DNA from: Galbibacter pacificus
GTDB taxonomy: Bacteria > Bacteroidota > Bacteroidia > Flavobacteriales > Flavobacteriaceae
Direction: 5' to 3'
NCBI RefSeq assembly: GCF_029603165.1
Contig: NZ_JAQSVC010000001.1
Coordinates: forward strand, 186,001 to 250,000
Length of the DNA stretch: 64,000 nucleotides
Shown piece by piece: positions 1 through 64,000 of the stretch. The notes beneath the pieces were generated by a model. The model made no database searches, was not told where the DNA came from, and was given only the letters and a program-made list of their open reading frames with translations. How positions within the stretch are numbered: position 1 is the first letter of the stretch; each line of letters starts with the position of its first letter. The translations under genes were made by a program, and so were the position numbers.

Positions 1-1
1 A

Positions 2-43
2 ATGTTTGATACATTGAAGAACAAAGGGGAAAAGAAAGAGTAA
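2..43 (+). CDS. C-terminal tail of an unidentified protein (partial)
   Basis: An open frame enters from the left edge and ends at a TAA at 41-43, giving a short Lys/Glu-rich tail (…KGEKKE). A transcription terminator follows at 69-98, as expected for a real gene end. The piece is too short to name. The frame is chosen because the other two forward frames hit stops at once. Confidence 0.45.
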   Translation: MFDTLKNKGEKKE

Positions 44-68
44 CTGTTTTTAAAATAGTATAAAATTA

Positions 69-98
69 AGGACTGCCTTTTGGTGGTCCTTTTTTTTT
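69..98 (+). terminator. Rho-independent terminator
   Basis: A nine-pair stem, AGGACTGCC (69-77) with GGTGGTCCT (82-90), including two G-U pairs, has a four-T loop and is followed by an unbroken T run to base 98. It ends the gene entering from the left. Confidence 0.8.
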
Positions 99-102
99 GC
101 AA

Positions 103-200
103 TGGGAATTGCAGCGGGAGCTTTTGTAAAATTTGATATATGCCATTTGACAAAGCTACAAGCGTAAAGCCCGGGGTGCCGCAATAAAATTGCAATTGCC
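103..200 (+). repeat. Dispersed intergenic structured element, copy 1
   Basis: This copy has the conserved blocks seen in four other places: GGGAATTGCAGCGG near 104-117, then a hairpin arm GAGCTTTTGT, an internal spacer, the returning arm ACAAAGCT, then ACAAGCGTAAAGCCCGG. It is intergenic and sits between a terminator and the cobalamin riboswitch. Compare 34252-34358, 43086-43180, 49368-49540 and 63415-63534. Confidence 0.55.
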
Positions 201-313
201 ATAAACTAATAACAGAATTTCTTGTCAATGTCATAAAGGAATAGCGAAGACTATAAAAATATTGCGTAGTTTTACCGCTCAAAGATGTTCTTTACATAAT
301 AATCAATCAAATA

Positions 314-532
314 AAGGTTTGGCTTAACGCCAATTAATAGGGAATTGTGTGCAAATCACAAGCTGTCGCGCAACTGTAAGCTTTATGCTGCCCTGATACT
401 TATCGGGATTATCGGCATCCATTAAAAATGCTTTTGCATTTTTGGGCGTGTTGTTTATTTAAAACCACTGTCTTGGAAACAGGATGGGAAGGTAAAACAA
501 CATGAGAGCAAGCCAGGAGACCTGCCTGTATT
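314..532 (+). ncRNA. Cobalamin (adenosylcobalamin) riboswitch upstream of metE
   Basis: The B12-box is present as AGCCAGGAGACCTGCC near 511-526, preceded by the conserved CCACTGT…GGGAAGGT core around 465-492 and by the AATAGGGAA…GCAAATCACAAGCTG block at 346-364. These are the hallmark blocks of the cobalamin riboswitch family in the right order. It lies 165 bases before metE, the B12-independent methionine synthase, a classic target: with cobalamin bound, metE should be off and the B12-dependent route used. A variable arm (about 392-445) enlarges the aptamer. Which coenzyme form it prefers cannot be read from the sequence. Confidence 0.92.
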
Positions 533-583
533 TTAATGATGATGTTTTCGCGATTTGAAGCAATAATCAAGCATTGATAGTAA

Positions 584-612
584 ACACCTTTTTTATAAGG
601 TGTATTTTGCTA
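584..612 (+). promoter_or_regulatory. Possible expression-platform hairpin of the metE riboswitch
   Basis: ACACCTT (584-590) and AAGGTGT (597-603) form a seven-pair hairpin with a six-base loop, followed by a weak T-rich tail. It lies between the aptamer and metE, so it could be a weak intrinsic terminator or an anti-structure. The short T tract leaves the mechanism open. Confidence 0.4.
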
Positions 613-696
613 TGGATGCATGTGTTTTTTAAATCGGGAAAAGTTTAGGTGTAAGGAAATATCTAGAATGTTTAACCGATTTTTAAAAACAAACAA

Positions 697-3012
697 ATGA
701 TTACACACAATTTAGGGTACCCGCGTATTGGTGCCAAAAGAGAATTGAAGCGAGCGTGTGAGCAGTATTGGTCTGGTAAAATAGACATTTCTGTATTGCT
801 TGAGGAAGGAAAACGCTTACGGAGAGAACACTGGTTACTTCAAAAAGAAAAAGGAATTGACCTTATCCCAACGAACGATTTTTCGTTTTACGACCAAGTC
901 TTGGATATGTCGTATACTTTAGGAGCTGTTCCTAAACGATTTTCGAATGTATTCCTTGAAGAAAGCCAGCCATTGGATTTATATTTTGCCATGGCAAGAG
1001 GATATCAAAAAAACGGTTTTGATATTACAGCCATGGAAATGACCAAATGGTTTGACACGAACTACCATTACATTGTTCCGGAATTTTATAAAGACCAACA
1101 GTTTAAACTGAATGCCATAAAGGTTGTAGACGAGCTTAAAGAGGCCAAAAGCTTAAATCTTGAGGCAAAACCCGTGTTAATTGGCCCCATAACCTATTTA
1201 TTGTTGGGGAAAGAAAAGGAAGAAGGGTTTAACCGTCTTGATTTGATAAACCGTTTGTTGCCCATATATGTAGAGTTGCTGAGTTTGTTGGAGGCTGAGG
1301 GAGCAGAATGGATTCAATTGGATGAACCGTTTTTAGTTACCAATCTTTCTGAAAAGGAAAAAGAGGTATATATTGAGGTTTACAATGCCCTTGCAAAGCG
1401 CTTTCCTACATTGAAGATTATGTTGGCTACTTATTTTGAAGGATTACACGAAAACACATCTTGGGTAGCCCAGTTGCCTGTGCATGCACTTCATGTAGAC
1501 TTGGTAAGAGGTAAAAAACAATTGAATGAATTATTGTCTGCAATACCAGAAAAGCTGCAATTGTCTTTAGGCTTGGTTGATGGGCGTAATATATGGAAGA
1601 ATAATTTTGAACAATCGTTGTCAATAATTGAAAAAGCAATAGGGACCATAGGAAGCGACCGCATTAGTATAGCTCCTTCTTGTTCTCTGTTGCACACACC
1701 TTTTGATTTGGATAACGAAACAGACGAAGCAACCTTGCCCTCGGAAGTGAAAAATTGGATGGCCTTTGCCAAACAGAAAATAGAAGAATTATCACTTCTT
1801 GCCGAATTGGCTCGGGAAAATCCTTCAGAAAAAGCTAAAAATGCCTTTGAAGCCAATAAGTTTGCAATGAAGAGCAAGTTAACGTCGCGGTTAATACATG
1901 ATAAAAAGGTAGAAAATGCCGTAAAAGAAATTACTATAGACCATGCAAAACGAAATAATCCGTTTAATATCCGCCAGGCATTACAACATGGAAGTTTAAA
2001 ATTGCCATTGTTTCCTACCACTACCATTGGCTCATTTCCGCAAACCAAAGAAGTACGTTTGCTACGTTCGCAACTTAAAAAAGGAGGCATAACCGCAAAT
2101 GCTTATGAGACAGCAATTAAGAGCGAGATACAAAAGGCAATTTCTTGGCAGGAGCAAATTGGCTTGGATGTATTGGTGCACGGCGAATTCGAGCGCAACG
2201 ATATGGTTGAGTATTTTGGCGAACAATTAAATGGTTTTGCTTTTACAAAGTTCGGTTGGGTGCAGAGCTATGGTTCCAGAGCCGTAAAACCCCCAATTAT
2301 TTATGGCGATGTAGACCGTATTGACCCCATGACCGTTGCGTGGACAGAATATGCGCAAACTTTAACCGACTTGCCGGTTAAAGGGATGCTTACAGGCCCG
2401 GTAACAATTTTACAATGGTCGTTTGTACGCAATGATCAATCAAGAGAAGAAACAACCAATCAAATAGCCTTGGCTATTCGAAAAGAAGTGCAAGATTTGG
2501 AGTTGGCCGGAATAAAAGTGATTCAGATTGACGAACCGGCTATTCGCGAAGGCCTGCCGTTGCGGAAAGAAGCTTGGAAGAATTATTTAGATTGGGCCAT
2601 TAGAGCATTTAGAATCAGTGCTTCGGCAGTAAACGATGAAACGCAGATACATACCCACATGTGCTATTCTGAATTTAATGATATTATTGAAAGCATAGCA
2701 GCTATGGATGCCGATGTAATTACCATTGAAACTTCCAGGTCACAGATGGAATTGCTGGATGCGTTTGTAGATTTTAAATATCCTAACGAAATCGGCCCTG
2801 GGGTATACGATATTCATTCGCCAAGAGTCCCTTCGGAAAAGGAAATGGAAGCATTGTTGGAAAAAGCTGCTTTGTTAATACCCATACGGAATTTATGGGT
2901 AAACCCCGATTGTGGCTTAAAGACAAGAGGCTGGAAAGAAACCGACAAAGCGTTGGTTAAAATGGTAAATGCCGCCAAAGCATTGCGTGAAAAATATCAA
3001 GTTGAAGCATAA
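697..3012 (+). CDS. metE: Cobalamin-independent methionine synthase (MetE)
   Basis: MetE transfers a methyl group from 5-methyltetrahydropteroyl-triglutamate to homocysteine without B12, the last step of methionine synthesis, in the cytosol. The 771-residue length fits the family (about 755-770), with both barrel domains present. The zinc ligands are all visible: His654 and Cys656 in HTHMCYSEF, Glu678 in TIETSRSQ, and Cys739 in NPDCGLKTRGWKE. The N-terminus (MITHNLGYPRIGAKRELK) is the family start. A cobalamin riboswitch lies directly upstream, so expression should rise when B12 is scarce. A 14-pair bidirectional hairpin follows. It is monocistronic; identification is secure. Confidence 0.97.
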   Translation: MITHNLGYPRIGAKRELKRACEQYWSGKIDISVLLEEGKRLRREHWLLQKEKGIDLIPTNDFSFYDQVLDMSYTLGAVPKRFSNVFLEESQPLDLYFAMARGYQKNGFDITAMEMTKWFDTNYHYIVPEFYKDQQFKLNAIKVVDELKEAKSLNLEAKPVLIGPITYLLLGKEKEEGFNRLDLINRLLPIYVELLSLLEAEGAEWIQLDEPFLVTNLSEKEKEVYIEVYNALAKRFPTLKIMLATYFEGLHENTSWVAQLPVHALHVDLVRGKKQLNELLSAIPEKLQLSLGLVDGRNIWKNNFEQSLSIIEKAIGTIGSDRISIAPSCSLLHTPFDLDNETDEATLPSEVKNWMAFAKQKIEELSLLAELARENPSEKAKNAFEANKFAMKSKLTSRLIHDKKVENAVKEITIDHAKRNNPFNIRQALQHGSLKLPLFPTTTIGSFPQTKEVRLLRSQLKKGGITANAYETAIKSEIQKAISWQEQIGLDVLVHGEFERNDMVEYFGEQLNGFAFTKFGWVQSYGSRAVKPPIIYGDVDRIDPMTVAWTEYAQTLTDLPVKGMLTGPVTILQWSFVRNDQSREETTNQIALAIRKEVQDLELAGIKVIQIDEPAIREGLPLRKEAWKNYLDWAIRAFRISASAVNDETQIHTHMCYSEFNDIIESIAAMDADVITIETSRSQMELLDAFVDFKYPNEIGPGVYDIHSPRVPSEKEMEALLEKAALLIPIRNLWVNPDCGLKTRGWKETDKALVKMVNAAKALREKYQVEA

Positions 3013-3036
3013 CTTTAATAAGATATGATCTTTATA

Positions 3037-3070
3037 AATATGAAGCCGTGCTCTTGCACGGCTTCATATT
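3037..3070. terminator. Bidirectional terminator between metE and the GNAT gene
   Basis: A perfect 14-pair stem, AATATGAAGCCGTG (3037-3050) and CACGGCTTCATATT (3057-3070), has a six-base loop and T-rich sequence on both sides. It sits between convergent genes and can serve both. Confidence 0.8.
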
Positions 3071-3081
3071 CTTCTTATTTT

Positions 3082-3534
3082 TTAAAAGTGAAGCTTTAGT
3101 CCTTCATGTGAAGCTGTAAAGCCAAGTTTTTCATAGAAGCGTAGTGCCTCTGGCCTTTTTTTGTCTGTGGTAAGTTGGATTAGGTGTGCGCCTTTTTCTT
3201 TTGCTCTTTCTATGGCCCATAAAAAAGCTTTTTCCCCGAGCCCTTTGTTCCTGTGTGCTTTATGGATCCGTACCGCTTCTATTTGAGCCCGTATACCGCC
3301 TTTGTATGTTATGTATTGAATAAAACTTAATTGAAATGTACCCGTAATTTCCGAGGCTTCGTTTTCTATAACATAGAGTTCTTGATTGGGATCATTGTCA
3401 ATATTTGTAAAAGCTTTGTAATATTGTTCGGGGAGCGGAGTTTTGTAATTTTCGCGCAAGCTGCCGAGTTTATCATCAGCTAGCATTGCTACAATAGCAG
3501 GAACGTCGTTTTTAGAGGCAGATCGAATATTCAT
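3082..3534 (-). CDS. GNAT-family N-acetyltransferase
   Basis: A 150-residue single-domain GNAT protein. The acetyl-CoA loop is seen in RNKGLGEKAFLWAIERAKE (R-x-x-G-x-G pattern), followed by the typical C-terminal LRFYEKLGF helix-strand. The N-terminus IRSASKNDVPAIVAML is the usual first strand and helix. The acceptor substrate cannot be read. It is the last gene of lgt - DUF192 - GNAT, with one base between the upstream stop and this ATG, so it is probably co-transcribed and translationally coupled. Membership of the superfamily is sure; a role tied to lipoproteins is not implied. Confidence 0.88.
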   Translation of the reverse strand: MNIRSASKNDVPAIVAMLADDKLGSLRENYKTPLPEQYYKAFTNIDNDPNQELYVIENEASEITGTFQLSFIQYITYKGGIRAQIEAVRIHKAHRNKGLGEKAFLWAIERAKEKGAHLIQLTTDKKRPEALRFYEKLGFTASHEGLKLHF

Positions 3535-3535
3535 T

Positions 3536-4030
3536 TTATTTGGTTTCCTTGTAATTTATACGGTCTCCTTTTTCGATCTTTAATTCGTCAGTCATTCCTC
3601 CGTTTAATTCCAAAACATATTTAGCGGGAAAGTTGGAAGGTAAAGACGCCTCATTCATGGGATGTGCATTCTTCACAAGGCTCACTATTTTTTTATCGGC
3701 ATCAATATAAATTATGTCCAACGGGATTTCGGTATTCTTCATATAGAAGTACCGAGGCTCTTCATCTTCAAAAATAAAAAGCATTCCACGGTCTTTTTTC
3801 ATGGAAGGGCGGTACATAAGCCCGGTTTGCCGTTCGTATTCATTATCGGCAATTTCAATGTCTATTTTTTTTACGGAAAGCGAATCACCTTTGTAAATAC
3901 TCAATTCGCCCTCTTTTTTAAAGGAAACAGTTTCTGTTTTCACTTCTTTTTTGGTGTTGGATTCACAACTAATAAGCGTTAAGCATAAAAAAATGAGTAC
4001 TAATAAAACCCTGAATAAAAAATTAATCAT
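3536..4030 (-). CDS. DUF192-family lipoprotein
   Basis: A 164-residue protein with a lipoprotein signal peptide: hydrophobic residues 4-20, then LISC with the lipobox cysteine near residue 22. The remainder (about 50-160) is a DUF192 domain, with the hallmark QTGLMYR, MLFIFEDEEPRYFYMKNTEIPLDIIYID and YVLELNGG stretches. The domain's function is unknown. Its start overlaps the lgt stop by four bases (ATGA), and lgt encodes the enzyme that lipidates such proteins, so the two are co-expressed. It should be anchored on the periplasmic side of a membrane. Confidence 0.88.
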   Translation of the reverse strand: MINFLFRVLLVLIFLCLTLISCESNTKKEVKTETVSFKKEGELSIYKGDSLSVKKIDIEIADNEYERQTGLMYRPSMKKDRGMLFIFEDEEPRYFYMKNTEIPLDIIYIDADKKIVSLVKNAHPMNEASLPSNFPAKYVLELNGGMTDELKIEKGDRINYKETK

Positions 4031-4851
4031 GATTTGCTTTTTGAAGGTTTAAACATGAAAAAGAAGCCTGCAATAATGAAAGGGATGCTAAGCCATTGAC
4101 CGGTGGAAAGCAAACCGAGTTCGTTTTCAAATCCGCCTTGCGATTTTTTATAAAACTCAGCAATAAACCGCACGGTCCATAAAAGAACCAAGAACAGTCC
4201 GAAAATATAACCGAGTTTCTCCTTTTTGTTGGTTTTCCAATAAGTGTACCAAAGTATAGCAAAAACAATTATATACCCAAAAGCCTCATAAAGCTGGGCC
4301 GGGTGCCGTGGAAAAGTCTCGCCAAGTTGCTTAAAGATAATTCCATAATCGCTATTGGTAGGTTTTCCTACAATTTCAGAATTGAAAAAATTTCCCAACC
4401 GCACAAAAACGCCACCAATTGTTACCGGAATAACAATGCGGTCCAGAATCCATAAAATGGGCTTTTTTATAACCCTTTTGCTGTAAAGATACATGGCAAT
4501 AATAATACCAATGGCTGCACCATGGCTTGCAAGTCCCCTAAAGCCGGTAAATTTAAATTCTGGATTAAATTGTACGGGAAGAATAATGCTCAATGGGTCT
4601 TTGACGAACATTTCGGGTTCGTAAAACAAAAAATGTCCTAATCGGGCGCCTATCAATGTTGCCAAAACGGTATATATAAAAAGAGAGTCCAGTGCTTCTT
4701 CAGGTTGCCCTTCGTTTTTATAAATTCTTTTCATCAAGAACCAACCCAATGAAAAGGCAATAACAAACATTAAACTATAATAGCGAAGCTGAAAAAAACC
4801 TAAGTCTAATAGAACCCCGTTTGGGTCCCAGGTAATACTTATAAAGTGCAT
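4027..4851 (-). CDS. lgt: Prolipoprotein diacylglyceryl transferase (Lgt)
   Basis: Lgt attaches diacylglycerol from phosphatidylglycerol to the lipobox cysteine of prolipoproteins, the first step of lipoprotein maturation, in the inner membrane. The 274-residue protein has about seven membrane helices. The family signature is seen as VRLGNFFNSEIVGKPT (the RIGNFxNxE motif of Lgt), the conserved His lies in GLASHGAAIG, and HPAQLYEA marks the later conserved loop. It is first in an operon with a lipoprotein gene and an acetyltransferase. No odd features. Confidence 0.96.
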   Translation of the reverse strand: MHFISITWDPNGVLLDLGFFQLRYYSLMFVIAFSLGWFLMKRIYKNEGQPEEALDSLFIYTVLATLIGARLGHFLFYEPEMFVKDPLSIILPVQFNPEFKFTGFRGLASHGAAIGIIIAMYLYSKRVIKKPILWILDRIVIPVTIGGVFVRLGNFFNSEIVGKPTNSDYGIIFKQLGETFPRHPAQLYEAFGYIIVFAILWYTYWKTNKKEKLGYIFGLFLVLLWTVRFIAEFYKKSQGGFENELGLLSTGQWLSIPFIIAGFFFMFKPSKSKS

Positions 4852-4984
4852 TATCTATATATATTTTGGGTAAATATAGTTATAAACTTCAAAGTTATAA
4901 AGTTCGGGGTTGGGTATTTGTATAATACCTATTGTAAAATTCTGTTAACCATGACTGCTTACTATATATTTACCCCGCACAGCA

Positions 4985-6463
4985 TTACCTGTTCTTTATA
5001 AGTTCCCGCAAAAAAAGAAAACACATAATGGGTATAAAAATGGCAAAGGGCAACGAGGTTATAATAAGTATTTTTTGCAATGCAATAAGCATGTCTATGT
5101 CTGGGCGGGCATTTCCAAGCATAAGCATGGCAATGCAAAATACGGTAACTATAATTCCCCATAGTAAACGATGTGCTTTTTTAGGGGTTGTTTTTCCTTT
5201 GTCGGTAAACATGCTCAAAACAAAAATGGCCGAATCTATGGAGGTAAGTAAAAAACCGGCAAGCAGTAGAACCACGACCATATTGATAAAGAAATGATAG
5301 GGAAACTCGCTAAAAAATACAAAAACCGATGTAAAAACATTTCCGAACTCGTTATTGTAACTGCCCCAATTTTCAATAATCCTAAAAGCATGGTCGCCAA
5401 AGCTGCTAAACCATAAAAAAGTTCCCAACGAGGGGATAACCATTACCCCCAATAACATTTCCCTTATAGTGCGTCCCTTGGAGATACGTGCAATAAACAC
5501 TCCTGTAAACGGTGCCCAAGCCAACCAAAAAGCCCAATAATAATAAGTCCAATCGGTTAAAAACGCTTTCCCTGGGTTGTAATTGCCCAAGGCTAGACTT
5601 AAGGGGATAAAATCTACGATGTAATGATATAAAGCATTAAAAAAAAGCTTTAAAACCGATATAAAATTGCTATTCAGCAAAACAAAAAGCAAAAGTAAAA
5701 AAGTAATAAGAATGTTTACCTTCGAAATATTTTTAATGCCTTTATTGATTCCCTTCCATGCCGAAAAAGAAGCCAATAAACAAATAATGACCGTTATACC
5801 TATGGTGTGGTTAATTGTAAATTGATAATCGCTTAAATGGTTAAGCCCACCGTTAATTTGTGTTGTGCCAAGGTCTATGGCACCTACAAGTCCGAAAACA
5901 GTAGTAATAATAACCAGAATATCAATAGTATTCAATACCCATTGGTTGTGCACACTTCCTGCAACAGAGGCGCTTATGAGTCCTTTTTTTTGTTCAGAAA
6001 ACAAATAATAACCAATAATCAAGGCAAAGAGCCCATAAAAAGCCCAGGCAGTAAGCCCCCATTGATAAAAAGTATATTCCAGCGCAAGGGTATTGTTTGG
6101 AGTTCCCGTCTGCAAAGGTGGATTTACAAACATAAAAACGGGTTCTTGTACGGCCCGCAACAAAATACCGGCTCCCATGCCGGCACTATAAAGCATGGCA
6201 ATCCAGGACCATCTGGAATGTTCGGGAGTATCTTTTGGGGTACCCAGTTTGACCTTCCCCAAGGGAGAAATTGCTATGCAGAGTAAAAAAAGCACACTAA
6301 AAAAGCCCAAAACCAAATAAAAGTTTCCAAACCAGTCCCTCACCCATAAAGACCAGTTTTCTATATAATTATATACCCCTTGCGGGTCCATAAATGCAAA
6401 AACAGCAAATAAGGCAAAGAAGCAAATGGGTATGGCAAGCAAGTAAAATTTTTTAAAATGCAA
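4985..6463 (-). CDS. BCCT-family (betaine/carnitine/choline) transporter
   Basis: A 492-residue polytopic membrane protein with about twelve hydrophobic segments. The BCCT signature is present as FWLAWAPFTGVFIARISKGRTIREML (about residues 315-340), and GMGAGILLRAVQEP (about 94-107) matches the glycine-rich unwound helix of the family. It should import a quaternary ammonium compound such as glycine betaine with Na+ or H+, for osmoprotection or as a nutrient; the substrate cannot be fixed from sequence. It lacks the long hydrophilic termini of osmosensing members such as BetP. It diverges from argS. Confidence 0.92.
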   Translation of the reverse strand: MHFKKFYLLAIPICFFALFAVFAFMDPQGVYNYIENWSLWVRDWFGNFYLVLGFFSVLFLLCIAISPLGKVKLGTPKDTPEHSRWSWIAMLYSAGMGAGILLRAVQEPVFMFVNPPLQTGTPNNTLALEYTFYQWGLTAWAFYGLFALIIGYYLFSEQKKGLISASVAGSVHNQWVLNTIDILVIITTVFGLVGAIDLGTTQINGGLNHLSDYQFTINHTIGITVIICLLASFSAWKGINKGIKNISKVNILITFLLLLFVLLNSNFISVLKLFFNALYHYIVDFIPLSLALGNYNPGKAFLTDWTYYYWAFWLAWAPFTGVFIARISKGRTIREMLLGVMVIPSLGTFLWFSSFGDHAFRIIENWGSYNNEFGNVFTSVFVFFSEFPYHFFINMVVVLLLAGFLLTSIDSAIFVLSMFTDKGKTTPKKAHRLLWGIIVTVFCIAMLMLGNARPDIDMLIALQKILIITSLPFAIFIPIMCFLFLRELIKNR

Positions 6464-6566
6464 AAGACAGATTAAATTAAGTGCAACGGAAAGATATAAA
6501 AGTTTTATTAAAATGCAGGTGCTTTATTTTATTATATGGATATCTGGAAAACAGGCCATAAATGGT

Positions 6567-6574
6567 TATCTTTG
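6567..6574 (+). promoter_or_regulatory. Bacteroidetes-type -7 promoter element of argS
   Basis: TATCTTTG matches the TAnnTTTG element and is followed by CACCC, a common start context in this phylum. Transcription should begin near 6581, giving an argS leader of about 100 bases that contains the hairpin at 6601-6638. Confidence 0.65.
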
Positions 6575-6600
6575 CACCCAAATTTTTAAAGCTATAAAGA

Positions 6601-6638
6601 AAGGGCAATGTGCTTATGCCTGTGCCCTTCTTTTTTTC
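6601..6638 (+). terminator. Terminator-like hairpin inside the argS leader
   Basis: AAGGGCA (6601-6607) pairs with TGCCCTT (6623-6629), with further pairing inside, and an eight-base T run follows after one C. It lies downstream of the argS promoter and upstream of the argS start, so it is placed as an attenuator rather than a gene-end terminator; the neighbouring BCCT gene points away. Confidence 0.6.
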
Positions 6639-6680
6639 CGGACGGTTTTATAATCAATAAAATACTAAAAATTTAAGCGC

Positions 6681-8462
6681 GTGAATATTCAAGATATTAT
6701 AGTTGCCAAGGTTGAAGAAGCTATAAAGTCGATTTATAATAAGGAAATTGAAACTGTGGAATTACAAGCTACCCGCAAGGAGTTTGAAGGCGATATTACA
6801 GTGGTAATCTTCCCTATGTTGCGTACCATTAAAGGAAACCCGCAGCATATAGGGGAAGAAATAGGAGCCTATTTGGTGGCCAATGTAGCCGAAATAGCAA
6901 AATTTAACGTGGTAAAAGGCTTTTTAAATCTTGTAATTTCTGATGCTTTTTTTGTAGATTTTTTCAATTCCATCAAAAAAGAAAAACATTACGGATACCA
7001 AAGCCCCGCTCCGGGAAGCAAGGCCGTAATGGTTGAGTATTCTTCGCCCAATACAAATAAACCACTCCACTTGGGGCATATTAGAAATAATTTATTGGGG
7101 TATTCTGTAGCCGAAATTTTACAAGCCTCCGGGAGAAAAGTATATAAAACACAAATTATCAACGATCGTGGCATTCATATTTGCAAGTCCATGTTGGCTT
7201 GGCAAAAGTTTGGGAACGGAGAGACACCACAGTCCACTGGATTAAAGGGCGATAAACTGGTTGGTAATTATTATGTAGCTTTCGACAAGGCCTACAAGGC
7301 CCAAATTGAAGAAATGATAGCCAATGGCATCGATAAAAAAGTAGCCGAAAAAGAAGCGCCGTTACTTTTGGAAGCACAGGAAATGCTACGCAAGTGGGAA
7401 GCCGGCAACCAAGAAGTGGTAAATTTATGGAAAACCATGAACGGCTGGGTTTATGAGGGCTTTAATGAAACCTATAAAAACCTGGGCGTAGATTTCGACC
7501 AGTTGTATTACGAGAGCGACACCTATTTATTAGGGAAAGATGTGGTAGCCGATGGTTTGCAAAGAGGGGTGTTCTTTAAAAAGGAAGACGGCTCTGTTTG
7601 GATAGACCTTACCGATGAAGACCTTGACGAAAAAATTGTGCTCCGTGCAGATGGAACCGCCGTTTACATGACGCAAGACATAGGCACGGCCATACAGCGT
7701 ATAAAAGATTATCCCGATGTTGGCGGACTTGTTTATACCGTAGGAAACGAGCAGGATTATCATTTTAAAGTATTGTTCCTCATTCTAAAAAAACTTGGGT
7801 TCGATTGGGCAGATAACCTTTACCACCTAAGTTATGGAATGGTCGATCTGCCTAGCGGAAAAATGAAAAGCCGCGAAGGAACCGTGGTTGATGCCGACGA
7901 TTTGATAATTGAAATGAGCCGGACTGCCGAGGAAATCTCATCAGAATTGGGTAAACTGGATGGTTTTTCAAATAAAGGAAGGCAACAGTTGTACAAAACA
8001 ATCGGGTTGGGGGCATTAAAATATTACATACTTAAGGTAGACCCTAAAAAACGTATCTTGTTCGACCCGAAAGAATCCATAGACTTTCAGGGGAATACGG
8101 GCCCGTTTATACAATATACCTATGCCCGGATACAATCTATTTTAAGGAAAGCCGACTTTGATTATGCCCAGCCTATTGACAATAATTACCATTTGCATGA
8201 AAAAGAGCGGGAGCTTATAAAACAGCTTCAATTATTCCCTGAAGTTATACAAAACGCCGCATCCAACTTTAGTCCGGCGCTAATTGCTAATTACGTATAC
8301 GATTTGGTCAAGGAGTTTAATTCATTTTATCAAAATGTTTCCATTTTGGGGGCCGAAAACACTTCAGAAAAAATAACCAGGGTACAACTGTCCAAAAAAG
8401 TAAGTGAAATTATAGCCGATGCTTTAAGTCTATTGGGGATTACCGTTCCAGAGCGTATGTAA
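6681..8462 (+). CDS. argS: Arginyl-tRNA synthetase
   Basis: ArgRS charges tRNA-Arg with arginine. The 593-residue protein has the N-terminal Add-1 domain (1-110), the class I HIGH motif as HLGHIRNN near residue 129, and KMKSREG near 393, the ArgRS form of KMSKS. The C-terminal helical anticodon-binding domain follows, ending …SLLGITVPERM. The start is GTG at 6681, which gives the usual N-terminus (MNIQDIIVAKVEEAIKSIY). A promoter and attenuator-like hairpin precede it. A tRNA-Arg gene lies elsewhere in the window (42920-42991). Confidence 0.97.
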   Translation: MNIQDIIVAKVEEAIKSIYNKEIETVELQATRKEFEGDITVVIFPMLRTIKGNPQHIGEEIGAYLVANVAEIAKFNVVKGFLNLVISDAFFVDFFNSIKKEKHYGYQSPAPGSKAVMVEYSSPNTNKPLHLGHIRNNLLGYSVAEILQASGRKVYKTQIINDRGIHICKSMLAWQKFGNGETPQSTGLKGDKLVGNYYVAFDKAYKAQIEEMIANGIDKKVAEKEAPLLLEAQEMLRKWEAGNQEVVNLWKTMNGWVYEGFNETYKNLGVDFDQLYYESDTYLLGKDVVADGLQRGVFFKKEDGSVWIDLTDEDLDEKIVLRADGTAVYMTQDIGTAIQRIKDYPDVGGLVYTVGNEQDYHFKVLFLILKKLGFDWADNLYHLSYGMVDLPSGKMKSREGTVVDADDLIIEMSRTAEEISSELGKLDGFSNKGRQQLYKTIGLGALKYYILKVDPKKRILFDPKESIDFQGNTGPFIQYTYARIQSILRKADFDYAQPIDNNYHLHEKERELIKQLQLFPEVIQNAASNFSPALIANYVYDLVKEFNSFYQNVSILGAENTSEKITRVQLSKKVSEIIADALSLLGITVPERM

Positions 8463-8469
8463 TTTCGTG

Positions 8470-8560
8470 TTGTTACGCTGTTATGTTGCTATATTGTTGA
8501 GAGTTGAGAGTCCAGAGGTTCAAAGTTGCAAAGGTTCAAGGTTTAATAACTTATCCCTAA
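8470..8560 (+). repeat. Dispersed intergenic repeat, copy 1 (inverted partner at 18312-18377)
   Basis: The stretch TTACGCTGTTATGTTGCTAT and the following ATTGTTGAGAG…TCCAGAGGTTCAAA match, in reverse orientation and with one seven-base insertion, the sequence just downstream of ffh. Simple tracts related to GTTCAAGGTT and CTTATCCCTAA follow. It begins within ten bases of the argS stop and is non-coding. Confidence 0.7.
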
Positions 8561-8607
8561 TCACTTTTCCCTTATCCCTAACCCTTAATAACCATTAACA
8601 AATAACT

Positions 8608-8850
8608 ATGAAGCTATCAAAACCTCATAGTATAGAAAGTGTCTACCGAAGTATTTTTTACAAATAGTTAAGTATTATGAATATGTGAGAAAGTACTTAC
8701 TTCAATGACCAAAGTAGCGCGTGAAAAGACCAAAGTACGACGTGAATGCATCAAAATAGCATATAATATAGCAAAGCATCATTTCAATGTATTATGCAGG
8801 GCATCGGTTTAAGGAAGTAGGTATCCCGTATGCCCATGAAGGATTTGGCG
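8608..8850 (+). pseudogene. Possible decayed coding region
   Basis: Short protein-like frames follow one another in different phases: a 19-residue frame from ATG 8608 (…SIESVYRSIFYK), then FLQIVKYYEYVRKYLLQ, then a 35-residue frame 8705-8812 (MTKVAREKTKVRRECIKIAY…), then MYYAGHRFKEVGIPYAHEGF. The pieces read like one gene broken by frameshifts, but I recognise no family. It could also be chance in an otherwise empty 500-base gap. Confidence 0.3.
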
Positions 8851-8882
8851 TATAAAGGCTTTAAGTGCCATGGTAGCATAGA

Positions 8883-8920
8883 AAACCCCTAAAATGGCTT
8901 AATTTTTAGGGGTTTCTTTT
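8883..8920. terminator. Hairpin terminator
   Basis: AAACCCCTAAAA (8883-8894) and TTTTAGGGGTTT (8904-8915) form a perfect 12-pair stem with A-rich sequence before it and T-rich sequence after it. It can end transcription from either side, including the minus-strand gene ending at 8971. Confidence 0.8.
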
Positions 8921-8970
8921 GTTGCAACGCAACGTTAAACTAACAAACTCAAATAATTCGAAAACAAATA

Positions 8971-9321
8971 TTAGTTAGGGAATAACTTGTAATCGATATC
9001 TTTAAAATCTATAAACTCATAGCTGGGCGTTCTCAACCTTATAAGCAATATAAGTTCTTCAACCTCTTGTTTGTTCAACAGGATAAGCAAATTAGACTGT
9101 ATGGTCGGGATCGGGATGCGCTTATCGTAAACAGAATGTTTGTATTCTTCTTCCCAATAGGCCACTTCTAAGTTGAATATGTATTTATGAAAACTTTCAA
9201 ACTCGGCTTCGGTAAAATTAAAGTTGAGGTTGTTGAACAGTAATTGATACATTCGGTTATGCTTGCAATAAATAAGAATCCCGTTTTTAGATCTATTCAA
9301 TATTTGAAGGTGTTTGCACAT
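8971..9321 (-). CDS. Conserved hypothetical protein (DUF6686-like)
   Basis: A 116-residue soluble protein with no signal peptide. It starts with a Cys/His-containing strand segment (CKHLQILNRSKNGILIYC), has a helix rich in aromatic and acidic residues (FTEAEFESFHKYIF) and a Leu/Glu-rich helix (LLNKQEVEELILLIRL). I recall this pattern as a small flavobacterial family, tentatively DUF6686. It ends the transcript of the secreted protein upstream (27 bases apart), next to haem-uptake genes, which hints at a link to iron or haem. No function can be stated. Confidence 0.7.
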   Translation of the reverse strand: MCKHLQILNRSKNGILIYCKHNRMYQLLFNNLNFNFTEAEFESFHKYIFNLEVAYWEEEYKHSVYDKRIPIPTIQSNLLILLNKQEVEELILLIRLRTPSYEFIDFKDIDYKLFPN

Positions 9322-9348
9322 ATCAATTACATTTTATTAATAATCGGT

Positions 9349-10251
9349 TTATTCTTCAGCAATAAAACTGTCTATAACAGCTTCGATATCTTTTTTGCTA
9401 CTGTTAGGCGGCATGCCAAACAAGTGGGCAAAAAGCGGTTTGTTGTCCACGCTTTTTTTAAGGTGAATGTCTTTGTTCTCATTAAATAACCGTTGCCATT
9501 TATTTCTTACGACCTCCCAGAAAGCTTGGTTTTCTTTCCACCAATTTTGAGCCGCTTTGCACTTGGTATCGTCTACCTTTGTATAGGTATCATATCCCTT
9601 TTCCTGAGCAAGCACAAAGTCTTTTCCATCATCGTCTCTCACAATTTTATCGTTGTCCTGCTCGTGCAGCCAACCATAACCGGTTATGGCATGTATGTTC
9701 CTGCGTTTCATAACATTATAATCGTCGCGAACGGTATGCTCCCTTCTCGGCAGGGGGGCATCGGTAGTGTTTACCCAATAATCCTTACCGTCTACATGGA
9801 GCCAAGTGGCCGTACCTTCGTAGCGCGGGCTGTCGTCTACTTGAAATACCTTTTGTGTCCATTGCCCTTTTACGTCCTTATTGTCCAGCGAAGTGTACTT
9901 CCAGGTCTTGTCTTTGTAAAATTGATAAAGGTCGGTGTTCTCATAAAGCCAATCCTGTCTCCAATGCTTGATAATCATGGTGTCATTGGCAATTAAAAGG
10001 TGTTGCATTACAACCTTTTCGGGTTTATCTTCTACCAATTGCACCCATTCTAGGGCGCCAACCTGTTTAACTTTGGAGGGCTGGTAGGTAGAATCTTTGG
10101 CGTTGTTAAAAGTTTCGGCAAAATTAAAGCGCACTTCATAACAGCCGCACATAGCTTTAATGCTTTCCAGGTCTTCTTTCTTTTTTTCCTGTGCAGTTAG
10201 GGTCAAGGCCTGTAAAGTTGTTGCAAGGCCTATTAACATTAGTTTTTTCAT
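9349..10251 (-). CDS. DUF6607-like secreted protein next to haem-uptake genes
   Basis: A 300-residue protein with a signal peptide (residues 1-20, MKKLMLIGLATTLQALTLTA). The mature part opens with a short CGCYEVRFNFAETF motif and holds many Trp/Tyr residues (LEWVQLVEDKPEKVVMQHLL, HWRQDWLYENTDLYQFYKD), suggesting a beta-rich periplasmic protein. I assign it tentatively to DUF6607, known mainly from Bacteroidetes. It diverges from the TonB receptor gene and shares a palindromic operator region with it, so it is probably controlled by the same signal. A haem-related role is inference from context only. Confidence 0.75.
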   Translation of the reverse strand: MKKLMLIGLATTLQALTLTAQEKKKEDLESIKAMCGCYEVRFNFAETFNNAKDSTYQPSKVKQVGALEWVQLVEDKPEKVVMQHLLIANDTMIIKHWRQDWLYENTDLYQFYKDKTWKYTSLDNKDVKGQWTQKVFQVDDSPRYEGTATWLHVDGKDYWVNTTDAPLPRREHTVRDDYNVMKRRNIHAITGYGWLHEQDNDKIVRDDDGKDFVLAQEKGYDTYTKVDDTKCKAAQNWWKENQAFWEVVRNKWQRLFNENKDIHLKKSVDNKPLFAHLFGMPPNSSKKDIEAVIDSFIAEE

Positions 10252-10285
10252 TGTTGATGTAATTAGTTTTTCAATTTGAATAAGA

Positions 10286-10293
10286 CAAAAATA
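10286..10293 (-). promoter_or_regulatory. -7 promoter element of the DUF6607-like gene
   Basis: Read on the minus strand this is TATTTTTG, matching TAnnTTTG, about 34 bases before the ATG. Its upstream spacer contains the inverted-repeat arm at 10300-10311. Confidence 0.55.
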
Positions 10294-10299
10294 TAAAAT

Positions 10300-10363
10300 T
10301 TATTTAGATTGAATAAAAATAACTATATATTTGTGAAAAATTATTAAGAACCAATCTAAATAA
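10300..10363. promoter_or_regulatory. Inverted-repeat operator candidate between divergent haem genes
   Basis: TTATTTAGATTG (10300-10311) is repeated exactly in inverse as CAATCTAAATAA (10352-10363), the second arm running into the ATG of the receptor gene. The first arm is itself inside a local palindrome, TTTATT-n7-AATAAA (10299-10317). It lies between the two divergent -7 elements (10286-10293 minus, 10326-10333 plus), where a bound repressor would block both. An iron repressor of the Fur or DtxR type would fit the gene content, but the regulator is not identified. Confidence 0.6.
10326..10333 (+). promoter_or_regulatory. -7 promoter element of the haem receptor operon
   Basis: TATATTTG matches TAnnTTTG and lies 30 bases before the ATG, between the two arms of the inverted repeat. 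Confidence 0.6.
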
Positions 10364-12486
10364 TGAAGCAACTAACAAACCTGATACTATTCTTAACAAT
10401 AAGCTTTGGGTATGCACAGGAGGTTAATATGATAGATTCCCTGGCAATAAACAATTTGGAAGAAGTGGTAATAACGGGCCAGTACAATGCACAGTCCATA
10501 AAAAAGTCGGTTTACGAAGTTTCGGTAATAAGCAAGGCCGATATAGACAGGCAGGCGGGAAACAACTTGGCCGATATTCTTAACCAAACGTTGAACATAA
10601 CCATTCTCCCCAGTGCATCCACGGGAAAGTCGCAAGTACGTATGTTTGGTCTCGACGGGCAATACGTAAAGATTCTGGTTGATAACATTCCGCTGGTAAA
10701 CGATGAAGGATTTGGGAACAATACCGACCTTACCCAGATAAACCTGGACGATGTCGAACAGATTGAAATCGTAGAGGGTGCCATGGGGGTGCAATATGGA
10801 ACCAATGCCGTGGCGGGCGTTATAAACATAATCACGAAAAAGTCGTCCCGGCACAAATGGAAGATAACCCCTTATATCCAGGAAGAAACCATAGGCAACG
10901 AGTATGGATGGTTCGATAAGGGCAGGCATATTCAATCGTTGAGCATAAGCCATGACCTGTCTAATAAATGGTATGCCAATGCCATGTTTACCCGTAACGA
11001 TTTTGCGGGCCTTTGGGGCGATAAAGAAGGACAAAATTATGCCCAAAACGATGGGAAACGGGGGTACGAGTGGCTGCCAAAAATACAATATAACGGGAAG
11101 GCGTTGCTAAGTTACAACGGAGAGCATGCCAAGTTGTTCTATAAGTTTGAATATTTTAACGAAAAGGTTTCCCGTTACGATTCGGTGGTACGGTCAAACG
11201 AAAACCCATCTACGGGTACGAACAATCCTATTTCTTCTGATGAGATATTTACTTCCAACAGGATAATGCATCATTTAAATGTCAATGGAAACTTTAACGG
11301 TGGCGTTACTTACGATGTGTCGTTTTCTTTTCAGCAACAAAAAAGAAATGCAGAAACCTATAATTACCGTATTCCAACACGGGAAAAATTTGACGTGCAG
11401 GATTTTGAGTACGAATCACGCAAGATATATTATTCAAAAGGGATGTTCAGCAATTTCATGGCCGCCAATGCTTTCGACTTTCAATTGGGGTACGAGCTTA
11501 ATGCCACCAATGGCTATGCATCGGCTATTTCGGGCGATTTTGGAGGGGAGAACATCGACAGGTATTTGGGCGCTTACGATGTTTTTGCTTCCGCAGAATA
11601 CATACCCGGAAACAGGTTTTCGATAAGGCCGGGTGCAAGGGTGTTCTTTTCCAATAAGTTCGATACACAAACGGCATTGGAGCTTTCATCAAAATACCTT
11701 TTCGACAACAACCTAGAGCTCCGGGCAGTGGTGGGTACAGCACCCCGGATGCCCGATTTTACCGAGCTCTATTCGTACTTCGTAGACACGAATCACGATA
11801 TAAGGGGCAACGAAAACTTAAAACCCGAACAAGGAACATCTATTTTTGTACATGCCAAGAAGCCATTTGTTTTTAATAATGGTTTGATGCTTAAAAGTAA
11901 ACTGTCGCTGGGTTATATTAATGTAAAAGACCGCATAGAACTTATAATTGTGAACAGCTCTCCTTTGGCATACCAATACAACAACATAGATAAATACCGT
12001 ACATGGAACATCTCTTTTGCCAATGGTTTTGCATACCAAAACTGGAGCGGGAACCTCGGGGTTTCATATTCGGGTGTTTCCAAAGTTTTGGACAGCCGCG
12101 ATTATAACGATGATTATCTTAACGCATTGCAATTAAACGCAAATTTGGCATATATCATCCCGGACTGGGGCACTACCTTTTCAACCTATTTTAAGCATAA
12201 CGGACCCGAATACCAATTTGTACAGCAACAAGATACCGATGGAAACGCTGTATTGGTACGCGGTAAACAAGATGCATACAGCTGGTGGGATGCATCGGTA
12301 CGTAAATCATTTTTAGAAGATAATAAATTACAAATAACAGTAGGAGCTAGAAACCTATTAAACATAACACGCGTGAATACCACGGCCACAGAAGGCGGCG
12401 CGCATTCCGGTCCTCCAAGCAGTGTACTGCTGGGCTATGGCCGGTCTTATTTTATAAAACTATTGTATAATCTAAACTTTAACTAA
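10363..12486 (+). CDS. TonB-dependent outer-membrane receptor, probably for haem
   Basis: A 707-residue receptor: signal peptide (1-18), plug domain (about 32-160, with LEEVVITGQY, a DIDRQAGNNLADIL helix, and VEIVEGAMGVQYGTNAVAGVINIITKK-type strands), then a 22-strand-type barrel ending in an aromatic residue (…LLYNLNFN). It would import its ligand through the outer membrane using TonB energy. The TonB box is not obvious. The next gene encodes an HmuY-like haem-binding lipoprotein seven bases downstream, so haem or a related iron porphyrin is the likely ligand. It lacks the carboxypeptidase-like N-terminal domain of SusC receptors. Confidence 0.9.
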   Translation: MKQLTNLILFLTISFGYAQEVNMIDSLAINNLEEVVITGQYNAQSIKKSVYEVSVISKADIDRQAGNNLADILNQTLNITILPSASTGKSQVRMFGLDGQYVKILVDNIPLVNDEGFGNNTDLTQINLDDVEQIEIVEGAMGVQYGTNAVAGVINIITKKSSRHKWKITPYIQEETIGNEYGWFDKGRHIQSLSISHDLSNKWYANAMFTRNDFAGLWGDKEGQNYAQNDGKRGYEWLPKIQYNGKALLSYNGEHAKLFYKFEYFNEKVSRYDSVVRSNENPSTGTNNPISSDEIFTSNRIMHHLNVNGNFNGGVTYDVSFSFQQQKRNAETYNYRIPTREKFDVQDFEYESRKIYYSKGMFSNFMAANAFDFQLGYELNATNGYASAISGDFGGENIDRYLGAYDVFASAEYIPGNRFSIRPGARVFFSNKFDTQTALELSSKYLFDNNLELRAVVGTAPRMPDFTELYSYFVDTNHDIRGNENLKPEQGTSIFVHAKKPFVFNNGLMLKSKLSLGYINVKDRIELIIVNSSPLAYQYNNIDKYRTWNISFANGFAYQNWSGNLGVSYSGVSKVLDSRDYNDDYLNALQLNANLAYIIPDWGTTFSTYFKHNGPEYQFVQQQDTDGNAVLVRGKQDAYSWWDASVRKSFLEDNKLQITVGARNLLNITRVNTTATEGGAHSGPPSSVLLGYGRSYFIKLLYNLNFN

Positions 12487-12492
12487 TTAATC

Positions 12493-13890
12493 ATGAAAAA
12501 AACAATATTATTATGTGGCCTGCTTTTGGCCTTTGTACTGTTTTCTTGCAGTAGCGATGACGACGGAGGAACTACACAGCAATTTGTCGCGGCTTTTGAA
12601 AACCCTTCAATGAGTTTTACCGCAGACGATGCGTCAAAGGAAGTAAAACTGGTATTTTCCAAAACAGCTCCCGAAGATGGAACGGTAACCATTACCTATA
12701 CAACCGTAAATGCTGAATATGGCACACATTTTACCACCGACCCTTCAGGAGAAGAAGGCACTATAGAAGTCCCTATAACTGCCGGAAGCAACCAATCTAC
12801 ATTTACCTTCAACAAACTTGCAAACCCGATTGAAGGCACCGAAATGTCGGTAAGCTTTAAACTGGAAGCAATTACCAATCCCAATAGCGCCATACAAGGA
12901 AATACCACATTAGCTGTAAGCTTTACCGAAAGTGCCGCTGTAGGAGGTGTTATGGCTCCCGAAGTAGGAGGCCCAGATCAGCCTAATCAAGTATATGTGG
13001 ATTTAAGTGCACAGACCCAAACGGTGGTTAAAAGAGACGCATGGGACTTAGGTTTTTATAGCGGTGAAAGCTTTAGGGTAGTTTTAAATGAATCTGTTTA
13101 TATGGCAGCAGCTCCATTGGAAGTAACCGATATTGATGCCGTAACAGAGGCCGATGTAGCAGCATTACAACCAAATGTGGCAGTTGGTATACCGGGATCT
13201 AATGTATACGTAGATAACCCATCTGGTGATATTCAGGAGACGGTAATTGCCGAAGTTTCTGAAACAGATACCGATAATAAAGTGTATTTAGTAAACCTGG
13301 GAATCAATATTGGAGGAAGCATCCATGTGCCGGGCGGTTCGCGCGGATGGAAAAAAATAAGGGTGCTTCGTCAAGGTAATGATTATGTGTTGCAGTATGC
13401 CGATTTAAATGCAACGACACATGAAGAAGTTGTAGTAAGCAAAGCAGAAGGTTACAACTTTACTTTCTTTAGTTTTTCTTCAGGAGAGCAAGCTTCTGTA
13501 GAGCCTATGAAAAACAAATGGGATTTAAACTTTACACATTATATAGACTTGTTATCCTTTCAAGGAGATGACTACGCATACACCTATCAAGATTTTATAG
13601 TGTCTAATACCAAAGCTGGAATAACAGCATATCAAGTTGCAGTTTCTGATTTTACTTATGAAGATTTTACGTCAGAAAATATAGTTGAAGCCAATTTATC
13701 GGCCGATCAAAGAAGTATTGGAAGTAGCTGGAGAAACGCCGGAGGGCCCAATGCCCAGCCTTCCATAAAAGAAGATGTGTTTTATGTTCTTAAAGACGCC
13801 GACGGGAATTATTATAAAATCCGCTTTACGGCCATGTATAATGAAAGTGGCGAGCGTGGGTATCCTAAATTTGAATACAGTCTTTTATAA
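12493..13890 (+). CDS. hmuY: HmuY-family haem-binding lipoprotein with an N-terminal Calx-beta-like region
   Basis: A 465-residue surface lipoprotein. The signal peptide ends in VLFSCSSDDDGG, where Cys is followed by SDDD, resembling the flavobacterial surface-export signal. Residues about 30-140 look like a Calx-beta-type sandwich (VKLVFSKTAPEDGTVTITYT, AEYGTHF). The rest fits the HmuY family: WDLGFYSGESFRVVLNESVY near 178, and WDLNFTHYIDLL near 340. HmuY proteins capture haem from host or environmental haemoproteins and pass it to the partner receptor, here the gene upstream. The N-terminal addition makes it about twice the length of classical HmuY. The haem ligands cannot be assigned without alignment. 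Confidence 0.85.
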   Translation: MKKTILLCGLLLAFVLFSCSSDDDGGTTQQFVAAFENPSMSFTADDASKEVKLVFSKTAPEDGTVTITYTTVNAEYGTHFTTDPSGEEGTIEVPITAGSNQSTFTFNKLANPIEGTEMSVSFKLEAITNPNSAIQGNTTLAVSFTESAAVGGVMAPEVGGPDQPNQVYVDLSAQTQTVVKRDAWDLGFYSGESFRVVLNESVYMAAAPLEVTDIDAVTEADVAALQPNVAVGIPGSNVYVDNPSGDIQETVIAEVSETDTDNKVYLVNLGINIGGSIHVPGGSRGWKKIRVLRQGNDYVLQYADLNATTHEEVVVSKAEGYNFTFFSFSSGEQASVEPMKNKWDLNFTHYIDLLSFQGDDYAYTYQDFIVSNTKAGITAYQVAVSDFTYEDFTSENIVEANLSADQRSIGSSWRNAGGPNAQPSIKEDVFYVLKDADGNYYKIRFTAMYNESGERGYPKFEYSLL

Positions 13891-13902
13891 AATTTTAAAT
13901 AC

Positions 13903-14349
13903 ATGAAAGTAAACATTCTATTTATAATTCTACGGCTTATTTTGGGCGGGCTCATGGTATATGGAGGGATTCATAAATTCGAACAGCCCAGTCCGACGCC
14001 CATAGCGGTTTTCCAAAAGGCAGAAAAATTTGCAACACCCGAAAAAGAAAGCACGCTCCAAAAGATATTGTACATAAGCGGAGCCAAGCAAACCGGTTAT
14101 TTCTGGCAGGTTTTGGGAGTATGCGAGCTATTATTTGGTTTGCTCCTTATTTTTCAGGGCACCAGTTTTATAGGGGCAATTTTTCTTTTGCCCATAACCT
14201 TGCATATTTTTCTGTTTCATTATTTTTTGGAATCAGATGAAATGGGAGAATTATTAAAAACAACAGGCCTATTGCTTATCAACATTGCATTGGTATTGAA
14301 AGAATACAAAAAATGGAAACCCTTACTCTGGGTAAACCCTATGAGTTAA
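13903..14349 (+). CDS. DoxX-like membrane protein
   Basis: A 148-residue protein with four hydrophobic segments (about 5-22, 64-85, 88-108, 118-135) and the DoxX-type start LRLILGGLMVYGGIHKF. It begins 12 bases after the HmuY-like gene and is followed by a terminator at 14419, so it closes the haem operon. DoxX-family members have varied redox-linked roles; a function in haem handling is only suggested by the location. Confidence 0.82.
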   Translation: MKVNILFIILRLILGGLMVYGGIHKFEQPSPTPIAVFQKAEKFATPEKESTLQKILYISGAKQTGYFWQVLGVCELLFGLLLIFQGTSFIGAIFLLPITLHIFLFHYFLESDEMGELLKTTGLLLINIALVLKEYKKWKPLLWVNPMS

Positions 14350-14418
14350 GGTATAAAAATATTTAGTTGACTTATTGTTAATTAGATAATTAGTTATTTC
14401 ATTAATTCAACGTGGTGA

Positions 14419-14452
14419 AGGGGTGCTTTTGCAAAAAGGCATCCCTTTTTTT
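14419..14452 (+). terminator. Rho-independent terminator of the haem operon
   Basis: AGGGGTGCTTTT (14419-14430) pairs with AAAAGGCATCCC (about 14434-14445), followed by a seven-T run. Confidence 0.8.
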
Positions 14453-14600
14453 GTGAGATCCGAACCACAAAAGCCATTGGCGCATTGTGCTTCGCGGTCG
14501 AACGAACCTTATGTTGGGTAGGAACTATTGGTTCATGTTCATGGTTTGAGGACCAATGCCATTTCATTCATATTTAATATCTTGCAACAAAAACCACTAA

Positions 14601-15374
14601 ATGTCTAAACAACTAATCAAAGCTGCCCTGCTTTCAACAATTCTATTTCTATCGGCTTGTTCCAAGGACGACGACATACAAGATAACGGTAATTCCACGA
14701 TAGGAAACAGGTTGAGCACCGGAGACTCGGCCCATGAAATTTTATCAGATGAAGAATTTACAGATATGGTTATTGAGGTTGTATATGTAGAAGGCTATCA
14801 ACCCTCTCAAATTTCATTGAATAATTTAACAAGCTTTATCAAACAACGTTGCTACAAACCAGGGGGTATCGAGCTTAACTTGCGCGCAATACAGGCCCCG
14901 GGAAAAGAAACATATACAATTCAGGAAATAGATAGCATAGAAAGAGAAATAAGGTCGCAATATAACAACGGAAAAAGGTTGGCGCTTTTTATTTCTTTTA
15001 TGGACGGAAGTTTTAATGAAGATACCGATAGTTCGGTTGTCTTGGGGGTTGCCTATAGAAATACTTCTTTTGTTGTTTTTGAAGAAACCATACAAACGCT
15101 TAGCGACCAAATTACAGAACCGGACAGGGATTTGTTGGAAAGCACGGTATTGCGGCATGAATTTTCTCATTTGTTGGGTCTGGTCGATTTGGGTACCGAT
15201 ATGCTGACCGATCATCTGGATACCGAAAACGGCCATCATTGCAATGTTGAAAGTTGTTTAATGAATTTCAAAGTAGAGTCGGGGGTAAATTTAATCGGGA
15301 TGTCATCGGAAGAAAACATACCAAAACTGGACCAACAATGCCTAGCCGATTTAAAAGCAAATGGAGGGAAATAA
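14601..15374 (+). CDS. Lipoprotein zinc metalloprotease, metzincin-like with Asp as third ligand
   Basis: A 257-residue lipoprotein (FLSACSKDDD, cysteine near residue 20 and an acidic export-type tail). The active site is HEFSHLLGLVD, with His186, Glu187, His190 and Asp196: the HExxHxxGxxD form known from snapalysin, where Asp replaces the third His of metzincins. A downstream CLMNF resembles the Met-turn. HHCNVESC adds a Cys pair just before it. The substrate is unknown. It follows the haem operon after a terminator and has no obvious partner, so it is probably a single gene. A protease that frees haem from protein is possible but is inference. Confidence 0.8.
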   Translation: MSKQLIKAALLSTILFLSACSKDDDIQDNGNSTIGNRLSTGDSAHEILSDEEFTDMVIEVVYVEGYQPSQISLNNLTSFIKQRCYKPGGIELNLRAIQAPGKETYTIQEIDSIEREIRSQYNNGKRLALFISFMDGSFNEDTDSSVVLGVAYRNTSFVVFEETIQTLSDQITEPDRDLLESTVLRHEFSHLLGLVDLGTDMLTDHLDTENGHHCNVESCLMNFKVESGVNLIGMSSEENIPKLDQQCLADLKANGGK

Positions 15375-15430
15375 AACATTCGTTATTTTTCAAAATCGTA
15401 TACCAATTAAAATCCCTATTTTTATAAGTA

Positions 15431-16792
15431 ATGGAGAAGGGGAACATTCATACAGAAGGTAAAATATTGAATGCGATTTTACGATTGGCTTTTCCTATAA
15501 TTATGACCAATGTTTTGCAAACCATGTATCAATTGGTAGATACTTTTTGGTTAGGTAGGCTAGGAGCCAATGCGGTAGCAAGTGTAAGTTTAAGTTTTCC
15601 AATTTTGTTTTTGGTGGTTTCTTTAGGTGGTGGGTTAACACTTGCAGGTACCGTTATTGTATCGCAACACAAAGGTGCCAACGACCAACGAATGGTAAAC
15701 TATGCTGCTTCTCAAACCGTTATGGTTATTTTTTTCACCTCTATTTTGTTAGCGGTTGTGGGTTATTATGCGGCTGCTCCACTAATGAAACTGGTTGGTG
15801 CCGGTAATGAAATATTAAACGACTCTGTGGCATACTTTAAAGTTTCGTCTTGGGGGTTTATCTTCATGTTTATGTTTTTTGTATACCAATCGCTTATGCG
15901 AGGTATTGGCAACGTAATGATTCCTATGTACATAGTTTTAGGGACCGTTTTACTCAATTTGGTGCTAGACCCACTTTTTATTTTTGGTTATGGTGCCATT
16001 CCCGGTTATGGAGTAGCCGGTGCAGCTGTTGCGAGTATTTTTACACAAGCAATTTCGGCCTTTATAGGTCTTTTTATTCTCTTTAGAGGAAAAAGAGGGA
16101 TAAAAATCAAATTCTTTCATATGAAGCCGAATTTTCCCTGGGTAAAAAACTTATTTGCACTGGGTTTGCCATCGAGTCTAGATCAATCGAGTAGGGCTGC
16201 AGCAATGACTGCCATGGTGATGTTGGTTACCAGCTACAGCAGTGATATTGTTGCTGCTTATGGTGTGGGCGCCCGAATTTTGAGTTTGGTTATTGTTCCA
16301 GCTTTAGGGCTTTCTATAGCAACTACAAGTTTGGTTGGACAAAATATTGGAGCCGGAAGAATGGATAGAGCAGAAAAGGTAGGCGACTTAAGTACATTAA
16401 TGGCGGTAATAGGGCTCACTGTTTTAGGAATGTTGCTATTCTTTTTTGCAGAACCTTTAACTCGGTTTTTTGTTCCCGATGATCCCGAGGTGATAAAAGA
16501 AGGGGCAACATTTATAAAAATTATGGCACCAAGTTTTGGGTTATTGGGTGTGCAACAGGTATTAAATGGAGTATTTAATGGTGCCGGACTAACAAAAGTC
16601 TCGATGTTGATATCAATATGCGCATTATGGGTAGCTCGTTTCCCTATGGCTTTTATGCTTTCTAATAAAACCGACTTAAATTACGAAGGTATTTGGTGGG
16701 CCTTTCCGGTTTCTAATGTTATTGCAGCCATTATTGCATTTTCCTATTACAAAAGCGGTAGCTGGAAAGTAAATCAACCGCAGTTATTATAG
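15431..16792 (+). CDS. MATE-family multidrug/cation efflux protein
   Basis: A 453-residue membrane protein with twelve hydrophobic segments in two homologous halves. Family features are the N-terminal AILRLAFPIIMTNVLQTMYQ, LVDTFWLGRLG and, at the start of the second half, LGLPSSLDQSSRAAAM. MATE proteins export drugs or metabolites in exchange for H+ or Na+; the substrate cannot be told. It is monocistronic, 56 bases after the metalloprotease gene and without a clear terminator between. Confidence 0.93.
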   Translation: MEKGNIHTEGKILNAILRLAFPIIMTNVLQTMYQLVDTFWLGRLGANAVASVSLSFPILFLVVSLGGGLTLAGTVIVSQHKGANDQRMVNYAASQTVMVIFFTSILLAVVGYYAAAPLMKLVGAGNEILNDSVAYFKVSSWGFIFMFMFFVYQSLMRGIGNVMIPMYIVLGTVLLNLVLDPLFIFGYGAIPGYGVAGAAVASIFTQAISAFIGLFILFRGKRGIKIKFFHMKPNFPWVKNLFALGLPSSLDQSSRAAAMTAMVMLVTSYSSDIVAAYGVGARILSLVIVPALGLSIATTSLVGQNIGAGRMDRAEKVGDLSTLMAVIGLTVLGMLLFFFAEPLTRFFVPDDPEVIKEGATFIKIMAPSFGLLGVQQVLNGVFNGAGLTKVSMLISICALWVARFPMAFMLSNKTDLNYEGIWWAFPVSNVIAAIIAFSYYKSGSWKVNQPQLL

Positions 16793-16860
16793 TTAGGTAT
16801 TGTTTAAATAGTTGAATAGAATAACTCCAAAATAACTTTCGCACTTCTCGTTCAAATTCT

Positions 16861-16868
16861 TAAATTTG
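16861..16868 (+). promoter_or_regulatory. -7 promoter element of ffh
   Basis: TAAATTTG matches TAnnTTTG, with TTTCG about 21 bases further upstream as a -33-like element. Transcription should start near 16873, just before the leader hairpins. Confidence 0.6.
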
Positions 16869-16872
16869 CATC

Positions 16873-16923
16873 TCTCAAGAAATTAGGGATAAAAACTTCT
16901 TGAGAACCGAGATGTAAATCTCG
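16873..16923 (+). promoter_or_regulatory. Two successive hairpins in the ffh leader
   Basis: TCTCAAGAA (16873-16881) pairs with TTCTTGAGA (16897-16905), and CGAGAT (16908-16913) with ATCTCG (16918-16923). Both lie between the promoter and the ffh start. The role is unknown: RNA stability or control of translation are possible. Confidence 0.45.
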
Positions 16924-16949
16924 CAATACAAGTAAAGCAGCAAGATATT

Positions 16950-18278
16950 ATGTTTGATAATTTAAGCGAAAAGTTAGATAAGGCGTTTCATGTGCTTAAG
17001 GGGCATGGACAGATTAGCGAGGTTAACGTTGCCGAGACCTTAAAAGAAGTACGCCGCGCATTATTGGATGCCGACGTGAACTTTAAAACCGCCAAAGAAT
17101 TTACCAATACGGTTAAGGAAAAGGCACTTGGACAAAATGTATTAACAACCCTAAAGCCCGGCCAGTTAATGGTAAAACTCGTAAAAGACGAGTTGACCGA
17201 ATTAATGGGCGGCGAAGCGGCCGATATTGATTTGTCCGGAAATCCATCGGTGATTTTAATGGCAGGTTTGCAAGGATCGGGTAAAACCACTTTTTCGGGC
17301 AAACTAGCCAATTTCCTCAAAAATAAAAAAACAAAAAATCCACTTTTGGTAGCTTGTGATGTGTATCGCCCTGCGGCGATAGACCAATTACACGTGGTGG
17401 GCGACCAAATTGGCGTTGAAGTATATTCCGATAAAGAAAACACCAATCCCGTTGCAATTGCCAAAGCCGGGATTGCTCATGCAAAAGCAAATGGACATAA
17501 TGTGGTAATTGTTGATACCGCTGGACGTTTGGCAGTCGATGAGCAAATGATGGACGAGATTTCAAACATTCACAAGGCCATTCATCCAAACGAAACCTTA
17601 TTTGTGGTTGACTCTATGACGGGGCAGGATGCCGTAAACACCGCCAAGGCCTTTAACGATGTGTTGGATTATAACGGGGTAATCCTTACCAAATTAGATG
17701 GGGATACACGTGGTGGTGCCGCTTTGTCCATTAAATCGGTAGTTAACAAACCCATCAAGTTTATCGGTACGGGCGAAAAAATGGATGCCGTAGATGTTTT
17801 TTACCCTGCACGTATGGCCGACCGTATCCTTGGAATGGGAGACGTGGTGTCGTTGGTAGAAAGGGCACAAGAGCAATATGATGAAGAAGAAGCCCGCAAA
17901 CTCCATAAGAAAATTGCCAAGAACCAATTTGGTTTTGATGACTTTTTGAGTCAGATACAGCAAATAAAGAAAATGGGGAGTATGAAAGACCTCCTCGGAA
18001 TGATTCCCGGTGCAGGAAAAGCATTAAAAGGGATGGACATAGACGACGATGCCTTTAAAGGGGTTGAGGCAATTATTCATTCCATGACCCCTGAAGAACG
18101 CTCAAACCCTTCCGTATTGAACGGAAGCAGAAAAAAAAGAATTGCCAAGGGAAGCGGGACTTCCGTACAAGAAGTAAACCAACTGTTGAAGCAATTCACA
18201 CAAATGAGTAAAATGATGAAGATGATGCAAGGCGGTGGCGGCCGTAAAATGATGCAGATGATGCAGGGGATGAAGTAG
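16950..18278 (+). CDS. ffh: Signal recognition particle GTPase Ffh
   Basis: Ffh binds signal sequences on ribosomes and delivers them to FtsY at the inner membrane. The 442-residue protein has the N domain (1-95), the G domain with P-loop GLQGSGKTT near residue 105, DTAGRL near 190 and TKLDGDTRGG near 247, then the Met-rich M domain from about 300, ending in a run of Met and Gly residues. A structured leader lies upstream. The 4.5S RNA partner is not in this window. Confidence 0.97.
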   Translation: MFDNLSEKLDKAFHVLKGHGQISEVNVAETLKEVRRALLDADVNFKTAKEFTNTVKEKALGQNVLTTLKPGQLMVKLVKDELTELMGGEAADIDLSGNPSVILMAGLQGSGKTTFSGKLANFLKNKKTKNPLLVACDVYRPAAIDQLHVVGDQIGVEVYSDKENTNPVAIAKAGIAHAKANGHNVVIVDTAGRLAVDEQMMDEISNIHKAIHPNETLFVVDSMTGQDAVNTAKAFNDVLDYNGVILTKLDGDTRGGAALSIKSVVNKPIKFIGTGEKMDAVDVFYPARMADRILGMGDVVSLVERAQEQYDEEEARKLHKKIAKNQFGFDDFLSQIQQIKKMGSMKDLLGMIPGAGKALKGMDIDDDAFKGVEAIIHSMTPEERSNPSVLNGSRKKRIAKGSGTSVQEVNQLLKQFTQMSKMMKMMQGGGGRKMMQMMQGMK

Positions 18279-18311
18279 GGATTGTTATAAAGGAATAATT
18301 ATTTGTTAACT

Positions 18312-18377
18312 GTTATTAACGATATTTGAAATTTGAACTCTGGACTCTCAACAATATAGCAATATAACAGCGTAACC
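18312..18377 (-). repeat. Dispersed intergenic repeat, copy 2 (inverted relative to 8470-8560)
   Basis: Read on the minus strand, GTTACGCTGTTATATTGCTA followed by TATTGTTGAGAGTCCAGAG and TTCAAA repeats the sequence after argS with few changes, lacking a seven-base GTTGAGA duplication seen there. It lies about 35 bases after ffh and is non-coding. Confidence 0.7.
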
Positions 18378-18428
18378 ATCTGAAACCTAAAGATAGAAAC
18401 TAAACAACATTCAGCAAAAAACCATAAA

Positions 18429-19319
18429 ATGGAAATTCTAGACGGAAAGAAAATATCCAATCAAATAAAAGACGAAATTACAGTTGAGGTTGATAAAATG
18501 AAGAAAAATGGGGAGAAAGTCCCTCATTTGGCCGCTGTACTTGTTGGAAACGATGGCGCCAGCCTTACGTATGTGGGGAGCAAGGTAAAATCTTGCGAGC
18601 GTGTAGGTTTCGAATCCACTTTGGTAAAAATGCCAAGCACAACAAGTGAATTGGAATTGCTTAAAAAAATTGAAGAACTTAATAAAAATCAGGATATCGA
18701 CGGTTTTATTGTTCAGCTTCCACTCCCGGAACAAATCAATGAACAAAAAGTACTAATGGCCATCGATCCCGATAAAGATGTTGATGGTTTCCATCCGGCA
18801 AATTTTGGTAAAATGGCATTGGATATGAGTACTTTTATTCCGGCTACGCCATTTGGTATTTTAGAATTGTTGGAGCGGTATAATGTGGAAACCAAAGGAA
18901 AGCATACGGTAGTGATTGGGCGTTCGCATATTGTGGGCCGTCCCATGAGTATTTTAATGGGGCGAAAAGGATTTCCGGGAAACTCTACGGTTACCCTAAC
19001 GCACAGTCATACCAAAAATATTACGCAAATAACATCGCAAGCCGACATTATTATTACCGCATTGGGGCAGCCCAATTATCTAAAAGCCGAAATGGTAAAA
19101 GACGATGTGGTTGTAATTGATGTGGGTATTACGCGTGTTCCCGATGAAGATACACCACGTGGGTATAAGATTACCGGAGATGTAGATTTCGAAAACGTAA
19201 GCAAAAAAGCAAGTTATATTACACCGGTTCCCGGGGGCGTAGGGCCCATGACTATTGCAATGCTTTTAAAAAACACACTGTTGGCAAGAGAACGTCACAG
19301 GGCAAAAAACGGAAATTAA
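18429..19319 (+). CDS. folD: Bifunctional methylenetetrahydrofolate dehydrogenase/cyclohydrolase FolD
   Basis: FolD oxidises 5,10-methylene-THF to 10-formyl-THF in two steps with NADP+, supplying one-carbon units for purines and fMet. At 296 residues it has the family length. The catalytic Tyr/Lys pair is in YVGSKVKSCERVGFE near residue 38-52, followed by the DGFIVQLPLPEQ signature (about 96-107), the DVDGFHP motif and C-terminal TPVPGGVGPMT. The Rossmann part has VVIGRSHIVGRP. It is folate-linked like metE and thyA elsewhere in the window but in a separate transcript. Confidence 0.97.
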   Translation: MEILDGKKISNQIKDEITVEVDKMKKNGEKVPHLAAVLVGNDGASLTYVGSKVKSCERVGFESTLVKMPSTTSELELLKKIEELNKNQDIDGFIVQLPLPEQINEQKVLMAIDPDKDVDGFHPANFGKMALDMSTFIPATPFGILELLERYNVETKGKHTVVIGRSHIVGRPMSILMGRKGFPGNSTVTLTHSHTKNITQITSQADIIITALGQPNYLKAEMVKDDVVVIDVGITRVPDEDTPRGYKITGDVDFENVSKKASYITPVPGGVGPMTIAMLLKNTLLARERHRAKNGN

Positions 19320-19331
19320 AATTCAAGATAG

Positions 19332-19360
19332 CAATGCCTCGATGATACATCGGGGCATTG
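19332..19360. terminator. Bidirectional terminator between folD and the AI-2E gene
   Basis: CAATGCCTCGATG (19332-19344) pairs with CATCGGGGCATTG (19348-19360), 13 pairs with one G-U, between convergent genes. T tracts are weak. Confidence 0.65.
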
Positions 19361-19364
19361 TTGG

Positions 19365-20378
19365 TTATGAGCTTCCGTATTCGTTTTTATAAATTTTTAC
19401 CAAGAGCAAAAAGAGGCTTAAAAGCAACGGGCCAAAAATAAGGCCTATAAAGCCAAACAAGGGAACACCAATTATAACTCCGATAAGGGTAATGAGCGGG
19501 TGCAGATTTGCCAATCGGTTTTGTACAATAACCCTAAATACGTTATCGGTAGAGCCCACAACTGCAATACCATAGATTAATAAACCTATAGCTTGCCAAT
19601 TTTCGCCTTGAGATAACAATAAAATAGTTACGGGAACAATCCCCAATGCCGTTCCTATAAATGGTATCATAGACCCTACCACAGTTACAACAAACCAAAA
19701 CAAAGGGTCTTTTACGCCAAAGATATAATATCCGATTAAAGCTACGATACCCTGCATAAATGCTACCAAAGGAATGCCTATTGCATTAGATTTTACAATA
19801 TCGGAACTTTCTTTAGAAATAACCGCTATGTTTTTATCGCTCAGCGGGATATATTCCAAAAAAATAGCTTGCAATTTTTTTGCATTTATCAGCATAAAAT
19901 ACAATATAAAATACATAATAGTAACGGCAATAACAGTATCAAACGTAGAACCGACCAATCCCTGTATTTGGTCCGAAACCCACGATGTAATATCTTTTGT
20001 GTTTATTTGAGAAAGGAAATCAATACCGATATAACCTTCAATTTGATCCAATTTCGACTTTACTATTGTTGTGAGTTCTTCTGAATTTGAAGCGGCTTTT
20101 TGAATTTTAGAGGAAAGTAAAAGTATAATTAAGGAAATAGGAATTACAATAATGAACATGGAAAGAACAATTACAATGGCCGCTGAAATCCATTGTTTAA
20201 ACCCTTTATTCACAAGTTTTATCATGAACTTTTTAAAAATAACATAAATTGTAATGGCGCCAAGAATACCAGACAGATAGGGAACCATTTCTTTTGCAAT
20301 TAGATAGCCTAAAACTATAATAGTGATAAGCATAAACAATTGGCGGGTCAATGCAGGGCTCAAGCGTTCTTTATTCAT
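19365..20378 (-). CDS. AI-2E/PerM-family transporter
   Basis: A 337-residue membrane protein with about eight hydrophobic segments and a soluble insert (about 85-140) after the third. The family's C-terminal signature is visible as HPLITLIGVIIGVPLFGFIGLIFGPLLLS. Members have been linked to export of autoinducer-2 or to Na+/H+ exchange; which applies here is unknown. Monocistronic, convergent with folD. Confidence 0.9.
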   Translation of the reverse strand: MNKERLSPALTRQLFMLITIIVLGYLIAKEMVPYLSGILGAITIYVIFKKFMIKLVNKGFKQWISAAIVIVLSMFIIVIPISLIILLLSSKIQKAASNSEELTTIVKSKLDQIEGYIGIDFLSQINTKDITSWVSDQIQGLVGSTFDTVIAVTIMYFILYFMLINAKKLQAIFLEYIPLSDKNIAVISKESSDIVKSNAIGIPLVAFMQGIVALIGYYIFGVKDPLFWFVVTVVGSMIPFIGTALGIVPVTILLLSQGENWQAIGLLIYGIAVVGSTDNVFRVIVQNRLANLHPLITLIGVIIGVPLFGFIGLIFGPLLLSLFLLLVKIYKNEYGSS

Positions 20379-20475
20379 ATGCTATGGTTGGAGTTTATCC
20401 TTGTCGGTGCTCAATATAGCCCGCATGGATGTTTTAAAGTTATAAAACTTCCTGCATAATAATGTTAATTAGTGC

Positions 20476-21423
20476 CTAAATTTTAGAAGTATCAATGTCG
20501 GTTTTGGGCAAATCTTTAACAATAACCCTTGTTTTTGAAAAGCTGTCTGGATAATTCTGTTGAATAAACGTGATTAACTTTTCCCTGATATAAACACGTA
20601 GATCCCATGCCTGTGGAGAATTTTTGGCACTCATCAATGCCCTTATTTCCACATAATTTTCTCTACAATCGGTTACTTGTAAAACATTGGCTTTGCCGTC
20701 CCATAGATTGTGTCCTTCCAAAAGCCTGGTAAACTCTTTTCGTAAAGCATCAAAAGGAACATTGTAGTCCGTATAAATAAAAACGGTACCCAAGATGTCG
20801 GCATTGGTGCGTGTCCAATTCTGAAAAGGGGTTTCAATAAAATAAGTGGTGGGTAAAATCAACCTGCGTTTATCCCAAATCCTTACAACCACAAATGTAA
20901 GCGTAATTTCTTCCACCCATCCCCATTCGCCTTCAACAACCAATACATCGTCAAGGCGAATGGGCTGTGCAATGGCTATTTGCAAGCCGGCCAGAATGGT
21001 ACCTATAACCTTTTGGGCCGCAAAGCCAAGAATTATCCCTGCTACTCCTGCTGAAGCAAATAAGCTTATCCCCAGCTTTCGTACACCATCAAACAGCATA
21101 AAAATAGCGGCAATGGAAATAAGTACGATAATAAAAATAATAATGCGCTCCAGAATATTGAATTGGGTATATAGTTTCCTGGCGTCCAGATTGTTTTCGT
21201 TGTCAAGGCTGTAACGCTTTAGGTATCTTTTTTTCAATGCTTTTAAAATGGCAATAAGCATCCATGCAATACTTATGATTAACAGTATGGAACTAATCTT
21301 GCCTACTATATATTCGGTTTCTTTATTGAAGTTTAAAAAGCTGTGCGCACCAGATTTTAAAACGAGCGAAACCACGAAAAAGAGAATGGGGGAGATTATT
21401 TTTTTTGAAGTCAATAGTGTCAT
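20476..21423 (-). CDS. Small-conductance mechanosensitive channel, MscS family
   Basis: A 315-residue protein with three N-terminal membrane segments and the pore-helix/beta-domain signature ASAGVAGIILGFAAQKVIGT (about residues 138-157), then the DDVLVVEGEWGWVEEITLTF beta domain and ILPTTYFIETPFQNWTR. It should open under membrane tension and release solutes on osmotic downshock. A second, differently built MscS-type gene lies at 31274. Confidence 0.93.
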   Translation of the reverse strand: MTLLTSKKIISPILFFVVSLVLKSGAHSFLNFNKETEYIVGKISSILLIISIAWMLIAILKALKKRYLKRYSLDNENNLDARKLYTQFNILERIIIFIIVLISIAAIFMLFDGVRKLGISLFASAGVAGIILGFAAQKVIGTILAGLQIAIAQPIRLDDVLVVEGEWGWVEEITLTFVVVRIWDKRRLILPTTYFIETPFQNWTRTNADILGTVFIYTDYNVPFDALRKEFTRLLEGHNLWDGKANVLQVTDCRENYVEIRALMSAKNSPQAWDLRVYIREKLITFIQQNYPDSFSKTRVIVKDLPKTDIDTSKI

Positions 21424-21506
21424 AAATTCCCGAATTTGTTATAAAATAGAAAAACTTTTTTAATATAACCAGCTAATTAACAAGCTTATAACCTATAACG
21501 ATATCG

Positions 21507-21535
21507 AAAAAAAAGGCTGCCTTTTCGGGCAGCCT
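21507..21535 (-). terminator. Rho-independent terminator of rho
   Basis: On the minus strand GGCTGCC pairs with GGCAGCC (21528-21534 with 21515-21521), followed by eight T residues. Strong and correctly placed 30 bases after the rho stop. Confidence 0.88.
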
Positions 21536-21565
21536 CATTGAAATGTATGATGCTTTTGTATCTTT

Positions 21566-23266
21566 TTATTGATTCATGGTCATCAAAAATTCTTCATTGT
21601 CCTTGGTCATTTTTATGCGTTGTTCCATAAATTCCATCGCTTCAACAGGATTCATGTCCGATAGGTATTTGCGCATAATCCACATACGCTGAATTGAATT
21701 TTCATCCAACAATAGGTCGTCACGACGTGTAGAAGAAGAAATAAGGTCAATGGCAGGGAAAATACGTTTGTTGGCAATACGTCTATCCAATTGAAGTTCC
21801 ATGTTACCGGTGCCTTTAAATTCTTCAAAAATAACTTCATCCATTTTAGAACCGGTGTCGGTCAGCGCAGTGGCGATAATGGTTAAAGACCCGCCTCCTT
21901 CAATATTCCTGGCAGCTCCAAAGAAACGTTTGGGCTTATGCAGGGCATTGGCATCTACACCACCGCTAAGCACCTTACCACTAGCAGGCTGTACGGTATT
22001 GTATGCTCTTGCCAGTCGGGTAATGGAGTCCAAAAGAACCACTACGTCATGTCCACATTCTACCAAACGCTTAGCTTTTTCAAGCACAATATTGGCAACT
22101 TTTACGTGCCTGTCCGCAGGTTCGTCAAAAGTCGAGGCAATTACTTCACCTTTTACGTGGCGTTGCATATCGGTTACCTCTTCTGGACGTTCATCAATTA
22201 ATAAGATAAGTTGATATACTTCTGGATGATTGGCAGCAATAGCATTCGCTATATCTTTCAATAGCATGGTTTTACCTGTTTTGGGCTGAGAAACTATCAT
22301 TCCACGTTGTCCCTTTCCGATAGGCGAAAACAAATCTACGATCCTTGTTGAAAGAGTGCTGTGTTTTTCTGCAAGCCTAAATTTTTCATTGGGAAAAAGC
22401 GGCGTAAGATGTTCAAAAGAAACACGGTCCCTTACAACTTGGGGATCCAGTCCGTTAATTTGGTTCACCTTAATTAAAGGGAAGTATTTTTCTCCTTCTT
22501 TTGGAGGCCTAACGGTCCCCTTCACGGTATCCCCGGTTTTTAAACCAAACAATCTAATTTGCGATTGCGATACATAAATATCGTCGGGGGAAGATAGGTA
22601 ATTGTAATCACTGCTTCTCAAAAAGCCGTAACCGTCCTGCATAATATCCAGCACGCCTTCACTTTCCACAATGCCGTCAAATTCAAAATCGGGCTCCCTA
22701 TAACGGTTTTTCTTCTCTTTGTCAAAGTTGTCCTTGTCTTTTGGCGTATTGCTTTTTTTGTGCTGTTGCTGTTGGTTGCGCTGGGAATTTGTGTTGTTGT
22801 TCTCTTTGCGCGGTTTGTTGTTTTTGGCGTCGTTATTGTTTTTGGTATCGTTGTTTTTTTGTGTAAACTGCTTTTTTTGCTCCTCTTTTTTAGGTTCTTC
22901 CTTTTTTGAGCTTTCTTTTGGGGCCTGCTCGGTTTTTGGGGCAGTTGCCGTTTTGTTTTTTGCAGTTTGATCTGGGGAAGAAGTGTTTGTTTTGGGAGTA
23001 TTGTCCCTAGAATCGGTTGGGTTGGTTACTACTTTTTTGGTAGTTCTGGTGCGTTTCCTTTGTGCAGGTTTTTTTGGACCCTGCTGGGCATTGCTTGCGG
23101 TATTCTTTTCATTAGCTACCGCATTTGGACTTGCTGCCTGTACATCTAATATTTGGTATATTAAATCGTTCTTTTTTAGAGATTTGTATTTGGGGATACC
23201 AGCTACTTTGGCAATCTCATGCAACTCAGCAAGTTTTTTTGCTTTTAAATCTGAAATTTCAAACAT
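21566..23266 (-). CDS. rho: Transcription termination factor Rho with a low-complexity insert
   Basis: Rho is the hexameric RNA helicase that ends transcription at unstructured C-rich RNA. The 566-residue protein has an N-terminal helical domain (1-45, [14 protein letters not shown]), a disordered Lys/Asn/Gln/Thr-rich stretch (about 50-190), the cold-shock-like RNA-binding domain (about 200-275, [12 protein letters not shown]), and the ATPase core with P-loop [11 protein letters not shown] (about 328) and [11 protein letters not shown]. The insert adds about 140 residues compared with E. coli Rho (419) and is typical of Bacteroidetes. The start at 23266 gives the usual [19 protein letters not shown]. 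Confidence 0.97.
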
Positions 23267-23432
23267 TGATTAAATAAATAATTATTATTGGTTTGAGGTG
23301 AAAAATGATAGTTTTTCGTGAAAATCTTTATTGAAGTGCAAAAACAAACGTAGTAAAGTACTCGTTTCGAATTGACTACGCAATAATACAAATTTATTTT
23401 AATAAACAAGCATATTTTTTAGAAAAGAACAT

Positions 23433-23440
23433 TATTTTTG
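23433..23440 (+). promoter_or_regulatory. -7 promoter element of the DUF4293 gene
   Basis: TATTTTTG matches TAnnTTTG. The TTG inside it would be the start of the longest open frame, but since it is part of the promoter the translation start must lie downstream, at GTG 23459. Confidence 0.6.
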
Positions 23441-23458
23441 CCAAACAAAAAGAGAAAA

Positions 23459-23869
23459 GTGTTACAGCGCATACAAACCATATATTTACTTTTAGTAGTT
23501 ATAGTAAACGGTGCATTGCCGTTTTGGGTGTATTTGTGGACAGATGCTAATGGAGCAGCAGTATACGCCGAAAGCGATGTTTTGTATTCGGCACTGTTTA
23601 TAGCTTCGGCCATATTGGCTTTTATCACTATTTTCTTGTTTAAAAATAGAAAAAATCAATTTGTGTTGAACAGATTGAACATGATATTAAATCTTTTTTT
23701 ACTAGGATTTTTCGTTTATCGGTCGCTAGTCTTATCCGGAGAAATTAATATTTCTGAGAAGGGTATTGGGATGCTTCTACCTGTAGTTTCTATCGTTTTT
23801 TTAGTGTTGGCTAACAGAGCCATTAAAAAGGACGAAGATCTCGTAAAATCTGTTGATCGGTTACGATAA
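23459..23869 (+). CDS. DUF4293-family membrane protein
   Basis: A protein of about 136 residues with four membrane helices, beginning MLQRIQTIYLLLVVIV, the typical opening of DUF4293 proteins of Bacteroidetes. The frame stays open seven codons further up to a TTG at 23438, but that TTG is inside a promoter element, so GTG 23459 is preferred; the mRNA leader would be only about 10-15 bases. Function unknown. The gene is divergent from rho, a common arrangement in this group. A strong terminator follows at 23898. Confidence 0.85.
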   Translation: MLQRIQTIYLLLVVIVNGALPFWVYLWTDANGAAVYAESDVLYSALFIASAILAFITIFLFKNRKNQFVLNRLNMILNLFLLGFFVYRSLVLSGEINISEKGIGMLLPVVSIVFLVLANRAIKKDEDLVKSVDRLR

Positions 23870-23897
23870 ACCTAACATCTTAGTATATTAGTGCGTG

Positions 23898-23926
23898 AAG
23901 CCCGGGTGAAGATCCGGGCTTTTTTT
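23898..23926 (+). terminator. Rho-independent terminator
   Basis: AAGCCCGG (23898-23905) pairs with CCGGGCTT (23914-23921) and is followed by a seven-T run, 29 bases after the DUF4293 stop. Confidence 0.88.
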
Positions 23927-24104
23927 ATGGACAGGTTTTAAAAAAATTGTACGGCCCTACGTTTTGTCGGACTTATACAACATGTTGTCCGGGGGCATGT
24001 TTGTCAATGCTTTCCATACCACTAATATGGCGTTATTGGCAACATTATGTTTTAATCTTCTGCATAATTAAATACATTCGTGAGGATTTTAAACAAATTT
24101 ATCA

Positions 24105-25991
24105 ATGCTATTTTACAGCCCCCATTCCCCCATAAAGAAAATAGTAATTGCCTGCCTTGTTGTATTTGGTTTGGTAGGCAGTATTTACGGTTTTACCAAA
24201 CTCTATACAAAAACAATAAGTAAAAATTATGTCCTTGCCCCTGTGGATACCGACGGAGATGGCCTGACGGACGATATTGATAAAGACGATGACAATGATG
24301 GAATCCCCGACTTATGGGAAGACGAATGCGAAGTGAAGGGAAATTTCGGGCCCCCGCCGGCACCCACGACCTCAAGTAATGTAGTCGATGCTATTTATTC
24401 TGATTATAAAGGATATTGGCATTCTTCAACTTCAAGTATCAACCCCATTTCTTTTGATGACCATGCCACGCTTTTGGCATTTAAGACCATGGGAAAAACC
24501 TATGCTACCGGAGCCGGTATTGCAAACCCAAGAATGAAGGACACTGATACGAATGGAAAATTCGACATGATCGATACCGATAACGATGGTACGGGAGACC
24601 TCCCCGTTGAAGAGACTACTTGGGTGGCCCTTAAGCCAGTTACCCGGATTACAAACGGGATCCGGTTGGAAGGGAGGGCCATAGATGGCGACTTGAACAA
24701 CGCAAAGGGCCCTTTGTTAACGTCGGGCGGAATACCTTTTAACCCCTATTTATACGAAGGCGAAAGAGGGCTCGATATGGCCTATACCATTGCAAATATC
24801 GGCAATGCATGGTCTTTTAGGCTCGGTGGGAGTGTCGCCAGTGCTTATGACGATGGCGATATGGATATTCTTTTAACCCAGGGCGCAATGTTATTAAGCG
24901 GCGCCAATTACAATAGGCTCCACCTGCTCGATGCCAATGGAAATTACCTTGGGAATGGGGTAGAGATAAACTGGAACAACATTCCCGTGGTGGGTAACTC
25001 GATAGTAGACCAATACAATCCAAACGATACAGAAAGCCAAAAAAATGCACAGAAGGGAATACGCCTTGCCGCGGTAGAGTTGTCCGAATTTAATTTAACC
25101 GAGGTCGAAATAAGCCAGGCCGTTGTATTCAGGTTGGAAATATCCAGTGGCGCCGACCCGATTTTCTTTGCCGTAAACGAAAACAGCTTTGTCCCGGGCT
25201 GTATTTCTGTAGATACCGACGGGGACGGGGTTGCAAACAGCCACGATTTGGATAGCGATAACGATGGCATATTCGATGCCGTTGAGGCCGGTCACGGTAT
25301 GGCCATTAATACCAGCGGAAGTGTTGCGGGCACTGTTGGTACAGACGGCATCCCCGATAGCGTGCAAATGGCTTCCCAGGCAAATAGCGGGAATATAAAT
25401 TATAATATTGCAGATTCTAATACCGATAACCTGCCCGATTATATTTCGTTGGACAGTGATGCCGATGGATGTAACGATGTAGTAGAAGCCGGGTTTAACG
25501 ATGATGATTCTGATGGGCTGTTAGGAAGTGCACCACTTTCGGTTAATGCTTCGGGCGTTGTTTTGGCACAAGGGGGATATTCCGTTCCCGCAGATCTCGA
25601 CACTAATGGCACTTTTGATTATAGAACTCCCGGAGGGCAACCCAATATTTTGGTGCAACCACAAAACACAACCCTTTTTGATGGATATCCAGGCACCCTG
25701 AGCATAAATGCAGCCCATACCACCGGTTATCAATGGCAGTTAAGCACCGATGGCGGTATAACTTATGCCAATTTAACCAATGACAATACTTATGCAAATA
25801 CCAACACACACACGCTAACCATTAAAGAAGCTTCTTTTTCCATGGAAGGTTATATATATAAGGTGGTGCTAAAAAATACAGCATATGTATGTAATCCAGA
25901 CAATATTTCTGCGGAAGCAATTATAAAAGTGAGGGTTAAAAATGTAATTACCAACAGGAATAAAACCTATCGTGTAAACAAGCCCGATTAA
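24105..25991 (+). CDS. Secreted protein with thrombospondin type 3 calcium-binding repeats
   Basis: A 628-residue exported protein with an N-terminal hydrophobic segment (about 9-29). Calcium-binding DxDxDG repeats occur in three clusters: DTDGDGLTDDIDKDDDNDGI (about 49-68), DTDGDGVANSHDLDSDNDGI (about 370) and DSDADGCNDVVEAGFNDDDS (about 450). Between the first two lies a beta-rich domain of about 250 residues that I do not recognise. The C-terminal 100 residues look like an Ig-like domain (ILVQPQNTTLFDGYPGTLSI, YQWQLSTDGG). No clear type IX sorting domain is seen. Probably a surface or adhesion protein. A terminator upstream makes it monocistronic. Confidence 0.8.
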   Translation: MLFYSPHSPIKKIVIACLVVFGLVGSIYGFTKLYTKTISKNYVLAPVDTDGDGLTDDIDKDDDNDGIPDLWEDECEVKGNFGPPPAPTTSSNVVDAIYSDYKGYWHSSTSSINPISFDDHATLLAFKTMGKTYATGAGIANPRMKDTDTNGKFDMIDTDNDGTGDLPVEETTWVALKPVTRITNGIRLEGRAIDGDLNNAKGPLLTSGGIPFNPYLYEGERGLDMAYTIANIGNAWSFRLGGSVASAYDDGDMDILLTQGAMLLSGANYNRLHLLDANGNYLGNGVEINWNNIPVVGNSIVDQYNPNDTESQKNAQKGIRLAAVELSEFNLTEVEISQAVVFRLEISSGADPIFFAVNENSFVPGCISVDTDGDGVANSHDLDSDNDGIFDAVEAGHGMAINTSGSVAGTVGTDGIPDSVQMASQANSGNINYNIADSNTDNLPDYISLDSDADGCNDVVEAGFNDDDSDGLLGSAPLSVNASGVVLAQGGYSVPADLDTNGTFDYRTPGGQPNILVQPQNTTLFDGYPGTLSINAAHTTGYQWQLSTDGGITYANLTNDNTYANTNTHTLTIKEASFSMEGYIYKVVLKNTAYVCNPDNISAEAIIKVRVKNVITNRNKTYRVNKPD

Positions 25992-26016
25992 TCATGGTTT
26001 AAAGATGTTTTTCCTT

Positions 26017-26495
26017 TTATGGAGAATGCCTTAACCCCGAACATTCATAGCTAAAATGCCCTTTGGCTACAAATGGTTTGTCCATACCTATTACATCGGC
26101 ATTAAACCAATAGTCTCCTGTGGCATATGCTTTCCGTTATAGGTGCCGTCCCAGCCGGGGCCACCGGCATCGCTACCCCATGTGTTTTCCCCGGCACTTA
26201 AAAGTTCGTTGTTAAAATTGCCCCCAATATCGTTAATGTTGCCAGAAGTAATTACAATACCGTTATCAAACGGAAAAGCAGCATTCTGTTTTTCAAAATA
26301 ACCATAACTGTTTATATTGTTTACCGATCCGTTTACGAGAGTGCATACATTGCTAATCTCCACACAGCCTTGAATAAAGTGCTGCTCGATTAAATCTTCG
26401 ACAGGGAGGCTGTTTTCTACCGAAATCCCCTGTGCCTTGACCAGGGAAATGCAGCAAGAGAAAACGATAGTACCGATAAAGCATTTAATGTTCAT
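26017..26495 (-). pseudogene. Broken choice-of-anchor/type B sorting-domain protein
   Basis: The intact frame (26091-26495, 134 residues) starts with a signal peptide and a choice-of-anchor L-like segment (SVENSLPVEDLIEQHFIQGC, DNGIVITSGNINDIGG), then jumps to GGPGWDGTYNGKHMPQ, the hallmark of a C-terminal type B sorting domain. It then runs into an early stop. In another phase the expected continuation is present: YWFNADVIGMDKPFVAKGHF, ending at 26017. So the gene seems to have lost its whole middle and then suffered a frameshift near 26110. The intact parent would have been a large surface protein exported by the type IX system. Confidence 0.75.
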
Positions 26496-26689
26496 ATAAA
26501 ATGGAGAGTTAAGTCATATTTGGAGGAAGGGGACAACTACAGCATTGGGGTTTTTGTAGGATTAAAATCAGATGAAAGATAGTTAATTCTCACATACACT
26601 ACAAGAAAACATTTTAAATAATAATGCGGCAAGAATGAAGGTTTTTTATAAATAACTGAATTTTAATGAAATGATAATATGAAAAATTG

Positions 26690-26727
26690 AATATTATGTT
26701 TAACTTTATGTTTAAATTTATTAAACA
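26690..26727 (+). promoter_or_regulatory. Clustered TGTTTAA boxes upstream of the carotenoid operon
   Basis: TGTTTAA occurs directly at 26697-26703 and 26709-26715 (12 bases apart) and inverted as TTAAACA at 26721-26727. The first box is part of AATATTATGTTT, which recurs at 30350-30361 upstream of the sigma-factor gene. Placement 60-100 bases before crtI suggests an operator or promoter region. The 293-base gap 26496-26788 shows nothing else. Confidence 0.4.
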
Positions 26728-26788
26728 AAACAAATAGAATGATTGTAAATTTTCAATATAAATCGGTATTTATGAATGTTACAAGCCC

Positions 26789-28249
26789 ATGAAAGAAGTA
26801 ATTGTTATAGGCTCCGGATTTTCGTCCCTATCGGTGGCATGTTACCTGCAAAAGGCGGGGAAACAGGTAACCGTACTGGAAAAAAACGAGCAAATTGGTG
26901 GAAGGGCTTCTATTCTGGAGGCGGAAGGCTTTAAATTTGATATGGGACCTTCTTGGTATTGGATGCCCGATATATTTGAACGGTTTTTCAATGATTTTGG
27001 CAAAAAGATATCCGATTATTACGAACTCATAAAGCTCTCACCGGCTTACAATGTGTTTTTTGAAGGAGGAAATTGTATTGAAATAGCCAATGATCTTAAA
27101 AAAATATGCAAGACCTTTGATGAAATAGACCCGGGAAGCGGGGGAAAACTCAGTAAATTTATAAATCGGGCCAAGGAAAATTATAAAATTGCAATGGAAG
27201 ATCTGGTATACCGGCCCGGGATTTCTATAACGGAGTTAATTACCCCAAAAACAATGATAAGGCTAAATTTATTTGTTTCCAGTATAACTTCAGAAGTAAA
27301 AAAAGTAACAAAAAACCGGTATTTACAAAGCATTTTGGAATTTCCGGTATTGTTTTTAGGAGCAAAACCCGAAAATACCCCCGCCTTTTATAATTTTATG
27401 AACTATGCCGACTTTGGAGGCGGTACCTGGTACCCAAAACACGGCATGAATGGTGTGGTTATAGGAATGGAAACGCTGGCGGCTTCGTTGGGAGTGGTTT
27501 TTAAAACCAATGAAGAAGTGAAAAGTATATATGTCGAAAATAGAAAGGTTACCAAAGTGATTACCCAAAAGAGGGAATATGCGGCAGGGATTGTTGTTTC
27601 GGGGGCAGATTATTTCCATACAGAAAAACTGCTTGCTGAAGAATTTCGTAATTACAATGCGGCTTATTGGGAAAAGAAAACATTTGCCCCTTCTGCATTT
27701 TTGTATTACGTAGGTTTTAAAGGGGGTGTTGAGAGCGTTGGGCATCATAATCTTTTTTTTGATACCGACTTTAAAAAGCATGCCGAAGCTATTTATGATA
27801 AGAAAACCTTGCCGGACAATCCATTGTTTTATGCAAATTTTCCATCAATTACCGATGAAACATTGGCACCAGATGGAATGTCGACCGCCTTTTTTTTAAT
27901 TCCAATAGCCGTAGACATAAACGATACAAAGGAAATGCGCGATAGGTACTTTAACATCATCATGGAGCGGTTTGAAAAGTGTACGGGTGAGCGTATTGCC
28001 AATAGAATCGTGTATAAAAAGGCGTTTGGGGTAAACGATTTTAAATCGAGGTACAATTCGTACAAGGGAAATGCCTATGGACTGGCCAATACCTTGAGGC
28101 AAACATCGGTGCTTAGGCCGGGCATAAGAAACAAAAAAGTAAAGAACCTTTTTTATACCGGGCAGTTAACGATCCCCGGACCTGGAGTGCCACCGGCATT
28201 GATTTCAGGGAAAATAGTGAGCGATTATATAGTAAAACACAAAATATGA
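26789..28249 (+). CDS. crtI: Phytoene desaturase CrtI
   Basis: CrtI converts phytoene into lycopene by successive FAD-dependent desaturations at the membrane. The 486-residue protein begins with the dinucleotide-binding motif VIGSGFSSLSVACYL (residues 5-19), then VLEKNEQIGGRA and FDMGPSWY, typical of bacterial CrtI. The C-terminal flavin signature is LFYTGQLTIPGPGVPPALISGK. It is first of four genes crtI-crtB-crtZ-crtY with overlapping ends, a complete path from GGPP to zeaxanthin except GGPP synthase. Confidence 0.96.
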   Translation: MKEVIVIGSGFSSLSVACYLQKAGKQVTVLEKNEQIGGRASILEAEGFKFDMGPSWYWMPDIFERFFNDFGKKISDYYELIKLSPAYNVFFEGGNCIEIANDLKKICKTFDEIDPGSGGKLSKFINRAKENYKIAMEDLVYRPGISITELITPKTMIRLNLFVSSITSEVKKVTKNRYLQSILEFPVLFLGAKPENTPAFYNFMNYADFGGGTWYPKHGMNGVVIGMETLAASLGVVFKTNEEVKSIYVENRKVTKVITQKREYAAGIVVSGADYFHTEKLLAEEFRNYNAAYWEKKTFAPSAFLYYVGFKGGVESVGHHNLFFDTDFKKHAEAIYDKKTLPDNPLFYANFPSITDETLAPDGMSTAFFLIPIAVDINDTKEMRDRYFNIIMERFEKCTGERIANRIVYKKAFGVNDFKSRYNSYKGNAYGLANTLRQTSVLRPGIRNKKVKNLFYTGQLTIPGPGVPPALISGKIVSDYIVKHKI

Positions 28250-29097
28250 CAACCAACTACAAACTATATCAAAAGGTATGCTTGGAAATAAGTAGAATGG
28301 TAACCAAAAAGTACAGCACGTCGTTCTCGCGGTCAATAATGTTCCTTACACCCGATATTCGCGAAAACATATATAATATTTATGGTTTTGTGCGCTTTGC
28401 CGATGAAATAGTAGATACTTTTCACGAACACGACAGAAGGAAGCTGTTGGACCGGTTTGTTGCCGATTACCATTTGGCCTTAAACGAAGGAATATCGATG
28501 AACCCTGTTTTAAATGCATTTTGCAATACCCAGAAAACTTGCAAGATACCGCAGGATTTGGTAGATACCTTTGTAGAATCTATGTACATGGACTTGGGGG
28601 AGATGAAAAACCTAAACTCCCAGGCGTATAAAAAATATATTTATGGGTCGGCAGAAGTGGTTGGTTTAATGTGCTTAAATGTTTTTTTAAAAGGTAATGA
28701 AGCAGATTACAATAAATTAAAGCCGTATGCGCAAAGTTTCGGCGCCGCACTGCAAAAAGTCAATTTTTTAAGGGACATCAGTTCAGATTTTCATCAACTA
28801 AACAGGACTTACTTTCCAAATGTTGACTTTACGCAGTTTACGCTTGAAGATAAAATGCAAATTGAAGAAGACATTAAAAAAGACTTTCAGGAAGCAATAA
28901 AAGGAATTAAAAAGTTGCCACTTTCCTCCCGTTTTGCTGTGTATCTTGCGTATCTTTATTACTCAAACCTATTTAATAAAATAAAAAAAACCGACTCTGA
29001 ACAGCTTTTTAAAAAGCGAATACGGGTAAACAACTTCGAAAAGGCGTTGTTGTTTTCTAAAATATATATGCACAAGCGTTTAAATATAGAAATATGA
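28246..29097 (+). CDS. crtB: Phytoene synthase CrtB
   Basis: CrtB joins two GGPP molecules to form phytoene. The 283-residue protein carries both Asp-rich motifs: FADEIVDTF near residue 50 and NFLRDISSDF near 178, the second being the usual NxxRDxxxD. The start overlaps the crtI stop by four bases (ATGA), a sign of translational coupling. Squalene-synthase relatives are excluded by the crt context. Confidence 0.95.
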   Translation: MTTNYKLYQKVCLEISRMVTKKYSTSFSRSIMFLTPDIRENIYNIYGFVRFADEIVDTFHEHDRRKLLDRFVADYHLALNEGISMNPVLNAFCNTQKTCKIPQDLVDTFVESMYMDLGEMKNLNSQAYKKYIYGSAEVVGLMCLNVFLKGNEADYNKLKPYAQSFGAALQKVNFLRDISSDFHQLNRTYFPNVDFTQFTLEDKMQIEEDIKKDFQEAIKGIKKLPLSSRFAVYLAYLYYSNLFNKIKKTDSEQLFKKRIRVNNFEKALLFSKIYMHKRLNIEI

Positions 29098-29543
29098 ACC
29101 TTTTAGTATATCCATTGGTTACCGTTTTGGTTTTCTGTTTTATGGAAGCAGTTACATGGTGTACGCACAAGTATGTCATGCATGGGTTTATGTGGTATTT
29201 TCACGAAGACCATCACCGGCCAGGATACCCGCACGTTTTTGAGAAGAACGATTTCTTTTTTGTAATTTTTGCCACTCCCAGCATCTTACTTTTTTATTTT
29301 GGAGCCTATAATGGATTAAACGTACTTTTTTTTATCGGCCTTGGAATCCTTATGTATGGAATTGCTTATTTCTTGGTCCACGATGTGCTTATACATCAGC
29401 GGTTTAAATGGTTTAAAAACACAAAAAATAAATACTTAAGGGGTTTGAGGAAAGCACATAAAATACACCATAAGCATTTAGGGAAAGAGTTTGGAGAATG
29501 TTTTGGCATGTTGTATGTTCCAAGAAAATACTTTAAAATATAG
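29094..29543 (+). CDS. crtZ: Beta-carotene hydroxylase CrtZ
   Basis: CrtZ hydroxylates beta-carotene at both rings to zeaxanthin. The 149-residue integral membrane protein has the di-iron His motifs: HKYVMHG (about 16-22), HEDHH (about 31-35), HDVLIHQ (about 99) and HKIHHKH (about 121). It overlaps crtB by four bases, and its stop shares a G with the next GTG start. Confidence 0.94.
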   Translation: MNLLVYPLVTVLVFCFMEAVTWCTHKYVMHGFMWYFHEDHHRPGYPHVFEKNDFFFVIFATPSILLFYFGAYNGLNVLFFIGLGILMYGIAYFLVHDVLIHQRFKWFKNTKNKYLRGLRKAHKIHHKHLGKEFGECFGMLYVPRKYFKI

Positions 29544-30250
29544 TGGAAAGGTTTTTATATTTACTATTGGTGACTTTAAGCTTTGTAGTGCCTTTTTTAT
29601 ACAGTTTTGAAAAAAAACGCCTCCATTTTATTCAATATTGGAAACCTTATTTTTTGTCAATAATTATTGCGGGATTGTTTTTTATAGCATGGGACATTTA
29701 TTTTACCATTGCAAAAGTATGGAGCTTTAACGACACCTATTTAACTGGACTGACTATTTTTTACCTTCCCGTGGAGGAATGGCTTTTCTTTCTGCTCATT
29801 CCCTATGCAAGCAATTTTATACATTATGCCCTGTTGCATTTTTTCCCATCTCCACGCTTGGGCAAAGTATCTGCACGGTATGTTGCATATTCCCTGTTTG
29901 TTATGGCATTGACAATAACCGTTTTTAATAGCGAAAAAATATATACTTTTTGCAGCTTTGGTCTTTTTGCCCTGTTAATGTTACTTCAAATAATATATAA
30001 ATTTCATAGTTTCAATCGTTATATACTTTCCTTTCTTGTTATTTTAATTCCTTTTTTCATAGTCAATTCCTGGTTGACCGGGTTATTTACAGAAACGCCC
30101 ATTGTTTATTACAATAATGAAGAAAATCTGGGGATTCGTTTGGGGGCTATTCCTATAGAAGACATTTTTTATTGTTTTTCATTATTGTACACAAGTATTC
30201 TTCTGTTTGAATTTTTTAAAAGAAGTCCTATCAAACAAAAAAGAGCATAG
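29543..30250 (+). CDS. crtY: Lycopene beta-cyclase, CrtYcd type
   Basis: A 235-residue protein with about seven membrane helices, composed of two fused lycopene-cyclase domains of the CrtYc/CrtYd type: LPVEEWLFFLLIPYASNFIHY in the first half and IPIEDIFYCFSLLYTSILLFE in the second. Both hold the P-x-E-(E/D) motif of the family. It would cyclise lycopene to beta-carotene, the substrate of CrtZ. Start is GTG at 29543 within TAGTG, one base overlapping the crtZ stop. It is unrelated to flavoprotein CrtY of proteobacteria. Confidence 0.92.
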   Translation: MERFLYLLLVTLSFVVPFLYSFEKKRLHFIQYWKPYFLSIIIAGLFFIAWDIYFTIAKVWSFNDTYLTGLTIFYLPVEEWLFFLLIPYASNFIHYALLHFFPSPRLGKVSARYVAYSLFVMALTITVFNSEKIYTFCSFGLFALLMLLQIIYKFHSFNRYILSFLVILIPFFIVNSWLTGLFTETPIVYYNNEENLGIRLGAIPIEDIFYCFSLLYTSILLFEFFKRSPIKQKRA

Positions 30251-30463
30251 ATACTGTTACTTTCCGTAAAAAATCTTTCAGTTGAAGCAGTACAAACTGT
30301 AAGTTGCTGTTATTTAGCTTAATATAAAATATTTTTTGAAGAATAATTCAATATTATGTTTGAAAACATCTGTAAATTTAGAGGAAATACAGTGAAAAAA
30401 TTTTAAAAACAAAGATTGAAAAAGCCCGAATTTTACAAAAAGGAGATTTTTATTAAAAAAGGT

Positions 30464-30492
30464 GTGACTTTTTTATCCTTTGTGTGTCTAAA
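30464..30492 (+). promoter_or_regulatory. Candidate ECF sigma promoter before the sigma-factor gene
   Basis: GTGAC (30464-30468), 14 bases, then TGTGTCTAAA (30483-30492), preceded by an A run. The same arrangement with the same spacing stands at 32185-32213 in front of the 47-residue membrane protein, suggesting one sigma factor reads both. It lies 43 bases before the ATG, consistent with self-activation by the encoded sigma factor. Confidence 0.6.
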
Positions 30493-30535
30493 GGGGTGAC
30501 ACCGGTTTTTTTACCGTAAATTTCTTACAATTTTG

Positions 30536-31105
30536 ATGAAATTTGAGAGTGATAAAAATAGCAGTGACGAACAACTTGTAGAGAAGATTGTTGCGACCAA
30601 CGACACCCATCTCTTTGCTGTTTTGTATGACAGGTACTCAGACCTTGTATATAGTAAATGCCTGAGTTTTACCCGTGACAAAGAAGAAGCCCAAGATATT
30701 ACACACGATATTTTTATACACTTATTTTTAAAACTTAGGACCTTTAAAGGAAAATCTAAATTTTCTACATGGCTGTATTCCTTTACATATAATTTTTGTG
30801 TGAATTACATACAGCGCAATAAAAAGAAGCGAAATGAAAAGTTTGTCTTAACAGACGAAATCCCCCCAAATACCGATGAATACGATGAAATTGATGATAC
30901 GCAGATTTACCAAATGAAATCTGAAAATTTATCAAAAGCATTAAAGTTGATAGACCCGAGCGATAAAATGATATTGATGATGAAGTACCAAGACGACTTG
31001 ACAATAAAAGAAATTCAGGAAGTGCTCGAATTAGGGAGCAGCGCTACCAAGATGCGCTTGAACAGGGCAAAGGGTCGTTTAATAGAAATATACAATACTT
31101 TGTAA
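30536..31105 (+). CDS. ECF-type RNA polymerase sigma factor
   Basis: A 189-residue sigma-70 family protein with region 2 (about 25-95: LYDRYSDLVYSKCLSF, AQDITHDIFIHLF, FSTWLYSFTYNFCVNYIQR) and region 4 (about 130-185: LIDPSDKMILMMKYQDDLTI and KMRLNRAKGRL). The frame includes a TTG just before, but ATG 30536 is preferred. No anti-sigma gene with a membrane domain of the usual kind follows; the next gene is a 57-residue protein and then an MscS channel, all in one transcript. This suggests control linked to membrane or osmotic state, by inference. Confidence 0.9.
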   Translation: MKFESDKNSSDEQLVEKIVATNDTHLFAVLYDRYSDLVYSKCLSFTRDKEEAQDITHDIFIHLFLKLRTFKGKSKFSTWLYSFTYNFCVNYIQRNKKKRNEKFVLTDEIPPNTDEYDEIDDTQIYQMKSENLSKALKLIDPSDKMILMMKYQDDLTIKEIQEVLELGSSATKMRLNRAKGRLIEIYNTL

Positions 31106-31107
31106 TT

Positions 31108-31281
31108 ATGGATAATCCGTTCAAGAAAATAATACAAAACGAAAAATTACCCGATTCTATCAAAGAAAAGGTAATGGAAGATGTAAACATGATAAAATTG
31201 ACTTTGGATGTGGCGGATTTATTTATGATTAAATATCCCGATACAATTAACGATATATTAAACTTGAGAAACGATGAATAA
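31108..31281 (+). CDS. Small acidic/basic protein between sigma factor and channel (57 residues)
   Basis: The ATG is two bases after the sigma-factor stop, and the 57-codon frame overlaps the next gene by eight bases (31274-31281). The product has no membrane segment: it opens MDNPFKKIIQNEKLPDSIKE and continues into a helical part, VMEDVNMIKLTLDVADLFMI. The tight packing and protein-like composition argue that it is real. It could be a cytosolic regulator of the sigma factor; I do not recognise a named family, although similar small proteins seem to follow ECF genes in other Flavobacteria. Confidence 0.72.
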   Translation: MDNPFKKIIQNEKLPDSIKEKVMEDVNMIKLTLDVADLFMIKYPDTINDILNLRNDE

Positions 31282-32107
31282 ACAGTTACTTGCAAAACTA
31301 GATTTCGATATTTTACGCGATTTATTTAATACTATCATTGAAGCATTGCCAAAAATACTGGGCGGCATAGTTTATATAGTAGCATGTTGGTTAATCCTTA
31401 AATTGGTGCTCTTTATTGCAAAAAAATCGTTGAGGTTCACAAAAATAGACCAGCTGCTTACCAATGAAAGCGAGAAAAGCAACCTGTTTAGTACTTCTGT
31501 AAAAATACAGCCAACCAAAATTATATTGGGTTTTATTAAATGGTTTTTAATACTCATATTCATAATAGTGGGGGCCGATATTTTGGGCTTGTCCATAGTC
31601 TCTAACGAAGTAGGCAAACTTGTACAGTACCTACCTAGAATTTTTAGCGCGGTACTAATATTCTTTGTAGGGGCATACGGTGCCATGCTATTGAAAAAAA
31701 CAATTCAATCTACATTAAAGGCATTCGATCTAAATGGCTCCAAAGCCATTAGTATGATTGTTTTTTACCTAGTTTTTATTTTTGTAACCATAATAGCACT
31801 CAACCAGGCTGGAATAGATACAGAGATAATTACCAACAACTTGTTTTTAATTATCGGTGGCTTCCTTGCCGCTTTGGCCATAGCTTTGGGCTTGGGCTCG
31901 CGGGAGGTGGTTTTAAGGCTTTTGTTGGGTTACTACTCAAGAAAAAACTTCCCGATAGGCAAACGCATTAAAGTTGAAAACGAAAATATTGAGGGTACCA
32001 TACTATCGGTAGATAATATCTGTATGGTAATAAAAACAGACGGGCAAAAGAAAATAGTAGTGCCTATAAAACAAATTGCAAATAAAAAAGTAGAAATTTT
32101 AGACTAA
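31274..32107 (+). CDS. MscS-like channel with conserved TM-helix repeats
   Basis: A 277-residue membrane protein with about five hydrophobic segments. The N-terminal IIEALPKILGGIVYIVACWL and central YLPRIFSAVLIFFVGAYGAM match the conserved TM-helix repeat of CmpX-type channels. The final part (ALGLGSREVVLRLLLGYYSR, then RIKVENENIEGTILSVDN) is a short MscS beta domain lacking the long C-terminal cage. It overlaps the small gene upstream by eight bases. It probably acts in membrane-tension response under the ECF sigma factor. Confidence 0.85.
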   Translation: MNKQLLAKLDFDILRDLFNTIIEALPKILGGIVYIVACWLILKLVLFIAKKSLRFTKIDQLLTNESEKSNLFSTSVKIQPTKIILGFIKWFLILIFIIVGADILGLSIVSNEVGKLVQYLPRIFSAVLIFFVGAYGAMLLKKTIQSTLKAFDLNGSKAISMIVFYLVFIFVTIIALNQAGIDTEIITNNLFLIIGGFLAALAIALGLGSREVVLRLLLGYYSRKNFPIGKRIKVENENIEGTILSVDNICMVIKTDGQKKIVVPIKQIANKKVEILD

Positions 32108-32184
32108 TTTTAATTTTATAAAATACTGATTATTAGTATTTTGTAATTATTTTTAATAAAATTGAAAAATAATTACAAAAAAGA

Positions 32185-32213
32185 GTGACCTATTAAGAAT
32201 ATATGTGTCTAAA
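32185..32213 (+). promoter_or_regulatory. Candidate ECF sigma promoter before the 47-residue protein
   Basis: GTGAC (32185-32189), 14 bases, TGTGTCTAAA (32204-32213): the same two boxes and spacing as at 30464-30492, each preceded by AAAAAAG. It is 54 bases before the ATG at 32268. Confidence 0.6.
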
Positions 32214-32267
32214 TTAATAGAGGAGCAATCTTCACGAGTATAACACACAATTTAATTTGCACATATT

Positions 32268-32411
32268 ATGGAACTTTTATTTTTGCTAGTACAACTTTTG
32301 ATATTGCCAGGTTTAATTTTTTTGGGTTTAATTAGTTGGTTTGATTACAAAAGATCAAAAGAAGATTATATGAAATTGAAAAATGCGGTTGCGCAGCAAA
32401 AAGTCCATTAA
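32268..32411 (+). CDS. Single-pass small membrane protein (47 residues)
   Basis: The frame ATG 32268 to TAA 32411 encodes 47 residues: one membrane helix (about 2-25, LLFLLVQLLILPGLIFLGLI) then a charged tail (DYKRSKEDYMKLKNAVAQQK). It has its own candidate ECF promoter and is followed by strong terminators, so it looks like a true small gene and a member of the sigma factor's regulon. The function is unknown; stress-induced membrane peptides of this shape occur widely. Confidence 0.7.
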   Translation: MELLFLLVQLLILPGLIFLGLISWFDYKRSKEDYMKLKNAVAQQKVH

Positions 32412-32427
32412 TATGTCAAACTCCAAG

Positions 32428-32452
32428 AAAAAAGTATGCAAATACTTTTTTT
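32428..32452 (+). terminator. Terminator hairpin
   Basis: AAAAAAGTAT (32428-32437) pairs with ATACTTTTTT (32442-32451), continuing into Ts. First of two terminators behind the small membrane protein gene. Confidence 0.55.
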
Positions 32453-32465
32453 GAGACATTAAAAG

Positions 32466-32495
32466 CAGAGCTTAGAAATAAGCTCTGTTTTTTTT
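32466..32495 (+). terminator. Rho-independent terminator
   Basis: CAGAGCTTA (32466-32474), GAAA loop, TAAGCTCTG (32479-32487), then eight Ts. Perfect stem with a stable tetraloop. Confidence 0.9.
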
Positions 32496-32586
32496 GATTA
32501 AAAACAACCGACCATATAATTGGCGGTTTTCTTTTATAACATTCGATTATTTTGACAAAGTCATAATAATCGAACTCAGATTTATA

Positions 32587-34101
32587 TTACCGTATGGCTT
32601 TGCTTAATATGCCCATGACGCCACGAATAAATGTGGCACTGGTAAGCACTTTGACAATGGGGTTCATGCGGGTGCTTTTTCTAGAAGAAGATGTCTTGAC
32701 CCGTTTTTGTTCTTCTTTGGCTTTTTGCTGGGCTTCTTCCCGTTGCGATTTCTCAATTTTTTCCGTAAGAAGCTCGTAAGCACTTTCCCGGTCTATTGTT
32801 TCGTTGTATTTGGGAATCAATTTGGAATTGTCGAGCACCTGTTTCAATTCACTTTCGGTAAGTATGTCCATACGGCTCATGGGTGCGCGTAACATGGTTG
32901 CTGCCAATGGCGTTGGCCTGCCTTTTTCGTCCAGGGCAGATATAAGCGCTTCTCCAATACCCAAAGAAGTTAGTACTTCGGCTGTGTTGTAAAACTCTGA
33001 AATAGGATAATTTTCTGCCGTGAGCTTAATGGCCTTTCTGTCTTTGGCAGTAAAGGCCCTTAACGCATGCTGTATTTTAAGTCCGAGTTGCGCCAAAACC
33101 TCATTGGGGATATCGGTTGGGTTTTGGGTAACAAAATAGAGGCCAATGCCCTTGGAACGTATAAGTTTTACAATACTTTCTATTTGGTCCAGCAAGGCGT
33201 CTGAAGCCTCGTTGAAAATTAAGTGCGCTTCGTCAATAAAAATAACCAGTTCTGGCCTGTCGCTGTCCCCTTGCTCTGGAAAGGAGCTGTACACTTCGGC
33301 TAAAAGACTTAGCATAAAGGTCGAAAACAGTTTTGGTTTGTCCTGGATATCGGTTAGCCTCACGATGTTGATGATTCCCCTTCCGTTTTCGTCTATCCGC
33401 GTAAGGTCGTCTACTTCAAAAGATTTTTCTCCAAAAAAGAGGTCGGCTCCCTGTTGCTCCAGTTCTATTATTTTCCTTAATATAGCCCCTGTTGACGATG
33501 TTGAGATACGGCCGTAAGATTCCTGAAATTCGTCTTTTCCCTCATTGGTGCAATATTGCAGGATTTTTTTAAAATCTTTTAGGTCCAATAACGGGAGTTG
33601 TTTATCGTCGCAATACTTAAAAAGCACGGCAACAATCCCTTGCTGGGTATCGGTAAGGTCGAGTATTCTGGAAAGCAGTACCGGGCCAAATTCAGATACG
33701 GTGGCCCGCAACCTTACGCCGTTTTGTTGGGAAAGCGTAAGGATGTCGATAGGGGATTTTTTTGCTTCGTAAGCAAAGCCTATTTTTTGGTGGCGCTCTT
33801 GTATCTTGGCATTATTATCGCCCGGTTGTGCCAATCCGCTTAAATCGCCTTTGAGGTCCATGAGCAATACCGGAATTCCTTTTTCTGAAAGGTTTTCGGC
33901 TAATATTTGCAATGTTTTTGTTTTTCCGGTTCCGGTAGCCCCGGCTATAAGCCCATGCCGGTTTAGGGTTTTTAAAGGTATTTTTACATAGGCATTTGTT
34001 AACGGCTCGCCATTGAGCATTGCTGCCCCCATGTTTATAAAATCGCCTTTTGTGGTGTAGCCTTTTTCTATATGGCTAAAAAATGCTTCTTTATTGCTCA
34101 T
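32587..34101 (-). CDS. HerA-like helicase/ATPase, DUF853 family
   Basis: A 504-residue ATPase of the HerA/FtsK class. Walker A is GATGTGKTKT (about residues 52-61), Walker B is LVIFIDEAHLIF (about 285), and the arginine-finger region with LRAFTAKDRKAI follows. A basic, helical tail closes the protein. HerA-type proteins pump or process DNA as hexamers; the chromosomal DUF853 group is common in bacteria but its exact role is not settled. The frame extends two codons up to a TTG, but ATG 34101 is preferred. No NurA-like nuclease lies beside it, so no defence or repair partner is visible. Confidence 0.88.
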   Translation of the reverse strand: MSNKEAFFSHIEKGYTTKGDFINMGAAMLNGEPLTNAYVKIPLKTLNRHGLIAGATGTGKTKTLQILAENLSEKGIPVLLMDLKGDLSGLAQPGDNNAKIQERHQKIGFAYEAKKSPIDILTLSQQNGVRLRATVSEFGPVLLSRILDLTDTQQGIVAVLFKYCDDKQLPLLDLKDFKKILQYCTNEGKDEFQESYGRISTSSTGAILRKIIELEQQGADLFFGEKSFEVDDLTRIDENGRGIINIVRLTDIQDKPKLFSTFMLSLLAEVYSSFPEQGDSDRPELVIFIDEAHLIFNEASDALLDQIESIVKLIRSKGIGLYFVTQNPTDIPNEVLAQLGLKIQHALRAFTAKDRKAIKLTAENYPISEFYNTAEVLTSLGIGEALISALDEKGRPTPLAATMLRAPMSRMDILTESELKQVLDNSKLIPKYNETIDRESAYELLTEKIEKSQREEAQQKAKEEQKRVKTSSSRKSTRMNPIVKVLTSATFIRGVMGILSKAIR

Positions 34102-34251
34102 GACCAAAATTTTTTGCTACTAAAATAGTTGAAAGTTTGTTAAGTTGAAAGCAGGTCGATGGGTTAATGGAATAAAATGATTGAAAAGGCAAAACTTTTA
34201 TCGGCACGATACTTTTAAAAGCAGGGTGTTGAACGAAAGACAAAACCTGCT

Positions 34252-34358
34252 AGCCCTGATTGCGCCAACTACCCTCCTGTACGGCTTTTGCCGGGCAGGT
34301 GCGTAGTGACAAAAGCAGGCAAATGCCACGGCTGTAAAAACCGGGCCTCCGTGCTCTA
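34252..34358 (+). repeat. Dispersed intergenic structured element, copy 2 (divergent)
   Basis: AGCCCTGATTGCGCC opens the element, GGCTTTTG (34283-34290) pairs with CAAAAGC (about 34310-34316), and ACGGCTGTAAAAACCGGGCC closes it. The order of blocks follows the other four copies but the sequence has drifted. It fills the space between the HerA-like gene and queE. Confidence 0.4.
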
Positions 34359-34378
34359 GAAAATAGAAAAGGAAACCG

Positions 34379-34386
34379 TATCTTTG
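34379..34386 (+). promoter_or_regulatory. -7 promoter element directly before queE
   Basis: TATCTTTG lies five bases before the queE ATG, so the transcript would begin at or within a few bases of the start codon. This suggests a leaderless mRNA. Confidence 0.5.
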
Positions 34387-34390
34387 CCGC

Positions 34391-35023
34391 ATGGAAAAAG
34401 AAGCGATTTTAGCGAAGGTAAATGCAGGGGAAATGCTTCCGTTGATGGAAGAATTTTACACCATACAGGGAGAGGGATTTCATAAGGGAACAGCAGCCTA
34501 TTTTATTAGGATAGGCGGCTGCGACGTGGGCTGTCATTGGTGCGACGTGAAGGAGAGCTGGAATGCCGATACGCACCCGCCAACGGAGGTGAGGAGCATT
34601 GTGGAAAATGCGGCTAAATATTCTGATACCATTGTGATTACGGGCGGGGAGCCGCTTACATGGGATATGACTTTTATTACTTCTGAATTGAAGAAAAAAG
34701 GGCTAAAAATCCATATTGAAACTTCTGGCGCTTATAAATTAACAGGGGATTGGGATTGGATTTGCCTTTCACCAAAGAAAATGAAACTTCCTACAGAAGA
34801 AGTATATAAAAAAGCACATGAACTGAAAGTAATTGTTTATAATCTGCATGATTTTAAGTTTGCTGAAGAACAGGCCGAAAAAGTGAACAAAGATTGTATT
34901 TTGTATTTGCAGCCCGAATGGAGCAAACGTGATAAAATGATTCCAGAAATAGTTGATTATGTGATGAAAAATCCAAAATGGAAGGTTTCGCTACAGACAC
35001 ATAAGTATTTAAATATTCCGTAG
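34391..35023 (+). CDS. queE: 7-carboxy-7-deazaguanine synthase QueE
   Basis: QueE is a radical-SAM enzyme that contracts 6-carboxytetrahydropterin to 7-carboxy-7-deazaguanine in the preQ1/queuosine pathway. The 210-residue protein has the 4Fe-4S motif CDVGCHWC (C-x3-C-x2-C, about residues 39-46), preceded by the TIQGEGFHKGTAAYFIRIGG substrate-binding start, and ITGGEPLTWD. No other queuosine gene is in the window. The start codon is almost at the predicted transcription start. Confidence 0.94.
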   Translation: MEKEAILAKVNAGEMLPLMEEFYTIQGEGFHKGTAAYFIRIGGCDVGCHWCDVKESWNADTHPPTEVRSIVENAAKYSDTIVITGGEPLTWDMTFITSELKKKGLKIHIETSGAYKLTGDWDWICLSPKKMKLPTEEVYKKAHELKVIVYNLHDFKFAEEQAEKVNKDCILYLQPEWSKRDKMIPEIVDYVMKNPKWKVSLQTHKYLNIP

Positions 35024-35030
35024 GTTTTAA

Positions 35031-35078
35031 GAGGCAAAGAGGCAAAGAGGCAAAGAGGCAAAGAGGCAAAGAGGCAAA
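35031..35078. repeat. Tandem array of GAGGCAAA, six copies
   Basis: Six perfect head-to-tail copies of the octamer fill 35031-35078. An imperfect reverse copy (CTTTGTGCC) follows, giving a hairpin with a T run to 35096 that may end queE. Located between convergent genes. Confidence 0.9.
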
Positions 35079-35108
35079 GCTTTGTGCCTTGCTTTTTGAG
35101 TACTGGTT

Positions 35109-35810
35109 TTATAGCGTGATTTTGGCGAGGTAGTTGTAATGTTCGCCTTCGGCCAGAAGCTCGCATTTTAATCCGGCCATTTGGCAAAAAGTCTGCAAGG
35201 TGGTAAAATCTAAATACAGCCAAGTAGTGGTTTCGCGCTCGCCTTTGTATTTTAACGTATATGTAAGTTCGCCGTAATAATCGCCGTCCATGGGGATCCA
35301 CTTTCCGCCATCTTCGTCTTCGTCGAACATGTAAATAATATCGGACGAATCGATAAGGATTTGTCCTTCTTGGTTGAGAAGGCTCTTTAAATGTAGCAGT
35401 TTTTTGGGCACTTCCTTATACTTCCCAAAGATTCCGGTGCCGTTCATCAGTAATAAAATGGTATCGAACTTTTGATCTTTCAGTTGAAAAACATCTTGTT
35501 GAAATGCTTTTTTTACGCCCCGTAATTTGCTGGTTTTTATTGCTCCCTCAGAAATATCAATAGCCGTAACGTCTGCATTTTTTTTCTGAAGGTACAGCGA
35601 ATGACTCCCGGCGCCACAACCAATGTCCAGCACTTTTCCATAAGCATGTTTTAGCGCTGTTTGCTCCAAAGGGGGCATTTCATCAAAACTCCTAAAAAGA
35701 TACAAAATGGGCAGGGTATCTTCTTCAGAAATGGAAGTTTCGGTAAAAATGTCTTCAGAAAAATTATCGTTGAAATAATCTAAAATGGCCTTGCCAAGAA
35801 TGTCTTTCAT
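35109..35810 (-). CDS. Class I SAM-dependent methyltransferase
   Basis: A 233-residue methyltransferase. The SAM-binding motif I is VLDIGCGAGSHSLYL (about residues 56-70), motif II VTAIDISEGAIKTS, and motif III around FDTILLLMNGTGIFGK. The later half (MFDEDEDGGKWIPMDGDYYG) is acidic and of a form seen in small-molecule methyltransferases. The substrate is unknown. Alone on its strand, convergent with queE. Confidence 0.86.
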   Translation of the reverse strand: MKDILGKAILDYFNDNFSEDIFTETSISEEDTLPILYLFRSFDEMPPLEQTALKHAYGKVLDIGCGAGSHSLYLQKKNADVTAIDISEGAIKTSKLRGVKKAFQQDVFQLKDQKFDTILLLMNGTGIFGKYKEVPKKLLHLKSLLNQEGQILIDSSDIIYMFDEDEDGGKWIPMDGDYYGELTYTLKYKGERETTTWLYLDFTTLQTFCQMAGLKCELLAEGEHYNYLAKITL

Positions 35811-35880
35811 TGCTGTAATGTTGAAAGGGATAATAGTTTGTAAAGGTAATGAGATATTTGCTTTTGGTCGGCATAATTAA

Positions 35881-35930
35881 GGGGTTATGTAGTTACGTAG
35901 TTATGAAGCTATGTAGTTATGAGGTAATGG
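35881..35930. repeat. Degenerate GTAGTTATG-type tandem repeat
   Basis: Short imperfect repeats of TATGTAGTTA/CGTAGTTATG fill this part of the gap between the methyltransferase and the cysteine-cluster gene. They resemble the GTTACGCTGTTATG start of the repeat at 8470. Non-coding. Confidence 0.6.
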
Positions 35931-35993
35931 AATTTTTATTGAGATGAATTATAAAAAAAAAATCAGCTAATTGGAGGCTGACGGCGTTCTTTG

Positions 35994-36001
35994 TATCTTT
36001 G
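35994..36001 (+). promoter_or_regulatory. -7 promoter element of the cysteine-cluster gene
   Basis: TATCTTTG with TTGG about 20 bases upstream fits the Bacteroidetes promoter. The longest open frame starts at a TTG inside it (35999), so the true start must be later (ATG 36023). Confidence 0.7.
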
Positions 36002-36022
36002 TTCCTTGAGGAAAAAGGCAGC

Positions 36023-36517
36023 ATGGAACAATTTTTAAAACAGCTCCCGCAATTGGCGAACGACAAAAAAGCGGAAAATAAAAAGTATTTTGCGAAACTT
36101 AAAAAGAAACCGCCAAAGAACTTGGATTATATCATGCAGGAGCTTCATGACGACGAGTTTGAAAAAACAGATTGCCTTACTTGTGCCAATTGTTGTAAAA
36201 CCACGGGCCCGTTGTTTACCAATGCAGATATAGAACGTATAGCCAAGCACCTAAAAGTAAAACCACAACAGTTTATTGACCAATACCTGCAAATCGACGA
36301 AGAAAACGATTATGTGCTCAAGGAAATCCCCTGTACTTTTCTGGATGCCGATAATTATTGTTTAATTTACGATGTTCGTCCAAAAGCATGTAGGGAGTAC
36401 CCGCATACCAATAGAAAGAAATTTCACCAGATAACAAATTTAACATTGAAGAATACCGCTATTTGCCCGGCCGCATACAATATTGTCGAGGAAATGAAAA
36501 AGCGGTTGCCTAAATAA
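36023..36517 (+). CDS. YkgJ-type cysteine-cluster protein
   Basis: A 164-residue protein with the zinc/iron-chelating CxxCxxCC pattern, DCLTCANCC (about residues 49-57), and later conserved cysteines in IPCTFLDADNYCLIY (about 100-115), KACREYPH and AICPAAY. The family (UPF0153/YkgJ) is thought to hold a metal or Fe-S cluster; function unknown. The start at ATG 36023 is about 16 bases after the predicted transcription start; the upstream TTG at 35999 is within the promoter. Confidence 0.88.
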   Translation: MEQFLKQLPQLANDKKAENKKYFAKLKKKPPKNLDYIMQELHDDEFEKTDCLTCANCCKTTGPLFTNADIERIAKHLKVKPQQFIDQYLQIDEENDYVLKEIPCTFLDADNYCLIYDVRPKACREYPHTNRKKFHQITNLTLKNTAICPAAYNIVEEMKKRLPK

Positions 36518-36614
36518 AGAGGAGGTTATTGGACTGACATTATAAAAAAATGGGTTTGAGCGAAAACCTAATTTGGGGCCAAAATAATTTCAATAAAAAT
36601 GTTATCTTGTAATT

Positions 36615-37451
36615 ATGGAAACCTTAATTGCTTATTTCGAGACCATTCCGTCTTCGCACCGGAGCATTATTTTAATATCCGGCATTACATTTTTTTGGCT
36701 ATTGGAATATGGTGTGCCCCTTTTTAAATTTAATTATAAAAAGTTTAAACATGCCCGGCCAAACATTTTTTTTACGTTAACGACCATAATTGTAAATTTT
36801 GTACTGGCCTTTATCCTGCTAAAAACAAGCGATTGGGTCGTTGTGCATAATTTTGGCGTTTTGCAGTGGCTGGAAATGCCTTTATGGGCGACCATATTGG
36901 TTGGACTGCTGTTGTTGGATCTTATTGGGGCATGGTTGGCACATTGGGTACAGCATAAAATAAAACCGTTATGGATGTTCCATTTAATACACCATACCGA
37001 TAATCATGTCGATACAACTACGGCAAATAGGCACCATCCCGGAGAAAGTGTTGTACGTTTTGTATTTACAACCTTGGGTGTATTCATTGGGGGCGTGCCT
37101 ATAGGGATTGTATTGTTGTACCAATCGCTTTCAGTAGTTTTTTCGCAATTTAACCATGCCAATATTAAATTGCCCAAAAAGCTCGATACGGTAATTAGCT
37201 GGATAATTGTGTCGCCCGATATGCACAAGGTTCACCATCATTATGTATTGCCGTATACAGACACCAATTATGGAAATATATTTTCTGTTTGGGACCGCTT
37301 TTTTGGCACGTTCTCCAAAATGAGAAACGAAGATTTAATATATGGCGTCGATACATACCCCGATGTGGATTCCAATACACATATCGGGAAACTTTTAAAG
37401 ATACCTTTCTCAAGATACCGTGCGCCAAAAGGGGCTAAGTTTGAGCAGTAG
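36615..37451 (+). CDS. Sterol desaturase/fatty acid hydroxylase superfamily protein
   Basis: A 278-residue membrane protein with four or five helices and the His clusters of the di-iron hydroxylase superfamily: HWVQHK (about 116), HLIHH (about 128-132), HHPGE and, near the C-terminus, HKVHHHY (about 204). It would hydroxylate or desaturate a lipid in the membrane; the substrate cannot be told. It is related in chemistry, not closely in sequence, to CrtZ. Monocistronic. Confidence 0.9.
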   Translation: METLIAYFETIPSSHRSIILISGITFFWLLEYGVPLFKFNYKKFKHARPNIFFTLTTIIVNFVLAFILLKTSDWVVVHNFGVLQWLEMPLWATILVGLLLLDLIGAWLAHWVQHKIKPLWMFHLIHHTDNHVDTTTANRHHPGESVVRFVFTTLGVFIGGVPIGIVLLYQSLSVVFSQFNHANIKLPKKLDTVISWIIVSPDMHKVHHHYVLPYTDTNYGNIFSVWDRFFGTFSKMRNEDLIYGVDTYPDVDSNTHIGKLLKIPFSRYRAPKGAKFEQ

Positions 37452-37471
37452 TTTTTATGATTTTGAAAAAA

Positions 37472-38707
37472 TCAATCGTAAATCAAATATTTTTTTCTAA
37501 TTTTTTTAAACGAATCCAAATCCTTTTGCCAAGAAGCCCTAATTTCTTCATTGGTTAAGCCGCTTTCTATTTGTTCTTGTAATTTCTCGGTACCGGCATG
37601 AAGGGTGAACGATGAGGTTCTAAAAAAATTAGGTTTGTCGGTACAATGTTGGTATGCCTTGATAACCCATTTCATACTTACCATTTTTGGAGCTTCAATA
37701 TGGCTTAAATCTTCACCGTAACAAACTTCGTCCTGGTGTTTGGGCGATTTAGAACCAAAATTGGGCTTGGGAGTGTAGGTAAATGTAAAATAGTTTTTAT
37801 CCAAAAACGGCGCCCCGTACCTTTGGAACTGAAATTCTGTGCCGCGACCGGCATTTATATGGGTTCCTTCAAAAAAGCCCAAACTTGGATACAATGCAAT
37901 GGATTGGTCATTGGGTAAATTAGGCGAAGGGCGAATGGGTAAACTATAATTGGATTGATGCGTGTAATTTTTTACTGGAATCACCGTTAGATCGCATTGC
38001 ACTCCATTTGCCAGCCAATGTTCGCCATTGAGCATTTTTCCATATTCCCCAATGGTCAGGCCATATACCAACGGAATAGGTATTTTTCCCAAAAAACTGG
38101 TATGCGCCATTTCCAGCATTGGCCCATCCACATAGCTTGCGTTTGGATTTGGACGGTCCAGCACGATAAGCGGAACATTATTTTCGGCGCATGCTTCCAT
38201 GACCAAATGCAGTGTTGAAGTATAGGTATAAAAACGGACCCCAACGTCTTGAATGTCAAAAACAACAATATCCAAGTCTTTTAATTGCTCAGCATCTGGC
38301 TTTCTTGACTTTCCGTACAACGATACAATGGAGAGTCCGGTTTTAGTGTCTTTATTTCCCTTTACGTGTTCCCCGGCATCGGCTTTTCCCCTAAATCCAT
38401 GTTCGGGCGAAAATATTTTTTCTACTGCAATGCCAAGTCCCAGCAAAGAATCTACCAAATGTGTGTGCTTTCCATCTTTTTTAAACAAAACAGATGTCTG
38501 GTTAGCAACAATGCCTACTTTTTTGTTTTTTAACAACGGCAGGTATTCATTTGTTTGGTTGGCCCCCACGACAATTTTTTCTGAAATGTCAACACCGTTA
38601 TTTTCGGTATGTGTGCCCTCTTTTTTTTGTTGATGTCCATTCCCGCAGGAAATCACTAAAAAAAACAATAATAAAAATGTATTTTTGAAGCTTATAAAGT
38701 ATCGCAT
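37472..38707 (-). CDS. namZ: Exo-beta-N-acetylmuramidase NamZ family (DUF1343) lipoprotein
   Basis: A 411-residue lipoprotein (LFFLVISCGNG, cysteine near residue 21). The family pattern is clear: KKVGIVANQTSVL, KIFSPEHGFRGKADAGEHV, SLYGKSRKPDAEQLKDLDIVVFDIQDVGVRFYTY-type core, then PLIVLDRPNPN. NamZ enzymes remove terminal MurNAc from peptidoglycan fragments in cell-wall recycling or feeding, here in the periplasm. The ATG is only three bases from the opposite-strand start of the permease gene. Confidence 0.88.
   Translation of the reverse strand: MRYFISFKNTFLLLFFLVISCGNGHQQKKEGTHTENNGVDISEKIVVGANQTNEYLPLLKNKKVGIVANQTSVLFKKDGKHTHLVDSLLGLGIAVEKIFSPEHGFRGKADAGEHVKGNKDTKTGLSIVSLYGKSRKPDAEQLKDLDIVVFDIQDVGVRFYTYTSTLHLVMEACAENNVPLIVLDRPNPNASYVDGPMLEMAHTSFLGKIPIPLVYGLTIGEYGKMLNGEHWLANGVQCDLTVIPVKNYTHQSNYSLPIRPSPNLPNDQSIALYPSLGFFEGTHINAGRGTEFQFQRYGAPFLDKNYFTFTYTPKPNFGSKSPKHQDEVCYGEDLSHIEAPKMVSMKWVIKAYQHCTDKPNFFRTSSFTLHAGTEKLQEQIESGLTNEEIRASWQKDLDSFKKIRKKYLIYD
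38680..38687 (+). promoter_or_regulatory. -7 element of the permease gene inside namZ
   Basis: TATTTTTG lies on the plus strand 24 bases before the permease TTG start and within codons 7-10 of namZ on the other strand. Confidence 0.5.
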
Positions 38708-38710
38708 AGT

Positions 38711-39946
38711 TTGAATTTAGAATATTTTATCGCCAAACGCCTTATAAAGGGAAAGGAGCATAAAAGTAGTATATCGGCACCAATTATAAAAATTGCAATT
38801 ACAGCAATTGCATTGGGTGTTATCATGATGCTTATTGCCATTGCAACCGGTGTGGGCTTACAACGCAAGATCCGGGAGAAAATTGCGGCTTTTAACGGCC
38901 ATATTCAAATTTATAATTACGACAATAATACTTCGGATGTTTCCATAAACCCAATTTCCATCCACCAAGATTTTTATCCCGAGTTTAAAACCATAGACGG
39001 GATTTCGCATGTGCAGGCAGTCGCCACAAAAGGAGGGATTATCAGGACCGAAAATACTTTTGAAGGAATAATAGCCAAAGGCGTGGGAGCCGATTATAAC
39101 TGGAAGCCTTTTGAAGATTTTCTGGTGGAAGGAAGATTGCCCGAATTTTCAGGGAAAAGAAATGAAGAAGTGCTGATTTCGCAATATTTGGCAAACCGCC
39201 TTAAATTTAAAGTGGGTACAGAGTTTTGGGCCTTTTTCTTAAAAGACGATGTTAGTGATATTCCAAGCCAGATAAAACTTAAAGTGGTGGGGATTTACAA
39301 TAGCGGGTTTAACGATTTTGATGCAAATTACATTTTTATAGACCTGCGCCATATCCAGCGTATGAATAGGTGGAAGGAAGACCAAGTGGGAACTTTTGAG
39401 GTTTTTATAGACGATTTTCATAAAATTCAACAAAAAGGAAGGGAAATATACGGGGTTACCTTATCCACACTCGATTCCCAAACCATTGCCGATAAATATT
39501 ATACCATTTTTGAATGGCTCTCTTTGTTTGATTTTAACATAGCAATCATTATAGTTATTATGATTATTGTTGGCGGAATAAACATGATTACCGCCCTGCT
39601 GGTCCTTATATTGGAGCGAACCCAAATGATTGGGTTGCTTAAAGGTCTGGGGAGCAATAATTGGAGTATTCGCAAGATTTTTCTCTATAATGCAGCATAT
39701 CTTATTGCAATCGGGCTCTTTTGGGGAAACGTTATTGGTTTGGGGCTGTTGTTTTTACAGCAAAAATATGGTTTTATTTCCCTTGATGCCCAAACCTATT
39801 ATGTGTCGCAGGCCCCGGTGTATATACATCCCCTTGATGTCATCATTTTAAACATAGGAGTGCTTGTTTTGTGCATGCTCATGCTATTGGTGCCTTCTTA
39901 TATTATTACTAAAATATCTCCGGCAAGGTCCATAAAATTCGAATAA
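38711..39946 (+). CDS. ABC-transporter permease of the LolC/LolE (FtsX-like) type
   Basis: A 411-residue protein with one N-terminal helix (about 25-48), a large periplasmic domain (50-265) and three C-terminal helices (about 275-300, 325-350, 375-400), the MacB/LolCE topology. MNLEYFIAKRLIKGKEHKSS followed by ISAPIIKIAITAIALGVIMM is the typical flavobacterial start, supporting the TTG start at 38711. LolC/E extracts lipoproteins from the inner membrane, but that role is uncertain here since no ATPase gene (LolD) is adjacent. Confidence 0.87.
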   Translation: MNLEYFIAKRLIKGKEHKSSISAPIIKIAITAIALGVIMMLIAIATGVGLQRKIREKIAAFNGHIQIYNYDNNTSDVSINPISIHQDFYPEFKTIDGISHVQAVATKGGIIRTENTFEGIIAKGVGADYNWKPFEDFLVEGRLPEFSGKRNEEVLISQYLANRLKFKVGTEFWAFFLKDDVSDIPSQIKLKVVGIYNSGFNDFDANYIFIDLRHIQRMNRWKEDQVGTFEVFIDDFHKIQQKGREIYGVTLSTLDSQTIADKYYTIFEWLSLFDFNIAIIIVIMIIVGGINMITALLVLILERTQMIGLLKGLGSNNWSIRKIFLYNAAYLIAIGLFWGNVIGLGLLFLQQKYGFISLDAQTYYVSQAPVYIHPLDVIILNIGVLVLCMLMLLVPSYIITKISPARSIKFE

Positions 39947-40040
39947 ATATAAATAAGTGCTTTTTAATACTTTTTAACTTGACTCTTCCCAAAAGCCTGC
40001 GCTACATTTTATATCTTTAAGGAAATCAATTGTATAGTGT

Positions 40041-41396
40041 ATGGATTATGCAAATAATATATTAGAAACCATAGGGGATACCCCGTTGGTTAAGCTTAAT
40101 AAAATTACCGGTGAAGTAAATGCTTTGGTCTTGGCAAAGGTAGAAACTTTTAATCCGGGCAATTCCGTAAAAGACAGAATGGCCGTAAAAATGGTAAACG
40201 ATGCCGAAGCATCTGGGGCTTTAAAGCCCGGAGGAACCATTATTGAAGGAACCAGTGGAAATACGGGCATGGGGCTGGCTTTGGTTGCCATTGCCCGTGG
40301 CTATAAGCTTGTTTGTGTAATAAGCGATAAACAGTCCAAAGAGAAAATGGACATACTCCGTGCCGTGGGTGCCGAAGTTATAGTTTGCCCAACCAATGTT
40401 GCGCCCGATGACCCACGGTCGTATTATTCCGTATCAAAACGTTTGGCTGAAGAAACCCCAAATTCTTGGTATGTAAACCAATACGACAATCTTTCCAACT
40501 CGCAGGCACATTACGAACAAACAGGGCCCGAAATATGGAAACAAACCGATGGAAAAATAACACATTTTGTTGTGGGTGTTGGTACGGGGGGCACCATCTC
40601 GGGTGTTGGAAAATATTTAAAGGAAAAAAATCCAAACATAAAAATATGGGGCGTAGATGCCTATGGCTCTGTTTTTAAAAAATATCATGAAACAGGTGTT
40701 TTTGATGAAAACGAAATCTATACATACATTACCGAAGGCATAGGGGAAGATATGCTCCCTAAAAATGTAGATTTTAGCATTATAGATGGGTTTACCAAAG
40801 TTACCGATAAAGATGGTGCCGTTTATACAAGGAAACTCGCAAGGGAGGAAGGTATTTTTGTAGGATATTCGGCCGGATCTGCCATTAAAGGGCTGTTGCA
40901 ATTAAAAGAACATTTTAAGCCCGACGATGTGGTTGTGGTACTTTTTCACGATTCGGGAAGCCGGTATATAGGGAAAGTATTTAACGATGACTGGATGCGG
41001 GACCGCGGTTTTTTGGTCTCGGACGTTAAAATGGCCGGGGATTTAATAAAAAGTGCCGAAAATGAATTGATAACCGCCAAGACGGAAGAATTGGTATCGC
41101 ATGCAATAGAACGCATGAAAATCTATAACATTTCGCAAATACCCGTAACGGATTCATCGGGGTTTGTAGGCTCGCTGGACGAATCGGCGCTTTTTAAAGC
41201 TTTTATAGACGATAAGGATATTGCCAATAAGCCCATAAAGGAAATCATGCAGGCACCTTTTCCGATAGTGAAAAAAAACACATCTATTGACGAACTTTCA
41301 AAATTGATAAATAGAGAAAATAAAGCTGTACTGACCAATTTGGGCGATGGGCGTTACCGTATTATTACCAAACACGACATTATAAGTGCTATTTAA
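40041..41396 (+). CDS. cbs: Cystathionine beta-synthase (PLP domain plus CBS pair)
   Basis: A 451-residue fold-type II PLP enzyme. The PLP lysine is in NPGNSVKDRMAVKM (about residues 35-48), the substrate loop is EGTSGNTGMGLA (about 70), and the phosphate loop GVGTGGTISGVGKYL (about 182). Two CBS domains occupy 335-451, ending ITKHDIISAI. With homocysteine it would give cystathionine; O-acetylserine sulfhydrylases lack the CBS pair, so CBS is preferred. It links with metE as competing uses of homocysteine. Confidence 0.92.
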   Translation: MDYANNILETIGDTPLVKLNKITGEVNALVLAKVETFNPGNSVKDRMAVKMVNDAEASGALKPGGTIIEGTSGNTGMGLALVAIARGYKLVCVISDKQSKEKMDILRAVGAEVIVCPTNVAPDDPRSYYSVSKRLAEETPNSWYVNQYDNLSNSQAHYEQTGPEIWKQTDGKITHFVVGVGTGGTISGVGKYLKEKNPNIKIWGVDAYGSVFKKYHETGVFDENEIYTYITEGIGEDMLPKNVDFSIIDGFTKVTDKDGAVYTRKLAREEGIFVGYSAGSAIKGLLQLKEHFKPDDVVVVLFHDSGSRYIGKVFNDDWMRDRGFLVSDVKMAGDLIKSAENELITAKTEELVSHAIERMKIYNISQIPVTDSSGFVGSLDESALFKAFIDDKDIANKPIKEIMQAPFPIVKKNTSIDELSKLINRENKAVLTNLGDGRYRIITKHDIISAI

Positions 41397-41460
41397 ATAA
41401 AAATCAGTAATTTAAGGATTTATAACAATGAGTTTGAAAATTGTTTAAAGCAAAAAAATA

Positions 41461-42543
41461 ATGATTAACAGAAGAGGATTTATAAAAAAATCGGGGCTTT
41501 TGGTAGCAACAAGCTTGCTGCCATATCCTGCCTATTTGTTTGCGCAAAAAAAGCAAAAACTGGGCGTTGCATTGGTAGGATTGGGTTATTATAGCACCGA
41601 TTTATTGGCGCCTGCACTACAGCTAACAAAGTATTGCGAGCTAAAGGGAATTGTTACCGGGAGCCCGGAAAAAATTCCGACCTGGCAGTCTAAATACGCT
41701 ATTAAAGACGGCAATGTATATAATTATGAAAACATGCACGAAATTGCCAATAACAACGAGATAGATGTTGTATACATTGTATTGCCGCCGGCATTGCACG
41801 CAAAATACGCTATTATAGCCGCAAATGCAGGCAAACATGTGTGGTGCGAAAAACCTATGGAAGTTACCGCTGCTAAATGCCAGTCCATAATCGATGCCTG
41901 CCATAAAAACAAGGTTAAATTGGCCATTGGCTACCGCATGCACCATGAGCCCAACACACAAATCTTAATGAAGTGGGCAGAAGCACTTCCTTTTGGGAAT
42001 ATTGAGTATGTTGCGGCCGAAGCAGGATATTTTGATAACAGGACAGACCATTGGAAACAAATAAAAGAATTGGGCGGAGGCGCCATGTACGATATGGGGG
42101 TATACCCGCTTAATGCCATTAGGTATACAAAAGGAATGGAGCCGGTACAGGTAAGTGCTTCGCACGAGACAAGGCGCCCGGAAATATACCAGGAAGTTGA
42201 TGAGACCACAATTTTTGAATTAAAATTTGAAGGCGGCACCATTGCTCAAGGAAAAACGAGTTTAGGCCAAAGTTTTAATAATCTGGAAGCCAGTTGCGAA
42301 GACGGAAGCTATTATTTGCGTCCGTTTCAATCGTATACTGGAGTTCAGGGCAGGGCTAGCGACGGAACGGAATTATTGCCTTTTAAGGGGAACCAACAAG
42401 CCAAACAAATGGATGACGATGCCTTGGCCATTATGCACGACCAGCCCATGTTGGTGCCTGGGGAAGAAGGGTTGAAAGATATTCATATAGTAGAAAAAAT
42501 ATACGAGTCGGCTGCCAACAATAGTAAATGGATTTTTATATAA
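41461..42543 (+). CDS. Gfo/Idh/MocA-family oxidoreductase, exported
   Basis: A 360-residue NAD(P)-dependent oxidoreductase related to glucose-fructose oxidoreductase. The N-terminus MINRRGFIKKSGLLVATSLL looks like a twin-arginine signal peptide, so it is likely exported with its cofactor. The Rossmann motif is VALVGLGYYSTDLLAP (about 38-53), and the EKP catalytic motif is CEKPMEV (about 132). A Gfo-type C-terminal domain follows. The sugar substrate is unknown. Confidence 0.9.
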   Translation: MINRRGFIKKSGLLVATSLLPYPAYLFAQKKQKLGVALVGLGYYSTDLLAPALQLTKYCELKGIVTGSPEKIPTWQSKYAIKDGNVYNYENMHEIANNNEIDVVYIVLPPALHAKYAIIAANAGKHVWCEKPMEVTAAKCQSIIDACHKNKVKLAIGYRMHHEPNTQILMKWAEALPFGNIEYVAAEAGYFDNRTDHWKQIKELGGGAMYDMGVYPLNAIRYTKGMEPVQVSASHETRRPEIYQEVDETTIFELKFEGGTIAQGKTSLGQSFNNLEASCEDGSYYLRPFQSYTGVQGRASDGTELLPFKGNQQAKQMDDDALAIMHDQPMLVPGEEGLKDIHIVEKIYESAANNSKWIFI

Positions 42544-42700
42544 CTAAAATTTGTTAATAAATTGATAATTAACGGAATAAATCAATGTGTTTTTAAATTT
42601 TATTAGGATTTATTATTAATTTTTTTGTAATTTTAGAATACTAATAGCTGCCCCAAATAGATTTTAGGTTTATTTTTATTAACTTTTTAAATTATCAACA

Positions 42701-42832
42701 ATGGGGCAATCTTTACACAACGAATCTTCAATTCTTGTTTACGCATTAAAAGCGGTAGTTTTTCTACTCATCGCTATTTTATCATGGGTATTTATCTCGG
42801 CAATGTTTAGTTTTGTTGGAATACTCGGGTAA
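42701..42832 (+). CDS. Small membrane protein (43 residues)
   Basis: ATG 42701 to TAA 42832 encodes a 43-residue protein with one or two membrane segments (VYALKAVVFLLIAILSWVFI, then FSFVGILG) after a polar start (MGQSLHNESS). The polar head plus hydrophobic body and an AT-rich upstream region suggest a real small gene, but there is no clear terminator or family. It lies 90 bases from the tRNA gene. Confidence 0.5.
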   Translation: MGQSLHNESSILVYALKAVVFLLIAILSWVFISAMFSFVGILG

Positions 42833-42919
42833 ACAACGATAATTTTTATTGGTAAATTAAAGATTTAGAGCATTTAAAGGTTCTTTTAGGTGTTCCGAAT
42901 CTTTTTGTGTTTTGTAAAG

Positions 42920-42991
42920 TAGCCCCGCCAGGACTCGAACCTGGATCTAAAGTTTAGGAAACTTCTATTCTATCCCTTGAACTACGGGGCT
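42920..42991 (-). tRNA. tRNA-Arg (anticodon CCU)
   Basis: The 72-base minus-strand sequence folds as a full cloverleaf: acceptor AGCCCCG with CGGGGCT, D stem GTTC/GAAT, anticodon stem GAAGT/ACTTT with loop TTCCTAA, and T arm CCAGG-TTCGAGT-CCTGG. Anticodon CCU reads AGG, for arginine. The discriminator is A; the 3' CCA is not encoded. Confidence 0.95.
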
Positions 42992-43001
42992 AAAAGAACT
43001 G

Positions 43002-43009
43002 CAAAAATA
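43002..43009 (-). promoter_or_regulatory. -7 promoter element of the tRNA-Arg gene
   Basis: TATTTTTG on the minus strand, followed by CAGTTC and the tRNA about 10 bases later, with TTTG boxes further upstream. Confidence 0.6.
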
Positions 43010-43085
43010 AGATAAAAATGCAAACCCAAAAATTTTATTGGTGTTGGTTTGCCATGCCTTTTTATAATCGATCGTTTTTACTTTG

Positions 43086-43180
43086 CGTCAGCGATAGTAG
43101 CGGCACCCCCAGACGGCACTATGTGCACCTGGGATATATCGGATAGCGCGGTCCCGATGTTTACAGTCGGGGAAACGCCC
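43086..43180 (+). repeat. Dispersed intergenic structured element, copy 3
   Basis: CGTCAGCGATAGTAGCGGCA opens the element; CCCAG…CTGGG encloses a smaller GCACTATGTGC hairpin; ATATCGGATAGCGCGGTCCCGA follows, then a GC hairpin CCCGA…TCGGG and AACGCCC. It fills most of the gap between the tRNA and rocD; the rest of that gap shows nothing definite. Confidence 0.6.
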
Positions 43181-43290
43181 ATAAAACTTTATGGACACTA
43201 AAAAATTTTGTAATTTGCGGCCACTGCATGGATGATTTCTCTCCGTAAGAAGGAATTGTAAAGTTTCACGATTAAAATTTCGATTTCAGA

Positions 43291-44535
43291 ATGGCAGTTT
43301 TGGAAAAATTAACTTCAGATGATGCAATAGCATTAGAGAACAAGTATGGCGCACATAATTATCATCCGCTTCCCGTAGTGTTGAGCAAGGGAGAAGGTGT
43401 GTTTATGTGGGATGTAGAAGGAAAAAAGTATTACGATTTCTTGTCGGCTTACTCGGCCGTAAACCAAGGGCATTGCCACCCGCGCATTATAAGCGCAATG
43501 ATGGAACAGGCAAAAACGCTTACATTGACATCGCGTGCCTTTTACAATGATATGTTGGGAAGGTTTGAGCAGTTTGCTACATCGTATTTTGGTTTTGATA
43601 AGCTTTTGCCAATGAACACAGGTGCAGAGGCTGTTGAAACGGCCATAAAAATCTGTAGGAAATGGGCTTATGAAAAAAAAGGCATCAAGGAACAGGAAGC
43701 GCAGATAATTGTTTGTGAAAATAATTTTCACGGCCGTACAACGACCATTATCTCTTTTTCGAATGATGAAGACGCAAGGAAAAATTTTGGACCCTATACG
43801 CCCGGGTTTATTAAAATTCCTTACGATAATACCGAGGCTTTGGAAAAAGCCCTGAAAGAAAATAAAAATATAGCAGGTTTTCTGGTTGAGCCAATTCAAG
43901 GCGAAGCAGGGGTATATGTCCCAACCGAAGGTTATTTAAAAAAGGCTAGGGCATTGTGCAAGGAACATGGCGTATTGTTTATTGCAGACGAGATACAAAC
44001 GGGAATTGCCCGCACGGGAAAATTATTGGCAGTGGACCACGAAAATGTAAAGCCCGATATGCTTATTTTGGGCAAAGCCATAAGCGGTGGTGCATATCCG
44101 GTAAGTGCGGTATTGGCCAATAACGATATTATGGAAGTAATTAAGCCCGGACAACATGGAAGTACTTTTGGCGGAAATCCGGTGGCCGCAGCAGTGGCCA
44201 TGGAGGCACTCAAGGTTGTAAAGGATGAAAAGCTTGCCGAAAATGCAGAAAAATTGGGGCAATTATTCCGTAGCGAACTCAATAAATATATAGAAACGGG
44301 CACTATTGTAAAATTGGTCCGCGGAAAAGGTTTGTTGAACGCGATTGTAATTAACGACAGCGAAGACAGCTCGACCGCATGGGACATTTGCCTGGCATTA
44401 AAAGAAAATGGTTTGTTGGCCAAACCTACTCATGGCAATATTATACGTTTTGCACCGCCTTTGGTAATGAACGAAGAACAATTGAACGATTGTGTTGCCA
44501 TAATTACCAAAACTTTAAAAGGTTTTGAACAATAA
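43291..44535 (+). CDS. rocD: Ornithine-oxo-acid transaminase
   Basis: RocD transfers the delta-amino group of ornithine to 2-oxoglutarate, giving glutamate semialdehyde for proline or glutamate. The 414-residue class III aminotransferase has [13 protein letters not shown] near residue 55, [13 protein letters not shown] near 108, and the PLP lysine in [18 protein letters not shown] (about 254). The N-terminal [16 protein letters not shown] is characteristic of ornithine rather than acetylornithine aminotransferase. A bidirectional terminator follows. Confidence 0.95.
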
Positions 44536-44553
44536 ATAAATTTGAACACATAA

Positions 44554-44589
44554 AAAAAGCCTTCCCGGATTTGCCCGGGAAGGCTTTTT
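44554..44589. terminator. Bidirectional terminator, rocD and first PepSY-like gene
   Basis: AAAAAGCCTTCCCGG (44554-44568) pairs perfectly with CCGGGAAGGCTTTTT (44575-44589), flanked by A and T runs in both directions. Confidence 0.92.
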
Positions 44590-44611
44590 AATTACTACCT
44601 AAAACGTATTA

Positions 44612-44908
44612 TTATTGTTCGATCCATTCACCGTTCTCATTGGCAAATAGCGTTCCTGTTTGCTCGCCCATTTGCACTTCTATTTTATAGGTGTTCTCCT
44701 CGTTCACATATGCTTTTGTAATTTGAGCTTCAGGATAATCGGCTTGAAGCGCTTCTTGTACTGCTTGAGGAACTTCAGCTACCGCTATTTCCTTATAATC
44801 GTCTTGTAACGTTGCTACTTTTGTGTCGTTGTTAGCAACAGCAGGAGTTGCTGCAAATGCTGTTAAACTACCTAATGCCATTGCTACTACTAATACTATC
44901 TTTTTCAT
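44612..44908 (-). CDS. PepSY-like small secreted protein, first of two paralogues
   Basis: A 98-residue exported protein: signal peptide 1-20 ending AFAATPA, then a PepSY-like domain (EVPQAVQEALQADYPEAQIT, NTYKIEVQMGEQTGTLFANE). About 85% identical over its length to the gene at 45375. Not lipidated; probably periplasmic or secreted. Two-component systems often control such genes. It shares with its paralogue a conserved block 48-69 bases upstream and a pair of TTACACA boxes about 160-185 bases upstream. Confidence 0.85.
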   Translation of the reverse strand: MKKIVLVVAMALGSLTAFAATPAVANNDTKVATLQDDYKEIAVAEVPQAVQEALQADYPEAQITKAYVNEENTYKIEVQMGEQTGTLFANENGEWIEQ

Positions 44909-44955
44909 GATCTTAAAATTTTATGATTAAACTTTGTTTCTATATTTATTTGTTA

Positions 44956-44977
44956 TGTATAGTGCTATTTCTGTACC
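44956..44977 (-). promoter_or_regulatory. Conserved upstream block of the first PepSY-like gene
   Basis: Nineteen of 22 bases are the same as at 45719-45740, with the core AAATAGCACTAT on the minus strand, at the same distance from the start codon. It probably holds the promoter. Confidence 0.5.
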
Positions 44978-45065
44978 ATTTCTTTTTTTAGAAAGTGTTT
45001 TCTTATAATGCATTGATATACAGTATTTTAAATTATTGTAAGGAAAATGGAGTTTGTGGAGCCAT

Positions 45066-45092
45066 TGTGTAATTTATTGATTTACTGTGTAA
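45066..45092 (-). promoter_or_regulatory. TTACACA direct repeats, first locus
   Basis: TTACACA (minus strand) at 45066-45072 and 45086-45092, 20 bases apart, i.e. two helical turns, with a conserved flank ending AGTGAGTATTCA. The same pair occurs at 45830-45856 upstream of the paralogue. Looks like a binding site for a dimeric regulator such as a response regulator. The rest of the 466-base gap holds nothing else certain. Confidence 0.55.
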
Positions 45093-45320
45093 TGAATACT
45101 CACTTTCGTTATGTTTTTATGCTGAAAATTGAAAGAAAATAAGAATTTTGTTAAGCAGGATATCTATTTTTTGCTGAAGGATCCGTGTATTTTTGAAGCA
45201 TCGGCATTTTTTTGAATAAATACAAAGCCAGAAGAGGGAACTGATATGAAAAATGACAAAATAAAAACTGATAAAAAGAAAGCAAGAGATATTTATTGGT
45301 TATCGCAAATTATGCAAATA

Positions 45321-45354
45321 AAAAAGCCTTTCCGGATGGCCCGGAAAGGCTTTT
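45321..45354 (-). terminator. Terminator of the second PepSY-like gene
   Basis: AAAAGCCTTTCCGG (45322-45335) pairs with CCGGAAAGGCTTTT (45341-45354); on the minus strand the stem is followed by a T run. Very similar to the terminator at 44554, as part of the duplication. Confidence 0.88.
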
Positions 45355-45374
45355 AAGGTATCACCTAAAACGGA

Positions 45375-45674
45375 TTATTGTTGTTCAACCCATTCACCGC
45401 TTTCATTGGCAAACAGTGTTCCTGTTTGATCACCAACTTTTACTTCAATCTTATATGTGTTCTCTTCGTTCACATAAGCCTTGGTGATTTCGGCACCTGG
45501 GTAATCAGCTTGAAGTGCTTCTTGTACTGCTTGAGGAACTTCAGAAGCTGCAATTTCTTTATAATCGTCTTGTACTGTTGCTACTTTTGTGTCGTTGTTT
45601 ACAATGGCAGGTGCTGCTGCAAATGCTGTTAAACTACCTAATGCCATTGCTACTACTAAAACTACTTTTTTCAT
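45375..45674 (-). CDS. PepSY-like small secreted protein, second of two paralogues
   Basis: A 99-residue exported protein with signal peptide ending AFAAAPA and the same PepSY-like body (EVPQAVQEALQADYPGAEIT, NTYKIEVKVGDQTGTLFANE). The few changes from its neighbour are spread evenly, mostly conservative, suggesting both copies are under selection. The copied unit includes upstream boxes and terminator. Upstream boxes are at 45719-45740 and 45830-45856. Confidence 0.85.
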   Translation of the reverse strand: MKKVVLVVAMALGSLTAFAAAPAIVNNDTKVATVQDDYKEIAASEVPQAVQEALQADYPGAEITKAYVNEENTYKIEVKVGDQTGTLFANESGEWVEQQ

Positions 45675-45718
45675 GATATTTAAATTTTACAATTAAACTT
45701 TGTATTCGTTATTTGTAG

Positions 45719-45740
45719 TGCATAGTGCTATTTTCGTACC
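45719..45740 (-). promoter_or_regulatory. Conserved upstream block of the second PepSY-like gene
   Basis: Partner of 44956-44977, with core AAATAGCACTAT on the minus strand, 45 bases before the start codon. Confidence 0.5.
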
Positions 45741-45829
45741 ATTGGCAATCAAGATATTTAAATTACATATAAACAACTGTAAATCAATAAAATATGTTTT
45801 TAGTGTTAAATAGATGATTGTGAAATTAC

Positions 45830-45856
45830 TGTGTAATTGTGAAATTTATTGTGTAA
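45830..45856 (-). promoter_or_regulatory. TTACACA direct repeats, second locus
   Basis: TTACACA (minus strand) at 45830-45836 and 45850-45856, again 20 bases apart and about 156 bases from the start codon. The nearest box is followed outward by AAGTGTGCATTCG, similar to the first locus. Confidence 0.55.
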
Positions 45857-45880
45857 CGAATGCACACTTTTACGCAAAAT

Positions 45881-46807
45881 TTAAAAATCGAGCAACTTGT
45901 TCAATGTAACTTGGTTGGGGTTTTCTTTATAGATAATAAGCCTGTATTTTAAAATAAGAGGCTTTCTGGTTGAAATTTTAATAGCTTTCCGTCCCGGAAA
46001 AGCAGCATTTTGCATGCTATTCTCCGATCTTAATATCCATTTATTGTTCGGTTCGGGGTTTTCTTTACCGGCAATTATAATGATACCCGACTTTTCTTTG
46101 TTGTTAAAACTGCCTTGAATGTTTATGTGCCTATTTGCCGTAACCGCTTGGTTTGTGGGAACAATATTGACATTGTTTGAATAAAACCCAACATCTTCGG
46201 GCAATTTTACCCGTGCCGAGAACCCGCCATAACCTTTTACATCTTTAGAGCCACCTATTTTTAAACTGTCAACCAAAGCCAGTAACGATATTTTAAAATC
46301 TATAATTCTGTAGCTAGCTGTGGCGGGCAATACCTTAATTTCGGTATTTTCATCTACAAAGGGCACTTCTTCCCCTTCCAAGGTATATAAAGGAGAGGTC
46401 CATTGGGTATGTGCCTTTAATAAAATAGCATCGTTTGCATAATCTTTGGTTTGCACGTTCTTTACATCCCATTTAAAATTCTTACATTCCCAAGAATCCC
46501 CTATTTCTTTTTTGCCCATTAAAACTTGGTGCCAGGCCCAAAATATTCCCCGGTGGTGCAAATGGTCGTCGGGGAAGTCTTCGGTTAAAACATTTCCGTC
46601 CAGATCAAACAACGGATGGATATAATTGGCCCGTGGGTAATTACCGTTCAACGATTTCTCCTGGCTTTGAAAAAACAATACTTTTTTGCTCCCATCTTTA
46701 AGCAGGATACCTTCGGGCGAAACTTCATGGCTAAAATTTTGCCCAAAAGTAGTTGTGGCAGTTAGCATTGTTAAAAATAAAAGGTATTTTATAATTAGTT
46801 TCCTCAT
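45881..46807 (-). CDS. DUF6807-like secreted protein
   Basis: A 308-residue secreted protein with signal peptide MRKLIIKYLLFLTMLTATTT ending FGQ. The body shows GNYPRANYIHPLFDLDGNVL, TEDFPDDHLHHRGIFWAWHQ and LKYRLIIY, as in the DUF6807 (PmoA-like) family found near glycan or sugar-acid genes in Bacteroidetes. The His-rich DDHLHHRG suggests a metal or active site; function is unknown. The open frame extends 11 codons further, but ATG 46807 gives a good signal peptide and lies 11 bases after the M14 gene's stop. Both genes form an operon. Confidence 0.82.
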   Translation of the reverse strand: MRKLIIKYLLFLTMLTATTTFGQNFSHEVSPEGILLKDGSKKVLFFQSQEKSLNGNYPRANYIHPLFDLDGNVLTEDFPDDHLHHRGIFWAWHQVLMGKKEIGDSWECKNFKWDVKNVQTKDYANDAILLKAHTQWTSPLYTLEGEEVPFVDENTEIKVLPATASYRIIDFKISLLALVDSLKIGGSKDVKGYGGFSARVKLPEDVGFYSNNVNIVPTNQAVTANRHINIQGSFNNKEKSGIIIIAGKENPEPNNKWILRSENSMQNAAFPGRKAIKISTRKPLILKYRLIIYKENPNQVTLNKLLDF

Positions 46808-46817
46808 GGATATGTTT

Positions 46818-49253
46818 TTACTCAAGCATGAATAGGGCATTTACAAAAAATAATTTCCCGTTTTCCCAAAATCCCCTAAATAAAGGGTCGTCTACCATAT
46901 ATACAATCTTTCCGCGCCCCATGTCCTCACTTCCAAATACTAAACTGTTGTTTTGTAGCTTTTGAGCCTCACTTCCGGCAAAACCTGCCAAAGGTTTTTG
47001 GGTATCTTCAATATAAACGGCATTTTCGCTTTCTAAAAACTCGTATGCATCGCCGCTTAGCTTTAAGGTATAGTAAATGTCGTCATATCCATATGCCAAA
47101 GGGTGCGTGGGATCTACTTTTGCTTTATAAATAGCGCCGGTAATGGTTTTTTTAATGTATTCGCGGGTACTTATGGCATAAGGCTCCGGTTTTTGTATAC
47201 TATCGTTCTTTTTTCCATCCTTTTCAACAATCGAGAAGTCATCATCGTTTTCCAATACACTAATGCTGTTTCCCATGGCAATTAGCTTACCGCCTGCACG
47301 GATCCAGTCTTTTATGCTTTTCAACCGGTGATCTTCCAGGTTATGAAGCTGCGGAAGTATCAAAATATCATATTCAGCTAAATCAACACGATCAAAATAC
47401 GCATCGTCGAGAACAGTGACGGGATAGTGCAATTGTTGCTCAAAAAAGTGCCAGACTTCCCCAAAATTCAGTGTAGAAACACTGCCGCCCGATAATGCCG
47501 CTATTTTTGGGCTTTTTATCATTTTTACGGCATCCGATCCAAAATCTTTTCCACGATCTACAAAACCGCTCGTTGCGGGGGTAAGTTCTTTATGATATTT
47601 GTTTACGGCATCGTTTAAAATAGAAACATAATCTTTTTTATGTGCATTATCTCCTTTTAATATTATCAAACTTCCCCTGTTAAAGGTTTTTCCGTTAATC
47701 TCAAAAGGTTCTTCGGCAACCCTAACGTTAATTTTGTTTTTAAGCAGAGCCGTAAGAAAACGTGCATCGTCCATACTGTTCCAGTCCGTAACATAGCCAT
47801 AGGTAGCATTGTTAACCACCGTAATGGTGTATGCAGGGGCATTGGTATTTGTATTTACAATATTTCCCGTTGCAATGGCGTCCAATCCATATGCATAGGG
47901 CAGGGACCAGGCGGTAATGTCGTATGTAAGGGAATCGCTAAGTTTTGTCTGCGGTTCAAACAAAACTTTTACCAAAGTAGCTTTAGGTTGGTTGGTACTT
48001 ACCACTAAATTGGTGTTATTTTCTGATAAATCCTCATTTTTTTGGTCTTTATAATTAAATCCGCGCAACTTTCCGGTGGTAAAGCCATATTTAATGGAAT
48101 GTACGTCCAACAAACGGGTAAGCGCACCTATTTTATCCTTATCTCCCGACAGCACATAGCTGTTGTACTCAAAATCCCTATGCCCGTAAAATTTACCAAA
48201 CTCATCGTTAAGAGCCTTTACATTATTTGCGGCCATTTCTATGGTAGAAAGCCCTGTGGTATAATGGTGAGAAATTCTGTCCTTTAAAGTCAGTGTATCT
48301 TTATTGGCCGTAATAACACCCAGTCCCGCGCGGCCACTGCCCCCTTGTTCGTAGGTCATACCTATGGATCCGTTGTAAATGGGGTACGTATCCCCATAAC
48401 TTGGGTACAGCAAATCAAAAACCTCCTTGGTAAAGTACAACCACCCTTCTTTATCAAAATATTTGGCATGGTTTTTACCAATGGCCGTTTGAAAATCTTT
48501 TTGCCAATCTGTAATAACTTCATGCATGGGTTCTGCGGCGGGCGCAAAATAATAGGGGTTATTAATGCCCTGTTCATGAAAATCTACATGAATATGCGGC
48601 AACCACTCGTTATAAAGTTTCACGCGCTGCTTACTTTCCTTTTGTGTAACCCATGCCCAGTCTCGGTTAAGGTCGAACATATAATGGTTGGGCCGCCCGG
48701 ACAACCACCCTTCATGGTGTTCCTTCGAGTTTATATCTACATTATTTGGCGTGTTTTTAAAGCTATTGTACCAATTTACATAGCGGTCGCGCCCATCGGG
48801 GTTTATACAAGGATCAAAAACCACAATGGTATTGGCCAGCCAATCTTTTTTTACCGTAAGCACTTCATAAATGGTCTGCATGGAAGCCTCGGTACTCACA
48901 CTTTCGTTACCATGCACATTATAGCTCAGCCAAACAATGGCTTTCCCGGGAGACGTACCATTTTCAATGGCCTGCATATGTTTTTTTTGTATTGCCTCAA
49001 GATTATGTATGTTTTCGGCCGAAGAAACAAAGGCCACGAGCAATTCCCTGCCTTCATAGGTCGTTCCATATGGTTTTAGCTTCATCATCTGTGGAAACTG
49101 TTCGGCCAGGTACTCATAATAAGCAATTACCTGGTGGTGCCTTGAAAAATGCGTCCCGAGCTCATAGCCAAGAAATTCCGAAGGCGATTTTACATTTTGC
49201 GCAACGCAAATAACAGTAAATAAAAGCGCAAAGAACAAAAGTTTATATCTCAT
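46818..49253 (-). CDS. M14-family zinc carboxypeptidase, secreted
   Basis: An 811-residue protein with a signal peptide (1-18). The M14 domain (about 25-350) has the zinc motif HGNE (His114 and Glu117), the NPDGRDRYVNW substrate region, HVDFHEQG with the third His, and TYEQGGSGRAG holding the catalytic Glu. The C-terminal 400 residues include a class I glutamine-amidotransferase-like fold (LAEYDILILPQLHNL, AGGKLIAMGNSISVL), seen in other long flavobacterial M14 proteins. It should trim peptides outside the cytoplasm. Followed by the DUF6807-like gene. Confidence 0.9.
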   Translation of the reverse strand: MRYKLLFFALLFTVICVAQNVKSPSEFLGYELGTHFSRHHQVIAYYEYLAEQFPQMMKLKPYGTTYEGRELLVAFVSSAENIHNLEAIQKKHMQAIENGTSPGKAIVWLSYNVHGNESVSTEASMQTIYEVLTVKKDWLANTIVVFDPCINPDGRDRYVNWYNSFKNTPNNVDINSKEHHEGWLSGRPNHYMFDLNRDWAWVTQKESKQRVKLYNEWLPHIHVDFHEQGINNPYYFAPAAEPMHEVITDWQKDFQTAIGKNHAKYFDKEGWLYFTKEVFDLLYPSYGDTYPIYNGSIGMTYEQGGSGRAGLGVITANKDTLTLKDRISHHYTTGLSTIEMAANNVKALNDEFGKFYGHRDFEYNSYVLSGDKDKIGALTRLLDVHSIKYGFTTGKLRGFNYKDQKNEDLSENNTNLVVSTNQPKATLVKVLFEPQTKLSDSLTYDITAWSLPYAYGLDAIATGNIVNTNTNAPAYTITVVNNATYGYVTDWNSMDDARFLTALLKNKINVRVAEEPFEINGKTFNRGSLIILKGDNAHKKDYVSILNDAVNKYHKELTPATSGFVDRGKDFGSDAVKMIKSPKIAALSGGSVSTLNFGEVWHFFEQQLHYPVTVLDDAYFDRVDLAEYDILILPQLHNLEDHRLKSIKDWIRAGGKLIAMGNSISVLENDDDFSIVEKDGKKNDSIQKPEPYAISTREYIKKTITGAIYKAKVDPTHPLAYGYDDIYYTLKLSGDAYEFLESENAVYIEDTQKPLAGFAGSEAQKLQNNSLVFGSEDMGRGKIVYMVDDPLFRGFWENGKLFFVNALFMLE

Positions 49254-49367
49254 AGATTATTGTTGGGTTGGTTTGTCTAAACTACTAATATAATGCATTG
49301 CGCTACATCTTAACTAATTTTTAGCAGCTAAAAGCCCAAAGAATTTTATATTTACTTTTTTTATAAT

Positions 49368-49540
49368 GGCGCTCCACAAAAATTATGATTTCCATAATTT
49401 TGTGGCGGGCTTTTCGCTGTATCTGTTTTGCATTTTTAATGCAGTTTAACAAAAAAATGTAGTTAACCATTAAGTTTTTGGTTTAATCCCGACCTATTAG
49501 CCATGCAAAACAGGATGCCGCTGCAATCCCTAGCGCGTTT
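49368..49540 (-). repeat. Dispersed intergenic structured element, copy 4
   Basis: Read on the minus strand: GCGCTAGGGATTGCAGCGGC, then arm CCTGTTTTGCAT (49504-49515 region), a spacer, the returning arm ATGCAAAACAG, then ATACAGCGAAAAGCCCG, then a strong hairpin CCACAAAATTATG…CATAATTTTTGTGG, then AGCGCC. This is the clearest full copy, and the two long arms show that the element folds back on itself. It occupies over half of the gap before bshC. Confidence 0.65.
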
Positions 49541-49558
49541 ACAGATTTAAACACAACT

Positions 49559-51172
49559 ATGCCAACAAATTACATATCATTTCAAAAAACAGGATATTTT
49601 TCCAAGCTCATTTGCAATTATATAAGCCAGGAAGAAACGTTAAGGCCTTTTTACAACAGGTACCCAACGCTAGACAACTTCAAGGGCCAGATAGAAGAAA
49701 AGAAAAGCAGTTTCCCCTGTAAAAATCGTGAAATACTGGCATCGGTTTTAAAAAAGCAATACAAAAACATACAGGTAACCACCGCCACGCTCGAACATAT
49801 AGAGGCTTTAAAGAAAAATAATGCATTTACGGTAGTTACCGGGCATCAATTAAACTTGTTTAGCGGACCGCTGTATTTTCTTTATAAAATTGTTTCCACC
49901 ATCAACCTCACCAAAAAATTAAACCAAACTTATCCCGGTTCGCACTTTGTGCCCGTGTATTGGATGGCGACCGAGGACCATGACTTCGAGGAAATCAATT
50001 ATTTTAACTTCAACGGGAAAAAATTTCAATGGCAAGGGCCCAAGACCAGCGAAGAAGGGGGAGCCGTTGGTGAACTTCCCACAAAAGGGTTGGAACAGGT
50101 CCTAGAGCTCTTTAGTTTAGAGCTGGGCATGGGAAAAAATGCCGAACAGCTTAAAAAAATGTTCCAACAGGCATACATCGGGCACGATAACCTTACCGAT
50201 GCTACCCGTTTTTTGGCAAACGAGCTTTTTGGTGACCAAGGGCTGGTAATTATAGATGGGGCAGAGAAAAAACTGAAAGAACTTTTTGTTCCCTACATAA
50301 AAAACGAACTTTTTAAACAAGATTCCCACCAAGAAGTATCAAAAACCATTAATGAGCTCAATAAAGTAGACCCATCATACAAAATACAGGTCAATCCAAG
50401 GGACATTAACCTTTTTTACCTCGCAAAAGGGCTCCGCGGCCGCATTGTGGAGGTAGATGGGGGCTATGCCGTACACGAGACCGATATTTCATGGAACAAG
50501 GACGAGCTGGAAGCACATATAGAGGCGCATCCAGAGCGTTTTTCGCCAAATGTGGTCACGCGTCCGCTGTACCAAGAAGTAATTCTGCCAAACCTATGTT
50601 ATATAGGCGGCGGCGGCGAATTGGCATACTGGTTAGAACTTAAAAGCTTCTTTAAACAGGAAAAGGTGCCCTTCCCCATGTTGCTTTTGCGTAATTCTGT
50701 ACTTATCATTACCAAAAAGCAGGCCGATAAGCTGGAAAAACTAAATATCTCCCTCGAACAACTGTTTTTAAAGAAACATTCTTTTATCAATAGAAAAGTT
50801 AGGGAAATTAGCAACATAGATATCAATTTCGACCCTCAAAAAGAACATTTGGTTGCACAGTTTCAAGAAATGTACCGCCTTGCCGAACTTACTGACAAAT
50901 CTTTTCTGGGAGCGGTCAAGGCGCAGGAAGTGAAACAACTAAAAGGGCTCGAACATCTGGAGAAACGCTTGTTAAAGGCACAAAAACGAAAATTATCCGA
51001 TCAGGTTTCCCGAATGACCGATATACAGAACGAATTGTTCCCAAATGAATCCTTGCAAGAGCGTACCGACAATTTTGCGAACCTATATCAAGCATATGGC
51101 CACGTATTTATAAATTTACTGCTCTCAGAATTATATCCGTTAAGGCAAGATTTTGTAGTGATTACCGTTTAG
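49559..51172 (+). CDS. bshC: Bacillithiol biosynthesis cysteine-adding enzyme BshC
   Basis: BshC adds cysteine to glucosaminyl-malate, the last step of bacillithiol synthesis. The 537-residue protein shows the family signature TVVTGHQLNLFSGPLYFLYK (about 91-110), HFVPVYWMATEDHDFEEINY (about 137) and, in the middle, FSPNVVTRPLYQEVILPNLCYIGGGGELAYW-type sequence. A coiled-coil region lies about 435-490 before the final helix. bshA and bshB are not in this window. It is single, with the structured element just upstream. Confidence 0.94.
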   Translation: MPTNYISFQKTGYFSKLICNYISQEETLRPFYNRYPTLDNFKGQIEEKKSSFPCKNREILASVLKKQYKNIQVTTATLEHIEALKKNNAFTVVTGHQLNLFSGPLYFLYKIVSTINLTKKLNQTYPGSHFVPVYWMATEDHDFEEINYFNFNGKKFQWQGPKTSEEGGAVGELPTKGLEQVLELFSLELGMGKNAEQLKKMFQQAYIGHDNLTDATRFLANELFGDQGLVIIDGAEKKLKELFVPYIKNELFKQDSHQEVSKTINELNKVDPSYKIQVNPRDINLFYLAKGLRGRIVEVDGGYAVHETDISWNKDELEAHIEAHPERFSPNVVTRPLYQEVILPNLCYIGGGGELAYWLELKSFFKQEKVPFPMLLLRNSVLIITKKQADKLEKLNISLEQLFLKKHSFINRKVREISNIDINFDPQKEHLVAQFQEMYRLAELTDKSFLGAVKAQEVKQLKGLEHLEKRLLKAQKRKLSDQVSRMTDIQNELFPNESLQERTDNFANLYQAYGHVFINLLLSELYPLRQDFVVITV

Positions 51173-51493
51173 CGGAATTATTGAACAAAATTCAATCATG
51201 TTCTAAATTTTAAATGTTCATTTTTTTCATTGATGAAAAACGAACCAACCACGCCCGAACGTAACGCTCGGTATGGACGGGAAAAATCTAGGCAGGCCAA
51301 AACAAAACCTAAATATTTCAAAAACCTTCAAATAAGTATGTCCATTGTACCACAGCGGTATTTTTCTAAAACATTTTGGATGAAATTGACACAATTGTGA
51401 AAATAACTTCCCTTTAGGGGCCGTGTCTTGTTTTTATATGTTTTTTTAAAGAAAAATTCTTCATCCTTCAACAAAAAACAAGTCAACCGATGC

Positions 51494-51557
51494 AAAAACT
51501 GAAAAAGATGAAGCATGCAGCACAAGTAAGTGCCAATGCTTCATCTTTTCAGTTTTT
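51494..51557. terminator. Large hairpin, probable bidirectional terminator
   Basis: A 22-pair stem runs from 51494-51516 to 51536-51557 with only one bulged A. It reads from AAAAACTG to CAGTTTTT at the base, with an inner GCAC/GTGC pair. It lies within the long gap 51173-51856 between convergent bshC and the large lipoprotein gene. The rest of the gap holds no convincing gene: short AT-rich text and CCTTGTAGG/CCTTGCAGG motifs near 51765 and 51820. Confidence 0.6.
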
Positions 51558-51856
51558 ATCCATACTTGGGCACCGATGTTCCATTTTTTTCAACTTTATT
51601 ACGCATTTTAGCACCTGTCATCCATTTTTTTCAGCAATAGTAAGCACCTCGGTATACAAATGATATAGATATGAAGCGATAAACCACCAAAAAATAAAGA
51701 ATATCCTTTTCAAGCTTAGAAATCCTATATATTTGTCGCATTTGCCCGTCCCTGCATGGTTTTGAACACCTTGTAGGTTTTATAGGATACAAAAGCAGGC
51801 CTATAAGGACATAAAAAAAGACCTTGCAGGAGTATTTTATAGCGTATTTGGTACGC

Positions 51857-54304
51857 TTAATTGATTTTGTAGCAGATAACCGAGCTTTTATCGCCCACGG
51901 TAATCATTTCCAGCTTTTTATCATTGTCCATATCGGCAAGATCCACAGCAGCATCTCCGTAAACAGGGAAATTTTCAATCATTTTGGCATTGCTGTCAAA
52001 CAAATAAACCTTATGCGTTTGTTTATCGGTAACCGACACGTATATTTTATCGTAGATGTAAAATATTTTAGGTTGGGTATAGATGCCAAAGTCTAACGTA
52101 GCCTTGTTTTCTTTGATGTTCAACATGTTTTCGGAAATCGTGGACAAGGTATGTGCAGTGGCATCGATTAAATGATTTTCCTTTAGATCGAGGGCAATTT
52201 TGTTAAGCCTTCCCTGTTGATCCACCTGGATTAGGTCGCCATTGGTATTGGTGGTGGTAAATTTTCCGTTGTAAAGGTATATTTCGTTCCCCGAAAAATC
52301 GATATTCCCCTTAACACGCACCCGTACATCGCCGGTTCTGTGGAGAATGTCCAGTTTTCCGTCGCTTTCCTGTAAAACAATATAATCTTTGTTGCCAATA
52401 CGTATGTGTTTAGGGCTATTTATAACAGTATTGTTGGTTTCTTTTAAGGTAAACCCATTAACGGTTTCGGCATTGCGGTCGTACATTTTTATTTGCTTGC
52501 CCATCACAATTAAAAACCGGTAATCTCTGTTGTTGCTATAATCAAAAACAGCCAAGGGCTGGGTAATGGTGCTGTTAAAGCTTAACGGGAACGGGGATAC
52601 GTCCTCGCCATTCCTGTCTACCACCATGAACTTAGTTGCGGTGGTAAAGGCCAGTTGGAGCCGGCCGTTCCTGTACAGGTCAACTTGAGAGATATTGCCC
52701 CTTATTTTGCTGTCCAGTTTCTTTTTCCAGAGCACCTTACCATTGGTGGCGATAAGGTAAAGGTTGTTTTCGTTGTCCTGGACAACAATTTCCATTTTCT
52801 TGGTATAATGGTTTAAAACAAACTGAGGCTTGGAAACTATGTCGGCATCCAGTGTGGTGCTGTACAATTGGGTAACCAGATTTGAATTTACCGTAGATGT
52901 ATTGGCCTTTTTAAGCAAAACATGGAAATGGGCAAAGGTTCCTTCGGAAATGTACTGAAACGCGGCATATTTATAATCTTTAAACGAAGTTTTGGCTATT
53001 CCGGTTATAAAATCGGGGTTTAAAATAGAGCCGCTGTCCTTAATTTTTTCAAGATTGGCAATGGCCAGGACCGAAGATTCATCGGCCAGTTCGCTCCTTA
53101 AATTGGTGTATGTGGGAACTTGCGCCAAGGTAGCGTTGTTTTGGAAATTAGAAATAATGTCTTCCAGAAGGGCACTGTTTTGTGCAAATACATAATAATC
53201 GCCAACCTTTGCAACGTGGGCGGCCTTGATATGTTTGGCAATTTTGGTTAAATGCGTAACAAGTAAGTCGTCTGTGTTGAGCTCCCAAACGGTTTGGTCC
53301 CTGTACGTTGATTTTTGCTTGACAAATTGTTGCAGTTTATCTTCAAAATCGATGTTGTCGTTGTTTTTTACGGCAGCCACCTTAACTTGGTTAAGGCCTA
53401 TTTCTACAAATTCTTCAATATTTTTAAAAAGGGAATCTTTAGGCTGAACAGTCCTTAAGTTATATGGGTTTACAGCAGGGTATGCAATAAAAAAACTGGC
53501 ATTGAGCGGCACTATTTCGGCCGCATGCGAAGAAGCAGGGCTTTTGTGCTTAAAAAGGTTTAGTGTATTGGGAATAGAATCGCTGGAAGTGGCAATCCCG
53601 TTAAGCTTAATATAATCCTGTGCAATGCTGGCATCTACCGAGGTCCAATCGTTAAATTCCACCATATTGTTCGAAAGGTTTTCGGACAGGACGTTCTGGA
53701 ACAGATTTGCCGACTCTTTATGGTTGATAAAAATATTGGCCGCAATGTTGTTTTGAGCCACCTGATAAAGTTTTTCAAGGTTTTTGTCTGCCTTAAGGTT
53801 TCCAGTGTTCCGGATCAGGTTTTCAATAAGTAGCCGGGAAGAAGAACCGATAAAATAGTTGTTTACCGAAGTACTGAAAATTTGCTTTTCGCCTATGGAA
53901 AGTATTTTAATGGAAGCTCCTTCATACTTTATTTCTTCGACTTTCCGGTTAACGGTAGAATCTATGCTAAATAAATCGTTATGGTTTTTGCATATAAGCG
54001 TATAGTTGAACTCATTTTTCCCGATTTCGGTAAAGGTTAACAGCGAAGTTCCTTTTGGGGTAATGTATTTTAAAGCGTTCAATAAGCCGAAAGTGTTTTT
54101 ATACGCGGGGGTATTTTTTAAAAGCTTGATAAAGTTGTTGTTGATCAACTCGCTTTTAAACGCTTGATAATCGTTAATCTTAATTACAACATTGGCATTT
54201 CTGGGAGTATAAGCAATAAGGCCGGAGGCTGGAGATACGGTTTCCTCTTTACAAGATTGAAATAAAACGATAGCCAAGCATGTAAATACAAAAAATCTTT
54301 TCAT
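51857..54304 (-). CDS. Large lipoprotein with a C-terminal beta-propeller-like domain
   Basis: An 815-residue lipoprotein (signal peptide to LFQSC, cysteine near residue 18). Residues about 25-480 are a soluble region of unknown fold (ANVVIKINDYQAFKSELINN). Residues about 490-815 look like a beta-propeller with repeated strand-turn units (LYLIATNGKVLWKKKLD, KMYDRNAETVNGF, VYLFDSNAKMIENFPVYGDA, LADMDNDKKLEMITVGD), as in PQQ-type or integrin-like repeats. I do not know a function. It lies just before rnhB on the same strand, a pairing I recall from other Flavobacteria; the gap is 448 bases with a SusC remnant. Confidence 0.75.
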   Translation of the reverse strand: MKRFFVFTCLAIVLFQSCKEETVSPASGLIAYTPRNANVVIKINDYQAFKSELINNNFIKLLKNTPAYKNTFGLLNALKYITPKGTSLLTFTEIGKNEFNYTLICKNHNDLFSIDSTVNRKVEEIKYEGASIKILSIGEKQIFSTSVNNYFIGSSSRLLIENLIRNTGNLKADKNLEKLYQVAQNNIAANIFINHKESANLFQNVLSENLSNNMVEFNDWTSVDASIAQDYIKLNGIATSSDSIPNTLNLFKHKSPASSHAAEIVPLNASFFIAYPAVNPYNLRTVQPKDSLFKNIEEFVEIGLNQVKVAAVKNNDNIDFEDKLQQFVKQKSTYRDQTVWELNTDDLLVTHLTKIAKHIKAAHVAKVGDYYVFAQNSALLEDIISNFQNNATLAQVPTYTNLRSELADESSVLAIANLEKIKDSGSILNPDFITGIAKTSFKDYKYAAFQYISEGTFAHFHVLLKKANTSTVNSNLVTQLYSTTLDADIVSKPQFVLNHYTKKMEIVVQDNENNLYLIATNGKVLWKKKLDSKIRGNISQVDLYRNGRLQLAFTTATKFMVVDRNGEDVSPFPLSFNSTITQPLAVFDYSNNRDYRFLIVMGKQIKMYDRNAETVNGFTLKETNNTVINSPKHIRIGNKDYIVLQESDGKLDILHRTGDVRVRVKGNIDFSGNEIYLYNGKFTTTNTNGDLIQVDQQGRLNKIALDLKENHLIDATAHTLSTISENMLNIKENKATLDFGIYTQPKIFYIYDKIYVSVTDKQTHKVYLFDSNAKMIENFPVYGDAAVDLADMDNDKKLEMITVGDKSSVICYKIN

Positions 54305-54565
54305 GAAAGGATAATTTTAGACAAAAATAGAACTTCGAACCCAACTTCTTGATATAAAACATTTTTTTCTGCTCCAACATATTTATTATGGTTTAAGAGT
54401 AGTAAAAAAATATTCCTCGTGTAAAAAAAATATTTCATTACTTAAAAAACATGCCTGTATATAAAATATTGTCAATACTGAAACGTGAGAAAGATATTAC
54501 ATGTAATATTCTAACTGTCAAGAAAAATATACTATGATTCATGTGCTAAAGCAAATTAATTTAAT

Positions 54566-54721
54566 ATGAGGACAAAGTTTACTTGGATGCTAACGCTATT
54601 TATGGCATTGGTTGTACAATTCTCTTTTTCACAAGAGAAAACAATAACCGGGAATGTGATAGACCTAGACGGTATGACATTGCCTATAATAATATTGATT
54701 CACAGAATTAGTAAGTTATAA
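54566..54721 (+). pseudogene. Amino-terminal remnant of a SusC/RagA-type TonB receptor
   Basis: The 51-codon frame begins with a signal peptide (MRTKFTWMLTLFMALVVQFS ending FSQ) and KTITGNVIDLDGMTLP, the opening of the carboxypeptidase-regulatory-like domain of SusC receptors. Sequence similarity stops abruptly and a stop follows after LIHRISKL. The rest of the gene (about 1000 residues) is absent, so this is a deletion scar or transfer fragment. The surrounding gap 54305-54752 shows nothing else. Confidence 0.7.
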
Positions 54722-54752
54722 AAGGCCACCTTTTTGGGGTCTTTTTTAAATT

Positions 54753-55349
54753 CTAAAATTCCAATTTTAACTGTTCGGGTAACAGCCTGAAAGATTTTCG
54801 GTGGTATTTTGTAATGCCATATTTTTTAATGGCTTCGCGGTGCTCCATGGTTGGATAGCCTTTGTTTTTTTTCCAATTGTACATAGGGTACTCTTCATGA
54901 ATCTTTTCCATATATGCATCGCGGTAGGTTTTGGCCAGAATAGAAGCCGCTGCAATACTTAAATATTTACTGTCCCCTTTTACAATACACTCAAACGGAA
55001 CGTTTTTATAGGGTTTAAATTTATTACCGTCAACAATAATCTGTTCAATAGAAGCATTCAACATATCCAAGGCTTGATGCATACCAAGAATAGAAGCGTT
55101 TAAAATATTAATTTTGTCAATTTCCTCTGGGTAAATATGGGCAACCCCAAAATGAGAGGCCTTAGCTTCAATAAGTGGTTTTAGTAAGTTCCTTTTAATT
55201 TCGGTCAGTTGTTTAGAATCGTTTATAATGTTATTTTCAAACTCAATAGGCAAAATCACGGCCGCAGCCGTAACAGGCCCTGCCAAGCATCCTCTTCCAG
55301 CCTCGTCGGTACCGGCTTCTAATAGTAACTCGCTAAACGATTTAAGCAT
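54753..55349 (-). CDS. rnhB: Ribonuclease HII
   Basis: RNase HII removes ribonucleotides from DNA and RNA primers. The 198-residue protein has the catalytic acidic residues: [13 protein letters not shown] (Asp15 and Glu16), QIIVDGNKF (near 98) and [10 protein letters not shown] (near 140), all in the order of the type 2 family, with the C-terminal [12 protein letters not shown]. No odd features. Confidence 0.96.
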
Positions 55350-55713
55350 ATAACTATATTATGGGTTTATACAAAAATATATAAATAAGACAGGAAACAA
55401 TAAATAGGGGCATAAATCATTTTTAGTATTCAGTACGATAAATAAAAAGAGCATAATTTTCCAAATAGGTACAACATGTATATACATAAAATACCCTTTA
55501 TCTTTTATTCCACAATTTCAAACTTTTAATTTCGTTCAAATAATATACCTTTGCCTTCAAACAGAAATATAAGGACAGGTGTTTTTTTTTGCTTATAAAA
55601 TAGTTGTCTCATAATTAAAAGGGGATATTTATTTTCAGCACGGAGGCACAATTATTGTAGTACTCCGATTTATAAATAAATTTATCATTAGTTGATTACT
55701 AAAATATAAACGT
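55350..55713. other. Intergenic gap between rnhB and the porin gene
   Basis: AT-rich, no convincing gene. It holds one Bacteroidetes-type -7 element, TACCTTTG (55546-55553), that would give the porin transcript a leader of about 155 bases. A short GGAG/CTCC pairing lies near 55641-55668. Confidence 0.5.
55546..55553 (+). promoter_or_regulatory. -7 promoter element upstream of the porin
   Basis: TACCTTTG followed by CC, matching TAnnTTTG; a leader of about 155 bases would precede the GTG start at 55714. Confidence 0.5.
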
Positions 55714-57693
55714 GTGAAATATTTTAATTTCTTGATTTTTTTTCTTGTACTCGGTCTATGTAAAACCAATGCCCAAGAAGTTGAAAACACAAAAGTTGTT
55801 AAGGATACAACACTTGTTATCTCTAAAGACGCAAAATCTAATAAAAAGAAAGATAAGGAGTTTTCCATAGAGGATTATAAAATTATCTCTTATCAAAGGG
55901 ACACCACTACTTTTGATACCACTTTAACCATATACAAAGAATACAAATACAATTATTTGCGGAAAGACGATTTCGAGTTGTTGCCCTTTGCAAATGTTGG
56001 ACAAACCTATAATATTTTGGGTGCCGAGACCACACAAAAAGGGTTTTACCCCCGAATGGGCGAAGAGGCCAAGTACAATAATTACATGGAAGTAGAGGAC
56101 ATCTCATATTACCGGGTGCCCACACCAACTACCGAATTGTTTTACAAAACTGTTATGGAACAAGGGCAGATCCTGGATGCTATGATTACGCTTAATACTT
56201 CCCCTAGGCTAAACATGTCTATTGCCTATAAAGGAATGCGCTCGCTGGGGAAATATCAGCACATACTTTCCAGTACCGGAAATTTTAGGTTTACCACCAA
56301 TTACCAAACCAAAAACGGAAAATATCAATTAAGGGCACATTACGCTTCTCAGGACATTTTAAATGAAGAAAATGGCGGTTTGGCTGTTCCGGAACAATTT
56401 ACATCGGGGGATGATGAGTTTATAGACCGTTCCAGGATTGATGTTAAATTTGACGATGCAGAGAATTTTTTGTTGGGAAAACGATATTTTTTAGATCATC
56501 AATATTATCTTTTTAAAGAACAAGATTCTCTTAAAAATTATGGGTTGGCAATTGGGCATCAGCTTAATTACGAAACAAAAACATACGAGTTCCGTCAAGA
56601 TGCTGCAAACGCCTATTTTGGCGAGGCATACCAGGCTGCTGACCTTAATGACAGGGCAAAGTTTAAATCTTTTAACAATCAACTTAATTTAAATTACCGA
56701 AGCAAGATTGTCGGAGATGTTACTTTTTTGGTTAATTTTTACAAGTACAATTACTATTTTAACAGTGTTGTGGTAACCCCAAATCAAACAATTACCAATC
56801 AGTTAAGAGATAACGAAATATCCGTGGGCGGTAAATGGAAAAAGCAAATAGGCGGTTTCTTCCTTAATGCCGATTTTACCCAGAATATTGTGGGCGATAT
56901 GGGCGGAACGGTTTTAAATGCCCAAATGGGGTACCAACTTACCAATGATATAAGTGTGGACGCATCATTACATGCATCTTCAAGAATGCCAAACTATAAT
57001 TTCTTATTATACCAAAGTGATTATAAAAATTATAATTGGCAGTATACAGATACGTTTGAAAAACAAAAAATAAGCACCCTTCAAGGAACTGCAACGCATA
57101 AAAAATGGGGAAGTTTGAGCGTAGCTTATACCATACGCGATAAATATGCCTACTTTGAAGAACAATTAATGGAGGGGGACTCTGTTTCGGTTGAAGACGA
57201 TGTCCAACTTGTATCACCAATACAATTTGGTGGATCTATAAACTCCATGAAGGTTAAATTTAGCAATGACCTGCATTTTTTAAGGAGGTGGGGGCTTGCC
57301 AATACCATTATGTATCAAAATGTAAGTCAGAGTGAAAATATTTTAAATGTGCCGGATATTGTAACCAGAAATACATTGTATTATTCCAACCATTTATTTA
57401 AAAAAGCACTATACCTACAAGTGGGTGTTACGGCAAAATATTTTACGGAATATTATATGAACTCATATAGCCCCGTGCTTGGCGAACTGCTTATACAAGA
57501 CCGTGAAGAAATTGGAGGTTTTCCGTTGTTTGACCTCTTTATCAATGCAAAAGTACGCCGAACCAGGATTTATTTAAAAGCCGAACATTTCAATACAATT
57601 TTTACCAGCGAATACAACTATTATAGTGCGCCAAACAATCCCTATCGGGATTTTATAGTCCGTTTTGGTGTGGTTTGGAATTTCTTTTCTTAA
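55714..57693 (+). CDS. Putative outer-membrane porin (Bacteroidetes type)
   Basis: A 659-residue protein with signal peptide (MKYFNFLIFFLVLGLCKTNA, GTG start) and a beta-barrel-like body of alternating strands with many Tyr, Asn and Phe residues and a C-terminal aromatic end (GVVWNFFS). The opening YNYLRKDDFELLPFANVGQT and NILGAETTQKGFYPRMGEEA fit the putative porin family of Bacteroidetes. Function: general diffusion channel, by family inference. The next gene starts 60 bases downstream, so co-transcription is possible. Confidence 0.8.
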   Translation: MKYFNFLIFFLVLGLCKTNAQEVENTKVVKDTTLVISKDAKSNKKKDKEFSIEDYKIISYQRDTTTFDTTLTIYKEYKYNYLRKDDFELLPFANVGQTYNILGAETTQKGFYPRMGEEAKYNNYMEVEDISYYRVPTPTTELFYKTVMEQGQILDAMITLNTSPRLNMSIAYKGMRSLGKYQHILSSTGNFRFTTNYQTKNGKYQLRAHYASQDILNEENGGLAVPEQFTSGDDEFIDRSRIDVKFDDAENFLLGKRYFLDHQYYLFKEQDSLKNYGLAIGHQLNYETKTYEFRQDAANAYFGEAYQAADLNDRAKFKSFNNQLNLNYRSKIVGDVTFLVNFYKYNYYFNSVVVTPNQTITNQLRDNEISVGGKWKKQIGGFFLNADFTQNIVGDMGGTVLNAQMGYQLTNDISVDASLHASSRMPNYNFLLYQSDYKNYNWQYTDTFEKQKISTLQGTATHKKWGSLSVAYTIRDKYAYFEEQLMEGDSVSVEDDVQLVSPIQFGGSINSMKVKFSNDLHFLRRWGLANTIMYQNVSQSENILNVPDIVTRNTLYYSNHLFKKALYLQVGVTAKYFTEYYMNSYSPVLGELLIQDREEIGGFPLFDLFINAKVRRTRIYLKAEHFNTIFTSEYNYYSAPNNPYRDFIVRFGVVWNFFS

Positions 57694-57753
57694 AAAATCA
57701 ATTTTATGGACTAAGATATTTACCTTTAAGGTGATATATTTTAGTGAGTAAAA

Positions 57754-58839
57754 ATGACAATAGAACAATTTTCGAAAGGGTTTCCCGTAATCAACCAATA
57801 TACCTATGTAAATACTGCTGCCTCTGGTTTAATGTACGAAAGTTTAATGGAATGGCGTCAGGAACACGATATAGATTTTTTAATTGGGGGGAGTAGGTTC
57901 AGGGAAAGCGCCGGAGAACAAATTGAAGATATCCGTGCACAGGTGGCCGGTTTTTTTAATGCTTCAACACCGAATACCGTTTTAACACCCAATTTTTCAT
58001 TTGCCCTGAAAACCTTTGTAAACGGAATCGACAAAAACCAAAATATACTTTTATTGGAAGACGATTATCCATCGTTAAACTGGCCGTTTGTAAGTAGCGG
58101 ATTTAAAAATGTTTCGTATGTAACGGTAAACCCAGACATGGAGGAAAATATACGGGAGGCCTTTAAAAAATTAAAACCCGATATTTTTGCCTTTAGTGTG
58201 GTGCAATACTTGAGCGGGGTAAAAATCGATTTAAAATTTATCAAATCATTAAAAAAAGAATATCCAGAAGTACTCTTTATTGCCGATGGGACCCAATACA
58301 GTGGAATGTTCGATTTTTCATTTAAAGACTCTGAAATAGATATTTATGGCGGTAGCGGCTATAAGTGGCTTTTGAGCGGCTATGGAAATGGTTATATGCT
58401 GTTTGACGATGCCGTAAAAGATAAAATATATCCAAAGTCTTTTGAATTCGAGCCGCAAAAAGAACCTTTTTTGCACGGCGTAAACCATATAAGGGCGCAT
58501 TTTGAACCCGGTCATTTAGATACTTTAAATTTTGGGAGCTTGGCCTTTTCAATGCAATTGTTCAATGAGGTTGGAATAGCAACCATAGAAAAACATACAA
58601 AAAGTATCTCGGCATATGCCATGCAAAAGTTTAAGGAACTCAACTTGCTTACCGAAACGGTGGCCGGGCAAAAAGAACACTCGTCAATTTTTAATCTTCA
58701 AATTGATAAAAAGAAACAAGCGGCATTAAAATCTAGAAATGTTACTTTTTCGCTGCGCGGAAGTGGGGCCAGAGTAAGTTTTCATTTGTATAATACCAAA
58801 GCCGACATTGATAAAATAGCTAGCATACTTAAACATTAA
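57754..58839 (+). CDS. Class V aminotransferase-like PLP enzyme
   Basis: A 361-residue PLP enzyme of the aminotransferase class V/cysteine desulfurase type. The cofactor Asp is in FIADGTQYSG (about residue 172), and the PLP lysine in IYGGSGYKWLLSGYGNGYML (about 203). The N-terminus (FPVINQYTYVNTAASGLMYE) is the normal opening. Substrate unknown. It may be transcribed with the porin; the ergothioneine operon lies 2.5 kb further, so a role as a C-S lyase can be considered but is not shown. Confidence 0.87.
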   Translation: MTIEQFSKGFPVINQYTYVNTAASGLMYESLMEWRQEHDIDFLIGGSRFRESAGEQIEDIRAQVAGFFNASTPNTVLTPNFSFALKTFVNGIDKNQNILLLEDDYPSLNWPFVSSGFKNVSYVTVNPDMEENIREAFKKLKPDIFAFSVVQYLSGVKIDLKFIKSLKKEYPEVLFIADGTQYSGMFDFSFKDSEIDIYGGSGYKWLLSGYGNGYMLFDDAVKDKIYPKSFEFEPQKEPFLHGVNHIRAHFEPGHLDTLNFGSLAFSMQLFNEVGIATIEKHTKSISAYAMQKFKELNLLTETVAGQKEHSSIFNLQIDKKKQAALKSRNVTFSLRGSGARVSFHLYNTKADIDKIASILKH

Positions 58840-58995
58840 GCTTCTTTTTCATCAGTTTTGATAGTTAAATTTTGCTAATTTCATTTTTTGGTTAAGGTAG
58901 TTTTAATAAAATGATAAATATTTGATTGTTAGTTGCTTATGATGTTTTAAATTTATTCTTTTGAGGTAGGTTTAATCAATTAAAACATAAAGGCA

Positions 58996-59292
58996 ATGGC
59001 AATTTCAAAACAATACTTAAAATCAAGACCGGTTTGTAAAGTAACATTTACAGTACCTGCCGAAGAAGCAAATGAAGTAGTGGTAGTTGGCGATTTTAAT
59101 CAATGGAATCCAGAAGAAGCATCACTAAAAAAATTGAAAAACGGGAATTTTAAAGGGACTTTTGAAATACCAAAAGATAGTACCTATGAATTTCGTTACA
59201 TTATAGACGGTAATTATACCAATGAAATAGAAGCCGATGCTTTTCAATGGAATGATTATGCCGGGACTGAAAATGCTGTTTTGTTTGTTTAA
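58996..59292 (+). CDS. Isolated CBM48/isoamylase N-terminal domain protein
   Basis: A 98-residue protein that is almost entirely one glycogen-binding-like domain: VCKVTFTVPAEEANEVVVVGDFNQWN, then FKGTFEIPKDSTYEFRYIID. It is the early-set domain of isoamylase/GH13 enzymes and AMPK-beta proteins, without an enzyme. It may bind glycogen or glucans and act as an adaptor. No signal peptide. It stands alone. Confidence 0.87.
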   Translation: MAISKQYLKSRPVCKVTFTVPAEEANEVVVVGDFNQWNPEEASLKKLKNGNFKGTFEIPKDSTYEFRYIIDGNYTNEIEADAFQWNDYAGTENAVLFV

Positions 59293-59313
59293 CCGTTAAA
59301 CGTATAATATACA

Positions 59314-60087
59314 TTACAGGCGTGGGCGTATAATATCGGTAAATTCTTCGTATAATTTATTTACAATATTTAAATCGTAATTATGGTTTACGGGTATTAT
59401 GGCTCCCTTCCAGTTTCCTAGAACCCAATTGCCCGTTGTTAAATTTGGCAATTGGTCGTAATTTATATTTTTGTCGCCCCATATATAGGCATAATAATAT
59501 GGCTTGTCGCTTATGCTTCCGTCTGCAATGGCATAACCCAAACCAAATCCTTTTTTCTCAGTTTCTTCGGGGTATACCAGCATTCCGGTATCAAAATGGT
59601 GCGGCCAGACATAAATGGAGGATGTTTTTTTAGATGAAATTTTTATTTTTTCTAACGAACGTTGTGCAATATTGCGTTGTTCAACAAGTTGAAGTATAGC
59701 TTTTTCATCTGTTGAATCCAAAGCGATAAACGTATCAAATTTGGTATTAAGTTTGAAGCCCAGATTGTAATGAAACTTTCCGGCCTCAAGGCCATAATCG
59801 CTAATGGTCTCGCGTATCCAGGCATCGATATCGCTTTGGGTAAGCCCCAAAAGATCGATTTCTTTAAAATCGCTTCCTTTATACAAGCGCAAATAAACAT
59901 CGGTGTAATTAAGTTCAAGGTAAAATACATTGTTTACAATTTGAGATTGCAATGCACTTTTTTCAATATTCCACAATAAGGCAGACTGGCTATCGTCTTC
60001 TCTTTTTTCTAAAAAGCTGTTGCTAAATGCAGCCAGAATCTGGGCCAGATGATGAAATTTATTTTGTATTTCGTTAATGTGTTCCAT
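59314..60087 (-). CDS. DUF5996-like protein in the ergothioneine operon
   Basis: A 257-residue cytosolic protein. The hallmark region SIYVWPHHFDTGMLVYPEET and the later SDKPYYYAYIWG resemble DUF5996-type proteins (WPHHFD motif). The two His and Asp could bind metal. It is the last gene of egtB-egtD-this, with two bases after the egtD stop, so it is co-translated with ergothioneine synthesis genes. A direct role in the pathway is inference. Confidence 0.78.
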   Translation of the reverse strand: MEHINEIQNKFHHLAQILAAFSNSFLEKREDDSQSALLWNIEKSALQSQIVNNVFYLELNYTDVYLRLYKGSDFKEIDLLGLTQSDIDAWIRETISDYGLEAGKFHYNLGFKLNTKFDTFIALDSTDEKAILQLVEQRNIAQRSLEKIKISSKKTSSIYVWPHHFDTGMLVYPEETEKKGFGLGYAIADGSISDKPYYYAYIWGDKNINYDQLPNLTTGNWVLGNWKGAIIPVNHNYDLNIVNKLYEEFTDIIRPRL

Positions 60088-60089
60088 AT

Positions 60090-61058
60090 TTATATAGCAA
60101 ACAAAAAGTTTTTAAATAATTGTTGGGCATCTGTATATTGATTAACGATTTTTAGGTTTACTTGTCCGGCAATCCAGTCAATGGTCTTGAGATCGTATTT
60201 TTGAGATATTTCCGTATGAATGGTTTCCCAGGCATCAAAATCCACATGGAGGTTCATTTTCCTTATAAAAACGGTTTGCGGTTCTGTAGCAACCAAAAAG
60301 CTTTTTGCCGTCCCCGTTTCTGGATTATAGCTTTCCCATTGAATAAATTTGTCGGGATTAAAATTTGCATCCAGCTCGTTATTGATGCGCACCAAAATAT
60401 TTTTGTTAAAAGCTTCTGTAATACCAGTTTTGTCGCTATATGCCTTGATTATTTTCTTGGGATGTTTTTTTTGGTCGAAGCCCATAAACAATAAATCTTG
60501 TTTGTGCATGCTTTTTTGAATGCCCTGCATAAAAGAAATTGCATTTTCGTGAACCATGTTGCCTATATTGGATCCCAACATCATAATTACTTTTTTTCGG
60601 TGCTTAAATTCGTTCAGTTCGTGCAGCACATCAAGATACGTTCCTTGTTTTGGCACGACTTCCAACTGGGGGAATTCTTTTTTTAAAGTAGTTTTAAGGT
60701 CTAAAAGGGCATGTTTGCTAATATCGATCGGGAGGTAGCTAAATTTATAATTGTTCTTTGTAAGGTATTGCAATAGTATTTTTGTTTTCTTTCCATCACC
60801 TGCCCCCAATTCTATAAGGTCGAACCCTTTTTCTTCATCTTTAAAAATTTCGGCAAGAGCAGGTGTGTAAGTATCAATAATTTCATATTCAGCATTGGTT
60901 AGGTAATACTCGGGCATTTCCATAATCTGCTGAAAGATTTTATCGCCCTTTTCGTCATAAAAATATTTAGACGAAAGTTTTTTAGGGTACGAGGTCAACC
61001 CTTTGTAAACATCTTCTTCAAAGGTGTTTTCTAGTTTTGTAAGTGTGTTTTTTTCCAT
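60090..61058 (-). CDS. egtD: L-histidine N-alpha-methyltransferase EgtD
   Basis: EgtD trimethylates histidine to hercynine with SAM, the first step of ergothioneine synthesis. The start at ATG 61058 gives a 322-residue protein of family length, five bases after the egtB stop; the frame stays open 14 codons more, inside egtB, but that is not used. Motifs: KYFYDEKGDKIFQQIMEMPE, EYYLTNAEYEII, the SAM loop LIELGAGDGKKT (about 80), and MMLGSNIGNM. Histidine-binding residues follow the family pattern. Second gene of the operon. Confidence 0.93.
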   Translation of the reverse strand: MEKNTLTKLENTFEEDVYKGLTSYPKKLSSKYFYDEKGDKIFQQIMEMPEYYLTNAEYEIIDTYTPALAEIFKDEEKGFDLIELGAGDGKKTKILLQYLTKNNYKFSYLPIDISKHALLDLKTTLKKEFPQLEVVPKQGTYLDVLHELNEFKHRKKVIMMLGSNIGNMVHENAISFMQGIQKSMHKQDLLFMGFDQKKHPKKIIKAYSDKTGITEAFNKNILVRINNELDANFNPDKFIQWESYNPETGTAKSFLVATEPQTVFIRKMNLHVDFDAWETIHTEISQKYDLKTIDWIAGQVNLKIVNQYTDAQQLFKNFLFAI

Positions 61059-61063
61059 TGAAT

Positions 61064-62227
61064 TTATCTTTTGGCAAGTCTTATTCCGGTGAATTGCCAT
61101 CTTAAATGCGGATGAAAAAAATTTCTATATGTATACCGTGTATGGTTTTTTGAAGTAACAACCGAGCCACCCCGCAATACTTTTTGGTTTACCATAAATT
61201 TTCCATTGTATTCGCCCAAGGCCCCCGATATTTTTTTATAATAAGGGTAGGGGAGGTATGAGCTTTCGGTCCATTCCCAACGTTTTCCCCAGTCAAAAAA
61301 TTCTTGTGCTACTTCCCATTCAAATTCGGTTGGAAGTCGGTGCCCTCTCCATTCGGCATAAGCAAAAGCTTCATAATAAGAAACATGGGTTACGGGAGCT
61401 TGAAGTTCCACGGGTTTTAATCCCTTAAATGTATATTGGTACCATTCTCCATTTATTTCATGCCAGTATAAAGGGGCATAAATATTGTTGTTTTTTACCC
61501 AGTCCCAGCCTTCGGCATGCCAAAAATTAAAGTTGTTGTAGCCTCCGTCCCTTATAAACTCAATATATTCTTCATTGGTAATAAGCTTGTTGGAGATTTT
61601 GTAATTATGTAAAAAGACTTTGTGTTTGCCGAGCTCGTTATCAAAACAAAAATCAGTTGTAACGTGGCCAATTTCATAAATTCCTTCGGGGATCTTAAGC
61701 CATTTGGATTTTTGTTTTTCAATAGTATTTTCTTCAAACGTTTCGGAGTATTTAGGGAGCAAGGGGTTGTTTCCCAAGATATATTTTATATCGGTAAAAA
61801 GTAATTCCTGATGCTGTTTTTCATGGTGAATCCCAATGGTAATCAATCCAGCAATTTCATCGGTCAAATGGTCGTCTAAAAATTCCGACAAATGATTGGT
61901 AACATAATCACGGTACCGATATACTTCTTCTACCGAAGGCCGGGTTAAATTCCCTCTATCGGTTCGAAGTATGCGGTCACCCATACTTTCGTAATAACTA
62001 TTGAATATATAACTGAATTGCGGGTTGTATTCGGTGTAATCTGGATGAAATTTCTTAAGGACAAATTCTTCAAAAAACCAAGTGGTATGCCCTAAATGCC
62101 ATTTTGGGGGTGAGACGTCAATGGTTGGTTGGACTACATAATCTTCCTGGGTTAATGGCGCGCATATTTCTTCTGTGGTTTGCCTTGTTTGTATAAAATC
62201 GCCAATAATTTGGTTGGTGATTATCAT
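61064..62227 (-). CDS. egtB: Ergothioneine biosynthesis protein EgtB
   Basis: EgtB is the iron-dependent sulfoxide synthase that joins hercynine to a cysteine-containing thiol. The 387-residue protein has the DinB domain with the iron ligands PKWHLGHTTWFFEE (His47) and HHEKQH (His135 and His139), and the C-terminal FGE-sulfatase fold (about 165-387: GYNNFNFWHAEGWDWVKNN, WRGHRLPTEFEWEVAQEF, VLRGGS and FTGIRLA). OvoA carries a fused methyltransferase, absent here, so ergothioneine is favoured over ovothiol. Whether the thiol is cysteine or gamma-glutamyl-cysteine cannot be seen; EgtA and EgtC are not nearby. Confidence 0.93.
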   Translation of the reverse strand: MIITNQIIGDFIQTRQTTEEICAPLTQEDYVVQPTIDVSPPKWHLGHTTWFFEEFVLKKFHPDYTEYNPQFSYIFNSYYESMGDRILRTDRGNLTRPSVEEVYRYRDYVTNHLSEFLDDHLTDEIAGLITIGIHHEKQHQELLFTDIKYILGNNPLLPKYSETFEENTIEKQKSKWLKIPEGIYEIGHVTTDFCFDNELGKHKVFLHNYKISNKLITNEEYIEFIRDGGYNNFNFWHAEGWDWVKNNNIYAPLYWHEINGEWYQYTFKGLKPVELQAPVTHVSYYEAFAYAEWRGHRLPTEFEWEVAQEFFDWGKRWEWTESSYLPYPYYKKISGALGEYNGKFMVNQKVLRGGSVVTSKNHTRYTYRNFFHPHLRWQFTGIRLAKR

Positions 62228-62367
62228 AACAGTAATCGTTTTCTTATTGTTCTGTAAATAAATTTAACGATTTTATGTAAAGCTTTTTGTTTTAAGTAGT
62301 TAAAAGATGTTAAAAATGGAGATTATGAACTATTGTATTTAAATTTTTTTATAGCCAAACTACCTCT

Positions 62368-62547
62368 TTATATTCTTGTATTGTTCATAACATTGATTTC
62401 ATCAGCAACAAAGTATTCAATAGGATCATCTTCTTGATTTTGAGCGGGAGTTACATTCATGTTGCTTTTATTTAATATGTCTAATATTTCCTGTCTAAAT
62501 TTTTTATTGTCATAAATTACTACGCTGTTTTTAATGGCCCCTATTTT
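62368..62547 (-). other. Open frame without a start codon after thyA
   Basis: In the minus-strand frame just after the thyA stop there is an open stretch of about 60 codons that reads like protein (NSVVIYDNKKFRQEILDILN, then QEDDPIEYFVADEINVMNN) and ends at TAA 62368-62370. There is no ATG, GTG or TTG at its beginning. It may be a broken gene or a frame read by another route. The remainder of the gap 62228-62558 is AT-rich and shows nothing. Confidence 0.3.
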
Positions 62548-62558
62548 AGAGCAACTTA

Positions 62559-63383
62559 TTAAATGGCCACAACCCCTTTAATATGTGGGTGCGGATCGTA
62601 ATTTTCCAATGTAAAATCATCAAATTTAAAGTTGAATATATCTTTTACGTCTGGGTTTAATTTCATGATAGGCAATGGTCTTGGGGTTCTGGAAAGTTGC
62701 AGTTTCAATTGTTCCGTGTGGTTGTTGTATATATGGGCATCGCCAAAAGTGTGGATAAAATCGCCGGGCTGGTAGCCGCATACTTGTGCCATCATCATGG
62801 TAAACAATGCATAAGAGGCAATATTAAATGGAACGCCCAGAAAAATATCGGCACTGCGCTGGTACAATTGACAGGAAAGTTTTCCATTGGCCACATAAAA
62901 CTGAAAAAATGCATGGCACGGGGGCAATGCGGCTTTTCCATTGGTCACGTTCTCGTCAAAAGAAACCGATGTATCCGGTAAAACGCTTGGGTTCCATGCC
63001 GAGACCAGCATTCTTCGGCTGTTCGGATTATTTTTTAGCGTTTCCACAACTTCCTTTATCTGGTCTATTTCCTCACTGTTCCAATTTCTCCATTGGTGGC
63101 CATAAACCGGGCCCAGATCTCCATTCTCATCGGCCCACTCGTTCCAAATACGCACGCCATTGTCTTGTAGGTATTTTACATTTGTATCGCCATTTAAAAA
63201 CCATAGAAGCTCATGAATAATCGATTTTAAATGCAATTTTTTGGTGGTAACCATAGGAAACCCTTCACTTAAATCAAACCGCATCTGGTAACCAAAAACA
63301 CTTTTGGTCCCCGTTCCGGTTCTGTCCCCTTTTTCATTTCCATGTTCCAAAACATGCCTAACAAGATCGTGATACTGCTTCAT
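62559..63383 (-). CDS. thyA: Thymidylate synthase ThyA
   Basis: ThyA methylates dUMP to dTMP with methylene-THF. The start is taken as ATG 63383, giving [20 protein letters not shown] and 274 residues; the open frame continues upstream to 63485, but those 34 codons are translation of the intergenic element at 63415-63534. Motifs: [49 protein letters not shown] with the catalytic Cys, and [20 protein letters not shown]. Folate-dependent like folD. Confidence 0.96.
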
Positions 63384-63414
63384 GCTGCTCATTCTATAAA
63401 GTGAGAAATTATTT

Positions 63415-63534
63415 GGGCGTTCCCCGACCCCTCCTTCCCGTCGGGTGCGGGGCGGGCTTTCCGAGGTATACGCCTGTATGGCCACTGCCAGTCAGCCGGG
63501 GTACCTTACTGTAATCCCTAACGCGCTGTATTGC
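63415..63534 (-). repeat. Dispersed intergenic structured element, copy 5
   Basis: Read on the minus strand: GCGCGTTAGGGATTACAG, a GGCTGACTGGCAGTGGCC stretch, ATACCTCGGAAAGCCCGCCC, a GC hairpin, and GGGGAACGCCC. It matches the opening and closing blocks of the other copies and lies between the partial gene and thyA, adding a false N-terminal extension to the thyA frame. Confidence 0.6.
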
Positions 63535-63622
63535 GAAAATAAAAAAAGCTGTGCATTCATTTTTAAATGCCCGTGTTTATTTATCAAAAGGTTATCAACG
63601 TAATTGTAAATGCCATCCAGAT

Positions 63623-64000
63623 TTACTCACTTCCAAAGCTAAAAGTAGGATCCAGTTTAGCGGCTTGCATGCCCACCCTAAAAATTGCATAGGTTACATT
63701 TTTAAAAGGGTCTTCGTAATTCCCCGAAACCAGGTCGGCATTGCTAACGCTGGCCGGCACCAGTTTTCCGTAGGTGGGGTAATAAAAGGCATCGGCATTT
63801 ATAAATTGCATGAAATCCTTTCCCCGGGCCAATACACAAAATCCGGGCGACAAGGCACCTATTTTTATACGTTCGTTACCGCCGGTATAATTGTTTTTGG
63901 CTTTTTGCGAAAGCGCCAAGCGTAATGGCCTGCTTTTAAAAAGCACTTCGGGACTTGATTTGTCCAACTTGTTCAACAGTTCGTCAATTAAATTAATGGC
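63623..64000 (-). CDS. Conserved hypothetical protein (partial, N-terminus outside the window)
   Basis: The frame enters from the right edge and ends at 63623. The visible 125 residues begin AINLIDELLNKLDKSSPEVL and include KDFMQFINADAFYYPTYGKL and a terminal LDPTFSFGSE. No membrane segment or motif is recognised. The frame remains open through the edge, so the start lies outside. Upstream of thyA on the same strand and separated by the structured element. Confidence 0.6.
   Translation of the reverse strand, partial: AINLIDELLNKLDKSSPEVLFKSRPLRLALSQKAKNNYTGGNERIKIGALSPGFCVLARGKDFMQFINADAFYYPTYGKLVPASVSNADLVSGNYEDPFKNVTYAIFRVGMQAAKLDPTFSFGSE

Follow-up and report, generated by a model that had tools for sequence, protein, structure and literature searches.

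The window, meaning the whole 64,000-nucleotide stretch of Galbibacter pacificus DNA analyzed here, carries on its plus strand an operon in the order sigma factor gene, gene for a 57-amino-acid (57-aa) protein, and MscS-type channel gene. The first-pass annotation had linked the sigma factor with the channel, both of which are present, and had missed the 57-aa gene between them (31108..31281). The sigma factor gene (30539..31105, with its ATG at 30539) encodes regions 2 and 4 only, which identifies the product as an ECF (group 4) sigma factor. Both regions scored above the Pfam cut-offs (Sigma70_r2, 1.2e-14; Sigma70_r4_2, 3.2e-7), and NCBIfam model TIGR02937 matched at 93.9 bits against a cut-off of 42.9. 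The top NCBIfam model was SigX (NF007222) at 99.6 bits, well short of the 194 bits set as its curated equivalog threshold. When the genome was scanned with the SigX model, 18 places matched, and this sigma factor ranked first (98.6 versus 73.8 for the next). A plasmid search with the sigma protein returned 23 records, none of them from Pseudomonas; the best was from Spirosoma at 37% identity.

The channel gene (31274..32107, plus strand) encodes 277 aa. The conserved MscS transmembrane helix was recognized by Pfam (MS_channel_1st_1, 3.4e-11, 43.3 bits, cut-off 22), the beta-domain scored somewhat below threshold (MS_channel_2nd, 17.3 bits, cut-off 20.2), and the Pfam scan gave no MS_channel_3rd match, the protein ending after the beta-domain. 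Its structural model (pLDDT 83) matched MscS (5aji) in Foldseek with an E value of 4.6e-8 and a probability of 1.00, at a TM score of only 0.25. Downstream of the channel, also on the plus strand, are a gene for a 47-aa membrane protein (32268..32411), with a single helix followed by the basic tail DYKRSKEDYMKL, and the intrinsic terminator of this unit (32461..32496), a hairpin with a T-run (-20.2 kcal/mol for both stretches folded, 32440-32500 and 32455-32500). Directly 5' of the operon on the same strand is a carotenoid cluster (26789-30250), with some 210 bp between its end and the sigma promoter. It includes a CrtI/CrtD-type phytoene desaturase, a phytoene synthase-like protein, a lycopene cyclase, and a 149-aa open reading frame (ORF) that looks like a hydroxylase and has no family match.

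Two identical promoter-like arrangements had been reported upstream of the sigma factor gene and of the 47-aa gene, and both are found in the sequence. P1 (30464..30492, plus strand) consists of GTGAC in a -35-like position, 15 bp, and GTGTCTAAA in a -10-like position, the site reading GTGACTTTTTTATCCTTTGTGTGTCTAAA from 30464. P2 (32185..32213, plus strand) reads GTGACCTATTAAGAATATATGTGTCTAAA from 32185, matches the pattern exactly, and is kept in a named relative (L224). Each is directly preceded by a run of six A (30455..30460 and 32177..32182, plus strand). In the whole genome (4.04 Mb), GTGAC-n14-TGTGTCTAAA has just two occurrences, one 5' of each of these two genes. With looser spacing, GTGACN{12,16}TGTGTCTA matched twice in the window, compared with a shuffled mean of 0.00, and these 2 matches were also the only ones in the whole genome, where the reversed control gave 0. 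Neither exact site stands before the carotenoid cluster, and a regulatory link to that cluster was rejected.

The short core GTGACN{14,16}GTGTC is not in itself above control in this genome, since it has 4 sites in 4.04 Mb and its reversed control also has 4. What is distinctive is thus the longer form of the motif and the positions of its sites. The four short-core sites are P1, P2, one within a ksgA-like reading frame, which is coding sequence and probably a chance match, and one 20 nt 5' of a 53-aa ORF. A TWAA pattern at fixed spacing with up to one mismatch gave 4 sites compared with 1 control: P1, P2, the ksgA site, and one 53 nt 5' of a large exported-looking ORF, which cannot be told from chance. 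When three mismatches were allowed, sites were fewer than controls (367 versus 503), so weak sites are uninformative.

To describe the motif in relatives, we used the generalized form GTGACYWN{12,14}GTGTCHWAA. Across 299 genomes of the family it had 365 sites, compared with 23 for reversed controls, and in 29 genomes picked for having the 57-aa gene it had 146 sites, compared with 2 for controls. Together, the whole-genome and 299-genome controls rule out a chance repeat as the origin of the long pattern; the random placement that would have spoken against the annotation was not seen for it. These comparisons support the view that the two elements would behave as ECF promoters. For closer inspection we took 138 sites: 137 of the 146, to which a site in a thirtieth genome (G058) was added. 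This set excludes P2, the site in the ksgA-like frame, and seven sites at sigma promoters. Spacing in this set was 15 bp in 110 sites, 14 bp in 15, and 16 bp in 13. In the 110 aligned sites, A is preferred at positions -1 to -9 before GTGAC, with T preferred immediately 5' of it; the other conserved positions in the alignment table are mostly set by the search pattern. Three of the 138 sites fall inside reading frames (L099 in the forward direction, L169 and L197 in the reverse).

The operon itself is conserved in relatives. Among the best 80 named loci of those listed by the scan, the small gene lies directly 3' of the sigma factor gene in 77 and a channel lies beside the sigma factor in 67; the 13 without a channel ORF comprise 9 Polaribacter loci and 4 whose sequence ends soon after the sigma factor (L228, L272, L298, and L302). 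The motif GTGAC-13..15-GTGTC stands 5' of the sigma factor gene without mismatch in 63 of these 80 loci and with at most one mismatch in 70. Self-activation of the sigma factor through P1, which the first-pass annotation had said P1 would allow, is strongly indicated because the motif is kept at this position. In the nearest named relative, another Galbibacter (L224), the motif has two mismatches at the sigma factor gene and is perfect at the tiny gene. The position of P1 before the operon suggests that the sigma factor would also control the channel. In a search across the phylum, ORFs judged without a family scan gave the order sigma, small gene, channel in 12 of 13 loci (L211-L223); L223 has one extra gene between the small gene and the channel. 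Of the six loci that lie outside the family, not one has the GTGAC motif 5' of its sigma factor gene, and the promoter sequence may therefore be family-specific.

Motif and operon also occur together at the level of genomes. The motif was present in 88 of the 97 genomes with a match to the 57-aa profile compared with 15 of the 202 without one (Fisher odds ratio of 122; P = 1e-48, a value that overstates significance, as the genomes are related), and 331 of the 365 sites are in those 97 genomes, leaving 34 in the other 202. Nine of the 97 have the small gene and no motif, and G004 among these is itself a weak partial match. We ran a sigma-profile search on the 15 motif-bearing genomes that lack the small gene, on G030, and on four others. 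A more distant sigma factor was found in G256, G123, G268, and G046 (250, 227, 173, and 165 bits, respectively), and the other 11 of the 15 had no such sigma factor at an E value of 1e-30. In G256, which belongs to the same genus as the window, the gene after the distant sigma factor encodes a shorter small protein of the NPFKK type, and the locus (L311) has two copies of the motif, one of them with a mismatch. One copy stands before the NPFKK-type protein and the other before a gene that, read without a family scan, is serine-hydrolase-like. Because this distant sigma factor adjoins motif copies, related or paralogous sigma factors may share the promoter. The motif has 5 sites in G046 and 11 in G268, genomes of about 2 Mb in which the 57-aa profile found no match (the loci of G123, G268, and G046 are L312-L314). 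G030, also of the same genus, has neither such a sigma factor (E value of 1e-30) nor the motif; it is the sole negative from the genus, since G256 has its more distant sigma factor.

These data bear on who uses the promoter. It could be a real promoter that serves another ECF sigma factor or several of them, with the operon as one target and an indirect link between this sigma factor and the motif. The 18 matches to the SigX model in the genome would supply candidates, the motif is found in 15 of the 202 genomes that lack the 57-aa family, 11 of these 15 having no close sigma match, and G256 pairs motif copies with a more distant sigma factor. Against this, the motif co-occurs strongly with the operon and is kept at the sigma factor's own promoter, and G030 lacks the close sigma match and the motif alike. 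We consider such an arrangement quite improbable. The pairing of promoter and operon is supported by these genome comparisons, and we retain the reading in which the sigma factor would use P1 and P2 itself.

The 47-aa protein encoded behind P2 has no Pfam or NCBIfam family, and it looks like a real, conserved gene: in the Galbibacter relative L224, a 49-aa counterpart stands behind the same promoter, and the two proteins have IFLGLISW-x-DY in common. In other relatives, small proteins (37-64 aa) with one helix and a basic tail are encoded just 3' of the channel, behind a motif that in some cases has up to two mismatches. Among the best 80 named loci, 37 have the motif with at most one mismatch within 600 nt 3' of the channel; under a strict ORF rule, 9 of these 37 have a tiny protein there. 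For the Tenacibaculum loci with a motif after the channel (about 140-315 nt away), the rule gave no tiny ORF. The 53-aa ORF in the G. pacificus genome also encodes a tiny membrane protein (L210, 2773-2981, near G000:C15:666772), and the motif 20 nt 5' of it is a weaker copy. The tiny proteins may have a role in the regulon.

Some promoters appear to precede no protein-coding gene. By rule, 34 of the 138 sites had no ORF, and a terminator-like hairpin lay within 180 nt of 25 of these 34, compared with 7 of the 104 others (P = 5e-14); with a nine-unit array removed, the count was 16 of 25 (P = 3e-9). The rule misfiled some sites as ORF-less, among them L064 (an ORF with a TTG start), L143 (a 32-aa ORF), and L169 (a site in a reverse-strand ORF). 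An earlier, hand-picked group had the hairpin in 24 of 28 cases, compared with 4 of 140 shuffled controls. The array is in G113, where a stretch of 1.3 kb holds nine copies of the promoter, each with a terminator behind it and no ORF by rule; its tandem units (L190, G113:C1:2108628-2109956) are about 100-220 bp apart, and some are nearly identical. It is likely an array of small RNAs. Another ORF-less unit is common to five genomes of five genera, with conservation mainly in the promoter and a G-rich terminator stem (GGGGGA in 4 of 5). Rfam at gathering thresholds, run on 15 RNA-unit loci, gave no match to the units and detected only a tRNA. These ORF-less units are likely to be transcribed as RNAs.

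Relatives carry up to 13 motif sites each, and their targets indicate what the sigma factor might do. Target groups among the 138 sites were assigned from N-termini and blastn clusters, with Pfam run on 20 representatives. DUF2853 proteins stand behind the motif in 10 genomes, M48 peptidases in 6 genomes for one kind and 3 for another, dodecin in 4, and full-length MscS, a LysM protein, DUF3078, DUF2807, and an OmpA-type protein (grouped by N-termini, with Pfam on one) in 3 each; MscL, aquaporin, and TerB follow it in 1 genome each. Two further targets, in 6 and 3 genomes, we take to be rpoD and mtaB solely from their recognized N-termini. A 142-aa protein without a known family follows the motif in 5 genomes (L139, L090, L102, L134, and L172, one of them with 140 aa); L139, the one that was run, had no Pfam match. 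The identity of these targets is supported by sequence comparison. In the G. pacificus genome itself, none of the relatives' target families was found behind the motif, so its regulon looks small: besides the operon it would comprise the 47-aa gene and perhaps the one for the 53-aa protein. The earlier description of a compact regulon thus fits this genome under the patterns used and does not extend to relatives with up to 13 sites.

The proposed link to membrane stress gains from the targets in relatives, which include channel, aquaporin, peptidase, and OmpA-type genes. DUF2853, dodecin, rpoD, and mtaB are not osmotic genes and count against a regulon centered on membrane tension. The set could instead be a general envelope-stress regulon of the sigma-E kind, with the channel as a protective product rather than a sensor, which would accommodate the M48 peptidase, OmpA-type, and exported-protein targets as well as the likely RNA units. 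MscL, MscS, and aquaporin among the targets fit that account poorly, as does an operon that includes one channel in 67 of the best 80 named loci, and we regard it as rather less likely than not. Membrane tension remains our preferred signal.

The gene for the 57-aa protein (31108..31281, plus strand) belongs to a conserved family. The protein, a putative anti-sigma factor or other sigma partner, had no predicted membrane segment and no Pfam or NCBIfam match. An AlphaFold2 model (pLDDT 84, pTM 0.49) has helices at residues 4-8, 16-42, and 44-56, and the helices are conserved across the family. Comparison of the family profile with solved structures gave no usable match, and a fold search with the model gave one match, at an E value of 8.7, and no known fold. 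The protein was found in 88 of the 299 family genomes with a single-sequence search and in 97 with a profile; in a sample of the phylum, the profile matched 14 of 395 genomes, 6 of them outside the family. A sigma factor gene followed by its anti-sigma gene is the usual order, and the family's place directly after the sigma factor in 77 of the best 80 named loci, along with its conserved helices, argues for an anti-sigma role. The protein might alternatively be a positive cofactor or a partner of the channel, with the sigma factor controlled mainly by its own synthesis. It is very short, it has no detectable likeness to known anti-sigma sequences or folds, and its presumed Pseudomonas counterpart in kind, CfrX, is itself described as merely a putative anti-sigma factor in the part of PMC8999054 available. 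We judge this alternative unlikely, and continue with an anti-sigma role for the 57-aa protein.

Taken together, the window probably encodes an ECF sigma module that regulates itself, operates in the manner of SigX-CfrX-CmpX, and governs a membrane-tension regulon. The sigma factor would recognize GTGAC-15-GTGTCTWAA at its own P1 and at P2 of the tiny protein, and the 57-aa helical protein would most likely hold it back in the cytoplasm. The MscS-like channel would most likely couple membrane tension to release of the sigma factor, which, once freed, would amplify the operon and turn on membrane-protective genes. The operon, the promoter, their pairing, and the identity of the targets are supported by sequence comparison. 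The original observation is right and stronger than the first-pass annotation claimed, and its interpretation is right in outline and incomplete in parts. More tentatively, and with slightly less than even confidence, we propose that the Flavobacteriaceae have a mechanosensing ECF sigma factor that acts as a tension regulator, with a regulon of MscL and MscS valves, aquaporin, the housekeeping sigma gene, tiny one-helix proteins, and short terminator-ended RNAs, the last including, in one genome, the nine-unit tandem array with a promoter for each unit. A counterpart with a sharp promoter and a 57-aa partner in 97 of 299 family genomes would make the mechanosensing idea testable in nonpathogens, and the module gives leads on tiny membrane proteins, as well as on likely small RNAs, that lack annotation. 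Among the matches listed in our literature search, no title dealt with a module of this sort from Bacteroidota.

Three known systems invite comparison. Enteric sigma-E is an ECF sigma factor that drives envelope proteins and short noncoding RNAs. The module resembles it in its envelope-protein targets and likely short RNAs and differs in having a channel and the 57-aa protein, rather than a membrane-spanning anti-sigma factor, beside the sigma factor. Within the same bacterial family, the accessible portion of a study of Flavobacterium psychrophilum describes an ECF promoter motif, SM6, found by transcript mapping (PMC9723704). Both are ECF-type promoter sets; as that portion presents it, the SM6 motif has a CGT box in its -10 element and is linked to T9SS genes, whereas the module described here has a -10 element of GTGTCTWAA and targets comprising channels, peptidases, tiny proteins, and likely RNAs.

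The closest likeness is to Pseudomonas aeruginosa SigX, an ECF102 sigma factor that the available part of PMC8999054 presents as the sole ECF sigma factor studied under a mechanosensing complex, with CfrX as its soluble and CmpX as its channel component. According to the parts of the sources at hand, SigX activates the small gene and the channel and has a share in transcribing its own gene (PMC7641640, PMC8999054, PMC3832394), cfrX-cmpX transcription depends on SigX in cold shock, and membrane stiffening by valinomycin induces sigX (both PMC7641640); overexpression of cmpX leaves sigX and cfrX expression unchanged (PMC10965496), a result that speaks against a simple control by the channel. The statement that members and promoter match no well-described ECF group accordingly does not hold for the parts: both systems have an ECF sigma factor, a small putative anti-sigma protein, and an MscS-type channel, and SigX is the best NCBIfam model, if far below its cut-off. 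Membership in SigX is not claimed, since the family cut-off is not reached, and CfrX is compared by kind of part. The small protein has 57 aa in the window and 84 in P. aeruginosa, and no oprF porin gene was found next to the sigma factor in the window, where the neighbors are the carotenoid cluster and the 47-aa gene. Gene order also differs, being sigma, small gene, channel in the window and, as far as the sources cover it, cfrX-cmpX upstream of sigX in P. aeruginosa. The SigX consensus promoter is described in the accessible part of PMC7641640 as not precisely defined, whereas the module described here appears to have a sharp one, GTGAC-15-GTGTCTWAA.
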